53,254 bases of DNA, from assembly GCA_001512665.1 (NCBI GenBank), contig LFSF01000015.1, forward strand, positions 27,951-81,204, given 5' to 3'. The notes beneath the pieces are model-generated. The model made no database searches. It saw only the letters and a list, made by a program, of their open reading frames with translations, and had not been told where the DNA came from. This stretch comes from Clostridiales bacterium DTU073 (GTDB lineage Bacteria > Bacillota > Peptococcia > DRI-13 > DTU073). The position numbers were made by a program, and so were the translations under genes. Of this stretch, positions 1 through 53,254 are shown one piece after another. How positions within the stretch are numbered: position 1 is the first letter of the stretch; every line of letters begins with the position of its first letter.

Positions 1-1626
1 GCTGACGGCAGTGGCAGTGCGTTTACAGCCACAACAACAGTAACAGGAAATACAACCCTATACGCAAAGTGGACAATCAAGCAGTATACACTAACTTATA
101 CAGCGGGTTCCAATGGCAGTATTACTGGGACCAAGACCCAGACCGTCAATCATGGTGCCAGCGGGTCGGCAGTAACAGCAGTGCCGAATACGGGTTATCA
201 CTTTGTGAAATGGTCTGACGGCTCAACTGCTAACCCGCGTACAGATACCAATGTAACCGGTGATATATCAGTGACGGCAGAATTTGCGATTAATACCTAT
301 ACAGTTACTTTTGACAAAAACGGGGGAGATACAGAAGCAAATCCGCAAACCAAGACAGTGACACATGGCGGGAATGTGGGCACTCTGCCCACCGCACCCA
401 CCAAAACAGGCTGTACCTTTACCGGCTGGAATACTCAAGTTAACGGCAGTGGTGACGAATTTACAGAAGATACACCGGTGACAGGTAACATTACCGTATA
501 TGCGCAGTGGGTAGTTAATGTAACCGGAGTTAGCCTGAATAAGAGTTCGATAACCTTGGCGGTAGGGGCGTCAGAGACGTTGGTGGCGACAGTATCGCCC
601 TCTAATGCGACGAATAAAAATGTGACATGGAGTAGTAGTAATACAAATGTTGCTACGGTAAATAGTAGTGGAACAGTGACGGCAAAAGCTGCCGGAACAG
701 CAACGATTACTGTAAAAACAGTTGATGGAGGAAAAACTGCGACCTGTACTGTGTCAGTACCATATGTAATGGGTGCATCTTGGACAGTAGGACCAGACAC
801 TCCTTTAACCAGACTTGGTGATGCAGTAGGAAAAACTCCGGGAGCTGACTTTGATAATATCTATCCGTGGAGTGAGATGACGACACTTACACAAAATGGA
901 CAGACTGTAGTAAAAATACCAAAATTTTATTATAAGCGTACCTATGATGGGACAAAGCATGAATTTTGGATAACGAATACACCCTTGCCAGAATTTAAGC
1001 TACATCCGGCCTTTTTGCGTAATGGTGTTGAAAAACCTTATATTTTCGTCGGGGTAGGCAAATTTTCTGATCCAGGTGGATACACGTCGTGGCAGTGGTG
1101 TCGTCAAACAGCCCAAAGTTACGGCACAGGTTGGGACCTAATGGATATTCAAACCTGGAGTGCTATTCAAATACTTTGGTTGGTTGAATATGCTGATACC
1201 AATAGTCAAAAATTTAGTGCTAATTATCGCGGGATAAATGGATTATGGACTAATCCGGGGCAATATCTTAATGGGATTTATATTAGGAGCGGTAGTGTTT
1301 ATGTTGCGGGGACAAATACAGGCTTAATTGTGGATTATGGAGACTTTATTAAGAACTGGCAATATTCTTCTGATTATGATTGGCTTTTCATACCTAGTGC
1401 CTATAATCCGGATTACCCAACTCATTTTTATACATATATACCTGATATCTTTAACCATGCTAAACAATATTCAACACCGCAGGTGGTCCATGTAGGCTTC
1501 GATTACTACTGCACTCTCTCTAATGAATCTGCCCAATATGAAGCCGGTTTGTTTAAAATGGGAGCAGTTTACGAAGAAAGAAATGGAATCAAGAACCTAG
1601 GCGGGCGTGCCCAATATATCCCTTAA
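1..1626 (+). CDS. Secreted/phage-adhesin-like repeat protein: InlB B-repeat (Flg_new-like) modules, BIG2-like Ig domain, C-terminal tail-tip/C-type-lectin-like domain (5' truncated by window)
   Basis: Frame 1 is open from base 1; 'YTVTFDKNGGDTEANPQTKTVTHGGNVGTLPTAPTKTGCTFTGWNTQ...ITVYAQW' repeat, 'VTGVSLNKSSITLAVGASETLVATVSPSNATNKNVTWSSSNTNVATV' BIG2-like, 'RLGDAVGKTPGADFDNIYPWSEM...' C-terminal domain. Confidence 0.75.
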   Translation, partial: ADGSGSAFTATTTVTGNTTLYAKWTIKQYTLTYTAGSNGSITGTKTQTVNHGASGSAVTAVPNTGYHFVKWSDGSTANPRTDTNVTGDISVTAEFAINTYTVTFDKNGGDTEANPQTKTVTHGGNVGTLPTAPTKTGCTFTGWNTQVNGSGDEFTEDTPVTGNITVYAQWVVNVTGVSLNKSSITLAVGASETLVATVSPSNATNKNVTWSSSNTNVATVNSSGTVTAKAAGTATITVKTVDGGKTATCTVSVPYVMGASWTVGPDTPLTRLGDAVGKTPGADFDNIYPWSEMTTLTQNGQTVVKIPKFYYKRTYDGTKHEFWITNTPLPEFKLHPAFLRNGVEKPYIFVGVGKFSDPGGYTSWQWCRQTAQSYGTGWDLMDIQTWSAIQILWLVEYADTNSQKFSANYRGINGLWTNPGQYLNGIYIRSGSVYVAGTNTGLIVDYGDFIKNWQYSSDYDWLFIPSAYNPDYPTHFYTYIPDIFNHAKQYSTPQVVHVGFDYYCTLSNESAQYEAGLFKMGAVYEERNGIKNLGGRAQYIP

Positions 1627-1675
1627 AACAAGTAGGGGACGGGAGGTGTTCAACCCCCTCCCCACTTTTGTTTTA
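1627..1675 (+). terminator. Rho-independent terminator-like hairpin
   Basis: GTAGGGGACGGGAGG...CCCCCTCCCCAC imperfect stem followed by TTTTGTTTTA right after the stop codon. Confidence 0.6.
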
Positions 1676-1781
1676 TTTCAAACCTTGTGTGTGTAATGGC
1701 TGAGCAAATAAGTTTTGCTTGATTTTTTATATTAAAGTGATATCATTATTATATAAAAATGATAAAAGAGGAGTGCTATCT

Positions 1782-2624
1782 ATGAAGGAAAAAATAGTAT
1801 GGAGGATTAATGGTTTTGTTGCCCTCGTCTTGATGTTGCTGCTTTTAGCCGGTTTGATTTACAGCTTTATCAGATTAGAGTTTGTTTTGGGTAGTGTCTT
1901 GACGTTTGTTTTTATTGTCGTTGCGGCGGGATTGCAAATAGTTCAACCTAATCAATCCGCAGTATTAACCTTTTTCGGGAGATATGTGGGGAGTATACGT
2001 GAAGCAGGTTTTTGGTTTACGATTCCTTTTTGTGTAAGTAAAAAAGTATCCTTACGCGTCCGCAATTTCAATACCGAAAAAATCAAGGTCAATGATGTGG
2101 AGGGAAATCCCATTGAGATTGCGGCGGTGAATGTCATTAAAGTTGTAGATGCTGCTAAGGCTGCCTTTGATGTAGATGACTATGAGGAATTTGTGAAGAT
2201 TCAAAGTGAGGCTGCTTTAAGACATGTGGCCACAAAGTATCCCTATGATATTTTTGAGGAAAATGGCAGTTCATTAAGAGCAAACACCGAAGAAGTTGCT
2301 GCGGAAATTGCCACTGAATTGCAGAATCGTCTAGCTTTAGCAGGTGTTGAAGTAATTGAGGCTCGTCTAACTCATCTTGCTTATGCTACGGAAATTGCTA
2401 GTGCCATGTTACAACGTCAACAGGCCACAGCAATTATTGCTGCCCGTCAGAAGATTGTGGAAGGCGCAGTAGGGATGGCTCAGATGGCGATTGAGCAATT
2501 ACTGCGGGATGGGACGGTAGAACTTGACGAAGAACGGAAAGTAGCGATGGTTAACAACTTATTAGTAGCAATTGTTTCCGACCGGTCTGCCCAACCAGTA
2601 CTTAATACCGGTTCATTATATTAA
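1782..2624 (+). CDS. SPFH/band-7 domain membrane protein
   Basis: N-terminal TM segments, '[29 protein letters not shown]' band-7 signature; ATG at 1782 after GAGGAGTG. Confidence 0.85.
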
Positions 2625-2647
2625 TGAGCTATTGATGAGTTGGTCTT

Positions 2648-2845
2648 ATGGCTAAAAAAAAGAGCTTTTTGATTAGGATAGAACCGCAATTATATGAGGT
2701 CTTGGAGCGCTGGGCAGCAGATGAATTTCGCAGTGTGAATGCACAGATAGAATACCTTTTACGGGAAAGTGTACGAAAAGCAGGACGTTTGTCTGTAGGA
2801 AGCAAAAAACAGGAAAGAGATGACCTGGGAGAAAAGGATAAATAA
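2648..2845 (+). CDS. Small Arc/RHH-like DNA-binding protein
   Basis: '[41 protein letters not shown]' ribbon-helix-helix pattern. Confidence 0.7.
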
Positions 2846-2951
2846 GATAAAGAAAAATAGACCGGTACTGGTACGGGTCTATTTTTTATGGAATCAGTAA
2901 TTAAAAACAGTGAATAATAATAGAAAAATAAAGGATTAATAATTCAAGAGA

Positions 2952-3662
2952 ATGAAGGAGAAAAAAATGGCCTGTTATATCGGGATTACTTGCGGCTGGG
3001 AGGAAAAAAAGAACTGGCATAAGCTCCATGATGAGTACGTCTGTGCGGTAAATGCAGTGGGCGGAGTGCCTTTTTTGTTACCTAGTCTTGATTCTCCGGA
3101 ATTAGTTGCTGTATATTATAACCAGTTGGATGGCTTTATTTTTACCGGGGGGAGTGACCTTGATCCTCATTATTTTGGCGAGGAACCACAGGAGAATTTG
3201 GGTGAGATAACTCCTCAGAGGGATGCTTTTGAAATGGCTTTAGTGCGTCTGGTTTTAGCAGGAAACAAACCGGCGTTGGGTGTCTGCCGGGGGCTTCAGC
3301 TTTTAAATGTGGCAGCAGGCGGCACATTATATCAGGACTTAAAAGGTGTTAGTGATTTAATGCATAATCAGCAGGCACCTCGTTGGTATCCTGTTCATAC
3401 AGTGCAGGTAGAGCAAGATAGCAGGTTGTTCAGATTGGCTGGGCAGGAATCTTTCTTAGTGAATAGTTTTCATCATCAGGCGATTCGTCAGTTGGGGCAA
3501 GGTTTTAGAGCTGTAGCTTGGAGTAAAGACGGTTTAATTGAGGCGATGGAGTCTACCGGCGATAAAAAGATTATGGCTGTACAGTGGCATCCTGAATGCA
3601 ATTGGTCCAGTGACCGCATTTCTTTGTCACTATTTAAAAATCTTGTAGAGAGTGCTCGTTAA
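2952..3662 (+). CDS. Gamma-glutamyl-gamma-aminobutyrate hydrolase-family (peptidase C26) protein
   Basis: 'GVCRGLQLLNVAAGGTLYQDL' nucleophile elbow; 'VQWHPE' motif. Confidence 0.85.
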   Translation: MKEKKMACYIGITCGWEEKKNWHKLHDEYVCAVNAVGGVPFLLPSLDSPELVAVYYNQLDGFIFTGGSDLDPHYFGEEPQENLGEITPQRDAFEMALVRLVLAGNKPALGVCRGLQLLNVAAGGTLYQDLKGVSDLMHNQQAPRWYPVHTVQVEQDSRLFRLAGQESFLVNSFHHQAIRQLGQGFRAVAWSKDGLIEAMESTGDKKIMAVQWHPECNWSSDRISLSLFKNLVESAR

Positions 3663-3689
3663 TGGAGAGAATAAGGAGGATATACGAAT

Positions 3690-4703
3690 ATGGAAACCGT
3701 AAAATTAGCAGAAGTAACCAGAGGCAGCCTGGTAGAAAGCATCCATCGCGGGGCTGTTGCGGTGGTGGATACAAAAGGTAAACTCTTGGCTTCAGCAGGT
3801 AATCCGCAATATCTTACTTATTTTCGTTCTGCCGCGAAACCGATACAGGCTATACCTGTGCTTGAAAGTGGTGCTGCTCAGTATTTTGGTCTTGACTTAC
3901 AAGAGCTTGCCATTTTGACCGGATCACATAATGGTGAAGTGCAGCATACGGATACAGTTTTGGCGATTTTACGAAAAATAGGCTTAGGTGAGGAATATTT
4001 GCAGTGTGGGGTCCATGAGCCTTTACATAAACCCAGTCGGGATGCGTTGTTGTCTAAAGGATTAAAGCCGACATCATTACATAATACATGCTCAGGTAAG
4101 CATGCAGGAATGTTGACTTTGGCTAAATATCGGGGTGTATCTTTAGAGAATTATTTTCGACCGGAACACCCGGTTCAACAGGAAATGTTGAGAACGGTAG
4201 CGGAAATGGCCGGCGTAACACCTGAGCAAATACCGGTGGGAATTGACGGATGTGGAGTTCCTGTTTTCGGACTGCCCTTGGAGAAAATGGCCTATGCCTA
4301 TGCCCGGATATCTGCATCGGAGGATAACGGTTTAACGGAGACCAGAAAGGAAGCATGTCATCTCATCAAAAAAGCAATGACTACACATCCTTTCATGGTG
4401 GGCGGTACGAATCGTTTTGATACGGAGTTACTTGCAGTTGCCGGAGGGAAACTAATTGCGAAGTTTGGGGCAGAGGCTGTATATTGTGTAGGTATAGCGG
4501 AAAAAGGCTGGGGGATAGCCATAAAGGTGGAAGATGGTAACTTAAGGGCCTTGCCTCCTGTAGTTCTTGCCGTCTTAGAACAGTTAGAGGTATTAACAAG
4601 CGAGGAAAAAGAAATACTCTCTGATTATCGGCAAAGGAGGTTAACTAACCATCGGGGAGATATTATTGGTGAAATAAGAGCAGTTGTTTCACTGGAACAC
4701 TGA
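3690..4703 (+). CDS. Asparaginase II family protein
   Basis: 'SAAKPIQAIPVLESGAA', 'LTGSHNGE', 'HNTCSGKHAGML', 'GIDGCGVPVFGLPL' are characteristic of the Asparaginase_II family. Confidence 0.85.
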   Translation: METVKLAEVTRGSLVESIHRGAVAVVDTKGKLLASAGNPQYLTYFRSAAKPIQAIPVLESGAAQYFGLDLQELAILTGSHNGEVQHTDTVLAILRKIGLGEEYLQCGVHEPLHKPSRDALLSKGLKPTSLHNTCSGKHAGMLTLAKYRGVSLENYFRPEHPVQQEMLRTVAEMAGVTPEQIPVGIDGCGVPVFGLPLEKMAYAYARISASEDNGLTETRKEACHLIKKAMTTHPFMVGGTNRFDTELLAVAGGKLIAKFGAEAVYCVGIAEKGWGIAIKVEDGNLRALPPVVLAVLEQLEVLTSEEKEILSDYRQRRLTNHRGDIIGEIRAVVSLEH

Positions 4704-4813
4704 ACTTAACACTAAATCAGATAATAAGAGTAAATGTTTAAAAAGATTAAATGATAAAGAGATTTAAATGATTAGTTTTGTTAGTCAATAATTTAAATAT
4801 TAAGGAGAAGCAA

Positions 4814-7000
4814 ATGGTACTGGAGATAAATTTTACAGAAAGACTGGCTCAAGAATTGAATTGGTCACTGCAGGGAATTAGACAGGCTGTGCAGTTATTG
4901 GAGGAAGGGAATACAATTCCTTTTATCGCTCGCTATCGCAAAGAAGCTACGGGCGAAATGGATGAAGAAACATTGCGTCGCTTGGCGGAAAGACTGGAGT
5001 ATCTACAAAACTTAGCTAAACGTAAAGAAGAGGTAGTTCGTTTAATTGGTGAACAAGGGAAACTAACAGCGGAATTAGAAAAGGAAATCGTGTCTGCAGA
5101 AACATTGCAGGTTATAGAGGACCTTTATCGACCTTTTCGACCGAAAAGGACTACCCGGGCAAGTGTGGCCAGAGAAAAGGGTTTAGAACCTTTAGCCAAG
5201 TTAATTGCAGATCAGAATTTAAGCAAAACAAAGGATAGTTCGGACATAGCCACTTTAGCGCTTGAGTACATTAATCCGGATTTAGAGGTAAATACTGTGG
5301 AAGAAGCTTTAGCCGGGGCGAGAGATATTCTCGCCGAAGAGATTGCTGATGACCCGGGATTGCGAGGAATTGTAAGAGAAATAATTTCTAAACGAGGGCT
5401 TGTAGTGACTAAGGCGCTATTAAAAGAAGAAGAATTCAATTTAACACCTTATGCGATGTATGCAGAGTATCAAGAGCCACTGCGGACTATACCACCACAC
5501 CGTATTTTGGCGCTTAATCGGGGGGAAAAGGAGAAAGTACTTCAGGTTAAACTTGCTCTTCCCGAAGAGGAAATCATCTCAAAATTATGGCAATGTGTTC
5601 TTACTAATCCGGCAAGTTTGGGAACTGAGCAGTTTAAGGAAGCTGTAGCTGATGGCATACGTCGCTTACTTTTGCCCAGTTTGGAAAGGGAAGTTCGTAA
5701 AGAACTGACGGAAAAGGCAGAAGAACAGGCAATAATGGTGTTTTCCCGAAATTTAAGAAATTTATTATTACAGCCACCGGTAAGAGGACAGGTTGTTTTA
5801 GGGATAGATCCAGGCTTCCGTACCGGGTGTAAATTAGCAGTAGTTAATGATACCGGTAAACTGCTGGAAATTGGGGTAATCTATCCCCATCCGCCTCAGA
5901 AACAGGAACAGGCAGCGAGACAAAAGTTAAAGGAATTGCTTAACAAATGGCAGGTTACGGCCATTGCTATAGGTAATGGGACAGCTTCACGAGAGACAGA
6001 GGTATTTGTGGCGAAATTTCTTAAGGAGGAAGGCTTGGACATAAAATATACTATTGTCAGTGAAGCGGGTGCTTCGGTTTATTCAGCGTCAAAACTAGCG
6101 CGCGAAGAATTTCCGGATCTTGATTTATCTTACCGGAGTGGTGTTTCTATCGCTCGGAGAGTTCAGGATCCTTTGGCTGAATTGGTAAAGATTAATCCTC
6201 AATCGATTGGTGTGGGGCAATATCAGCATGATGTGAATGCCAAAAAACTCAGTCAGGCTTTGGAAGGTGTGGTAGAATCTTGTGTTAATACGGTAGGTGT
6301 AGAATTAAATACCGCTTCCCCTGCTTTATTACAGTATGTAGCAGGGTTAAGCCCGTCTGTGGCTAGAGCAATTGTGGAGAGACGTGAGAGTAAAGGCAAA
6401 TATCGGTTGAGGAAAGAATTATTGTCCGTTCCGCGTTTGGGGGAGCGTACCTTTCAGCAATGCTCCGGTTTTTTGAGGATCGCTGAGGGAGATAATCCTT
6501 TGGAAAACACACCTGTTCACCCGGAGTCGTATGAATTGGCTGAGCAAATATTGTCTATGGTTGGTTTTAAGGTAGAGGACCTTTTAAATAAAGAAACAGA
6601 GATTCGGGAAGCTTTAGAAGCATTAGATTATCAGGAAGTTGCGCAAGAACTAGGAGCGGGGGTTCCTACGGTAAAAGATATTATTGAGGCTTTACAAAGA
6701 CCGGGACGTGATCCGCGAGAAGATTTGCCACCCGTATTCTTTCGTCAAGATGTCCTTTCTTTGGAGGATCTTACGGATGGAATGATCTTAATGGGGATAG
6801 TTAGAAATGTTGTAGATTTTGGAGCTTTTGTAGATATTGGGGTAGAGCAAGATGGACTCATCCATTTGTCTCAGTTAAGTCATAAATTTATTAAACATCC
6901 CTTGGAGGTAATCTCCGTAGGTGATGTGGTAAAGGTAAAGGTTATACAGATAGATCGTGCGAGAAGCAGGATTGGGTTGACCATGAAAAATGTGGAGTAG
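4814..7000 (+). CDS. tex: Tex-like RNA-binding transcriptional accessory protein
   Basis: 'GNTIPFIARYRKEATGEMDEE', 'GIDPGFRTGCKLAVV', C-terminal S1 domain 'GMILMGIVRNVVDFGAFVDIGVEQDGLIHLSQLS'; ATG 4814 after AAGGAGAAGCAA. Confidence 0.95.
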   Translation: MVLEINFTERLAQELNWSLQGIRQAVQLLEEGNTIPFIARYRKEATGEMDEETLRRLAERLEYLQNLAKRKEEVVRLIGEQGKLTAELEKEIVSAETLQVIEDLYRPFRPKRTTRASVAREKGLEPLAKLIADQNLSKTKDSSDIATLALEYINPDLEVNTVEEALAGARDILAEEIADDPGLRGIVREIISKRGLVVTKALLKEEEFNLTPYAMYAEYQEPLRTIPPHRILALNRGEKEKVLQVKLALPEEEIISKLWQCVLTNPASLGTEQFKEAVADGIRRLLLPSLEREVRKELTEKAEEQAIMVFSRNLRNLLLQPPVRGQVVLGIDPGFRTGCKLAVVNDTGKLLEIGVIYPHPPQKQEQAARQKLKELLNKWQVTAIAIGNGTASRETEVFVAKFLKEEGLDIKYTIVSEAGASVYSASKLAREEFPDLDLSYRSGVSIARRVQDPLAELVKINPQSIGVGQYQHDVNAKKLSQALEGVVESCVNTVGVELNTASPALLQYVAGLSPSVARAIVERRESKGKYRLRKELLSVPRLGERTFQQCSGFLRIAEGDNPLENTPVHPESYELAEQILSMVGFKVEDLLNKETEIREALEALDYQEVAQELGAGVPTVKDIIEALQRPGRDPREDLPPVFFRQDVLSLEDLTDGMILMGIVRNVVDFGAFVDIGVEQDGLIHLSQLSHKFIKHPLEVISVGDVVKVKVIQIDRARSRIGLTMKNVE

Positions 7001-7089
7001 AATAGTGTAACGTGTTATAATTTAAATACTATTTAATGGTTATGAAAAATTATTAAAGCTGTGGAATTTAGACTGGAGGAATAAGTTTG

Positions 7090-8250
7090 ATGATTACGGC
7101 GTTAATTAATGGCCGAATTTATACAATGGCGGGAAAAGTATGGGAAAAAGGGATGCTACTTTTTGAGAAGGGCAAGATAACGGCAGTTGGTGATGTGGTT
7201 AAGATACCTCAGGAGGCAGAAGTAATTGATTTACAAGGAAAAACTGTTTTGCCTGGTTTTATTGATGCTCATACTCATTTAGGCGTTTTAGAAGAAATAT
7301 ATCAAGAAGAGGGCGATGATTTAAACGAATACACGGAACCTGTTACTCCAGAGTTGAGAGCACTTGATGCAGTTAATCCTCTGGATATTGCATTCCGGGA
7401 CGCGGTTAGCGGAGGGGTAACTACAGTGATGACCGGGCCCGGTAGTGCCAATGTCCTCGGGGGAACTAATCTGGTCATGAAAACGGCAGGACAAAGTTTT
7501 GAGGAAATGATTTTGTTGGCTCAGGCCGGTTTGAAAACAGCTTTTGGTGAGAATCCAAAGCGGATATTCAGTGAGCAAAAAAAAGCACCATGTACACGGA
7601 TGGGAATAGCAGCCCTTTTACGTCAAGCATTGACTGATGCTCAAGATTATCAAGCAAAGAAGGAAAAAGCCGCTTCGTCCGGAGAGGTTTTTGAGCGGGA
7701 TTTAGGTTTGGAAAATTTAACTTTAGTGTTGGAGAAAAAAATCCCCTTAATTGTTCATGCACATCGTGCCGATGACATTCTTACGGCGATGCGCATTACT
7801 GATGAATTTGGTGTAGAGATGGTTTTGGTGCATGGTACGGAAGCCCAAAAAGTTATTTCCGAATTAAAAAAAAGAAATATCTCTGTAGTAGTGGGACCAA
7901 CTCTCTCCGGCAGATCAAAGGTGGAACTGGCGGAAATTACTTGGCAGACTGCAGTTAGTTTATATCAGGCGGGAGTTTTGGTAGGGATCACTACGGACCA
8001 TTCAGTAATTCCGGTACAATATTTGCCGCTTTGTGCTGCTTTGGCGGTCAGGAACGGGATGGCAGAAGAAGCGGCTTTAGAAGCAATTACAATTAATCCC
8101 GCACGCATACTAAAATTAGACAAGAGAATTGGCAGTTTGGAAGTAGGTAAGGATGCGGATATAGTAGTAATGTCGGGACATCCCTTAGATTGGCGTACAG
8201 TTGTAGAAAGGGTATATATTAATGGGAAAATAGTTTATGATAAGATATAA
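7090..8250 (+). CDS. Amidohydrolase (imidazolonepropionase-like)
   Basis: 'VLPGFIDAHTHLG', 'LIVHAHRADDI', 'TTDHSVIP', 'GSLEVGKDADIVV'. Confidence 0.88.
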   Translation: MITALINGRIYTMAGKVWEKGMLLFEKGKITAVGDVVKIPQEAEVIDLQGKTVLPGFIDAHTHLGVLEEIYQEEGDDLNEYTEPVTPELRALDAVNPLDIAFRDAVSGGVTTVMTGPGSANVLGGTNLVMKTAGQSFEEMILLAQAGLKTAFGENPKRIFSEQKKAPCTRMGIAALLRQALTDAQDYQAKKEKAASSGEVFERDLGLENLTLVLEKKIPLIVHAHRADDILTAMRITDEFGVEMVLVHGTEAQKVISELKKRNISVVVGPTLSGRSKVELAEITWQTAVSLYQAGVLVGITTDHSVIPVQYLPLCAALAVRNGMAEEAALEAITINPARILKLDKRIGSLEVGKDADIVVMSGHPLDWRTVVERVYINGKIVYDKI

Positions 8251-8273
8251 TCAATTTATTTTAAAGGAAGTAG

Positions 8274-8768
8274 ATGGTGATATTGTATAGTTTTGAATCG
8301 TATTCAACAGAGGATACGGTGGCTTTGGCCGAAAAACTAGGGAGAAAACTACAAGGTGGAGAAGTATTAGCCCTGGAAGGTGATTTAGGGGCAGGTAAAA
8401 CTCATTTTGTGAAAGGCTTGGCTAAGGGTTTAGGGGCGAAGGATACTGTAACGAGTCCCACTTTTACTCTGCTTCACCTTTATGAGGGCAGAATACCTTT
8501 AGCTCATTTTGATGTTTACCGATTACCTTTCCCTGAGGCTTTTGAAGAATTAGGCTACGAAGAATATTTTTCAGGGTCCGGTGTCACAGCAATTGAGTGG
8601 AGTGATTTGATTGCTCCTTTTTTACCGGCTGAATATTTACAGATTAAGATTACTCGTGTGTATCGGCAGGAGACGGGTGAAGGTCGTTTGATTAGCTTTA
8701 ATCCACATGGTGAGTCTATGGAAACGCTGGTAAAGGAGTTGGTTTTAAATGAAAGTTCTGGGCATTGA
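8274..8768 (+). CDS. tsaE: tRNA t6A biosynthesis ATPase TsaE
   Basis: 'LALEGDLGAGKTHFVKGLAKGLG', 'VTSPTFTLLHLYEG', 'HFDVYRL'. Confidence 0.93.
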   Translation: MVILYSFESYSTEDTVALAEKLGRKLQGGEVLALEGDLGAGKTHFVKGLAKGLGAKDTVTSPTFTLLHLYEGRIPLAHFDVYRLPFPEAFEELGYEEYFSGSGVTAIEWSDLIAPFLPAEYLQIKITRVYRQETGEGRLISFNPHGESMETLVKELVLNESSGH

Positions 8769-9453
8769 AAGTTCGTCACCTGTGGCTTCGGTAGCCTTGG
8801 TCTCTGAGGAGAAGCTGTGGGGAGAGATGACCTTAAATATTGGTTTGACTCATTCCGAACAACTCTTACCCTTAATTGATGAACTGTTACACCAGGTCAA
8901 GGTTGACATTTCTGAAATAGAGGGGATTGCTATTTCCGGAGGTCCTGGCTCTTTTACCGGTTTAAGGATTGGGATGGCTACAGCTAAGGGTTTGGCGCAA
9001 GGTCTCAATAAACCGCTGGTTAGTATTCCTACCTTATTAGCTTTAGCTTATCAGCAGGTAGGTTGTTCGGGATTAGTAGCACCGGTCTTGAATGCCCGCA
9101 GAAATGAGGTATATACGGCGTTATTTAGATTTAGCGGTGTGGAATATCAGCAGGTGGAGGATGATCAGGCGATTAATCCTCAATTATGGGCAGAAAAGCT
9201 TGCTGATTATGGAGAGCCTATTTTATTTACAGGCGATGGAGCAACAATTTATGCAGATGTTTGGCAGGAGAGTCTCGGGGAAAAGGCTGTAATTATTCCC
9301 GGTATTTTTCAATTGGCACGGGGAGCAAGCGTTGCTGAGCTAGGTCTGCGCAAGTTATTAAAAGGAGAAGAGGATGAAGTTTTTACGCTGAAGCCTCTGT
9401 ATATTCGTTCTTCTGAGGCTGAAAGGAAGTTGAAGACATCTGTTAAGTCTTGA
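8749..9453 (+). CDS. tsaB: tRNA t6A biosynthesis protein TsaB
   Basis: 'KVLGIESSSPVASVAL', 'ISGGPGSFTGLRIGMATAKGLA', 'PVLNARRNEVYTALF'; overlaps tsaE. Confidence 0.93.
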   Translation: MKVLGIESSSPVASVALVSEEKLWGEMTLNIGLTHSEQLLPLIDELLHQVKVDISEIEGIAISGGPGSFTGLRIGMATAKGLAQGLNKPLVSIPTLLALAYQQVGCSGLVAPVLNARRNEVYTALFRFSGVEYQQVEDDQAINPQLWAEKLADYGEPILFTGDGATIYADVWQESLGEKAVIIPGIFQLARGASVAELGLRKLLKGEEDEVFTLKPLYIRSSEAERKLKTSVKS

Positions 9454-9563
9454 ACAGACACATTATTTGTGTTAGGTTTAAGCATAGTGTTGTAGATTTT
9501 GCAAGTAAAATTTTGCTGTGTGGATTTAAGTAAAGAGGTGCAGGTAAGTAAAGAGGTGTATTT

Positions 9564-10031
9564 ATGGCTCTGAATACAAAGTATCTTTTGCGACCGATGG
9601 AAGAGAAAGATATACCGCAGGTTGTAGAGATTGAAAAACAGTCGTTCTCCTGTCCCTGGTCACCGTATGCTTTTAAGTGTGAATTAGCAGACAATGAATT
9701 TGCGTATTATTTAGTCGTAACTACAGAAGATAACCAAGAATTAGTCTTAGGTTATGGTGGGATGTGGCTGATCATTGATGAGTCCCATATTACGAATATT
9801 GCTATTGCTCCGGAGCATCGTGGGAAAAAATTGGGTGAGCTTCTTATGGGGGGGTTGGAGGCATTAGCGTTGCAAAAAGGTGCGTTACGAATGACATTAG
9901 AGGTACGGGTTTCTAACGAAAAAGCTCAGACCCTTTATAAAAGAAGAGGATTTGTTCCTTCCGGGATTCGTCCTAATTATTATGCTTTGGAAAATGAAGA
10001 TGCCCTTATTATGTGGAAGGAATTTTTCTGA
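9564..10031 (+). CDS. rimI: Ribosomal protein S18 alanine N-acetyltransferase (GNAT)
   Basis: 'IEKQSFSCPWSPYAF', 'ITNIAIAPEHRGKKLGELLMGGLEALA'; between tsaB and tsaD. Confidence 0.9.
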   Translation: MALNTKYLLRPMEEKDIPQVVEIEKQSFSCPWSPYAFKCELADNEFAYYLVVTTEDNQELVLGYGGMWLIIDESHITNIAIAPEHRGKKLGELLMGGLEALALQKGALRMTLEVRVSNEKAQTLYKRRGFVPSGIRPNYYALENEDALIMWKEFF

Positions 10032-10112
10032 TCTTTTTTCGTTTTTAGTTAAACATATTATTTAATAATAATGATGATGATGATGGTATGTAAGGCAAAG
10101 TGAGGTTAGATT

Positions 10113-11135
10113 ATGTTGGGACAAGATAAGGAAATAATTATGGCTGTAGAAACAAGTTGTGATGAGACAGCAGTAGCTATTTTGGCGGAAGGCAAAGATC
10201 TGTTGACCAATATAGTATCTTCGCAGATCAAAGTACATCAGCAATATGGCGGAGTTGTTCCTGAAATTGCTTCGCGTAAGCATTTGGAACAGGTTAATGG
10301 CTTAATAAGCTTGGCTTTAAAAGAGGCTAAGCTTAACTTTTCGCAGTTATCAGCCCTTGCGGTAACATATGGGCCCGGTTTAGTAGGTGCGTTATTAGTC
10401 GGAGTTAGTACAGTTAAGGCCTTGGCGTATAGTCTCAAACTTCCTTTGCTTGCTGTTAATCACATCGAAGGACATATTTATGCTAATTGGCTTACTCATA
10501 AGCACATTGAATTTCCGTTGATTGGTTTGATTGTTTCCGGTGGTCATACAGCTTTGGTGGAAATGCGTGGGCATGGAGAATATGTTTTGTTGGGACAAAC
10601 TCAAGATGATGCAGTTGGTGAAGCCTATGATAAGGTAGCTCGAGCTATGGGTTTGTCTTATCCAGGGGGACCGTTGTTGGATAGACTGGCTCAGGAAGGT
10701 AATCCTGAAGCGGTAAAATTGCCACGTGCTTGGTTGGGAGAAAACAGTTATGATTTTAGTTTTAGTGGGTTGAAGACGGCGGTTTTAAATTACTTGAATA
10801 GAGCTTCTCAAAAGGGAGAAAAGGTAATTCAAGCTGATCTTGCGGCGAGTTTTCAGGCTAGTGTAGTTGAAGTTTTAGTAGAAAAAACAGTTCGTGCTGC
10901 TAAACAAAAAGGCATACTATCAGTTTTGATGGCCGGCGGGGTTTCCGCCAATAGTTCACTGAGGGAGGAAATGCAAAAACGGTGTGGGCAGGAAGGTTTA
11001 AAGCTTTATTATCCACCGTTGGAGTTTTGTACTGATAATGCGGCTATGATTGCCTGTGCTGCTCATTATCGCTATTTAAAAGGGGAATTTGCCAATTGGA
11101 GCTTGAATGCAGTGCCGCAGTTAAGGTTATATTAG
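10113..11135 (+). CDS. tsaD: tRNA N6-threonylcarbamoyladenosine transferase TsaD
   Basis: 'MAVETSCDETAVAIL', 'VVPEIASRKHLEQV', 'VNHIEGHIYA', 'VSGGHTALV'. Confidence 0.97.
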   Translation: MLGQDKEIIMAVETSCDETAVAILAEGKDLLTNIVSSQIKVHQQYGGVVPEIASRKHLEQVNGLISLALKEAKLNFSQLSALAVTYGPGLVGALLVGVSTVKALAYSLKLPLLAVNHIEGHIYANWLTHKHIEFPLIGLIVSGGHTALVEMRGHGEYVLLGQTQDDAVGEAYDKVARAMGLSYPGGPLLDRLAQEGNPEAVKLPRAWLGENSYDFSFSGLKTAVLNYLNRASQKGEKVIQADLAASFQASVVEVLVEKTVRAAKQKGILSVLMAGGVSANSSLREEMQKRCGQEGLKLYYPPLEFCTDNAAMIACAAHYRYLKGEFANWSLNAVPQLRLY

Positions 11136-11276
11136 ATCGGTATCTTAAAGGGTTCACAAAAGGCAAATTTTGGGTTATGATTAAGCAAATAGAACCTTCA
11201 GAAAAAAATTAAAGGTTGTTGTAAATTAAGTTTAAATATGGGACTTCTTTAGGAAATTTTATGAAGAGGGAGGAGA

Positions 11277-11702
11277 ATGGGTAGAGTGAAAAGTTTTATG
11301 CAGTTTAGTAAGAATGACCAAAGTGATATTATGCGGAATGGAAGAACGATAGAAGAATTATTAAGACGTGAATTAATCATTTATGCTAAATCAGCTTTAG
11401 ATAATGTGGATAGATTTATAGAAATCGCGAGAGAAGAATATAGTAATAGAAATTTTAGAGAATTAAAAGGGAAATATCTAGAAACATTAGAAGTAAGGGC
11501 AAAAAAACTAAGATCAATGGCAGAAATTTTAAGTGAAGTAGTAGTAGAATTAGAAAATTATGTGAACAAATTAGGTGAAAGTAGAGGTCTGGTGGATAGT
11601 TTTAAGAAGGTGTTTAGTGGAATTAATATATTTAATGATGAATTGAAAGCAAAAATTAAGAGAGAACCAGCTCATATTAAAACAAACTTATCATTAAGAT
11701 GA
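11277..11702 (+). CDS. Uncharacterised coiled-coil protein, copy A of tandem duplicate
   Basis: SD GGGAGGAG before ATG; similar to the ORF immediately downstream (…IEELLRRELI…A…NVDRFI…EEYSNRNF…). Confidence 0.65.
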   Translation: MGRVKSFMQFSKNDQSDIMRNGRTIEELLRRELIIYAKSALDNVDRFIEIAREEYSNRNFRELKGKYLETLEVRAKKLRSMAEILSEVVVELENYVNKLGESRGLVDSFKKVFSGINIFNDELKAKIKREPAHIKTNLSLR

Positions 11703-11784
11703 ATCTGAGGGGCAGCTTAGTAAGATTGACCTAAGTGATATTATCATAAAAGGAAGAAAGATAGAAGAACTATTAAAAAATGAA

Positions 11785-12141
11785 TTGCTAATTGATGCAG
11801 AATTAGCTTTAAAAAATGTGAACCGACTTATAATAGCAAAAGAAGAACATAGTAATAGCAATAGAAATTTTAAAAAAGTAAAAAGAGAATATATTGAGGA
11901 ATTAGAAAAACATGTACAAAAATTTAAAACTACGGTAGAATTGTTTAGAGAAACAGTAATAGAATTGGAAAATGAACTAAGTATATTAGGAAAAAATAAA
12001 GATAATGAAAGAGGAGATTTAAATAAGCGGAAAAATTTACAAGTTATTTATGATGGAATAAAGGGAATGAGACCGAATAGTCAGGAAATATCTGTAACAA
12101 ATGCGAGAGGGCTTTTTGCACCAAATAGGGACGTGCACTGA
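11785..12141 (+). CDS. Uncharacterised coiled-coil protein, copy B of tandem duplicate (5' end frameshifted or alternative start)
   Basis: Similarity to copy A extends upstream of the TTG start into 11701-11784 (ESEGQLSKIDLSDIIIKGRKIEELLKNEL), where there is no in-frame ATG. Confidence 0.5.
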   Translation: MLIDAELALKNVNRLIIAKEEHSNSNRNFKKVKREYIEELEKHVQKFKTTVELFRETVIELENELSILGKNKDNERGDLNKRKNLQVIYDGIKGMRPNSQEISVTNARGLFAPNRDVH

Positions 12142-12308
12142 CTTTTTAATAATATAAGAAATTAGAGAAAAACCGTTTTTGCGTTAATAGCTAGGGACAG
12201 TGTTTATTTTTTTTATAAATCTAGTATAATTAGAGAAGAATTAAAAATTTTTATCCTTATTTTACAAGAGGGGAAAAAGAATTTTAAAATTGAGGAGTTG
12301 GTTATACA

Positions 12309-13622
12309 TTGGACCCTGATAGTAGTCCTTATTTAATTCATGTGTTGTTTTTTGTTCTGCTTTCTTTCTTTTGTGTAACTTGTGAAAAGGCATTATGTAC
12401 ACTTAGCAAAAGGATAATACCCAAGGTAAATAGTGAAGAAGCGGGTAGTGAAGGTAATTCTAGTATTGCTTTGGTGAAGAAAGTATTAGAGGATCCTTCT
12501 GATGTATTTATTACACTTTTCTTTGTCAATTTAGTTAGTTGTATAGTCGCTGCCGGTTTAGGTATAGTAACAGCTCTAAAATATTGGGGTGAAGGCTGGG
12601 GATTTTTAGGTGCGGTAGCCGTTTTTATTGTTGTATTTATGCTGATTGGGGAAATTATTCCCGAGGTATTAGGGAAAAAATATGCTCAGGAAATTAGCTG
12701 TTTGTTTATTAGAATCATAGTGCTGTTTAAGTATTTGTGCTATCCTTTGACGAAACCATTTACTTTAATAAAGCAGTTTCTTAATAGAATAGTAGGTATA
12801 CCAAAAGATGAAGCAGAGAATGAGTTTACTGAAGAAGCAAAAGAGATCATTAATATGGTAACTTCTGGTTTAGCTGTTACGGGCGAAAACGAGGAAATGA
12901 TTAATCAAGTGGAAAAAACCATATTACATGGGGTTATTGAGTTTGCTGATATGGTAGTCAATGATGTTATGACACCTCGTCCGGATATTATTGCGGTAGA
13001 GAAAAATATTTCTTTTGATGATTTAATTACCATAATTAAAGAAGAAAAATTTTCTAGAATACCTGTTTATGAAAAGACAGTTGATAATATTATCGGAGTT
13101 GTGCATATTAAAGATTTGATTCTTCTATTGCCCGAACAAAGAGAGAATTTCTTTCTTGAAAAACATGTGCGCCAGACAATTTATATACCTGAAACAAAAA
13201 AAATCTCCGAATTATTTATGGTAATGAAAAAAGAGAAGATTCATATGGCTATTGTTTTGGATGAATACGGTAGTACTGCTGGGATTGTTACGTTAGAAGA
13301 TCTTATTGAAGAAATCATGGGTGACATACAAGACGAACATGACCGGGAGGAACCGTTATTGCGGCATATTGATGAGGATACAGTAGAGGTTAAGGCTAGT
13401 ATGAGGATTGAGGAGCTAAATGAAGATTTGAATCTTAACTTGAGTTGTGAAGAAGCAGATACGCTCGGCGGATTAGTCTTTGCGACTTTAGATCGTATAC
13501 CTGTAGAAGGTGATAAGATAGAAATAGCGGATCTTGAACTTTCTGTTTTGGAAATGGAAGGTCATCGCATTGAAAAGGTACGTTTAAATAAATTGCCAAG
13601 TGTTAAAGAAATAGAGGCTTAA
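12309..13622 (+). CDS. CNNM/CBS-pair/CorC_HlyC domain transporter-like protein (hemolysin-related family)
   Basis: N-terminal TM region (CNNM), CBS pair 'VVNDVMTPRPDIIAVEKNISFDDLI...', 'LDEYGSTAGIVTLEDLIEEIMGDIQDEHD'; TTG start after GAGGAG. Confidence 0.9.
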   Translation: MDPDSSPYLIHVLFFVLLSFFCVTCEKALCTLSKRIIPKVNSEEAGSEGNSSIALVKKVLEDPSDVFITLFFVNLVSCIVAAGLGIVTALKYWGEGWGFLGAVAVFIVVFMLIGEIIPEVLGKKYAQEISCLFIRIIVLFKYLCYPLTKPFTLIKQFLNRIVGIPKDEAENEFTEEAKEIINMVTSGLAVTGENEEMINQVEKTILHGVIEFADMVVNDVMTPRPDIIAVEKNISFDDLITIIKEEKFSRIPVYEKTVDNIIGVVHIKDLILLLPEQRENFFLEKHVRQTIYIPETKKISELFMVMKKEKIHMAIVLDEYGSTAGIVTLEDLIEEIMGDIQDEHDREEPLLRHIDEDTVEVKASMRIEELNEDLNLNLSCEEADTLGGLVFATLDRIPVEGDKIEIADLELSVLEMEGHRIEKVRLNKLPSVKEIEA

Positions 13623-13653
13623 AAAGAAAATAATAAAAGTAAGAATAAAAAAT

Positions 13654-13695
13654 ACGTTTATTTTTTCTACAGTGAGGAAAATAAACGTTTTTTTA
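13654..13695 (+). terminator. Rho-independent terminator
   Basis: ACGTTTATTTT...AAAATAAACGT perfect 11-bp arms followed by T-run. Confidence 0.85.
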
Positions 13696-13739
13696 ATTTA
13701 GAGGGTTTTAAGAGGGGTTTAAAATGAAGGAAAAGGTTT

Positions 13740-13922
13740 TGTGGATTAAAAATCTGTGGATAATGTGAGCAACTTTGTGAATAACTGCTATATGGGGTTT
13801 ACTAATGTGGACAAAAAACTGAGTAAAAAAATTTCCAAATCTGTGGATAATGTGGACATTATAAGAAAAACGCTGTACAATATGTAAAAATCTGTGTATA
13901 AGTTTGTGGATTTTGTGGATAG
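13740..13922. promoter_or_regulatory. Cluster of DnaA-box-like 9-mers, all in one orientation (TTATCCACA on the - strand)
   Basis: TGTGGATTA 13740; TGTGGATAA 13755 (perfect); TGTGAATAA 13776; TGTGGACAA 13806; TGTGGATAA 13842 (perfect); TGTGTATAA 13893; TGTGGATTT 13905; TGTGGATAG 13914; AT-rich DNA follows. Confidence 0.6.
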
Positions 13923-14047
13923 GTAGCACATATGTTCTGGGAAAAATTTTAAAAAAATGTAAAAACATTTGCAATAAATTTCTGAATAGAATATAATATA
14001 CTTAAGATATCTGGAAAAGTAAATAAATATAAAGGGGATTACTTGAA

Positions 14048-14254
14048 ATGTTGAATGGTATATATGAAGCAAATAGAGTAATAAGGAGAGATTTAGCAAT
14101 AAATATTATAAAAAACAGTTCCAGTGAGTTTCTTAATTTACTCATTGAAGATAATGGAGTCTATAAGTTATCTAAGATGTTTAATGTTTATAAAGAAGCA
14201 GAAAATAATTTGATTAGAGTTTTTGAAAGTATAAAAATGGAGATAGATTTATAA
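14048..14254 (+). CDS. Uncharacterised small helical protein
   Basis: ATG preceded by AAAGGGGATTACTTGAA; 68 aa; first ORF after the DnaA-box cluster. Confidence 0.5.
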   Translation: MLNGIYEANRVIRRDLAINIIKNSSSEFLNLLIEDNGVYKLSKMFNVYKEAENNLIRVFESIKMEIDL

Positions 14255-14274
14255 GGGATTCTAAAGAATGGCAA

Positions 14275-14778
14275 ATGTTTCGTAATGAATTATATCTGAG
14301 ATATGATGCAGCCAGAGAAGCTGTAGCTATCATGGAAAAATCAGAGATAACAAGAAATGATGTGATAGCTTATTTAAAAATTTGTCAGTCTTTAGGAGGA
14401 AATATTAATAAAAATCAATCAGAACTTCTGCAAACATTAAAAGCAATAAATTTAACAGAACGGGGCTTAGATAGTCTAATTCATGAGGTAAATGAAGCGG
14501 AAAAATTATCAGTTACAGAGTGGTTAGACAAGATGGGAACTAAAGATTTGAATTCATTAAATAAAAATGATTATGAAGATATGTTGAGTGAGGCGTGGAA
14601 ATTAAGAAAAGATTCTTTTAATCAAATGTTTGATAACAAACAGGAAAAAATTAATGTTGCCGAATTTAGTAATCCTCATAAAGATTGGATTACTAATAGT
14701 GTGAGAGATGAGGTAATGTTTGAGGCAGCTTTGCGGGACAATGTCAATAAGGATGATTTAATGGCGAGAATTATTTAA
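14275..14778 (+). CDS. Uncharacterised helical protein
   Basis: 167-aa ORF in the orphan array; no recognised family. Confidence 0.55.
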   Translation: MFRNELYLRYDAAREAVAIMEKSEITRNDVIAYLKICQSLGGNINKNQSELLQTLKAINLTERGLDSLIHEVNEAEKLSVTEWLDKMGTKDLNSLNKNDYEDMLSEAWKLRKDSFNQMFDNKQEKINVAEFSNPHKDWITNSVRDEVMFEAALRDNVNKDDLMARII

Positions 14779-15008
14779 AGGCGACAGCAGAGAATTATTA
14801 GAAATGAATGAATTATTGAATTTAGAAGATGTTTGCTATAAAGATTTAGATCTTGAAAAAATTAGTAATAATAAAATTAAAAATATAAAACAGAAAAATA
14901 CAAAAAACAGAGATTGGGATGATAAGAGGGGAAGATGACTTCTTTTCCAGAGTGGGCTAGAGTTTAACAAATGTTTATTAACAAATGTTTAAATAAGGAG
15001 GGGTTGTG

Positions 15009-15725
15009 ATGGCACGTTTACCTTGGAGAAGACCGGAAGAAAGAAAGGAAGCTGAAAACAGATTAAAAAATGGGTCTGTTTTTGGTATTGTAAGAAACGG
15101 ATTTATGGAATTGCCCCAAAATAGAGAAGTTGAAGAAGAACGTTATGCTCCACAGAGTGAGTTAATTCTTGAAGGACGACAATCCCGACAATCAGTGGAA
15201 ATAGACAAAGGAGTAAATGGTGGTAGTAGAACGGTTGAAGATTTCTTAGCTGCAGCCAAAGCAAATAAGAATAAAGAACAGCAAGTAAGCATAGTAAATA
15301 CTCCTAATGAAGAAATTGTAATAACATCAAGAGCAAGAACTCCGAGAATGAAAGTACCAGGTTATACGGAAAAGGTAATGCCTGATGGTTCAATAATAAG
15401 CACTAAGGACAAAGGAGTAAATGGTGGTGGTAGAACGGTTGAAGATTTCTTAGCTGCAGCCAAAGCAAATAAAAATAAAGAACAGCAAGTAAGCATAGTA
15501 AATACACCTAATGAAGAAATTGTAATAACATCAAGAACAAGAACTCCGAGAATGAAAGTACCAGGTTATACGGAAAAGGTAATGCCTGATGGTTCAATAA
15601 TAAGTGTTAAGGAACAAAGCATAGCGGGAAGAAAGTTACCAAATGACATTTCTGAACAGTCGAAAGCTCAGGGCGTAAAACCAGTGAGACAGGTAAGAAC
15701 AAATGACGACAGAGAGTTTTGTTAA
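15009..15725 (+). CDS. Uncharacterised protein with near-identical 68-aa tandem repeat; C-terminal -DREFC
   Basis: AAGGAGGGGTTGTG-ATG; repeat DKGVNGG[SG]RTVEDFLAAAKANKNKEQQ...MPDGSIIS.K twice. Confidence 0.7.
   Translation: MARLPWRRPEERKEAENRLKNGSVFGIVRNGFMELPQNREVEEERYAPQSELILEGRQSRQSVEIDKGVNGGSRTVEDFLAAAKANKNKEQQVSIVNTPNEEIVITSRARTPRMKVPGYTEKVMPDGSIISTKDKGVNGGGRTVEDFLAAAKANKNKEQQVSIVNTPNEEIVITSRTRTPRMKVPGYTEKVMPDGSIISVKEQSIAGRKLPNDISEQSKAQGVKPVRQVRTNDDREFC
15204..15611 (+). repeat. Direct tandem repeat, 2 x 204 bp (15204-15407 and 15408-15611)
   Basis: Only a handful of substitutions between the copies by eye; in frame, 68 codons each. Confidence 0.95.
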
Positions 15726-15789
15726 AGGCTTTCTTTCTTATTCTTTAACTATATAGTTAGTTAAAAGAGAAGAGAAAGGGGAGATTAGG

Positions 15790-17235
15790 ATGGCAATTAA
15801 CGAGCATGAAATTGATGAATATGGCGAAATAATAGTACAGGGGGAGAGCGGGCAGCAGGATTTGGAAACAAGTGAGAATAGTGTCGCAGAAAAAGAAGTG
15901 CTGGCTAAGCATAATAGAGGCGAACAGGTTGCCCGACAATTGGAAACCAATCCGCCTCAAAACGAAACAAAAGGTATAATAGGCTGGTATAGGGATTGGC
16001 GAAAAAATAGAATATACAAAAAAATGGATAAAGAAATTCGCAAATTATTCAGGGAGCTTAATAATGAAGGGTTAGAGTATTTGCCTCATATTTATCCTAC
16101 ATCTAAAAGTGATAATGCTAAAGAAATGGCGAGAGAAATGCATGCAATTGAGACAGTACTTGAGAAATATGGAAATAAGTTGTCACCTGAAGAAAGGAGA
16201 TATGCAAGGGAAGCTTTTTATGAACGCGTAATAGCCGCAGCTGTGGTAAGGCATAAAGGAGAAGCATGTGAATTAGGTGAGTTTGCACGTTTTGAAAATG
16301 CAGAGAATATGTTTAGACCTTCTCCGTATCAAAAAATCTTTATTCCTAATTTTAAGAATCATATTGCCGAACTAAAAGCAGAGAATAAATATAAAGAAGC
16401 AAATCCACGAGAAAATAGAGTTTTAGAAATAGAACTAAAATTACTATCGGAAAGAGCATATAATCTTCGTTATAACGAAAAATATAAAGGATATCTTAGA
16501 AAAAGTAAGGATACGGAGAAAAACCGTTATTTCGAAAAGCTTGATAAAGAATGGATAGAGGATGCATTCAATAAGATACAAAATGGTTTAAAGGATGAAT
16601 TTGAACGTGATCCGGAGTTAAAAAAGGAAATTGATAAATTACGCGAAAAGATGGAATATGAGGCTCTAAAGGCTAAATGTAAGAGATTAGGTATAAAGCC
16701 TCCTGAAAAAAATGCGTCTAAGCAGACACCTAAGACGCCAGACAAACCTAAATTTAGGGTAAGTAGAACTAAAGTTGGTAATGAGTTAAGAATTAAAAGA
16801 AAAAACAAACAGGAACCCCCTAAGGTACAGGCAGAGGGACTCAAACCACTTAAAGTATGGGAAAATAATGCTAAAACATTCGCTAAATCAGAGCAACAGA
16901 AAATGATTGATGAGTTTCGTACAAAGTATCCGGAACAATATAACAGAGCTATGGGTAATATAGAAAAAGAGCAAAGAGAAGCAAGGAAAATGGCTGATGA
17001 ATTAAGCACATTGTATCCGGTATATTTTGATAGAGCTATGGCTAAAAATACAGTAGTGGATAATTCACTAATAACTAATGAACAGCAAAATAGACAGATG
17101 ACTTTAGATGAATGGCAGAATAATGTAGATATTATTAAAAAAGAAGAGCATGCGAATACCAGGACTTTATATGCAGGCAAATCTCCATTTGGTGAATCAA
17201 GCAATAAGAGAAAAAGTGCACCAGAACGTTGTTAA
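15790..17235 (+). CDS. Uncharacterised charged helix-rich protein with C-terminal -SAPERC
   Basis: SD AGAAAGGGGAG before ATG; 481 aa; shares the array motif (YLPHIYPTSKSDNAKEMAREMHAIE). Confidence 0.7.
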   Translation: MAINEHEIDEYGEIIVQGESGQQDLETSENSVAEKEVLAKHNRGEQVARQLETNPPQNETKGIIGWYRDWRKNRIYKKMDKEIRKLFRELNNEGLEYLPHIYPTSKSDNAKEMAREMHAIETVLEKYGNKLSPEERRYAREAFYERVIAAAVVRHKGEACELGEFARFENAENMFRPSPYQKIFIPNFKNHIAELKAENKYKEANPRENRVLEIELKLLSERAYNLRYNEKYKGYLRKSKDTEKNRYFEKLDKEWIEDAFNKIQNGLKDEFERDPELKKEIDKLREKMEYEALKAKCKRLGIKPPEKNASKQTPKTPDKPKFRVSRTKVGNELRIKRKNKQEPPKVQAEGLKPLKVWENNAKTFAKSEQQKMIDEFRTKYPEQYNRAMGNIEKEQREARKMADELSTLYPVYFDRAMAKNTVVDNSLITNEQQNRQMTLDEWQNNVDIIKKEEHANTRTLYAGKSPFGESSNKRKSAPERC

Positions 17236-17269
17236 GAGTATAAGAAAGGAGAAGTATTTAATAATATGA

Positions 17270-17989
17270 ATGTTACCAGATTTTTCTTTGCTTGAAAATA
17301 TAAAGTATAGCATAGATATAGATATTAAGGAAACCAGACCTTCTGAATACTATAAAATGTATTTACATCCTTCGTTTAATAAAGAATTATATGAAAAGGA
17401 ATTGCAAGCTATTGAAAAAAATTTTGCTGAACGGGAAAAAGATTTGCAAGAATTTTGCAAGCAAAATCCCGAATTGAAAGAACAAATAAAAAATTTAAAA
17501 GTTGGTTTTAAACAAAGGGCAAAGGATAGGTATGATTTTACAGATTACTGTACTCAAATTATGGATGATAATAGAGCACAAAGAGATGATATACCTGAAC
17601 CTCCTCAAGAAATGATTGAAAGGTTTCTTAAAGAAGAGTATAATCCTTATTTTGCAGAAGGATTCATTAGATTTGAGAGTATGAGGGCTGAACTGGAGAC
17701 AAGGTGGGAAAGTAGATTAGCAAAGTTAGAAAGAAGAAGAAGGAAACAGGAAAATTTAGAAAATAACCCCAGACTTCAATTGCCTGAGAAATTTAAACGG
17801 GATCGAAGTGATCAGAGAAGTATTGATTCTATTTTATCTGAGTATGGATATGGCAATAAAGCAAAAAAAGAAACGGCTGAGCCTGAAAAAACTATTGATG
17901 CTGGAATGTCAGCTAATAAGGATGGACAGATTACACGAAATGGCAATTCTTCTCCGAGAGAAAAAAGTAGTGAGCCTGAACGTTGTTAA
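17270..17989 (+). CDS. Uncharacterised charged helix-rich protein with C-terminal -SSEPERC
   Basis: 239 aa; array motif EYYKMYLHPSFNKELYEKELQAIEKNF. Confidence 0.65.
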   Translation: MLPDFSLLENIKYSIDIDIKETRPSEYYKMYLHPSFNKELYEKELQAIEKNFAEREKDLQEFCKQNPELKEQIKNLKVGFKQRAKDRYDFTDYCTQIMDDNRAQRDDIPEPPQEMIERFLKEEYNPYFAEGFIRFESMRAELETRWESRLAKLERRRRKQENLENNPRLQLPEKFKRDRSDQRSIDSILSEYGYGNKAKKETAEPEKTIDAGMSANKDGQITRNGNSSPREKSSEPERC

Positions 17990-18029
17990 ATTGTAAGAGA
18001 ATGTTTTTAACAGAAAGGAAAGGTTCAAA

Positions 18030-18920
18030 ATGGGATTGACAGGTGGAGTAATAAAATGGTTAATAGACAGGAATCAGTCCAGACTTAAAGAGATGAGCAA
18101 GGATAGTTTGGAGATTGATTTTCAGTTAAGGTATGGATATTTGGAAGGTTTATGCTCGAAAAAACAACTTGAAGGTATCAAGAAGATTTATCAAGAATTG
18201 GAAGAACTAAAAACTAGCCTTGGACAAGTTTATGAAATAACACCTGCTCCTTTAGAGAAAATAGAGAGGAGAAATGAATTAGAGCTTTTTTTCAATGACA
18301 TAGATAGAATTATTAACCAAGGTAAGCTTGATGTAGCAATTATGGCGATTGAGCTGGATACCCAACAAAAAATAAATGAGGCTATAAAGAGGATGGTCAT
18401 GGCACGTGAAGATTTTATTCAAACTTGCCCTGATTATTTAAGTATGAATATCGAGTATGGACAAAATGTATATATCTTAAATGAAGCGAGGAATAAGATT
18501 AACTGTGCATATTATGAAAGCCTGGATATATATAAAAACAGCCCTGATTTCCCTATAATTAATAATAAGCTTAATGAGATAAGAGATAAAATGTTTTTAT
18601 GTGAAAAGCATATGTATAATTATAGAGAAAAAGGCTTTGATTTTTCTGAAGATAAAAAGACTGAATTATATGAACTGGAAGCTGAATTCAGTAATTTCGG
18701 TTCTGAAAGACTAGCTGGTTTAAAAACTATTGATGAAGGATTTCATGAAATTAGAAGAAAAATGGCGGAAGAGGCCTTAAAAAAACGAGAAGAGCAAAGA
18801 GAATTTGATAAATTTGCTGAACGTGTTGATGAAGTATATGAACAAACGAAAGAATTAGCTGAGGCAAGTATTCCGATTAGAAGTTCGCATGTGAGCATAA
18901 ATGAACGGATGTCTCGGTAA
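18030..18920 (+). CDS. Uncharacterised coiled-coil protein
   Basis: SD GAAAGGAAAGG before ATG; 296 aa; N-terminal GVIKWLIDRNQSRLKEM similar in layout to neighbours. Confidence 0.65.
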   Translation: MGLTGGVIKWLIDRNQSRLKEMSKDSLEIDFQLRYGYLEGLCSKKQLEGIKKIYQELEELKTSLGQVYEITPAPLEKIERRNELELFFNDIDRIINQGKLDVAIMAIELDTQQKINEAIKRMVMAREDFIQTCPDYLSMNIEYGQNVYILNEARNKINCAYYESLDIYKNSPDFPIINNKLNEIRDKMFLCEKHMYNYREKGFDFSEDKKTELYELEAEFSNFGSERLAGLKTIDEGFHEIRRKMAEEALKKREEQREFDKFAERVDEVYEQTKELAEASIPIRSSHVSINERMSR

Positions 18921-19470
18921 TAATTGTATCAACCGGTATATCGAACTTTGTTCGAGGTAGACAATCGAGAATCTGAAAATCGTAAGCTAAGGCTATTTTA
19001 AGACAATCTGTACGGAGTTTTGGGAGAAAACGATCAAAATAGCCACCACCATAACCAAGTCTGTAACCTTGGCGGTCAAAGGCGACACCGGGAAGAATAC
19101 AGATATCCACGTTGTCCGGATTAACCGGACGTAAGTATTCTGGTTTTGGTGTAAGAATATTATATATTCCTCGGGTTAACTCATTAAGATTTTTCAGTCT
19201 CGACGGAATTAAGCTATTATTTTCTGCTTGAGTTACGGGAATTAATACTTGTTTTTTTTGTTCCCAAGCATTATTAATCAATGGTAGTGTGTCTGGTTCA
19301 TTTTTTATGGGAAGGTATGTGAGGATAGTTTTAGCCGTTTGATAAGCAGAAAAAAAGATAAGCTGTTGATTTATTTGATGGCTTTTCCCTTGTACTTCTA
19401 ATAAGGAAAGCATTTCTCTCTTTTCCAGCATATATTTGCGTAATTCTTGTTTGTTCAATTTATTTACCAC
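18877..19470 (-). CDS. 5-formyltetrahydrofolate cyclo-ligase
   Basis: 'ILTYLPIKNEPDTLPLI', 'ICILPGVAFDRQGYRLGYGGGYFDRFL' is the family signature; - strand. Confidence 0.93.
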   Translation of the reverse strand: MVNKLNKQELRKYMLEKREMLSLLEVQGKSHQINQQLIFFSAYQTAKTILTYLPIKNEPDTLPLINNAWEQKKQVLIPVTQAENNSLIPSRLKNLNELTRGIYNILTPKPEYLRPVNPDNVDICILPGVAFDRQGYRLGYGGGYFDRFLPKLRTDCLKIALAYDFQILDCLPRTKFDIPVDTIITETSVHLCSHANF

Positions 19471-19614
19471 CTACACTTAGATATTTTTGACATATTAATA
19501 TTGAAGATATTATAACATGGATTTAAAAGATGGAATGATTCAGAAGCAAATTTAAAGATAAATTTACAAAAATGAAATTTAGAGCTTGATAAATTTGAAA
19601 AGGAGGTTGATACT

Positions 19615-20178
19615 ATTATTAGTTTTATAAAAAAACTAGGAGAATATTTAAGAAAAAGACGCGCAGAAAAAATTGAAAACATGTTAAGAAATCTGATGCA
19701 AGACATTAAAGAAAGCTCTCGTTTTCCGGAATATTACAAGACAGATAATAGTCCAGAAATAAATGATAAAATATATAAGCAAGAAATTTATATTATTGAA
19801 AATATGATAAGCAAATATAAACATGATATAGTTAGCTATCTGGATATTAATCAAATTAAAAAACTTAATAAGCTCTTATATGAGCGAGCAGCTCTTTGGC
19901 ATCAGTTTAGAAATGAAGGTTTGAATATGCCTAAAGAAAAATTTGAGAGATTAATAATCTTAGAAGAAAATTTATACGGCGGAGAAGTTGATAAGATTTG
20001 GGGAATGGTAGAAGAATTGAAAAGAAAAGAAAACAAGCACGTATACTTAAGTCCTCAAAATTCAACAGGCGATACATTAAAGAAAACAGAAGATATACTG
20101 ATGACATATTCAGATAACCATAGAATACAGGTTGAACCTAGGAATAGACATAGACAAGAATTAGAATTAATGCGTTAA
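19615..20178 (+). CDS. Uncharacterised helical protein (probable ATT start at 19615; ATG alternative at 19681)
   Basis: AGGAGG 19601-19606, 8-nt spacer, in-frame ATT then ISFIKKLGEYLRKRRAEKIEN upstream of the ATG; array motif EYYKTDNSPEINDKIYKQEIYIIEN. Confidence 0.55.
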   Translation: MISFIKKLGEYLRKRRAEKIENMLRNLMQDIKESSRFPEYYKTDNSPEINDKIYKQEIYIIENMISKYKHDIVSYLDINQIKKLNKLLYERAALWHQFRNEGLNMPKEKFERLIILEENLYGGEVDKIWGMVEELKRKENKHVYLSPQNSTGDTLKKTEDILMTYSDNHRIQVEPRNRHRQELELMR

Positions 20179-20204
20179 TTTTTATTTTATAAAAATAGGG
20201 GTGT

Positions 20205-20909
20205 GTGATCCTAATGAGTTATTCAGATGATATTACGAGACGTAAGTTAAATCATCGTTTAAATGACTTGAATATGACTGAATTGAAAATGTCTAGGCAA
20301 AATCTTGCAGATTCTTTAAATGATATCATTAGAAAGATTAATAATTTTCAACAAGAGCATAGTGCAATATATTATCAATTGCGTTTTAATTATTCTTATA
20401 TCAATAAAGATTTGTATAAAGAAGAAATAGAGTTAATAAATTATGAATTTGCCGAATTAGAAAAGAAGTTTGCCAATGTCTTAAACGAAGATCCAAAATT
20501 AAAGGAAGATATTATGCTGATTAAGAAGGATCTGTTAGAAAAGGTAAAACTGTGGGGTAGGGCCAGAACTGAAGTTGAAAAGGATTTGATTGAAAGAAGA
20601 CGTGCTGCATTTTGGAAAAAAACAGATAAAATAAAACAGCTATTTACAGAAGCAGATTTCAACCGACTAAGAGAACTTGAAGAGATGTATGGCAATGAAA
20701 AAGGGATAGAATGCTTGCAGAATATTAAAAATATGATGTCAGTTGAGAATCCTTCATTTAATCCGGAACAGGTTAATAATGATCATAAACTATCTGCACA
20801 TAGTATCTTAGATAGATTTAATGAATTAATAAAACGAAAGGGTAGTTGGCGACTAAATGACAGAGGATTTATGGGAAGTAAGGAGGTTAATAGAAGGGAA
20901 CGGGTGTAA
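20205..20909 (+). CDS. Uncharacterised helical protein
   Basis: 234 aa; array motif IYYQLRFNYSYINKDLYKEEIELINYEF. Confidence 0.65.
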   Translation: MILMSYSDDITRRKLNHRLNDLNMTELKMSRQNLADSLNDIIRKINNFQQEHSAIYYQLRFNYSYINKDLYKEEIELINYEFAELEKKFANVLNEDPKLKEDIMLIKKDLLEKVKLWGRARTEVEKDLIERRRAAFWKKTDKIKQLFTEADFNRLRELEEMYGNEKGIECLQNIKNMMSVENPSFNPEQVNNDHKLSAHSILDRFNELIKRKGSWRLNDRGFMGSKEVNRRERV

Positions 20910-20925
20910 ACCTGTTCCTTTTTTA
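20896..20925 (+). terminator. Intrinsic terminator overlapping the last codons of the preceding ORF
   Basis: GGGAACGGGTGTAAACCTGTTCC + TTTTTT; the TAA stop lies in the loop. Confidence 0.7.
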
Positions 20926-21177
20926 GGCTTTTATAAAATAAAAGCTATTATAATTAAGCTGTTATCATGATTTAGTGTATAAACTAAGTTTTAAGTGGAG
21001 ATATAAATAATGTAAAGGCAGAGAAGATAAAACTTAATCCATAACAAAATTTGAAGAAATATGGAGTAATAATAAGATATTTATAAATACAAGATAAAAA
21101 TGAAAGATAATTATTAAAAATAGCCTTATACGAAATTTGCCTTCTTTATCTGCCTTTACTATTATTATTTATAAATG

Positions 21178-21204
21178 TTAGCACTCAACGAAGTAGAGTG
21201 CTAA
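21178..21204. promoter_or_regulatory. CIRCE element (HrcA operator)
   Basis: TTAGCACTC-N9-GAGTGCTAA exact consensus upstream of groES. Confidence 0.98.
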
Positions 21205-21242
21205 CAAAAGAAAATAAAATAATTAATAAGGAGGATGTCATA

Positions 21243-21527
21243 ATGAATATTAAGCCTCTTGGCGACAAAGTTGTTGTAAAACCTTTAGCGCAAGAAGAAA
21301 AAACAAAAAGTGGTATCGTACTTCCTGATACAGCTAAAGAAAAGCCTCAACAGGGTGAGATTTTGGCTGTAGGCTCAGGAAAAACGTTGGAAAACGGTCA
21401 AAAGGTACCCTTGGAAGTAAAAGTAGGCGATAAAGTCATTTACTCCAAATATGCCGGAACTGAAATTAAAATTGATGGTGAAGAAGTATTAATTCTAAGT
21501 GAAAGAGATATTCATGCAATTATCTAA
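21243..21527 (+). CDS. groES: Co-chaperonin GroES
   Basis: '[44 protein letters not shown]'; ATG 21243 after AAGGAGG. Confidence 0.98.
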
Positions 21528-21581
21528 GTAATTAAGTAATAAGGAAGTAAGTCAAGGTTATTAAAGTAAGATAAATATTAG

Positions 21582-23219
<1,638 letters not shown>

Positions 23220-23243
23220 TTAAGCTATTAATATTAAACAAAG

Positions 23244-23290
23244 AGATAAGAGAAGCTCGATTTTTTACTAGCTTCTCTTATCTTTTTTTT
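23244..23290 (+). terminator. Rho-independent terminator
   Basis: AGATAAGAGAAGCT...AGCTTCTCTTATCT + T8. Confidence 0.95.
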
Positions 23291-23455
23291 ATAGATATAG
23301 AAGGGTTTATCATTTTTTTGTTGAAATAATTAATAAAAAGCAAATAAACTAGAATTTTAGCAGGAAATTACAAGAATCAACAGAAATATATATTTATCAA
23401 ATAAATTATAGAATAATTTGTATTTAACTAACATAATTGAAAGGGAGATAAAATT

Positions 23456-24325
23456 ATGCGAGAATTAACGATGCTGGACCATTTACTTAAAGTAGCTCCA
23501 CTTATTAATCAGATTTCGTTGGCTGATATGGGTGTGGGAATTTGTAACTTGGAAAAATGGCTATTATACATACCAGCCAAATCCCTTGATGTGAAGATAA
23601 AGGCAGGTGATCCTGTTTTACCCGGTGGCGCAGCTTATTTAGCTATGCAAAGGAAAGAAAAAATTACAATGGAAATTGACGAAGATTTATACGGTGTTTC
23701 TTATATAGCAACTGGTTTACCAATATATAATAATGAAGGAGATGTTATTGGGGCTATAGTTACCTCCGAAAATTTACAACGTCAGGAGATTTTGTTTAGT
23801 ACTGCTCGGGAGATTCAAGGGTTTTTGCAAAATATTCAGGGTTCAATTCAAGAAATTGTTGCTGAAGCTCAAGAGTTATCAGCAACTAGTGAGGAATTAA
23901 GGTCTGTCACCGAAGATGCTACTATAAAAGTAGAATCAACAGCGGGAATTCTTGATACGGTTAAACAAATATCTAAGAGAACAAACTTAATTGGTCTTAA
24001 TGCTTCAATTGAGGCAGCTCGAGTTGGTGAATATGGTAAGGGTTTTAACGTTGTAGCTAATGAAGTACGTAATCTTTCTCAAATGACGAATAATTCTACT
24101 GCGGAAATAGGTCATATTATTAATTTGATTAAAGAAGCGATAGATTCTATAGATAGTGCTACGCAAATGGTAAGTGAGGTATCTCAATCACAAGCAGAAA
24201 AGCTTTCAGGCATTAACGTTATTTTAGAGGAATTTGGTGGATTGGCAGAAAAGCTTGTTCAAGCTGCAGACGGTTTGTTAGAAAACAAGCAAGTAATAAA
24301 AGCTAGTAAAAATAATAAACTTTAA
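23456..24325 (+). CDS. Soluble methyl-accepting chemotaxis-type signal transducer (no TM/HAMP)
   Basis: 'IKQISKRTNLIGLNASIEAARVGEYGKGFNVVANEVRNLSQ'-type hairpin signature; N-terminal sensor domain. Confidence 0.85.
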   Translation: MRELTMLDHLLKVAPLINQISLADMGVGICNLEKWLLYIPAKSLDVKIKAGDPVLPGGAAYLAMQRKEKITMEIDEDLYGVSYIATGLPIYNNEGDVIGAIVTSENLQRQEILFSTAREIQGFLQNIQGSIQEIVAEAQELSATSEELRSVTEDATIKVESTAGILDTVKQISKRTNLIGLNASIEAARVGEYGKGFNVVANEVRNLSQMTNNSTAEIGHIINLIKEAIDSIDSATQMVSEVSQSQAEKLSGINVILEEFGGLAEKLVQAADGLLENKQVIKASKNNKL

Positions 24326-24345
24326 TAATTTAATAAATGGATGCA

Positions 24346-24392
24346 AAAAACCTCCTTTTTGGGGCATGCTAAAAAGATGAAAGGAGGTTTTT
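24346..24392 (+). promoter_or_regulatory. Hairpin sequestering the RBS of the CBS-domain gene
   Basis: AAAAACCTCCTTT 24346-24358 complementary to AAAGGAGGTTTTT 24380-24392; the SD GGAGG is inside the 3' arm, ATG at 24395. Confidence 0.6.
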
Positions 24393-24394
24393 GT

Positions 24395-24826
24395 ATGAAA
24401 TTAAGAGATATTATGACCAGAGAGGTAATTGCTGTTTCGCCGGATACTTCAGTTTTTGATGCTGCTCAGATTATGAAGGACAAAAACATAGGTGCAATTC
24501 CGGTATGTAAGGATAATATGAATGTTGATGGCATTATTACTGACCGTGATATTGTCCTAAGAGTAGTCTGCGCAGAAAAAGATCCTAAATCAATCAAGTG
24601 TAAGGAGATCATGACTGATAAGTTGGTTGTAGGTAAGACCGATATGGAAGTCGAATCTGCGTTAGATTTAATGGGTGATGTGCAAGTTCGACGCTTACCT
24701 GTGGTGGAGAATGGTAAATTAGTTGGGTTTGTATCCTTGGGAGATATGGCGGTAAATAACCGTTTTAATCGGTCTGCGGAACAAGCTTTATCAGATATCT
24801 CTGCACCAAGTCGTCCTTTAATGTAA
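24395..24826 (+). CDS. CBS-domain pair protein
   Basis: 'MKLRDIMTREVIAVSPDTSVFDAAQIMKDKNIGAIPV...GIITDRDIVLRVV'. Confidence 0.9.
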   Translation: MKLRDIMTREVIAVSPDTSVFDAAQIMKDKNIGAIPVCKDNMNVDGIITDRDIVLRVVCAEKDPKSIKCKEIMTDKLVVGKTDMEVESALDLMGDVQVRRLPVVENGKLVGFVSLGDMAVNNRFNRSAEQALSDISAPSRPLM

Positions 24827-24882
24827 ATTTATTAGCTAGTTTTATCCTATGGAGATTTAATAGTTTATGTAGTTTATTTGTA

Positions 24883-24951
24883 AACTTAAAGTGCATTTTG
24901 GTGATATTATAGTTCTATACAATTCGCAAAATGTACTTTAAGTTTTTTTAT
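24883..24951 (+). terminator. Rho-independent terminator
   Basis: AACTTAAAGTGCATTTTG...CAAAATGTACTTTAAGTT + T-run. Confidence 0.8.
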
Positions 24952-24967
24952 TAAACCATAGAGAGAA

Positions 24968-27385
24968 GTGGGGGTTGACGTTTTAATGCACCGTTGTGAA
25001 ATAAAGCCGGAAAAACTTCGTAAAATTTGTGATTATAGTAATTTTCCATTTGATTCTACCGCTGATATTCCGCCTTTAGAAGGAATTATTGGTCAAGAAA
25101 GAGGCGTAAAAGCTTTGGAGTTTGGGTTAAAGGTAAATAAGCATGGCTATAATATTTTTATTGCAGGTGTACCGGGTACCGGTAGAAGCAGTTATACCAG
25201 CTCTTTAGTAAATAATATTGCCAAAACCGGAGAAAAACCTTTAGATTGGTGCTATCTCTATAATTTTGATGATCCTGATCGACCGAGAGCTGTATCTTTT
25301 CCCGCAGGTAAAGCTATAGAATTTCGGAAAGATATGCAGGAATTATTAGCTAAGGTAACAACGGAAATTCCGTTGGCTTTAGAATCTGAAGAATATCAGG
25401 ATGCTAAAACGGTAATTTTTCAAAAATTACAGGCTAAACAAAATGAGGTGCAAGCTTATATTAATAATATTTCGAAAGAACTGGGCTTTGCCCTAAAATC
25501 AGCCGAAAAAGGTTTAGTTACAGTACCTTTAAATAGTGAAGGGAAACCGATGGATGAAGATGAATTCCAAAACCTTTATGGTGAAAAGAAAGAGCTTATT
25601 GATGAAAATTCAAAGAAATTAAATCTTTTGGTTTTAGAGGCATTTAAAGAGTTACGTGAATTTGAAAGAGAAATTGAGAAAGAAGTGCAAAAACTGGAGA
25701 ATAAGATTATTTTAAATAATATTGAACCTTTCTTTCAAGAATTAGTTCAAAAATATTCCGCTTACTCTGCGATCAAAGAATACTTAGAAAAGGTAAAAGA
25801 GGATTTACTAAAAAATACTAAAGAATTTAAAAATTATAGCTCTGGTTCGGAATTATTCTTTTTGCAGGAGAATCGTTTTAAAAAGATTATTCAGAGGTAT
25901 CAGGTTAACGTTTTAATTGATCATAGCAAAACACAGGGAGCTCCGGTAGTTATTGAAGCAAATCCTACCTATTATAATCTTTTAGGCAGAGTTGAATATG
26001 AAAGTCATTTAGGAGTGTTGTCAACAGATTTCACGAAGATTAAGCCTGGCTCTTTGCACCAAGCTAATGGTGGGTACCTAATTCTTAAATGTCGGGATGT
26101 TTTAACTAGTCCACTATGTTGGGACGGTTTAAAAAGAACCTTAAAAACCGGTGAGATTCAGATAGAAAGTATAAGACATCAGCTGGGTACGATTACGACA
26201 TCTACTCTAAGGCCTGAGCCCATTCCGCTACAGATTAAGGTGATAATGATTGGCAGTTATTATGAATATCAGTTACTACATTATTATGATGAGGATTTTG
26301 GCAAGCTTTTTAAAATAATGGTTGATTTTGATGTGGAAATGCAGCGCTCTGAAGATCATATTTATAAATTAGCACGTTTTATTAGTGATCATTGTGAAAA
26401 GCAAAAGCTACGTCATTTTTCCAAAGATGCTGTAGCCCAAATTGTCGAATATAGTTCGCGTTTGGCTGACAGTCAGGATAAATTATCTACTCGTTTTAAT
26501 GAATTAGTAGAGATCATCTATGAAGCTGATGCTTGGGCAGGGTTAGAAGATGCGGATTTGGTAACAGGTAAATATATAAATAAAGCTATTGAGGAAAAAA
26601 CATATCGTTCCAATAAATATGAAAAGAAACTCTTAGAAATGATGAGAGAGGGGCAAATTCTGGTAGAGGTAGATAATCAGGTTATCGGACAGGTTAATGC
26701 GCTGGCGGTCTTGGATACTGGGAATTATACCTTTGGTAAGCCCAATAAGATTACGGTAAACACTTTTTTAGGTCGGAAAGGTATTATTAATATTGAACGA
26801 GAAGTAAAAATGAGTGGCTCAGTACATGATAAAGGAGTGTTAATTTTAAGCGGCTATTTAGGTGAAAAATTTGGACAGAAATTCCCAGTTTCTTTTTCAG
26901 CGAGTATCTGTTTTGAACAGCTATATAGTGGTGTAGATGGGGACAGTGCCTCCAGTGCAGAGTTATATGCTCTTTTCTCTAGTTTAGCCGATTTGCCTAT
27001 TGAGCAGGGAATAGCTGTAACCGGGTCTGTAAATCAAAAAGGTTTTATTCAACCAATAGGTGGAGTTAATCAGAAAATAGAGGGCTTTTTCCAGGTCTGT
27101 AAAGCGAAAGGCCTTACAGGTAAGCAAGGGGTTATCATTCCGGCACAAAATGTAGTTAATCTAATGCTTGACCAAGAGGTAATTACAGCGGTAAAAGAAA
27201 ACAAATTTCATCTCTATGCGGTTACGACCGTAGAGGAAGGAATTGAAATCCTCACAGGCGTTCCGGCGGGTAGAGCAGATAAACAAGGGAATTACCCTCC
27301 CAATACGGTATTCGGGCGGATTCAGAAAAAATTACGTACGTATTATTCTTTGGTAAAAGAAGAGCAGAAGGACGAAAATAAGTAA
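24968..27385 (+). CDS. Lon-related ATP-dependent protease (AAA + S16 peptidase domain)
   Basis: 'GHNIFIAGVPGTGRSSY'-like Walker A (GYNIFIAGVPGTGRSSY), S16 domain 'DGDSASSAELYALFSSLADLPIEQGIAVTGSVNQKGFIQPIGGVNQKIEGFF'. Confidence 0.9.
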   Translation: MGVDVLMHRCEIKPEKLRKICDYSNFPFDSTADIPPLEGIIGQERGVKALEFGLKVNKHGYNIFIAGVPGTGRSSYTSSLVNNIAKTGEKPLDWCYLYNFDDPDRPRAVSFPAGKAIEFRKDMQELLAKVTTEIPLALESEEYQDAKTVIFQKLQAKQNEVQAYINNISKELGFALKSAEKGLVTVPLNSEGKPMDEDEFQNLYGEKKELIDENSKKLNLLVLEAFKELREFEREIEKEVQKLENKIILNNIEPFFQELVQKYSAYSAIKEYLEKVKEDLLKNTKEFKNYSSGSELFFLQENRFKKIIQRYQVNVLIDHSKTQGAPVVIEANPTYYNLLGRVEYESHLGVLSTDFTKIKPGSLHQANGGYLILKCRDVLTSPLCWDGLKRTLKTGEIQIESIRHQLGTITTSTLRPEPIPLQIKVIMIGSYYEYQLLHYYDEDFGKLFKIMVDFDVEMQRSEDHIYKLARFISDHCEKQKLRHFSKDAVAQIVEYSSRLADSQDKLSTRFNELVEIIYEADAWAGLEDADLVTGKYINKAIEEKTYRSNKYEKKLLEMMREGQILVEVDNQVIGQVNALAVLDTGNYTFGKPNKITVNTFLGRKGIINIEREVKMSGSVHDKGVLILSGYLGEKFGQKFPVSFSASICFEQLYSGVDGDSASSAELYALFSSLADLPIEQGIAVTGSVNQKGFIQPIGGVNQKIEGFFQVCKAKGLTGKQGVIIPAQNVVNLMLDQEVITAVKENKFHLYAVTTVEEGIEILTGVPAGRADKQGNYPPNTVFGRIQKKLRTYYSLVKEEQKDENK

Positions 27386-27474
27386 ACATTTAAACATTAT
27401 GTTGTTAGGCATATTACCTTACTTTCTGTAGTAAAGATATAGAAAATGAAAAGTATTACGGGAAGTGAAGGTAA

Positions 27475-28212
27475 ATGAAGTTAAATGCTATGTATAATTT
27501 TAAACACAAACACAATTTAAAAAGTATTAAGTGGAAATGGATTATTCTTGCTTTTTTGTTGATAGTTATTCTTTACGGAGGGGTTTATTTCTTTGAGGAG
27601 CTTACAAAGCTTCCACCTCAAGAAGCCATAAAGCAAAGCTTGTTTAATACCATGCATGCTCAAAATTATCGGTTTGAGGTTAAAGCTACGCGGATATATG
27701 AGGGGAAGGAAACACTTTTATCTGATTTACATGGGGAAAAAGGAGCACAAGGTATTTATTTAAAAGGGACGATCCCTTTAATTAAAGCCGATGTAGAAAT
27801 CTATCATTTAGGGACTACTCTTTATAGAAGAGATCCTTTTACTAAAGGTTGGGTTGTGGTACCGACGGAAGGGCGTGTTGGTATTGAACAATTGATTACG
27901 GAATTGAATCCACTGGGTGTTTTCAATTTCCCTGAGGAAAATCTTGATGTTAAGTATGTTGGTGTGGAAAGAGTACAAGGGAAGAAATGTCGTGTTTATG
28001 AAATTATGACCAGAGGAGAAAATAGATATCTACAGCTTTTTTGGCAGGATTTTAACTATATAATTTGGATAGATCGCAAAGAAGGTCTAATTAGGCAAGC
28101 ACAGATTTCTGCTGAACACCGAGATGATTCTCAATATAATTTAAAGTTGCTTGTATCATTTTATGATTTTAATAAGGAGATTGAGTTAAAACCGCCAATA
28201 CCAACAGAGTAG
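27475..28212 (+). CDS. Membrane-anchored LolA-like/hypothetical protein
   Basis: N-terminal TM 'WIILAFLLIVILYGGVYFF'; beta-rich remainder 'LIKADVEIYHLGTTLYRRDPFTKGWVVV'. Confidence 0.6.
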   Translation: MKLNAMYNFKHKHNLKSIKWKWIILAFLLIVILYGGVYFFEELTKLPPQEAIKQSLFNTMHAQNYRFEVKATRIYEGKETLLSDLHGEKGAQGIYLKGTIPLIKADVEIYHLGTTLYRRDPFTKGWVVVPTEGRVGIEQLITELNPLGVFNFPEENLDVKYVGVERVQGKKCRVYEIMTRGENRYLQLFWQDFNYIIWIDRKEGLIRQAQISAEHRDDSQYNLKLLVSFYDFNKEIELKPPIPTE

Positions 28213-28216
28213 GTTG

Positions 28217-28245
28217 TTGACACTTTTGGGACACGTTGATATAAT
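28217..28245 (+). promoter_or_regulatory. Consensus SigA-type promoter upstream of hpt-guaA
   Basis: TTGACA (28217-28222) - 17 nt - TATAAT (28240-28245). Confidence 0.8.
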
Positions 28246-28295
28246 CAGAAACGGAAAAGATATGGGTTTTGCTTGAAATGTAATAGTGATATTTT

Positions 28296-28331
28296 AAGGT
28301 AAGTCTGGTCATAGTAGACTTTCCTTTTTTT
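28296..28331 (+). terminator. Terminator-like hairpin inside the hpt leader (candidate attenuator)
   Basis: AAGGTAAGTCT-ggtcatagt-AGACTTTCCTT + TTTTT, downstream of the promoter and upstream of hpt. Confidence 0.65.
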
Positions 28332-28380
28332 CTTAATTCGTGTAGAGACGAGCTATAAATGTGAAAGGGGCAAATTAAAA

Positions 28381-28920
28381 ATGCATGAACATCTTTGCAA
28401 GATTCTTTTTTCGGAACAACAAATACAGAGTAAAGTGCAAGAACTTGGGGTGCAGATAACCTCTGATTATCAAGGAAAGGAATTAGTTATTGTGGGCATC
28501 TTAAAAGGAGCGGTTGTTTTTTTCGCGGATTTGATTAGAGAGATTAAATTGCCGTTAGAATTGGATTTTATGGTTATCTCCAGTTATGGAATGTCTACTC
28601 GTGCTTCCGGGGTTGTGCGTATTCTTAAAGATTTAGAAAAGGATATTGCAGGCAAGGATGTTTTAATCGTAGAGGATATTGTTGATACCGGTTTAACATT
28701 AAGCTATTTAAAAGATAATTTGCGTGCGCGTGGTCCTGCTAGTTTGAAAGTTTGTTCGTTTTTAGATAAGCCTAGTCGTAGAAAAGTAACGCTGGATCCT
28801 GATTACATGGGTTATACTATACCTGATGAATTTGCCGTTGGGTATGGGTTGGATTTTGCGGAAAAATACAGGAATTTGCCCTATATTGGAGTTCTCAAGC
28901 CTGAATTTTATGAGAATTAA
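28381..28920 (+). CDS. hpt: Hypoxanthine phosphoribosyltransferase
   Basis: '[21 protein letters not shown]', '[18 protein letters not shown]' PRPP motif. Confidence 0.95.
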
Positions 28921-30227
28921 TGAGTAATTTTAATAAAGGTGAGGCGATAGATTTGCATAGACGACAAGAAAAAGTTTTGGTTCTCGATTTTGGTGGACCG
29001 GATCTTCAAATCTTAGCGCGGAAAATCCGGGAGTTAGGGGTATATTCTGAAATAATCCCTTATAATACCTCCTTGGAAGAAATAAAGCGCCAAAACCCCA
29101 GAGGGCTCGTTTTGGCCAGTGTTTCTGCAGACGAAGGTGTGAACTCTGCCGTACGGGACGAAGTTAGGTCTAAGCTTAGAACAATAGGTGTGCCACTTTA
29201 TGTGCTGAGGGAAGATGCGGAAAAAGAGATGTCTGCTTTAAAAGATTTTTTATTTCAGGATTGCCGGTGCTCCAAGGAATGGTCGATGCAGTATTTTATT
29301 CAGGAACAAGTAAAGACAATCAGAGAAAAAGTAGGAGACAAGAGAGTACTATGTGCTCTCAGCGGCGGGGTTGATTCTTCAGTTGCTGCGGTTTTGGTAC
29401 ATAGAGCAATCGGCGAACAGCTTACTTGTGTTTTTGTCGATCATGGTTTTATGCGTAAGGGTGAACCGGAACAGGTTAGAGCTACTTTTAAGGAACAATT
29501 CCAGATGAATCTGGTTTTTGTCGATGCTCGGGAACGATTTTTACAAAAAGTAGCGGGAGTAACAGACCCGGAGCAAAAGAGAAAAATCATTGGGACTGAA
29601 TTTATTAGGGTTTTTGAGGATGAAGCGGCAAAACTCGGTAAAATTGATTTTTTGGTGCAAGGGACGATTTATCCGGATATTGTGGAAAGTCAGACAGCCA
29701 GCGGAAAAATTATTAAATCTCACCACAATGTGGGCGGCTTGCCCGAGGATTTAGAATTTCAGTTAATTGAGCCTTTGTGGCAGCTTTTTAAGAACGAAGT
29801 GCGTGAGGTTGGCAGAGAACTTGGTTTAGCAGAGGAAATTGTCGGCCGTCAGCCCTTCCCCGGTCCGGGGTTGGCTGTGCGTATAATCGGAGAAATTACA
29901 GCGGAGAAACTGGATATTCTTCGTGAGGCAGATGCTATTGTGATGGAAGAAATCCGTAATGCCGGTTTATATGAGTCAACTTGGCAGTCTTTTGCCGTGC
30001 TTCCTTCTATTAAGAGTGTAGGCATGCAGGGAGAAGAGAGAACTTATGCCTATCCCATTATTTTACGGGTAGTCAATAGTATTGATGCGATGACTGCCGA
30101 GTGGGTGCGCTTACCATATGATTTGTTAGACCAAATTTCCAGTAGAATTGTGCGGGAGGTACCGAAAGTGAACAGGGTAGTCTATGATATTACCTCCAAG
30201 CCGCCCGGAACCATTGAATGGGAGTAA
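28920..30227 (+). CDS. guaA: GMP synthase with intact ATP-PPase/dimerisation domains but truncated, catalytically incomplete GATase domain
   Basis: '[23 protein letters not shown]', '[17 protein letters not shown]', C-term '[15 protein letters not shown]'; 435 aa; no G-x-C-x-G motif. Confidence 0.92.
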
Positions 30228-30300
30228 AGAAAGAGCAATAAAAAACGCGAAAAATATTACTAGACGAATAAAACGTGTTTTGCTATAATATGCATAATAT

Positions 30301-30376
30301 GGGCGAATAGCTCAGTTGGGAGAGCGCCGCGTTCGCAACGCGGAGGTCGAGGGTTCGAACCCCTTTTCGTCCACCA
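30301..30376 (+). tRNA. tRNA-Ala (anticodon CGC)
   Basis: GGGCGAATAGCTCAGTTGGGAGAGCGCCGCGTTCGCAACGCGGAGGTCGAGGGTTCGAACCCCTTTTCGTCCACCA; G3:U70 pair, anticodon loop TTCGCAA, encoded CCA. Confidence 0.96.
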
Positions 30377-30561
30377 ATTTCAATCTTAATTAGATTGTAG
30401 TTGGTATTTTTGTTGATTTATTGATGCTGTGGGTAGTTGAAGGCAGGAGAATGTGTAGGTAGTAAAAGCAGCATGGTAGTATTTCAATTTCCTTTGTGGG
30501 TTGTTAAATGGGGCTGTGAAAGCCTCGTAAAAAAGTAGTATGGAAGGATGGTAGAATTAAT

Positions 30562-32049
30562 ATGTTTAAATTTGTTATGCTTGGTACCTTTGTGGCTATT
30601 TTATTGGCGAGTGGTTTTTTGGCAATGAAAAAAACCAAAACCATAGGGGACTTTTTTCTCGGAGGGAGAAATATTGGTCCTTGGTTGTCTGCCTTTGCCT
30701 TTGGTACCACTTATTTTTCTGCGGTAATTTTTGTCGGTTATGCCGGAAAAATTGGTTGGAGTTTCGGTATTGCCGGTCTATGGGTCGGTATTGGTAATGC
30801 TCTTGTGGGCAGCTTATTAGCTTGGAAACTTCTCGCTAAACCGACGCGGGAAATGACGGAAAAGCTTGGGGCGATGACTATGCCGGAATTTCTCCAGGCA
30901 CGTTATGACAGTCATTCTTTGAAGATTTACGCAGCTTTAGTGATTTTTGTGTTTATGGTTCCGTATTCTGCTTCGGTTTTTATGGGTCTAAGTTATGTTT
31001 TTGAACAAGTCTTTCAAATAAACTACAACTTCGTGCTGGTTGCAATCACTGTAATCACAGCCATATATCTCTTGATGGGTGGTTATAGAGCGGTTGCGAT
31101 TACAGATTTTATTCAGGGAATGGTTATGATTTTTGGCGTTTGTATCCTTATTTATTATGTCTTTGGTCATCCTGCTGTGGGAGGCTTTGCTCAGGTTCTG
31201 CCGAAACTGGCTCAGATTGATTCGGGATTAGCTTCATTCTTTCCAACCGGTCATAACGGTGTAGCATTATTCTCGGTGGTTCTGCTCACAAGTTTGGGAA
31301 CCTGGGGTTTACCACAAATGGCACAGAAATTCTATGCTATTAAAGATAAAGAAAAGATTAAGGCTGCTACGGTAATTTCTACTTTGTTTTGTATAATTAT
31401 CGGTCTTGGGGCATATGGTGTAGGAGCTGTGAGCCATTTGTATTTTGCTGAACTTCCTATGGATCCCGCAACAGGAAAGGCTACTGTTGACTTGTTAGTA
31501 CCGCAAATTTTAGAGATTGCATTGCCTGAGTTCGCTGCTGTAATAATTTTGTTGCTTGTATTGGCTGCCTCTATGTCTACCTTGTCTTCTCTGGTTTTGA
31601 TTTCCAGTTCCAGTATTACGATTGATTTGGTTAAAGGATATTTGAGACCACAAATGCAGAAAAAAAATGAACTATTATTGATGCGTAGTTTTTGTTTGCT
31701 CTTTATTATGCTTTCGGCAGTACTGGCTCTGCTCAAACCCGCGATAATTCTTACTTTAATGGCACTTTCTTGGGGAACAGTAGCCGGAGTATTTCTCGGT
31801 CCTTATCTCTGGGGATTGTTTTGGAAGGGCACAACGAAAATGGGAGCTTGGAGTGGAGCGTTGGTTGGTTTGATTTTTAGCCTTGGGTTTTCCTGGTTTC
31901 ATCATTTTGATGCCGGATATGTACCAATTGGTGGGGCTTTAGCGATGCTGCTGTCTTTGGCGGTAGTACCGGCTGTAAGCTTAGTAACTGAGAGGTTTTC
32001 TCAAGAGCATTTACTCAAAGTATTTGTAGAACAACCTGAAACTAGATAA
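30562..32049 (+). CDS. Sodium:solute symporter family protein
   Basis: 'GDFFLGGRNIGPWLSAFAFGTTYFSAVIFVGYAGKIG' and multiple TM segments. Confidence 0.92.
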   Translation: MFKFVMLGTFVAILLASGFLAMKKTKTIGDFFLGGRNIGPWLSAFAFGTTYFSAVIFVGYAGKIGWSFGIAGLWVGIGNALVGSLLAWKLLAKPTREMTEKLGAMTMPEFLQARYDSHSLKIYAALVIFVFMVPYSASVFMGLSYVFEQVFQINYNFVLVAITVITAIYLLMGGYRAVAITDFIQGMVMIFGVCILIYYVFGHPAVGGFAQVLPKLAQIDSGLASFFPTGHNGVALFSVVLLTSLGTWGLPQMAQKFYAIKDKEKIKAATVISTLFCIIIGLGAYGVGAVSHLYFAELPMDPATGKATVDLLVPQILEIALPEFAAVIILLLVLAASMSTLSSLVLISSSSITIDLVKGYLRPQMQKKNELLLMRSFCLLFIMLSAVLALLKPAIILTLMALSWGTVAGVFLGPYLWGLFWKGTTKMGAWSGALVGLIFSLGFSWFHHFDAGYVPIGGALAMLLSLAVVPAVSLVTERFSQEHLLKVFVEQPETR

Positions 32050-32107
32050 GTATAAAAAGATGCCCCTTGGCTAAACAAGTGGGCATTATTTTTTCCGGCT
32101 TATTTTG

Positions 32108-32195
32108 TGGTATGGGGACGTTTCATCTGCCACATTAGTATGCCATCCAAATTTTACCTGGTTGCTAATGTGGCAGATGAAACGTCCCCATGCCA
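32108..32195. repeat. Long palindromic REP/MITE-like element
   Basis: ATGGGGACGTTTCATCTGCCACATTA (32112-32137) and exact reverse complement at 32166-32191; extends with one mismatch to 32108/32195. Confidence 0.85.
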
Positions 32196-32228
32196 TATGT
32201 CGTCCCCGTGCCACATGTTGAAAAGCTG

Positions 32229-32257
32229 TTGACAAAATAAGAAGATAAAGATATAGT
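32229..32257 (+). promoter_or_regulatory. SigA-type promoter for cysK-rrf2
   Basis: TTGACA - 17 nt - TATAGT. Confidence 0.65.
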
Positions 32258-32312
32258 TTATCATATCATACCAATCATGTATGAATAAAAGTAATTGAAT
32301 GGAGGTTCAAAC

Positions 32313-33245
32313 ATGTCAAAAGTTTATCAGAGTATAGGCGATCTAATTGGGAATACCCCTTTGTTAGAATTAGTGAATTATCAGAGAAAACATAACCTTA
32401 AAGCTACTGTGCTGGCAAAGTTGGAATATTTCAATCCGGCGGGAAGTGTCAAGGATAGGGTCGCCATGGCGATGATTGAGGCTGCAGAAGCTAAGGGCTT
32501 GTTAAAACCTGATGCGGTGATTATTGAGCCTACCAGTGGCAATACAGGTATCGGTCTTGCTGCAGTTGCAGCTTCTAGAGGTTATCGGCTTATTCTTACT
32601 ATGCCGGAAACAATGAGCATAGAACGCCGGAAATTGCTCAAAGCCTATGGGGCTGAAATTGTGCTGACAGACGGAGCTAAAGGGATGAAAGGGGCAATTG
32701 CCAAGGCCGAAGAGCTTGCTCAGGAAATTCCGCATGCTTTTATTCCCGGTCAATTCGTTAATCCGGATAATCCGGCTGTACACAGGGAAACGACTGGTCC
32801 TGAAATATGGAGGGATACTGATGGAAAGGTAGACTTTTTTGTGTCCGGTGTGGGTACCGGGGGGACTATTACAGGAGTTGGGGAATTTTTGAAAGCGCAA
32901 AAGCCACAGATTAAAGTAATTGCGGTAGAGCCGTTTGACTCTCCGGTATTATCCGAAGGTAAAGCCGGTGCACATAAAATACAAGGTATTGGTGCGGGAT
33001 TTGTACCGCAGGTTCTGAATACAACTATTTATGATGAAGTCATTAAGGTAAAAAACGAAGATGCTTTTGCCGTTGGGCAAGAGTTGTGCAAAACTGAAGG
33101 TTTACTCGTCGGTATTTCTTCGGGTGCGGCGGTATGGGCAGCAACCGAGCTGGCCAACAGGTCTGAAAATGATGGTAAGACTATCGTTGTACTCTTGCCG
33201 GATACTGGCGAAAGGTATCTTTCCACTCCACTATTTTCCGAATGA
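32313..33245 (+). CDS. cysK: Cysteine synthase A
   Basis: '[10 protein letters not shown]', '[20 protein letters not shown]', '[12 protein letters not shown]'; ATG 32313 after GGAGG. Confidence 0.96.
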
Positions 33246-33266
33246 TCAAGAGAGGATGGTGATTTG

Positions 33267-33686
33267 ATGAAGATATCTACAAAGGGGCGTTATGCCTTAC
33301 GTTTGATGCTTGATTTAGCGCTAAATAATACCGGTGAGTATGTATCTATTAAAAATATTTCTGAACGTCAGGGGATTTCCGGTAAATATCTGGAGCAAAT
33401 CGTTTCCGTTTTAAATAGGGCAGGATATGTAAAAAGTATTCGTGGTGCACAGGGAGGATATAAACTGGCCAAACCTGCCGAGGCGTACACAGTTGGTATG
33501 ATTTTAAGATTGATAGAAGGTGATCTTGTACCGGTTGCGTGTATGGCTGATAAGCCTAACCAATGTGAACGTAGCGAATCATGTGTTACCCTAGCAGTGT
33601 GGAAAAAGCTTGACGAAGCGATCAGAGGTGTAGTAGATCATCTTACTCTTGCTGACCTTGTGGAAATGAGCGAAAAGCCCGAATGA
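33267..33686 (+). CDS. Rrf2-family transcriptional regulator
   Basis: 'MKISTKGRYALRLMLDLALN', 'GISGKYLEQIVSVLNRAGYVKSIRGAQGGYKLAKPAE'. Confidence 0.93.
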   Translation: MKISTKGRYALRLMLDLALNNTGEYVSIKNISERQGISGKYLEQIVSVLNRAGYVKSIRGAQGGYKLAKPAEAYTVGMILRLIEGDLVPVACMADKPNQCERSESCVTLAVWKKLDEAIRGVVDHLTLADLVEMSEKPE

Positions 33687-33720
33687 TAAGGGGAATTTAT
33701 TTAATAATGTTCGCCTTTTC

Positions 33721-33749
33721 TTGACAAAGAAGTTGTATGGTTATATAAA
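33721..33749 (+). promoter_or_regulatory. SigA-type promoter of the pur operon
   Basis: TTGACA - 17 nt - TATAAA. Confidence 0.7.
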
Positions 33750-33849
33750 TATATTATAAATTCCTAAAATGTTTTAATCATGGTATTATAATGATTAAGA
33801 GTTTGTTTTTTAACAAATGCTACCGGTAGAGGAAGGAAGGGAGATATTT

Positions 33850-34371
33850 TTGAAGAATAATCAAGTATTAGTAATCATGGGCAGTGATTCAGATTGGCCG
33901 ATCATGCAGAAGGCGTTAGCAACTTTAAATGAATTTGCCATAGGTTATGAGGTTCATGTGGCCTCTGCTCATCGTACTACGGATCGTGCTCTTGCTTTAG
34001 CTAGACAGGCTCATTACGATGGTTTTGATGTGATTATTGCCGGAGCAGGTGCAGCAGCTCATTTACCTGGAGTGTTAGCTGCAGTAACTCCTTTGCCGGT
34101 CATAGGAATACCGATTAATGCTACTGCGTTGCAGGGGTTGGATGCTCTTTATGCGATAGTACAAATGCCTTCGGGAATTCCTGTAGCTACAGTTGCTATT
34201 GACGGAGCAAAAAATGCAGCATTGTTGGCTATACAAATCTTAGGTGTAAAGGATAACGCTTTACGACAAAAATTAATAGAATATAAAAAACAGCTGGCTG
34301 AGGAAGTAGCAATAAAAGATGAGAAAATTCAAGAGTCCGTTAGGGAAATGCAAAAACCCCAAAATGCTTAA
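33850..34371 (+). CDS. purE: N5-carboxyaminoimidazole ribonucleotide mutase
   Basis: 'VLVIMGSDSDWPIMQKA', 'VASAHRTTDRAL'; TTG start after GGAAGGAAGGGAG. Confidence 0.95.
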   Translation: MKNNQVLVIMGSDSDWPIMQKALATLNEFAIGYEVHVASAHRTTDRALALARQAHYDGFDVIIAGAGAAAHLPGVLAAVTPLPVIGIPINATALQGLDALYAIVQMPSGIPVATVAIDGAKNAALLAIQILGVKDNALRQKLIEYKKQLAEEVAIKDEKIQESVREMQKPQNA

Positions 34372-34391
34372 ATTTAAAGGAGGGAAAAAGG

Positions 34392-34646
34392 TTGTTTAAA
34401 GCGATTATTACGATTACATTTAAAAAGAGTATTTTAGACCCTCAGGGAAATGCTGTACATAAGGCTCTAAAGTCTTTAGGTTATGAAGATGTAGAAGATG
34501 TGCGTATGGGTAAACATGTGGAAATATTATTAAGAGGGGATGAACCTCAAGAAGCTGAAACCAAGATTAAGGAAATGTGTTCAAACCTCCTGGTCAATCC
34601 GGTTATTGAAGAGTATCAAGTAGAATTAGTGGAGGTAGAGGTATGA
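34392..34646 (+). CDS. purS: FGAM synthase subunit PurS
   Basis: 84 aa; 'KSILDPQGNAVHKALKSLGYEDVEDVRMGKHVEI'. Confidence 0.95.
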   Translation: MFKAIITITFKKSILDPQGNAVHKALKSLGYEDVEDVRMGKHVEILLRGDEPQEAETKIKEMCSNLLVNPVIEEYQVELVEVEV

Positions 34647-35347
34647 AATTTGGTGTAGTGGTCTTCCCTGGTTCTAGTTGTGAAGCAGACTGTTATTACA
34701 TAATTGATCAGATTTTGCAGGAACCGGTAAGTTATTTGTGGCATGCAGAACAGGATTTACGAGGCGTAGATTGTTTAATAATTCCGGGTGGTTATGCTTA
34801 TGGTAATTATTTGCGTGCCGGCGCAATTGCTAGTAATTCTCCGATCATGGAGAAGGTAATTGCTTTCGGCAAAAAAGGCGGTTTGATTTTAGGTATCTGT
34901 AATGGTTTCCAAATTCTTACGGAAGCAGGGCTTTTACCCGGTGCCTTAATTAAAAACCGGAGTTTGCGTTTTCAGTGCGAAAATACTTTGTTGCGTGTGG
35001 AACAAACAAACACGCCTTTTACCAGTACATATACACAGCATGAAGTGATTAAAATCCCTATTGCTCATGAGGAGGGCGCATACGTTGCTGATAAGGAAAC
35101 CTTGGAACGACTAGAGAAGGAAGGACGTATTGTTTTCCGTTATTGTAATGAACAAGGTGAGATTACTCCGGAAACTAATCCTAATGGTGCGTTGAATAAT
35201 ATTGCCGGCATAATTAATGAACAGGGAAATATTCTGGGAATGATGCCTCATCCGGAAAGATGTGCGGAAGCTATTTTAGGTGGTGAGGATGGGGAGAGAA
35301 TTTTTAGCTCCCTGCTCGCATGGTGGCAAGGAGGTGCAGGACGATGA
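34643..35347 (+). CDS. purQ: FGAM synthase glutaminase subunit PurQ
   Basis: '[16 protein letters not shown]', '[21 protein letters not shown]', 'MMPHPERC'. Confidence 0.97.
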
Positions 35348-37542
35348 AAGAAGATTTTTGGAAAGAAGTGGGATTATCAGAGAGTGAGTATGAATTAATT
35401 AAAGAGATTTTGCAAAGGGAGCCTAATGAAGTAGAACTGGGAATGTTCGGGGTTATGTGGTCTGAACATTGTAGTTATAAAAACTCGCGTAATGTTTTGA
35501 AACAGTTTCCTACTGAGGCTCCTTGGGTTTTACAAGGTCCTGGTGAAAATGCAGGGGTTATCGATATAGGTGACGGTCAGGCAGTTGCTTTTAAAATCGA
35601 GAGTCATAATCATCCCTCAGCTATAGAACCGTATCAAGGTGCAGCTACCGGCGTGGGAGGCATTATTCGCGATATTTTTACAATGGGGGCAAGACCTATT
35701 GCTTCCTTAAACTCTTTACGCTTTGGTTCTTTAAAGAGTAAGAAAACACAATACCTTTTTAGTGGAGTTGTATCAGGTATCGCCGGTTATGGCAATCGGA
35801 TAGGAGTACCTACAGTTGCAGGGGAAGTATATTTTCATCCCTCTTATGAAGATAATTGTCTGGTCAACGCTATGAGTGTTGGCTTAATGAATCATGAAGA
35901 ATTAGCGAAAGGATTTGCCAGTGGCCCCGGAAATCCAGTATTTGTTGTTGGTGCGCGTACGGGTAGAGACGGAATTCACGGGGCTACTTTTGCTTCGGAA
36001 GAATTAAGTGAGGCCACGGAGGAAAAACGACCGGCCGTTCAAGCAGGTGACCCCTTTATGGAAAAACTTTTAATGGAAGCTTGTTTGGAAGTAATTAAGA
36101 CCGGTTATGTTGTAGGTATGCAAGATATGGGTGCTGCCGGTATCACTAGTTCTGCTTGTGAAATGGCTTCACGGGCGGGTACAGGGATTGAAATAGATGT
36201 AGCGAAAGTACCGTGTCGTGAAGAGGGGATGAGTGCTTATGAAATCCTCTTATCAGAATCTCAGGAAAGAATGCTTATTGTCGTACAAAAAGGGAAGGAA
36301 AAAGAAGTACAGGATATCTTTACGAAGTGGGATTTAGAGGCTACTGTGATCGGGCAGGTTACTGCTGATGGGCAGATGACGATTAGGGAAGGTAAAGAAA
36401 TTGTTGCACAGATTCCGGCAAAGGCTTTGACAGAATTATGTCCACGTTATGATCGTGAAGCTAAAGAACCTGAATATTTGGCTCAAGCTCAAGGGTATGA
36501 TTTAGCTTCTTTACCGGAGATGGAGGATTATGGCAAAGTCTTGGTGACTTTATTAGGAACGCCCACGATTGCCAGTAAAGAATGGGTATACAGTCAGTTT
36601 GACTATATGGTGGGTACAAATACTGTTGTACCGCCGGGCAGTGATGCTGCTGTGCTAAGAATTAAAGGATACAATAAAGGTATTGCGATGAAGGTAGACG
36701 GTAATTCTCGCTATGTTTACCTGGATCCTTATCGGGGAGGGCAAATTGCAGTAGCAGAAGCTGCGCGTAATATTATTTGCACCGGTGGTAAACCTTTAGC
36801 GATAACAGATTGCTTGAATTTTGGTAATCCGGAAAAACCGGAGATTTTCTGGCAGTTTAAACAAGCTGTAGCGGGAATGAGCGAAGCTTGTCGAGTCTTA
36901 GGGACTCCTGTTGTGGGTGGAAATGTTAGTTTATATAACGAAACAAATGGGGAAGCGATCTATCCTACACCGATTGTGGGAATTGTCGGTTTAGTTGAAG
37001 ATTTGGCGCATGTAACCACACTTGGTTTTAAACAGGAGGAAGATATAATAATTCTCTTAGGTATAACTAAGGATGAGTTAGGTGCCAGTACCTATCTTAG
37101 TGTAATTCATGGATTGGAAGCAGGAAAAACGCCGGAAATTGATTTGGAATTAGAGAAACAGGTTCAACAGGCGACTTTAGAATTAATTAAAATGGGTTTA
37201 GTTGTTTCTGCTCATGATTGTTCTGAGGGGGGGCTGGCTGTTGCCTTAGCGGAATGTTGTATACAGGGTAAAATCGGCGCAGATGTAGCTTTGACCGAAA
37301 ATATTCGCCCGAGCAGTATTCTTTTTGGGGAATCTCAGTCCAGAATAATCATTTCCATTAACAAGAGTAAAATTGATTTGGTTTTACAACAATTGAAAAA
37401 GTTCCAGGTTCCTTATAAAGTTTTGGGAAGTGTAGGAGGAGATTCATTAAACATTGCCGGTTCCGGTTGGAAGGTTAATGTTGATGTAGCTGAGATGGAG
37501 GAAAAATATCGGGAGGCAATAGCATGCTTAATGAAGGGATAG
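35344..37542 (+). CDS. purL: FGAM synthase subunit PurL
   Basis: '[15 protein letters not shown]', '[37 protein letters not shown]'. Confidence 0.98.
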
Positions 37543-38999
37543 AACATGGTTTGACGGAGGCAGATAATCTTTGGCAGAAAGATAAGATGGAAGAAGCTTG
37601 TGGGGTTTTTGGCATTTATGCTCCCGGAAAAGATGTAGCACGATTGACTTATTATGCTTTATATGCTCTGCAGCATCGTGGGCAGGAAAGCGCCGGAATT
37701 GGTGTTACCGAGGGTAACGGGATCAAGATACATAAGGCAATGGGCTTGGTTTCAGAGGTTTTTACCGAGCAAATCATTTCCGGTTTAAAAGGAGATATCG
37801 GTATTGGCCATGTCCGGTATTCGACCATGGGCTCTAATTTAGCTGTTAATTCCGAGCCACTGGTTTGTCATTATTTAAAAGGTGATTTGGCAGTTGCTCA
37901 TAACGGGAATGTGATCAATGCCCAGGAGTTGAAGAAAAAGTTAGCGGCCAATGGGGCAGTATTTCAATCAACCATTGATTCAGAACTTATCGCTAATTTA
38001 ATTGCCCGTTACGCACAGGATACATTGGAAGAAGCATTAACCAAAACGATGATAGATCTTAAAGGAAGCTACGCTTTAGTAATCATGACGGAAGATAAAT
38101 TGGTTGGGGTGAGAGATCCCTATGGAAATCGACCGCTTTGTCTTGGTAAATTGGATAATGCGTATCTTCTTGCTTCCGAATCTTGTGCTTTTGATGTGCT
38201 GGGAGCTGAATTTATCAGGGATGTTGCTCCCGGGGAAATAGTGATCATTGACCGGCAAGGAGTACATTCACATCAATTTTTATCTTCAGTTGAACGTGCT
38301 CTATGTGCTTTTGAATTTGTTTATTTTGCCCGTCCTGATTCTAATATTGACGGGATTAATGTGATGGAAGCACGGAGGAACATGGGCAGAGAATTAGCTA
38401 AGGAAAGTCCGGTTGATGTAGATATTGTTATTCCTGTACCTGATTCCGGGATAGCCGGTGCCCTTGGTTATGCTGAAGCTCGGAATATCTTTTATGATAT
38501 GGGATTAATGAAAAATCGTTACATCGGGAGAACTTTTATTGGCCCGCAACAGAAAGATCGGGATTTAGCGGTGCATTTAAAGTTAAATCCGGTAAAAAGG
38601 TTAATAGAAGGGAAAAAAGTTGGTATTGTTGATGATTCGATAGTCAGAGGAACTACAAGCAAGCGGATTGTCCAACTACTACGAGAAAAAGGAGCCAAAG
38701 AGGTGCATATGTTGATTACTTCACCTCCGGTTATTGCTCCTTGCTATTATGGGATAGATACTTCCGAGAGGGCTCAACTTATTGCCGCACAGAAATCATT
38801 AGATGAAGTAAGAGCATATATTAATGCGGATTCCTTGTCATATTTAAGCATGGAAGGGCTTTATCGTGCTTTGGGACAAGAATGCGGATTTTGTACAGCT
38901 TGTCTTAGTGAGAATTATCCTTTAGGGTTACCTGTCGGTGGAAAGTTGGGTAAACATATTACGGAGATTTCCACACCAAAGCGAAAGGAGGTCCGGTAA
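37524..38999 (+). CDS. purF: Amidophosphoribosyltransferase
   Basis: Propeptide then '[34 protein letters not shown]'; four C-terminal Cys typical of the Fe-S class. Confidence 0.97.
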
Positions 39000-40048
39000 T
39001 GGAGGCTAAACAGAGCTGGACTTATCGGGAAGCAGGAGTAGATATTGATCAGGGTAATAAAGCGGTTGAATTAATAAAACCAATCGTTGCCAAAACGATG
39101 CGACCGGAAGTATTAGGTGGTATAGGTGGGTTTGGGTCTTTATTTGCTTTAGATATAGGAAAATATCAACAGCCTGTTTTAGTTTCCGGAACGGATGGTG
39201 TGGGAACAAAACTGGCGGTGGCGCACAAAATAGGGAAACATGATACCATTGGGATTGATTGTGTGGCCATGTGTGTCAATGATGTGCTGGTATTGGGCGC
39301 AGAACCGCTTTTCTTCTTAGATTATTTGGCTGTAGGTAAATTAGACCCGGAGCAGGTAGCGGCGATAGTAACCGGAATAGCAGAAGGCTGTCAACAGGCC
39401 GGATGTGCTTTAATTGGGGGAGAAACAGCGGAAATGCCGGGTTTTTATCGACCCGGTGAATATGATGTGGCCGGATTTACTGTGGGTATTGTGGATCGGG
39501 ATAAAATAATTGACGGACAGACCATTAGACCTGGAGATGTTCTGGTGGGCTTGCCTTCTAATGGTTTACATTCCAATGGTTTTTCTCTGGCCCGTAAAAT
39601 ATTCTTTGAGGTTTATGGTTGGGATCCTGAGAAGTATGTGCCGGAACTTGGTTGTACATTAGGTGAAGAATTATTAAAATCCACTAGAATTTATGTGAAA
39701 TTAGTACAACAGATTATGCAGAAATTTACAATTAAGGGGATGGCTCATATTACCGGGGGAGGACTTATGGAGAATCTGCCTCGTATTTTGCCTCCCGATT
39801 GTCATTTGGAAGTGGAATATGGAAGTTGGCCGGTTCCTACTGTTTTTGATCTATTGGCACAAGGTGGAAAAATAGAGACTTTAGAAATGCTTCGTACTTT
39901 CAACATGGGAATAGGGTTTGTTTTAATTCTCGATGCTGAAAGCGGGAATAGTTTAATTAAGTGGTTAAAACAAAAGGGAGAAGAAGCCTATATAATAGGA
40001 CAGGCTGTGATAGGTATCCCCGGGGTATCGGTGAGGGGGCTAAAATAG
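38999..40048 (+). CDS. purM: Phosphoribosylformylglycinamidine cyclo-ligase
   Basis: 'YREAGVDIDQGNKAVELIKP', 'LVSGTDGVGTKLAVA', 'GGETAEMPGFYRPGEYDVAGF'. Confidence 0.97.
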   Translation: MEAKQSWTYREAGVDIDQGNKAVELIKPIVAKTMRPEVLGGIGGFGSLFALDIGKYQQPVLVSGTDGVGTKLAVAHKIGKHDTIGIDCVAMCVNDVLVLGAEPLFFLDYLAVGKLDPEQVAAIVTGIAEGCQQAGCALIGGETAEMPGFYRPGEYDVAGFTVGIVDRDKIIDGQTIRPGDVLVGLPSNGLHSNGFSLARKIFFEVYGWDPEKYVPELGCTLGEELLKSTRIYVKLVQQIMQKFTIKGMAHITGGGLMENLPRILPPDCHLEVEYGSWPVPTVFDLLAQGGKIETLEMLRTFNMGIGFVLILDAESGNSLIKWLKQKGEEAYIIGQAVIGIPGVSVRGLK

Positions 40049-40677
40049 TGGATAAACGGCGCTTAGCTGTGTTTGTTTCCGGTAGAGGATCAAACATGCA
40101 GAGCATTATAGATGCTTGTAAAGATGGCAGAATAAATGGTGAGGTAGTTGTAGTAATCAGTGATAAAGAAAATGCTTTTGCTTTGACACGGGCAAAGAAG
40201 GAGGGGATTAGTTCTTTTTGTCTTGATCCGTCCAGATTTGCGACAAAACAGGAATACGAAGAAAAATTAGCACAAGCTATAAGTGAATATGCGGTGGACT
40301 ATTTACTCTTGGCCGGTTTTATGCGGGTGCTCTCGCCTGTTTTTATTAACGCAGTAAGGATTCCAATCTTGAATATTCACCCTTCGCTTTTGCCGGCTTT
40401 TACAGGGCTTCATGCTCAACGGCAGGCTTTGGAGTATGGGGTGCGTTTTAGTGGTTGTACTGTACACTTCGTGGATCAAGGTGTGGATACAGGACCGATT
40501 ATTTTGCAGGCGGTAGTACCGGTCTATCCTGATGATACAGAAGAAAGTTTGTCACAACGTATTCTTCAAGAAGAACATCAACTTTATCCTCAAGCAGTTC
40601 AACTCCTTTGTGAGGGGAGAATTCGTTGTGAAGGCAGAAAGGTGATTATAACAAAGGAGGAACAGAAGGTTGAGTAA
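40048..40677 (+). CDS. purN: Phosphoribosylglycinamide formyltransferase
   Basis: 'RLAVFVSGRGSNMQSIIDAC', 'NIHPSLLPAFTGLHAQRQALEYGVRFSGCTVHFVD'; GTG start. Confidence 0.96.
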   Translation: MDKRRLAVFVSGRGSNMQSIIDACKDGRINGEVVVVISDKENAFALTRAKKEGISSFCLDPSRFATKQEYEEKLAQAISEYAVDYLLLAGFMRVLSPVFINAVRIPILNIHPSLLPAFTGLHAQRQALEYGVRFSGCTVHFVDQGVDTGPIILQAVVPVYPDDTEESLSQRILQEEHQLYPQAVQLLCEGRIRCEGRKVIITKEEQKVE

Positions 40678-42211
40678 ATGTGCCCTGATTAGTGTATCGG
40701 ATAAAAATGGGGTCGTGGGTTTTGCGCAAGGACTTCAGGAGTTAGGATATAAAATTATTTCTACGGGGGGAACCGCACAAATTCTCCGCGAGGCAGGGGT
40801 AAAGGTTTTAGGTGCCTCTGAAGTGACAGGCTTTCCGGAAATTCTCGATGGGAGAGTAAAAACATTACATCCCAAAATTCATGCCGGTATCTTGGCACGG
40901 AATACGGCAGAGCATTTAGCACAAATAGCAGAGCTGGGGATAGAAGCTATTGATTTGGTCGTGGTTAATCTTTATCCCTTTAGAGAAACGGTAGCAAAAA
41001 AGGGAGTTACTTTGGCAGAGGCCATTGAAAATATTGATATTGGCGGACCGTCAATGGTGCGTGCGGCAGCCAAAAATTACGAACGGGTTACCGTTGTTGT
41101 TGATCCGGCAGCTTATGAGGATATCTTAGAACAGTTGCGGGAGCAGGGCGAGATTTCTTTGGAAACAAGAGCAAGATTGGCACTGGAAGCTTTTGCTCAC
41201 ACAGCTTCTTATGATGTGGCGATTACTCAATATCTAAGTAAAACTTTAGAGGATACAGCATTTCCGCGACATTGGTTTTTAGAGGGCGAAAAAATCCAGG
41301 ATTTACGTTATGGAGAAAACCCCCACCAAAAAGCGGCTTTTTATAAGTTTAAAGGAAATCAGCAGGGAACTTTGACAGGAGCAAAAAAATTGCAGGGAAA
41401 AGAATTATCATATAACAACCTCGTTGATGTGGAATCAGCCTGGTCGATTGTTAATGAGTTTTCGGAACCGGCTGCAGCTATTATTAAGCATACTAATCCC
41501 TGCGGGGCTTCTATTGGCAAAGATATTCATGAGGCATATGTACGGGCTTATGAATCTGATACTCTTTCAGCTTTTGGGGGTATTGTCGGATTAAACCGAG
41601 AAGTGGATAAAGCTACTGCAGAAGAAATTAAGAAAATATTTATGGAAGTGATTATAGCGCCTTCTTTTAGTGCAGAAGCACGGGAAATTTTAGCAACAAA
41701 GAAAAACCTGCGGCTGATCGAGATGGGTAATCAGCCACAGTTTGGAGAGAAGATGGATTACTGGCTGGAACCGGTTAGTGGTGGTTTTCTTCTTCAGGAA
41801 AAGGATAGAGCTAAGGTTGTGGTTGCGGATTTAAAGGTGGTTACGAAGAGACAACCAACGGCAGAACAAATCGATGAGCTTCTTTTTGCTTGGAAAATCG
41901 TGAAGCATGTGAAATCAAATGCTATTGTTTTGACTAAGAATAAACAAATTTTAGGTGTTGGCGCCGGTCAGATGAATCGAGTGGGTGCAGCTGAGATTGC
42001 CCTGAAACAAGCTAAGGACAAGGTTAGAGGTGCAGTTTTGGCTTCTGATGCCTTCTTTCCTTTTTCCGATACTGTAGAGATAGCGGCTAAAGCAGGAATT
42101 AGTGCAATTATTCAGCCGGGTGGTTCTATTAAAGATGAGGATGTAATTGCTAAAGCAGATGAATATGGGATTACGATGGTCTTTACCGGCATACGGCATT
42201 TTAAGCATTAA
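40670..42211 (+). CDS. purH: Bifunctional AICAR formyltransferase/IMP cyclohydrolase
   Basis: '[33 protein letters not shown]', '[15 protein letters not shown]', '[11 protein letters not shown]'. Confidence 0.98.
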
Positions 42212-42224
42212 GAGGTGAGAGAGT

Positions 42225-43499
42225 ATGACCAAGTTGAAAATTTTAGTTGTGGGTAGTGGCGGACGTGAACATACTCTAGTATGGAAATTAGCTCAAAGTA
42301 AATTAGTTGAGAAAATCTATTGCGCTCCCGGAAATGTAGGGATGATTCCCTTAGCGGAGCTTGTTCCGCTTCAGGTAGATGATCTAAGCGGTATAGTTAA
42401 TTTTTGTGAGAAAGAAAAAGTGGATTTGGTAGTTGTCGGACCGGAACTGCCTCTTACTTTAGGACTTGTTGATGCTTTAGAGGAAAAAGGAATAAAAGCA
42501 TTTGGACCGAAGAAGAAAGCGGCAGAGCTTGAAGGCAGTAAGGTTTTTGCTAAAGATTTAATGCATCGTTATGGAATACCTACCGCTCGTTATGGTGTAT
42601 TTCGTGAGGTACAGACTGCTCGAGATTTCGCTCGTGAATTAGCAGGACCATGGGTAGTAAAGGCTGATGGGCTTGCTGCCGGGAAGGGTGTATTGATTTG
42701 TTCTACACTGGAAGAAACAGATGTTGCCATTGAAAAAATTTTAGTGGAGAAAATTTTTGGAACAGCAGGAGAAAAAGTAATAATTGAGGAATTTATAGAG
42801 GGTGAAGAGTTAAGTCTGATGGCTTTCAGTGATGGGCAAACTGTGATTCCGATGGTTTCCGCTCAGGATCATAAAAGAGTTTTTGATGGCGATCAAGGTC
42901 CCAATACCGGAGGTATGGGGGCGTATTCTCCTGCACCGGTTGCTACGCCTGAACTATGTAAAGTAATTGAAGAGCAGGTATTACAACCGACAATTAAGGC
43001 AATGGCGCAAGAGGGACGCACCTTTAAAGGAGTATTATATGCCGGGTTGATGATTACGGCACAGGGACCACGTGTATTAGAGTTTAATGCTCGTTTTGGT
43101 GATCCGGAAACTCAAGTGATTTTACCCAGATTAAAAAGTGATCTGGTGGAGATTATTTTAGCGGTATGTGAGGAGAGATTGGCTGAGCAGGAAATTGTTT
43201 GGCGGGAAGAGGCATGTGTTAGTGTAGTTATGGCTTCTCAAGGGTATCCTGGCAGCTATAAAACCGGGTTACAAATTAAAGGATTGACAGATGTGGAGGA
43301 TGATATTTTCGTTTTTCACAGTGGTACTGCTTTGAAGGATGGGGAGATTGTAACGGCAGGCGGCAGAGTTTTAGCTGTTACTGCTTTAGGAGAAAATTTG
43401 CGCCAAGCTGTAGATTCTGTCTATCGTGCAGTCAAGAAAATAAATTTCTCAGGAGCTCATTATCGCCAAGATATAGCATATCGCGCTTTCCTTCGTTAA
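42225..43499 (+). CDS. purD: Phosphoribosylamine-glycine ligase
   Basis: 'ILVVGSGGREHTLVWKLAQS', 'VVKADGLAAGKGV', 'GPNTGGMGAYSPAP', 'EFNARFGDPETQ'. Confidence 0.98.
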   Translation: MTKLKILVVGSGGREHTLVWKLAQSKLVEKIYCAPGNVGMIPLAELVPLQVDDLSGIVNFCEKEKVDLVVVGPELPLTLGLVDALEEKGIKAFGPKKKAAELEGSKVFAKDLMHRYGIPTARYGVFREVQTARDFARELAGPWVVKADGLAAGKGVLICSTLEETDVAIEKILVEKIFGTAGEKVIIEEFIEGEELSLMAFSDGQTVIPMVSAQDHKRVFDGDQGPNTGGMGAYSPAPVATPELCKVIEEQVLQPTIKAMAQEGRTFKGVLYAGLMITAQGPRVLEFNARFGDPETQVILPRLKSDLVEIILAVCEERLAEQEIVWREEACVSVVMASQGYPGSYKTGLQIKGLTDVEDDIFVFHSGTALKDGEIVTAGGRVLAVTALGENLRQAVDSVYRAVKKINFSGAHYRQDIAYRAFLR

Positions 43500-43539
43500 A
43501 AAATAGATAATTTTATTTATATAGGGGGACCAAGGACGC

Positions 43540-45144
43540 ATGCTGGATAAAAAGGTAGATAAACTTGCAAGTGTTTTAAAAAAGTATTTTCTTGTGTTTA
43601 GTTTGTTGGGATTGGTTACAGGTTTGTCTATCTACAGTATTTTGTCGTATAATTCATTATTGAAAAGTTCTTGGATTAATATAGCTAAAATTAGAGATGA
43701 GCAAGCTAGATATCTTGATAATTGGTTTAAAGAGCGAGCCATGATTATCAATAATATTGCTTTTAGTAAGGCGGTAAAGGAAAATGATTTAACAGAGATG
43801 AAAGCTGTGTTTAAAGAACAGCTGGGATTAACGACAGGGTTTGAGAATTTAGGTTATATTGACCGGGAGGGTAATGTTTTACTTTATGGACAAGTTGAAT
43901 ATACTGATGTTAATGTAGCGGACCGAGATTACTTTAAGGAAGCGATGCGGGGAAAAAGTTGTATTAGTGAGCTTATAATCAGTAGATTTACTAATAATCA
44001 AGTTGTAAACGTATCGTGTCCGGTTATCTCTGATCAAGGGGAAATTTCCGGGGTTGTTTTTGCACCATTAAGATGGTCGAAAATAATAGGGATAATTTCC
44101 TTTTATCATTTTGATAATACGGTAAAAAGTTATCTTGTGGATAGAAAAGGGGCAATTTTTACCAGTTCATCCGAAGTAAGTGAAGAGGAGTTAGCAATTA
44201 GAGCATCAGTAATAGACATGCTTAAGAATGAGGGAAAAAGTTCCGGTGAATACCAAAACAGCCAAGGTGCACAAATTTTCGGAACTTATAAAAAATTAGA
44301 TAATTACGTTTGGGGTTTGTTGGTAGAAGTTGAGAAGTCTACGGTAGTTGAAAAATTTCATCAGGAAATGTGGTATATTATTTTATTTGTTTTTTTAATT
44401 TATCTATTGCTCATTTATCCTTTGTCCCGATTTGTTGCCGGAAACATTGTGCATCCTCTAGAGCAGTTGGTGAAAGGTATAATTCAGTTTGTGAATAATT
44501 GTGAAAAAGAGACAAATTTGCAATTAGTAGAAGAAGGATTATGTTATGAAGAAATGGCTGTTATTAAAGAATCTCTCGGAGAAATAGGACAAAAATTTAG
44601 TAATATGCAACGTCTTTTACAGAGCCAGGTTTTTTATGAACCTTTGACCGGTTTAGCTAACAAACGCTATTTTTTGTTAAGAACTCAAGAAATTACGGAA
44701 TTGGCCTTTAGAAAGCGTACACCTTGTTCATTAATTAGTTTTAGTATTGATAATTTTATGCAGATTAAAGAGAAGTTCGGGCTAGAGTTTTCGGAAAAAG
44801 TTTTAGTACATACTGCTGATATATTAGGGGAAACCGCTCGGCTCGGGGATTTTTTAAGCCGAACGGAGGAAGAAAGGTTTGCGTTGATTTTACCGGAGAC
44901 AGATGCTCAGGAAGCTATGCAGATGGCAGAGCTTTTAAGGAAGAAAATTATGGAAAATCCTGTAGAAGTAGGTTATGACAGTGTTTCTTTTACTATAAGT
45001 GTAGGTATAGCAACTTTCTTAGGCGATTCGGAAAAATATGAAAACAGTTTAGATTTACAGGAAGAACTTTTTGCTGAATCAACGAAAGGGATGTTAACTG
45101 CACAAAAAAATGGTGGAAATACTGTTAAATTTACTGGCTTATGA
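43540..45144 (+). CDS. dCache-like membrane sensor with degenerate GGDEF domain
   Basis: Two TM segments flanking an extracytoplasmic sensor; GGDEF-fold region 'YEPLTGLANKRYFLLR...LSRTEEERFALILPETDAQEA'. Confidence 0.85.
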   Translation: MLDKKVDKLASVLKKYFLVFSLLGLVTGLSIYSILSYNSLLKSSWINIAKIRDEQARYLDNWFKERAMIINNIAFSKAVKENDLTEMKAVFKEQLGLTTGFENLGYIDREGNVLLYGQVEYTDVNVADRDYFKEAMRGKSCISELIISRFTNNQVVNVSCPVISDQGEISGVVFAPLRWSKIIGIISFYHFDNTVKSYLVDRKGAIFTSSSEVSEEELAIRASVIDMLKNEGKSSGEYQNSQGAQIFGTYKKLDNYVWGLLVEVEKSTVVEKFHQEMWYIILFVFLIYLLLIYPLSRFVAGNIVHPLEQLVKGIIQFVNNCEKETNLQLVEEGLCYEEMAVIKESLGEIGQKFSNMQRLLQSQVFYEPLTGLANKRYFLLRTQEITELAFRKRTPCSLISFSIDNFMQIKEKFGLEFSEKVLVHTADILGETARLGDFLSRTEEERFALILPETDAQEAMQMAELLRKKIMENPVEVGYDSVSFTISVGIATFLGDSEKYENSLDLQEELFAESTKGMLTAQKNGGNTVKFTGL

Positions 45145-45274
45145 TTACTTAGATACACAATTAACAAGAATAGTATGAGTATTTTTGCTTAGATATTATT
45201 TGACAAAAAGAGCTATTTTGGTTAAAATAATAATTGCGTTGTAGTAGTAGATTTTGAATTTTTTGCTTTATTAT

Positions 45275-45310
45275 AAAAGCTACTACCCGGAAGCGGGAGT
45301 AGCTTTTTAT
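45275..45310. terminator. Bidirectional terminator between convergent genes
   Basis: AAAAGCTACTACCCG-GAAG-CGGGAGTAGCTTTTTA. Confidence 0.9.
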
Positions 45311-45320
45311 TTGCAGAAAA

Positions 45321-45716
45321 TTAATCTTTTATATAGGGAAGAATGGTTTTTAAAAGCTTTTTTATTAACTTTAGTTCTTTTGCAGAGCATTTATTGAGTA
45401 ACATATTTATTTCATCGTATTGATTATTTGCTTCTGTTTTATAGTGATTGTGAATATCGTGAGCATAATAAGCTTGTGGAGTTTTATGCCCAAAAATTAA
45501 GTAATCTAAAGAGACATGTAAGCAATTGGCTATCTTAACTAACACGTTCAGACTCATTTGCCGCTCACCTCGTTCCAGTTGTCCGACATAATAATCAGAA
45601 AGCTTAACGATTTCGGCAAATTCTTCTCGTGATAGTTCCAGCAGTTCTCGTTGCTCTCGTATTCTTTGTCCTACAGCCTTGCTGTCTATTAAAGTAGTTA
45701 ATTTCATTTTTTTCAC
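45321..45716 (-). CDS. XRE-family HTH transcriptional regulator
   Basis: 'VGQRIREQRELLELSREEFAEIVKLSDYYVGQLERGERQMSLNVLVKIANCLHVSLDYL'. Confidence 0.92.
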   Translation of the reverse strand: MKKMKLTTLIDSKAVGQRIREQRELLELSREEFAEIVKLSDYYVGQLERGERQMSLNVLVKIANCLHVSLDYLIFGHKTPQAYYAHDIHNHYKTEANNQYDEINMLLNKCSAKELKLIKKLLKTILPYIKD

Positions 45717-45822
45717 TCCTTAAGCAATACTTTATCCAACTTTAGGCTGTAGTAGAATTTGCCGTTAGCACATATTTATTGTTTGCAATACGCCGATTTA
45801 ATGTTAGAATAAATAAAAAGAT

Positions 45823-46041
45823 ATGTTTATTAAGAAGAAAGAGATGAGTAGAAAAATGAAGGATAAAATTGAATTAGTACGGAATATACTTTATAACGCT
45901 TCTGAGATGAATGCTAAAGAGGAAACGCTTTTGAAATTAAGTCAAAAGTTTGATCAATATATTGTGAAATTCCTGCAAGAAAGTTTACATCAAAAGGGTG
46001 ATAAAGATGAACGGCAACAAGATGATAGAAAAGATTTATAA
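45823..46041 (+). CDS. Spo0E-like aspartyl-phosphate phosphatase
   Basis: 'KIELVRNILYNASEMNAKEETLLKLSQKFDQYIVKFLQ' with the SQxxD signature. Confidence 0.75.
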   Translation: MFIKKKEMSRKMKDKIELVRNILYNASEMNAKEETLLKLSQKFDQYIVKFLQESLHQKGDKDERQQDDRKDL

Positions 46042-46696
46042 TTATGCCCCTGCCATTTTCCTTGTGGTGGGTCTAATTTTATGGTTAATAATATTTTATG
46101 TAGCTAAACAATATAGTATTTATTCTTCTGGTTCAGTTTGGTCGGTTTTATCAATAATTTTCATTCTAGTTTATATAGTGAGTGGGGTTATGATTAGAAA
46201 TTTATATCATCAGGTACATACAGATACCTTAACCGGCTTGCATAATCGCAAATATCTTTTTGCAAAATTGTCGGAAATCAAAGCTAATGGTGGTTTTTCT
46301 TTGATTCTTATCGATCTTGATGATTTTAAAAATGTAAATGACACTTATGGACATATTGCCGGCGATCAAGTTCTTCAGCAATTTGCGGAAATTTTACTTC
46401 ATAATACAAGAAAGGATGATATTATTGCCCGTTGGGGCGGGGAGGAATTTGCGATAATTTTACCGGATACCCAATGTGAGGTAGCTTATAAAATTGCCGA
46501 TAGAATCAGAAAAGTTGTAGAACAACATGTTTTTTCTTATCAAGGAATTACTTGTAGGATTACCATAAGTATAGGGTTAGGGTCTGCGAAAAAAGAGTTA
46601 GATTTTAAGACGGAAAATTTTATTAAAACTGTAGATGAAGCCTTATATAAAGCTAAAGAGAAAAAAAATAGCATTGTTTGTTGTAGTAATGATTGA
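46007..46696 (+). CDS. Membrane diguanylate cyclase (GGEEF, with RxxD I-site)
   Basis: 'DTLTGLHNRKYLFAKL', 'LIDLDDFKNVNDTYGHIAGDQVL', 'RKDDIIARWGGEEFAIILPDT'; GTG 45998 is an alternative start. Confidence 0.93.
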   Translation: MNGNKMIEKIYNYAPAIFLVVGLILWLIIFYVAKQYSIYSSGSVWSVLSIIFILVYIVSGVMIRNLYHQVHTDTLTGLHNRKYLFAKLSEIKANGGFSLILIDLDDFKNVNDTYGHIAGDQVLQQFAEILLHNTRKDDIIARWGGEEFAIILPDTQCEVAYKIADRIRKVVEQHVFSYQGITCRITISIGLGSAKKELDFKTENFIKTVDEALYKAKEKKNSIVCCSND

Positions 46697-46720
46697 TTAA
46701 TTTTGAAAAGGGTGTAGCTG

Positions 46721-47977
46721 ATGATCAGATTTTTACATTTAGCTGATGTTCATTTGGATACGGTTTTTCTAAACCGTGATGCTCAGTTGCGGTCTATGCT
46801 TAGAGAAGCGTTACGGGATACTTTTAAGGCGGGGGTTGATTTGGCCCTTGCTTCAGGTTGCCATGCTATGTTAATAGCCGGCGACCTTTTTGATAATCAG
46901 ACCTTGAGTTTTATGACAGAAAAATTTTTACTTTCTGAAATGGAGCGATTGTCTCAGGGGCAGGTTCAGGTTTTTTATGCTACAGGGAATCATGATCCTT
47001 CTGAAAGCAGAGGCCGTGTCAGTCAGTTGAGGTGGCCAGATAATGTACATATTTTTACATCGCATACACCTGAGTCCTATCCTCTTGTTGATCAGGATGG
47101 GCAAGTGTTGGCCCGGATAGTCGGGGGCGGTCATGAAAATTCCAGAGTAGGTGAAAATTTAGCTTCTCGGTTTCCTCAGGTGACTGATCATCAGAGCGTT
47201 CCACAAATTGCTCTATTGCATGCTATGGTTACGGGAAGCAGTGATGATACGGAGCATGAACGCTATGCTCCTTGCTCACTACAGGATTTATGCGAAAAAG
47301 GCTATAGCTATTGGGCTTTAGGGCATGTACACAAACGGGCTGTTCTTTCGGAAAATCCATATGTAGTTTATCCGGGCAATTTGATGGGCAGAAATGCCAA
47401 AGAAAGCGGTAGCAAAGGGGCTTATCTTGTAGAAATAGATGATTATGGACAAGTAAAGTTATCTTTCCGCACTTTAGCACCACTTTGTTGGCTTAATTTG
47501 ACACTTAATAATTTAGAGGAAGCCGATAGTTTAGAAAAATTGGAACAGTTAATCGTAAACTCGGTAGAAAAGCATCTGCAGGACTATCCGGTGGAGGGTA
47601 AGTTGTTTCTTCGTTTGAAATTGGAAGGTCGATGTCCTATGTATCGGGAATTAGCTGCTCCGGAAAATCTGCTTACCCTGGAGGAAAATATAAGAGCTTT
47701 CTTGTTAGTGGAGTATTTGGAATTGGAGTATGAGGGGCTTACTCCTCCCCTTTGTCCGGAGAATTATAAGCAGGGGCCTCATATTTTAAGTGAGGTTCTG
47801 ACCCTTCTCGAAAAGGCAGAACATGATGACGATATATTATTACAATTAGCTCCTGAGAATTTAGCAGGATTACCCGGTAACATTGAGTTTAAGGAGAGAG
47901 TTAAGTATTTACGTTCTCTTCTTCAGGGTCTGGATTATGAAGCTGTAGCTCGTCTTGTGGAGGTGGACGAGCAATGA
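46721..47977 (+). CDS. YhaO/SbcD-like DNA exonuclease (metallophosphoesterase)
   Basis: 'RFLHLADVHLD', 'LIAGDLFDNQ', 'YATGNHDP', 'YWALGHVHKR'. Confidence 0.88.
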   Translation: MIRFLHLADVHLDTVFLNRDAQLRSMLREALRDTFKAGVDLALASGCHAMLIAGDLFDNQTLSFMTEKFLLSEMERLSQGQVQVFYATGNHDPSESRGRVSQLRWPDNVHIFTSHTPESYPLVDQDGQVLARIVGGGHENSRVGENLASRFPQVTDHQSVPQIALLHAMVTGSSDDTEHERYAPCSLQDLCEKGYSYWALGHVHKRAVLSENPYVVYPGNLMGRNAKESGSKGAYLVEIDDYGQVKLSFRTLAPLCWLNLTLNNLEEADSLEKLEQLIVNSVEKHLQDYPVEGKLFLRLKLEGRCPMYRELAAPENLLTLEENIRAFLLVEYLELEYEGLTPPLCPENYKQGPHILSEVLTLLEKAEHDDDILLQLAPENLAGLPGNIEFKERVKYLRSLLQGLDYEAVARLVEVDEQ

Positions 47978-50661
47978 AAATAAAGTCAATTCAAGCTTCC
48001 GGCTTTGGGTGTTTTAAAGATTGGCAAACTGAGCAGTTGGATAGTAATACAATTGTGGTCTGTGGACCTAATGAGACCGGGAAAAGTACTTTTTTTAATT
48101 TAATTGAAACTTTATTTTACGGGTGGCGACCGGTGACCGATAATCCTTATTTACCTTGGGAAGGAAATCCTGCTGTTGTTTCAGCAGTAATAGAGGAGCA
48201 GAGCGGAGAGGAATATACCGTACAAAGAAGCTTGCGCAATCGGGCGCAGGGTACAATAATTAAAGGGCAAACCAGCTTTAATTTAGGTAATCATAGTCTC
48301 GAGAGTTTAGCCTTTTTACCGCGGGTAGTTTTTGCAGAGGTCTATTTTTTAACCGTGGATCAGTTATGTTTCCCCAATGTTAATGCTTGGCAAGAATTAC
48401 AGGACCAACTACTGGGCGGACAGTATGCTTCATTTTTGAAACCTGTCTCCGGGGTTATTGCGGATTTAGAGAGTGAGGTTAATAGTTTATGGCGTCCTGA
48501 CAGGCGAGGGAAGCCTGTAGCCAGGTTATTAGATGAGGAAATCTTAAAATTAACACAACAAAGAAGATTAGCTTATGAAAACGAGCAGAAGTTACGGGAG
48601 ATAGAGCAGCAATTATTTACTCTTCGTGAAGAACAAGAGAAGCTCAAACAAGAAAGAATACAGCTGTTGGCAGAGCTTAATTGTATAGAACGTTTGTTAC
48701 CGGTGAAGAAAAAGTTGGAGCGGATCAAAGAACTTTTAGAAATGGCCGGAGATATAGAGGCTTATCGGCAATTGCCTGCGGATCCTCAAAAGACTTTGGC
48801 ACTAATTGCCGAGGATTTAATAACGTTAGCGGAAGAAATAAAGAAAGCAGAGCAAAAAAGAGAGCAGTATTCTCTACAAAAGACTGCCTTTGGTACTATG
48901 GAGCAGTTATTTATCGCTCAGGCTGATGAGATTGGCGAAATAACTAAAGCTTATGCCCAGATCGTCTCCGATCAGTTAGCCGTAAGTACATGTCGGGAAG
49001 AAATTAAACGGGGTGAACAGCGTCTTCAAGATTATGCGGCGAATTTCCTTTTAGGTGGTTGGCAGCCACAGTTGGAGGCAATAATAAAAGAAATTGACGA
49101 AGTAGCGTTACGCTCAGAGATTGTTGATTTTAAGAGCTTGGAAACTCAGTATCAACAAAAAGATAGTCAACTGGAGGGGTTAAGGGCACGGATAGGAACT
49201 GTAGGGACAGTAGATAATTGGCGATCTATAACTTTGCTAGCAGGGATATCTATTGTGCTGGGTTTGTTAGGTATAATATGGTTAGGTAACACACCTTTAG
49301 GTTTTGCAGCTGCTTTGATTTTACTGTTAGGTGTGGGCACTGCAATGTATCGGATATTGTTGAAAGGGAAAAAGTCTGTAGGGTCTGAAGTAGCTGTAGT
49401 TGAGCAAGAAGTTGCTCGGCTTAAAACTGAATGTGAACAAAAGCGTGCGAAGATCAGAAAGGTGTTGCAGGGACTTCCGGTAACAGAGCTGAGTTTGGTA
49501 ACACCTGATGAAACATTATTGGTTGATCTGAAAAATATGAAGATGATTTTAACGGAAAAAGATAACTCTAAGGATAAGTTAGCACAGCTAGAAAAAAGAT
49601 TAGCTGCTTATCAATTTAGAGTAGAGAGACTCTTGGACACACTTCAGCTAAAATCATCAGGAGATATACTTAAGGATTTACGGCACTTGGAAAAAGGATT
49701 AATTACGTCTAGGGAATGCCAAATTACTGCGCAGCATGCAACCGACAGTCTGGCTGAGGTTGAGACACAGTGGGCAGAGTTTATTCGTAAACAAAATAAA
49801 CTTATTGAGGAAAGGGAGTTATTACTCAACAGTTTACAAAATTTTACGGGTGAGACCTTAGAGGAAAAAATTAATAATCTCGTACTAAGGCGAGATTATT
49901 GGCAACAGGCGCAAACCTTAAGGAAGGATTTAGAGAGTGATTATCCCGATTTAAAGGTCCTGGAAAAGGAGATCGAAACTAAATTCTTTGCTGAAAATTG
50001 GTTTAATGGAGATAATGAATTAGCGGCAAAGAAGATAAGGTTTGTGGAGTTAGAGGAGAAAAAAGAGGAAATTAAAGAAAATATAGCGCGATTAGAAACG
50101 GAATTACAGCATTTAGTCACTTTACAAAGAGTAGATGATGTGGAAGGGGCTATTCAACAGTTACAAATAGAGCGAAAATCTGTAGCATTAAAACGGGATC
50201 GGTTGGTGGTTTTACAAAAATTACTTAAGGAAGCGGATCGTCGTTTCCGTGATGAGCATCAACCGGATGTTTTACAGAAAGCCGGACATTATTTGGAGTT
50301 AATTACCGAAGGACGTTATGACCGATTGTTTATTAAGGACGACGGGAGTGGCTTAATGGTTCGCGGTAATTATGTAGAGCAACTGTTAAATGTGGCCCCC
50401 CCTTTAAGCCGGGGAACTTTAGAACAAATTCATCTTGCTTTACGTTTAGCCTTAGTAGAACATGTGGATTCCGGAAGAGAAACGGTACCTTTATTCTTAG
50501 ATGAAGTTTTGGTTAATTGGGATAACATGCGATTACATAAGTGTTTAGAAATATTACATGAGCTTGCCGGACAAAGACAGATTTTCCTTTTTACTTGTCA
50601 TGACTGGCTAGTTAATAAGATGCAAGAGATGATGAATGCAAAGGTAATAAAGCTGGGTTAA
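47974..50661 (+). CDS. YhaN/SbcC-like AAA ATPase with coiled coils and a central TM hairpin
   Basis: 'IVVCGPNETGKSTFFNLIETLFYGWRP' Walker A; C-terminal 'LSRGTLEQIHLALRLAL...PLFLDEVLVNWD'. Confidence 0.88.
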   Translation: MKIKSIQASGFGCFKDWQTEQLDSNTIVVCGPNETGKSTFFNLIETLFYGWRPVTDNPYLPWEGNPAVVSAVIEEQSGEEYTVQRSLRNRAQGTIIKGQTSFNLGNHSLESLAFLPRVVFAEVYFLTVDQLCFPNVNAWQELQDQLLGGQYASFLKPVSGVIADLESEVNSLWRPDRRGKPVARLLDEEILKLTQQRRLAYENEQKLREIEQQLFTLREEQEKLKQERIQLLAELNCIERLLPVKKKLERIKELLEMAGDIEAYRQLPADPQKTLALIAEDLITLAEEIKKAEQKREQYSLQKTAFGTMEQLFIAQADEIGEITKAYAQIVSDQLAVSTCREEIKRGEQRLQDYAANFLLGGWQPQLEAIIKEIDEVALRSEIVDFKSLETQYQQKDSQLEGLRARIGTVGTVDNWRSITLLAGISIVLGLLGIIWLGNTPLGFAAALILLLGVGTAMYRILLKGKKSVGSEVAVVEQEVARLKTECEQKRAKIRKVLQGLPVTELSLVTPDETLLVDLKNMKMILTEKDNSKDKLAQLEKRLAAYQFRVERLLDTLQLKSSGDILKDLRHLEKGLITSRECQITAQHATDSLAEVETQWAEFIRKQNKLIEERELLLNSLQNFTGETLEEKINNLVLRRDYWQQAQTLRKDLESDYPDLKVLEKEIETKFFAENWFNGDNELAAKKIRFVELEEKKEEIKENIARLETELQHLVTLQRVDDVEGAIQQLQIERKSVALKRDRLVVLQKLLKEADRRFRDEHQPDVLQKAGHYLELITEGRYDRLFIKDDGSGLMVRGNYVEQLLNVAPPLSRGTLEQIHLALRLALVEHVDSGRETVPLFLDEVLVNWDNMRLHKCLEILHELAGQRQIFLFTCHDWLVNKMQEMMNAKVIKLG

Positions 50662-50680
50662 GGGCGCTAAATCAATTATG

Positions 50681-50714
50681 CTACCGTTAGTGAAAGCTGA
50701 CGGTAGTATTTTTA
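50681..50714 (+). terminator. Rho-independent terminator
   Basis: CTACCGT-tagtgaaagctg-ACGGTAG + TATTTTT. Confidence 0.8.
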
Positions 50715-50834
50715 TGAACTTTTTGTCATAATTTACGTCTATAGTTAAAGAACAATTAATGTAAGTGATAACCATCAGAAGATAAGACATTATTGTAAGA
50801 ATAAGAGAGTTTTTTATAAAGTGGGTGATTCCAT

Positions 50835-51755
50835 ATGGTTGTTGAAGAATTGTTGGCAAAGAGACGGGAAAAGAAAAAAAGGTATAAGCGGATACAAAGA
50901 TGGCGAAAACTAGTTTTTCTCGCAGTTTTTTTACTGACCTTTTTGGTCTTTCCTAGTTTTATTAATATGGAAACAATGGGTGGAAGTATGGAAATATTAG
51001 AAAATGCAGATACTTATGAGGATGAAGTCTCTTTAAACATTGATGAAAAGGTTGGAATGCCAGATGATCAGCAAAATGTTCAAGAGGCAAATAATGAAGC
51101 AGATCAGCAAGAGAATCATGAAACAAATCATGCGGCGGTTCCAGAAACAAATCAAGAGGAGAAAATAGTTTATTTAACATTTGATGATGGTCCTACAGAT
51201 TCTCTGACAAATATATTGGACATTTTAGCAGAGTATGATGTTCAAGCTACTTTCTTTATGTTGGAACCATTAATGAGCTGTCATGTAAATACTCTAAGCA
51301 GAATGAAAGACGAAGGTCATGCTTTCGGATTACATGGGGTTAGTCATGATCGTAACCTTTTTTATGCTTCAGAGGAAAGTGTATTATGGGAAATGAAGAC
51401 TGCTCAAGCGAAATTATTAGAAATAATTGGCTTAAATACTGTATTAATCAGAGTACCTTATGGTAGTAATCCGGGTATGACTCCTGCATATAAGGAAGCT
51501 GTAAAGGCTGCCGGTTTTAAAATGTGGGACTGGAATGTTGATAGTAAGGATTGGTTATATCGTGATGAACGATTTGTAGATTATACGATTATGCAAATTG
51601 AAGCTTTAGAAAAGAAGAAAACGGCCCCGGTTATTTTATTGCATGATCGTAAGGAAACGGTCGCGTTTTTGCCGCAATTGCTAGAGTATTTGCGTAGTAA
51701 TAATTATCTTTTTAAGGTTTTGACAGCGGAGATGGAGCCTGTACAGTTAAGATAA
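50835..51755 (+). CDS. Polysaccharide deacetylase (NodB-homology) with N-terminal TM anchor
   Basis: 'IVYLTFDDGPTDSLTNILDILAEYDVQATFFML', 'GLHGVSHDRNLF'. Confidence 0.92.
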   Translation: MVVEELLAKRREKKKRYKRIQRWRKLVFLAVFLLTFLVFPSFINMETMGGSMEILENADTYEDEVSLNIDEKVGMPDDQQNVQEANNEADQQENHETNHAAVPETNQEEKIVYLTFDDGPTDSLTNILDILAEYDVQATFFMLEPLMSCHVNTLSRMKDEGHAFGLHGVSHDRNLFYASEESVLWEMKTAQAKLLEIIGLNTVLIRVPYGSNPGMTPAYKEAVKAAGFKMWDWNVDSKDWLYRDERFVDYTIMQIEALEKKKTAPVILLHDRKETVAFLPQLLEYLRSNNYLFKVLTAEMEPVQLR

Positions 51756-51825
51756 CAAATGTAGTATAATAGGTTTATGATTTTTAATTTGTGTAGTATA
51801 TAAGCTAAGGGTTGGGTAAAGAGAA

Positions 51826-53061
51826 ATGGGTGCAAAAAAGCAGGTTATCATTGTAGGTGGTGGTGCTTCCGGAATGGTCGCGGCGATTTCGGCAAAACGA
51901 AAGGGTGCCGATGTGACCATTTTGGAAAGAAATCCGCGTATAGGGAAGAAGATTTTGGCGACGGGAAATGGGCGTTGTAATTTTACCAATATTAATCTAG
52001 ATGCCGCTTGTTATCATGGTAGTAATCCACAATTTGTGGAGAGTGTTTTCTCTGCATTTGGGGTGCAGGAAACAATTGAGTTTTTTGAGGAATTGGGGAT
52101 TGCTTATAAGGTGGAGGACGCAGGTAAGGTTTTTCCTATGTCGGATCAGGCGTCCAGTATCTTAGATGTATTGCTCTATGAATTAAAGAAATTAGGTCCC
52201 CGGATTGTTTGTGATGCTTATGTCCAAAATATCAAAAAAGAGCAAGGCAGATTTAGGGTAGAGTTAGCGGATGGGACTTGTTTTTATGGTGATAGGGTGA
52301 TTCTTGCCACCGGGGGTAAAGCTATGCCGGCAAGCGGTTCTGACGGTAATGGCTATTCACTTGCGGAAAGACTAGGTCATACCATTATCCCTATTTTTCC
52401 GGCTTTGGTTCAATTGATGTTGGAGGGAGATTATTTCCGACAAATTCAAGGAGTGAAGTTCGTAGGTACTGCTGAGCTTTTACATAATCAGAAGGTCGTA
52501 GCTAGGGAGAGAGGAGATATCCTTTTTGCTAATTATGGGGTCTCCGGTCCGCCTATTTTACAAATCAGCAGGAAAGCAGGGGAACTTTTACAGGCACAGA
52601 AAGAGGCTTTATTAAAGATAATCTTGATTGACAGTATGTCCAGAGGAGAATTGTCTGAGCTTTTGTGTAAGCGTTGGCAAGTCAGACCGGAGAAAACTGT
52701 GGAATTTAGCTTGGTAGGGTTAATTAATAAAAGGCTGATTTCCGTTGTTTTGAAGGAAGCCGGGATTAGTGATTTGCGCTGTCCAGTGGTTAATCTTTCA
52801 GCTAAAGAACGGGAAAAGATTGTCAAGATTTTAACTGATTGGCGTTTTAAGGTGCGCAGGACTAAAGGTTGGTCTAGTGCACAGGTTACAGCAGGGGGAG
52901 TGTCTACGGCAGAAATAAATGAAAAAACGTTGGCTTCGAAAATTATTCCGGGCTTATATTTTGCCGGTGAAATAGTTGATGTTGACGGGCAGTGTGGGGG
53001 TTTTAATTTGCAGTGGGCCTGGTCTTCTGGTTATCTTGCCGGACAAGATGCGGCTTTATGA
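51826..53061 (+). CDS. HI0933-family NAD(P)/FAD-dependent oxidoreductase
   Basis: 'VIIVGGGASGMVAAISAKRKGADVTILERNPRIGKKILATGNGRCNFTN', C-term 'LYFAGEIVDVDGQCGGFNLQWAWSSGYLAG'. Confidence 0.95.
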   Translation: MGAKKQVIIVGGGASGMVAAISAKRKGADVTILERNPRIGKKILATGNGRCNFTNINLDAACYHGSNPQFVESVFSAFGVQETIEFFEELGIAYKVEDAGKVFPMSDQASSILDVLLYELKKLGPRIVCDAYVQNIKKEQGRFRVELADGTCFYGDRVILATGGKAMPASGSDGNGYSLAERLGHTIIPIFPALVQLMLEGDYFRQIQGVKFVGTAELLHNQKVVARERGDILFANYGVSGPPILQISRKAGELLQAQKEALLKIILIDSMSRGELSELLCKRWQVRPEKTVEFSLVGLINKRLISVVLKEAGISDLRCPVVNLSAKEREKIVKILTDWRFKVRRTKGWSSAQVTAGGVSTAEINEKTLASKIIPGLYFAGEIVDVDGQCGGFNLQWAWSSGYLAGQDAAL

Positions 53062-53119
53062 TAGGCTCTATACAAATAGAAAATTTTAGGGTAAAATATT
53101 GTCGTGGAGGTGTCCGGAT

Positions 53120-53254
53120 ATGAGTAGCCAGGATTTTGAAAGTAAGGTTTTAGGTTATCTAGCTCAATTTGCTGAGAACATGAACGGAATGCAGCAAGAT
53201 ATAACGGGAATGAAGCAAGATGTAACAGGATTAAAGCAAGATATAACGGGAATG
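53120..53254 (+). CDS. Start of a heptad-repeat coiled-coil protein (3' truncated by window)
   Basis: ATG after GTGGAGGTGTCCGGAT; MSSQDFESKVLGYLAQFAENMNG-MQQDITG-MKQDVTG-LKQDITG-M, 21-bp repeated units. Confidence 0.7.
   Translation, partial: MSSQDFESKVLGYLAQFAENMNGMQQDITGMKQDVTGLKQDITGM

Follow-up and report, generated by a model that had tools for sequence, protein, structure and literature searches.

A tsaD-linked, one-orientation array of DnaA boxes recurs across Bacillota and is a likely DnaA sink

The DnaA-box array at positions 13740–13938 of the window (by which we mean the whole stretch of 53,254 nucleotides from Clostridiales bacterium DTU073 analysed here) is, in our judgement, likely to be this lineage's version of the tsaD(gcp)-linked DnaA-box cluster, and we predict that it serves as a DnaA sink, holding DnaA away from oriC and restraining re-initiation. 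We infer its function in this organism from sequence. Because the array follows tsaD in many Bacillota, Bacillales included, we regard it as old and probably functional, acting to restrain DNA replication, and not as an oddity of one genome. A DnaA-box cluster as such is an element of a known kind, published for B. subtilis; what appears to be new is that this one is ancient and ordered, is tied to tsaD, and belongs to Bacillota at large instead of being peculiar to Bacillus, with its position, strand and geometry conserved. We found no literature on tsaD/gcp-linked clusters in other Firmicutes; Bacillus-wide conservation is possibly covered in PMC3245932 and PMC2533591.

Seven DnaA boxes (TTATCCACA, at most one mismatch) lie on the − strand within 183 bp (13740–13922), and no box of this quality was found on the + strand within the same cluster. 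Three additional 9-mers, which carry two to three mismatches in the window copy, are in register with the relatives, bringing the total to ten boxes in register. The left part of the array consists of B1 (TGTGGATTA, 13740–13748, one mismatch), B2 (TGTGGATAA, 13755–13763, perfect, and no more than one mismatch away in 11 of the 13 relatives), B2' (TGTGAGCAA, 13764–13772, abutting B2, with three mismatches in the window and TGTGnATAA in the relatives), B3 (TGTGAATAA, 13776–13784, one mismatch) and B4 (TGTGGACAA, 13806–13814, one mismatch), with start spacings of 15, 9, 12 and 30. The right part is made up of M1 (TGTGGATAA, 13842–13850, perfect), M2 (TGTGGACAT, 13851–13859, two mismatches, abutting M1), R1 (TGTGTATAA, 13893–13901, one mismatch here but none in 11 of the 13 relatives), R2 (TGTGGATTT, 13905–13913, two mismatches, separated from R1 by a 3-bp gap) and R3 (TGTGGATAG, 13914–13922, one mismatch, abutting R2), with start spacings of 9, 42, 12 and 9. 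The arrangement is head to tail throughout, with boxes that abut (9 bp) or leave 3-bp gaps (12 bp), and AT-rich DNA lies nearby. As aligned with 13–15 relatives, the conserved one-orientation array spans about 200 bp and reads in the TGTGGATAA sense on the + strand. Across the 53-kb window, boxes show no overall enrichment (22 against 16.8 expected, a count reached by 14 of 100 shuffles), and the signal is therefore the cluster itself: in 60 simulated 53-kb sequences with the local low-GC composition, the maximum was two same-strand boxes per 183 bp, as compared to seven here. The dense one-orientation cluster with two perfect boxes described in the initial annotation is thus real.

The array closes with a 3' motif on the + strand (AGCACATATGTTCT, 13925–13938; consensus G-A/R-R-C-R-TATGTTCT), a half-degenerate palindrome with a mean identity of 0.867 within the order. 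In 12 of the 14 copies of this order, the last box is directly followed by a motif of consensus AGAGCATATGTTCT, which we detected beyond the order at one locus only (L137). We take this motif to resemble half of the Firmicutes SOS (LexA) box, its left half being degenerate. ATATGC, the inverted repeat of GCATAT, sometimes occurs 30–75 bp after the AGAGCATATGTTCT motif. Folding 13 arrays with RNAalifold yielded four pairs only, every one inside the 3' motif, and hence no conserved RNA fold of the array; the array region had no match in Rfam.

In the window the array belongs to a neighbourhood in which tsaB and rimI (8749–10031; TIGR03725, TIGR01575) precede tsaD (10113–11135; TIGR03723, E 4.8e-135), the gene linked to the array across Bacillota, and in which 5-formyltetrahydrofolate cyclo-ligase and groEL (21594–23219; NF000592/TIGR02348) follow later, all four named genes with coordinates being on the + strand; groEL also follows the array at two other loci (L185 and L194). 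Here 2665 bp separate the array from the tsaD match, which precedes it on the same strand, compared with typically 59–250 bp elsewhere, and the interval holds three + strand ORFs (11277–13622), two without a family and one encoding a CNNM/CorC protein (12309–13622). The low-GC ORFs at 14048–18920 and 11277–12141 encode charged or coiled-coil-like sequences without a convincing Pfam or NCBIfam match, and the ORF at 15006–15725 contains a unit of about 80 residues in two near-identical copies.

To find orthologous loci we used the CNNM protein as a lead. In families f1–f7 (seven of the eight in the order) the array follows the CNNM gene and is syntenic in 15 genomes. A sequence profile of the array (profile R1) gives one full-length match per genome in f1–f7, the window's own genome (G000) included, the exceptions being G006 and G005; the remaining family, f8, has no CNNM orthologue and carries one copy (L126) directly after tsaD. 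The two exceptional genomes are of one genus in the window's own family: G006 (L040) retains a shortened array that lacks the right part, and G005 (L049) has lost the array and kept the promoter-like sequence that follows it. The loss in G005 shows that the array in this locus is singly dispensable.

Beyond the order, the profile detects the array in 41 of 46 genomes of the class (E ≤ 1e-4) and in 108 of 399 genomes of the phylum (E ≤ 1e-8). Both coordinates are listed for 52 genomes; in 47 of these the array shares the strand of tsaD and follows it at a distance of 59–2818 bp (within 250 bp in 33), and the figure is 42 of 47 once the five genomes used for profile building are set aside. Since a profile finds its own kind, we added sampling downstream of tsaD that made no use of it. 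In 16 of 40 genomes missed by the profile, three or more boxes of one orientation lie within 200 bp, the first of them 48–274 bp past the tsaD match; the other 24 have no array after tsaD. Of 40 genomes from the order of G426, which we assigned to Bacillales by synteny (tsaD, array, convergent ABC-F (ydiF-like), moaC-like), 34 have at least four boxes downstream of tsaD, in the window's orientation in all but one. Shuffled controls gave 0/800 in each of the two tsaD-based samplings. The sole opposite-orientation Bacillales array found (L240, in G497) has seven boxes and is located between tsaD and the ABC-F gene. The genes next to the array differ between clades (etfB, lgt, radical SAM, RidA-like, murC and others), and ydiF is absent from the window and from most non-Bacillales, so we did not treat a convergent ydiF as a defining feature. 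In family f10 of the class, an array-like cluster (L142–L146) lies between yigZ-like (IMPACT family) and thioredoxin-like genes rather than beside tsaD, and is either a relocated array or a different cluster.

The order of the boxes recurs as well. As a template we took the right part of the window array (0, 9, 52, 64, 73, with a tolerance of 1 on the last three) and scored its match in arrays of the order (set A), of Bacillales (set B), of other Bacillota (set C) and of a small further set (D) against 1000 permutations of the gaps within each array. The mean match exceeded the largest permuted mean in set A (3.14 versus 3.07), set B (3.27 versus 3.18) and set C (3.58 versus 3.35); in the small set D it was 2.80, below the largest permuted mean of 2.90, and there is thus no excess over all permutations. 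As the template was drawn from set A, sets B and C are the independent tests. The core geometry that recurs across clades, and which M1 opens, is M1-9-M2-42..44-R1-12-R2-9-R3, and the window array shares both its orientation and this core spacing with its Bacillales homologues.

These results meet published measurements at the B. subtilis locus. The strongest DnaA-binding regions in vitro include the one at 627,955, annotated as 'downstream of gcp; downstream of ydiF', which has 10 sites; its apparent Kd is 0.15 μM for ATP-DnaA and 0.33 μM for ADP-DnaA, 16-fold more of its DNA was recovered with ATP-DnaA at 55 nM, and roughly 15% of the genome separates it from oriC (627,955 of 4.2 Mb; PMC4447404). 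Like the window array, the gcp-ydiF cluster is a dense group of DnaA boxes downstream of tsaD/gcp, and its Bacillales homologues agree with the window in box orientation and core spacings. The window array differs in that three ORFs, the CNNM gene among them, intervene after tsaD, in that ydiF is missing, and in its order-specific AGAGCATATGTTCT motif past the last box; this likeness is drawn through the Bacillales homologues. The gcp cluster is reportedly one of the six deleted by Okumura et al. in 2012. According to a review, B. subtilis lacking six clusters initiates early and restoring one gives partial relief (Okumura et al. 2012, via PMC5295017); the same review rates the clusters as not significant, and the phenotype takes loss of all six (PMC5295017). 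Reviews regard these clusters as minor and leave undecided whether B. subtilis has loci that control the nucleotide state of DnaA (PMC5295017; PMC13220808). That Bacillales and clostridial lineages alike hold such an array next to one gene, on one strand and with spacings that recur, is hard to square with a dispensable sponge, and it singles out one cluster and its core spacing as a target for mutagenesis in genetically tractable hosts.

We consider a cooperative DnaA sink that restrains initiation the most likely reading of the array. On this model it would be chiefly ATP-DnaA that loads cooperatively, in head-to-tail fashion, on boxes that abut or are 3 bp apart, forming a compact nucleoprotein complex that would keep DnaA off oriC. 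Copying of the array early in a replication round would double the sink and so restrain re-initiation. In the twelve genomes compared (lengths approximate for most), the array is separated from dnaA by about 7.7–27% of the genome (median 15%), which implies early duplication, as a titration brake requires. The array would be one among several redundant sites, a redundancy that would allow single lineages to lose it. In proposing a DnaA-titrating or regulatory locus of the DBS or datA kind, the initial annotation pointed in the direction that the sequence comparisons now support, given the match to the tsaD(gcp)-linked cluster and the high affinity of its B. subtilis counterpart (PMC4447404).

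Several points count against the sink: early initiation in the published work needs loss of all six clusters, the array is gone in G005 and shortened in G006, some clades have none after tsaD, and the conserved geometry exceeds the needs of a passive one. This last point makes a role on the nucleotide or oligomer state of DnaA the main rival. The array could be an active control element like datA or DARS, in which a complex built on the geometry hydrolyses or exchanges the DnaA nucleotide, or hands DnaA to an inhibitor such as YabA. The E. coli datA locus resembles our array in being non-coding, in carrying DnaA boxes and in lying apart from oriC, in its case by about 10% of the genome, but it occupies an unrelated position and requires IHF. 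E. coli DARS1 and DARS2 share with the array a non-coding box cluster of defined geometry in a conserved chromosomal place; there is no homology in sequence or place, and Fis/IHF sites and nucleotide exchange belong to DARS. Conservation of the geometry over clades beyond gap permutation speaks for an active element, as do the preference for ATP-DnaA at the B. subtilis locus (PMC4447404) and the statement of a 2026 review that regulators of the DnaA nucleotide state in B. subtilis are still unknown (PMC13220808). However, IHF is missing in Bacillus and datA/DARS loci are listed as absent from B. subtilis (PMC13220808), and we rate an active element of this kind as rather unlikely. We would entertain, tentatively and with slightly less reserve, the broader proposal that the tsaD-linked array is an ancestral Bacillota control element that pre-dates the split between Bacillales and the clostridial lineages and has since retained its position, strand and geometry, its predicted complex altering the nucleotide or oligomer state of DnaA; if true, Gram-positive bacteria would have in it their counterpart of datA/DARS, beyond a mere sink.

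We regard it as quite improbable that the array is a DnaA-responsive site controlling transcription of an adjoining gene. DnaA does act as a transcription factor in Bacillus (PMC4447404), and in the window a pattern scan found a promoter-like sequence for the following ORFs after the array (TTGCAA-17-TATAAT, 13969–13997, + strand). Comparable sequences follow the array at L040 and L043, and one is present at L049, where the array is lost. The changing neighbours argue against such a role, as does the position of the Bacillales array, mostly between convergent genes. The upstream gene, moreover, has its own terminator-like hairpin with a U-run before the array (13643–13699, + strand; fold −14.9 kcal/mol, z −4.0), a hairpin that does not appear in the output of a stricter terminator pattern scan.

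That the array is a replication origin, be it oriC, a second origin or an iteron-bearing relic of an integrated replicon, we hold to be very improbable, even with its numerous same-strand DnaA boxes and AT-rich DNA nearby. In G000 (1.67 Mb, 52 contigs) dnaA lies on contig C24 (15676–17007) and the array on C18. Just upstream of dnaA are three perfect boxes in both orientations, and the dnaA-dnaN gap contains four one-mismatch boxes and a five-unit DnaA-trio-like run; around the array (13650–14100) a search for a run of three trios found none. This bipartite oriC (L034, C24:14000–18000), in which boxes flank dnaA and the trio-like run TTATTACTATTATTA precedes dnaN, has a box consensus identical to that of the array, but unlike the array it uses both orientations and adjoins dnaA/dnaN. 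GC skew is uniform across the window. In the single-contig relative G007 (3,805,411 bp) it has one sign switch at dnaA (~2.67 Mb) and another in the interval 0.78–0.95 Mb, and it is uniformly negative at the array, located at 1.914 Mb, 0.755 Mb from dnaA. The chromosomal oriC is thus elsewhere, as the initial annotation had argued from the uniform gene strand. Its suggestion of a relic origin from an integrated replicon did not hold: the ten flanking ORFs scanned include no replication initiator (Rep-like) gene, and the array is conserved vertically, in place.

Decayed coding DNA with VD-rich repeats, the other alternative raised at the outset, has next to no chance of being correct: every box spacing in the window copy is indeed a multiple of 3, but the relatives have 35 for 36, 31–32 for 30, 52–53 for 51, and also 43 or 44, so that spacers shift by one or two bases while the boxes stay and the reading frame is broken. 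Conservation follows the 9-mers (mean identity of 0.865 in box columns versus 0.581 in spacer columns of the relatives' alignment), almost all array copies have stops in every frame (one frame is open in G011), and the 'VDN/VDK heptads' are (T)GTG GAT AA(N), that is, the box read in frame. The multiples of 3 are a coincidence of the window copy.

A second, shorter conserved array has the form TGTGGATAATGTGnAtAACTnTGTTaATAAC, about 20 bp, then TGTGGATAA, often with TTGAC next. It is present at G000:C1:72429–72552 (L136), L122 and L130–L135, and in f8 at L124, L125, L127 and L128. Judged by eye from translations, it adjoins fliD/fliS-like flagellar genes and is bordered on its opposite flank by hpf-like or amino-acid ABC-transporter genes; in f8 it is located beside a comFC-like gene. 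In G007 this second array lies 0.386 Mb from dnaA.

Follow-up and report, generated by a model that had tools for sequence, protein, structure and literature searches.

The array and its neighbours

The window, a 53,254 nt stretch of contig LFSF01000015.1 of Clostridiales bacterium DTU073, contains an array of ORFs on the + strand, designated O1 to O8, between a CBS/CNNM-domain gene (12309-13622) and groES, which flank the array on opposite sides. The first three ORFs are short: O1 (14048..14254) encodes 68 aa, O2 (14275..14778) encodes 167 aa and ends in ARII, and the small ORF O2b (14804..14938) encodes 44 aa and ends in KRGR. They are followed by O3 (15009..15725; C-terminal end DREFC), O4 (15790..17235; 481 aa, ending in PERC), O5 (17270..17989; 239 aa, also ending in PERC), O6 (18030..18920; 296 aa, ending in ERMSR), O7 (19618..20178; 186 aa, ending in ELMR) and O8 (20205..20909; about 230 aa, starting at either GTG 20205 or ATG 20214, and ending in RRERV). 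The start codon of O7 is probably the ATT at 19618, which follows an AAGGAGG Shine-Dalgarno sequence and makes the gene longer than its ATG-start ORF. None of the array proteins carries a signal peptide. Within O3, a 204-bp in-frame tandem duplication, 97% identical, spans 15204..15611 (+ strand).

The ORFs named in the first-pass annotation were recovered by an ORF check. Its description of eight consecutive ORFs did not hold, as a 5-formyltetrahydrofolate (5-FTHF) cyclo-ligase gene on the reverse strand (18877..19470; PF01812, E 1e-48) separates O6 from O7 and breaks up the array. The cyclo-ligase gene lies outside the system, and array-less relatives have a cyclo-ligase gene at the same site.

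A sigma-A-like promoter (TTGCAA-N17-TATAAT, 13969..13997, + strand) precedes O1, though in this AT-rich region matches of this kind are no more frequent than chance would give. At the other end, the last part of O8 overlaps with an intrinsic terminator (20892..20923, + strand; -19.2 kcal/mol, z -4.8, followed by a T run), and an exact CIRCE element (21178-21204) belongs to groES itself. The array is therefore probably outside the groESL transcript. Together, the terminator and the CIRCE element disfavour one common transcript as a functional link to groESL, and the case for a stress (heat-shock) role of the array via groESL is weakened.

A domain shared by five array proteins

Profile comparisons indicate that O4, O5, O6, O7 and O8 have a genuine domain of ~88 residues in common, with the pattern YY...N...E...I followed by ERA.LWHEFR..G..FP.EK..RL..LE..YG. 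Pairwise shuffles gave P values of 4e-5 (O5-O7), 1e-4 (O5-O8) and 6e-4 (O4-O5). A profile built from the first five copies found more copies on other contigs of the same genome and in related genomes; iterated over the loci retrieved up to that point, it yielded 24 copies, and no E-value fell between 7e-8 and 0.8. Single sequences also matched across genomes, O7 to a groES-locus protein of genome G006 (1.6e-16) and O6 to a groES-locus protein of G002 (E about 9e-16).

In a leave-out test, the profile was built without any sequence from the window genome and run against 2200 decoys, the best of which scored 10 bits. This profile detected the block in O5 (about 17345-17653; 3.5e-12), O6 (about 18432-18689; 1.3e-9), O7 (about 19729-19980; 1.7e-18) and O8 (about 20370-20693; 3e-8). 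The aligned block that the first-pass annotation had seen in O5, O7 and O8 was thus borne out (E 3e-8 to 1.7e-18), but its list of carriers was incomplete, as O6 had been missed. For O4, a copy was supported at a place other than the one annotated: the leave-out profile matched residues 235-307 (16492..16710, + strand; E 1e-4 to 1e-5), whereas the faint copy originally proposed, at residues about 105-174 (16102..16311, + strand), scored 9.9 bits, the level of the decoys. The late LEE.YG.E block is present as well; it forms the last part of this domain and is not a block of its own.

O1, O2, O2b and O3 were without the block, as was a pair of genes, A and B (11277-12141), upstream of the CBS gene. 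O3 shows weak similarity (E 9e-4) to an array protein adjoining the CBS gene in G002. The proposal that the family is expanded and undescribed was upheld, since other parts of the genome and four related genomes hold further copies.

Genomic distribution and selection

The block was present in five of the seven genomes of the window's GTDB-level family (the window genome G000, G002, G003, G005 and G006), and absent from G001 and G004 of the same family. Among 399 genomes sampled from the phylum, none outside that family contained it. Absence from two genomes of the same GTDB-level family implies that the protein family is dispensable. The host family is represented here by metagenome-type Clostridia assemblies (MAGs) only.

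Two syntenic loci recur, one between the CBS gene and groES and the other between gatB and lpd, alongside solo sites. At the groES locus, array genes occur in G000, G002, G005 and G006 (split over contigs in G002 and G006); the same locus in G001, G003 and G004 holds a RidA-like gene, recognized by eye, and the cyclo-ligase gene instead of an array. At the gatB-lpd locus, array genes are found in G000 (at the ends of contigs C36 and C31), G002 and G006, and the further block copies of the window genome lie on contigs C48, C50, C36 and C31. The same arrays were found in several genera. Solo copies lie close to other housekeeping genes, and for one of them an empty site was identified, the MBL-fold gene and rlmH that flank it in G000 being direct neighbours in G002. 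At one contig edge of G002 (L113:1-840), two array genes are apparently fused in-frame, a block end being followed by an MGL start. Searches of viral contigs, phages and plasmids revealed no convincing relatives of the block proteins.

Three orthologue pairs gave dN/dS values of 0.27-0.41, and dS was saturated in two other pairs. For the groES-locus pair of G006 and G002, dN was about 0.37, whereas the cyclo-ligase in these genomes gave 0.18. These estimates point to array genes that are under purifying selection yet evolving fast. We conclude that the array represents a previously undescribed, fast-changing helical family, accompanied by small companion proteins and clustered at a few fixed genome sites in uncultured anaerobic Clostridia. 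Like other lineage-specific expanded ORFan families, it is restricted to one family of hosts, fast-evolving and clustered; it differs from them in a feature of the C-terminus that extends to neighbours without the block.

Arginine at the C-terminus

That feature is a terminal arginine, an excess of which was first spotted by eye and counted afterwards. Arginine was the last residue in 14 of 30 array or block proteins and in 13 of 169 background proteins (Fisher P 9e-7), and it fell within the last three residues in 25/30 and 32/169, respectively (Fisher P 1e-11); the set of 30 leaves out O1, O2, O2b, A and B, and kinship among the proteins makes these P values too small. The arginine end reaches array proteins without the block; O3 is one example, and small proteins in G005 and G006 are others. 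All seven non-orthologous proteins fetched after the idea had been formed had arginine in the last two positions. Lysine, by comparison, ended none of 44 array or block proteins and 14 of 169 in the background.

The terminal arginine codons are mixed, which makes the arginine a protein-level feature. The flanking DNA differs too, and a cause at the nucleotide level was rejected on these two grounds, except for O8, the last codons of which overlap the terminator stem.

One of the seven later-fetched proteins belongs to the gatB-lpd array of G006, where a nucleotidyltransferase gene and a HEPN gene, both matching their families, form a pair (L140:1163-2090). HEPN covers residues 7-124 of the 200-residue protein, leaving a 76-residue extra tail that ends in WDTR. 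In the G002 counterpart, the nucleotidyltransferase is present and the HEPN gene absent.

The tails may also have a motif in common. The pattern [ST][LVI]x[DEQK][FYW], picked after the fact, occurred in 8/44 proteins and 5/169 of the background, with 14 matches compared with 3.8 in shuffles; a de novo motif search did not return it, and we regard it as no more than suggestive. A literature search on C-terminal arginine targeting yielded nothing relevant.

Predicted fold and comparison with known families

The block proteins had no match over the curated cut-off, or no convincing E-value in cases without a cut-off, in Pfam, NCBIfam, PHROGs and PADLOC, in agreement with the original impression that they belong to no recognized family. 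Against PDB sequences, the profile matched mainly designed helical bundles.

Structure models were obtained for two proteins. The O7 model, from a 10-sequence alignment, is all helical (mean pLDDT 78.5, pTM 0.66), with pLDDT mostly 87-95 over residues 41-120 and low confidence over residues 145-178. The model of a G006 protein has its helices in the same order as O7; then comes a long helix, and from residue 229 on the confidence of the tail is low. The predicted fold is accordingly a bundle made up entirely of helices, from which a disordered C-terminal tail extends. Fold searches with these two models gave no match at E<=0.001 in the PDB or among viral folds. Even without a sorting signal, the block is a new domain family, the predicted fold of which is not closely like anything solved.

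Several members begin MGL(L/F)xxIKxxx, reminiscent of the N-terminal membrane helices of PspA/Vipp1, SepF and FtsY. The basic amphipathic N-terminal helix described in the first-pass annotation is indeed basic in several members, but its hydrophobic moment is ordinary within these proteins. We therefore rejected a membrane-binding helix; the match to Vipp1 reached only E 1.1, with an rmsd of 40.

Possible functions

No catalytic residue pattern was evident, so the proteins are probably binders rather than enzymes. We tentatively favour a model, to which we would give somewhat less than an even chance, in which helical proteins are docked by their arginine-ended tails to a common putative partner. 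This one partner would read the tail as a signal for docking or sorting; bundles with different surfaces would thereby be brought to one structure or route, and there they may act by binding, as scaffold, adaptor or cargo. Short signals at the C-terminal end of flexible tails are familiar from PTS1 and encapsulin cargo peptides, where they are borne by unrelated proteins. These and other C-terminal sorting tags offer a functional analogy, from which the array tails differ in being arginine-specific; no bacterial microcompartment (BMC) shell protein, as would accompany microcompartment cargo, was found in any of the seven genomes. Were the tail a sorting signal, it would amount to an undescribed protein-addressing rule, with the variable bundles as its cargo or building blocks.

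An extended form of the docking model would posit an arginine-specific C-terminal sorting code, in which a putative receptor recognizes disordered, arginine-ended tails and collects, or exports, a growing and polymorphic repertoire of helical domains and others (such as HEPN). We consider this extended form unlikely. For the docking model in general, searches for candidate machines (WXG100, BMC, sheath and VirD4) were negative or non-discriminating.

An alternative account, which we would give a limited chance, develops the filament or scaffold proposed in the first-pass annotation. Here the proteins would form a cytosolic helical scaffold or filament, and the terminal arginine would do no more than protect the disordered tails against proteases with a grip on non-polar C-termini. 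The long helices and disordered tails of the predicted bundles are compatible with this account. Lysine should protect equally well, however, yet it is terminal in none of the 44 proteins, and in fold searches neither model significantly resembled any known filament protein.

It is also possible, but rather doubtful, that the proteins are exported effectors, the arginine tail being the signal for an unrecognized secretion route and the fast-evolving bundles acting on neighbouring cells. Polymorphic effector systems combine a conserved sorting part with a variable body, and the array proteins resemble them in having variable bodies and a common end. The similar kind of tail on polymorphic bodies, the fast divergence and the arginine-ended tail of one HEPN protein all fit. 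In contrast to such systems, no secretion system or immunity partner was found here. WXG100 proteins, sought as evidence of type VII secretion (WXG100/LXG substrates), were absent above the Pfam cut-off from all seven genomes, with one sub-cut-off match in G003; a contractile injection sheath protein was absent from the window genome and, among the seven, present only in G003. A VirD4-like coupling ATPase, indicative of type IV secretion, was matched in six of the seven genomes, including the two without the family, and was not found in family-bearing G006, and so appears not to track the family. The block proteins themselves contain no toxin domain, and no immunity pairs were seen.

Lineage-specific coat proteins are common, and the array products, which resemble many of these in being soluble, charged and helical and in evolving fast, could be spore-coat or forespore structural proteins, a reading to which we assign a small probability. 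SpoIVA was found in all nine genomes examined, from which the hosts probably form spores; its presence extends to G001 and G004, both lacking the family, and is therefore non-discriminating. The sigma-A-like promoter ahead of O1 would also speak against this reading, were such matches not at chance level.

Finally, presence or absence at fixed sites (for example MBL-fold gene-rlmH in G000 and G002) and low G+C might suggest that the genes are decaying or selfish insertions that lie dispersed between housekeeping genes and serve no cellular function, but the intact ORFs, the dN/dS range given above, the recurrence of the same arrays across several genera and the lack of visible mobility genes adjoining the copies make this very improbable.

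Other features of the region

A cluster of DnaA boxes lies at 13740-13922, between the CBS gene and O1, with spacings of about 21, 52, 35 and 30 bp. The first-pass annotation had drawn attention to its position next to the array, but the proximity is coincidental: a cluster with similar spacing occurs in most of the groES-region loci examined in the order, array-less ones included. In B. subtilis, a DnaA-binding region lies downstream of gcp (tsaD) and ydiF (PMC4447404), and the cluster of the window is its positional counterpart, likewise close downstream of tsaD. The cluster is a separate feature of an older, known kind, independent of the array beside it.

The A/B genes form a tandem paralogue pair between tsaD and the CBS gene, with a dS of 0.46 and an omega of 0.64; a good start codon is missing from B, the end of which is similar to a GGGACG repeat. 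REP-like intergenic repeats of the GGGGACGTTTC / TGCCAC type recur at L132:330-506, L134:1463-1500 and L074:5050-5100, and at 32183-32218 of the window.
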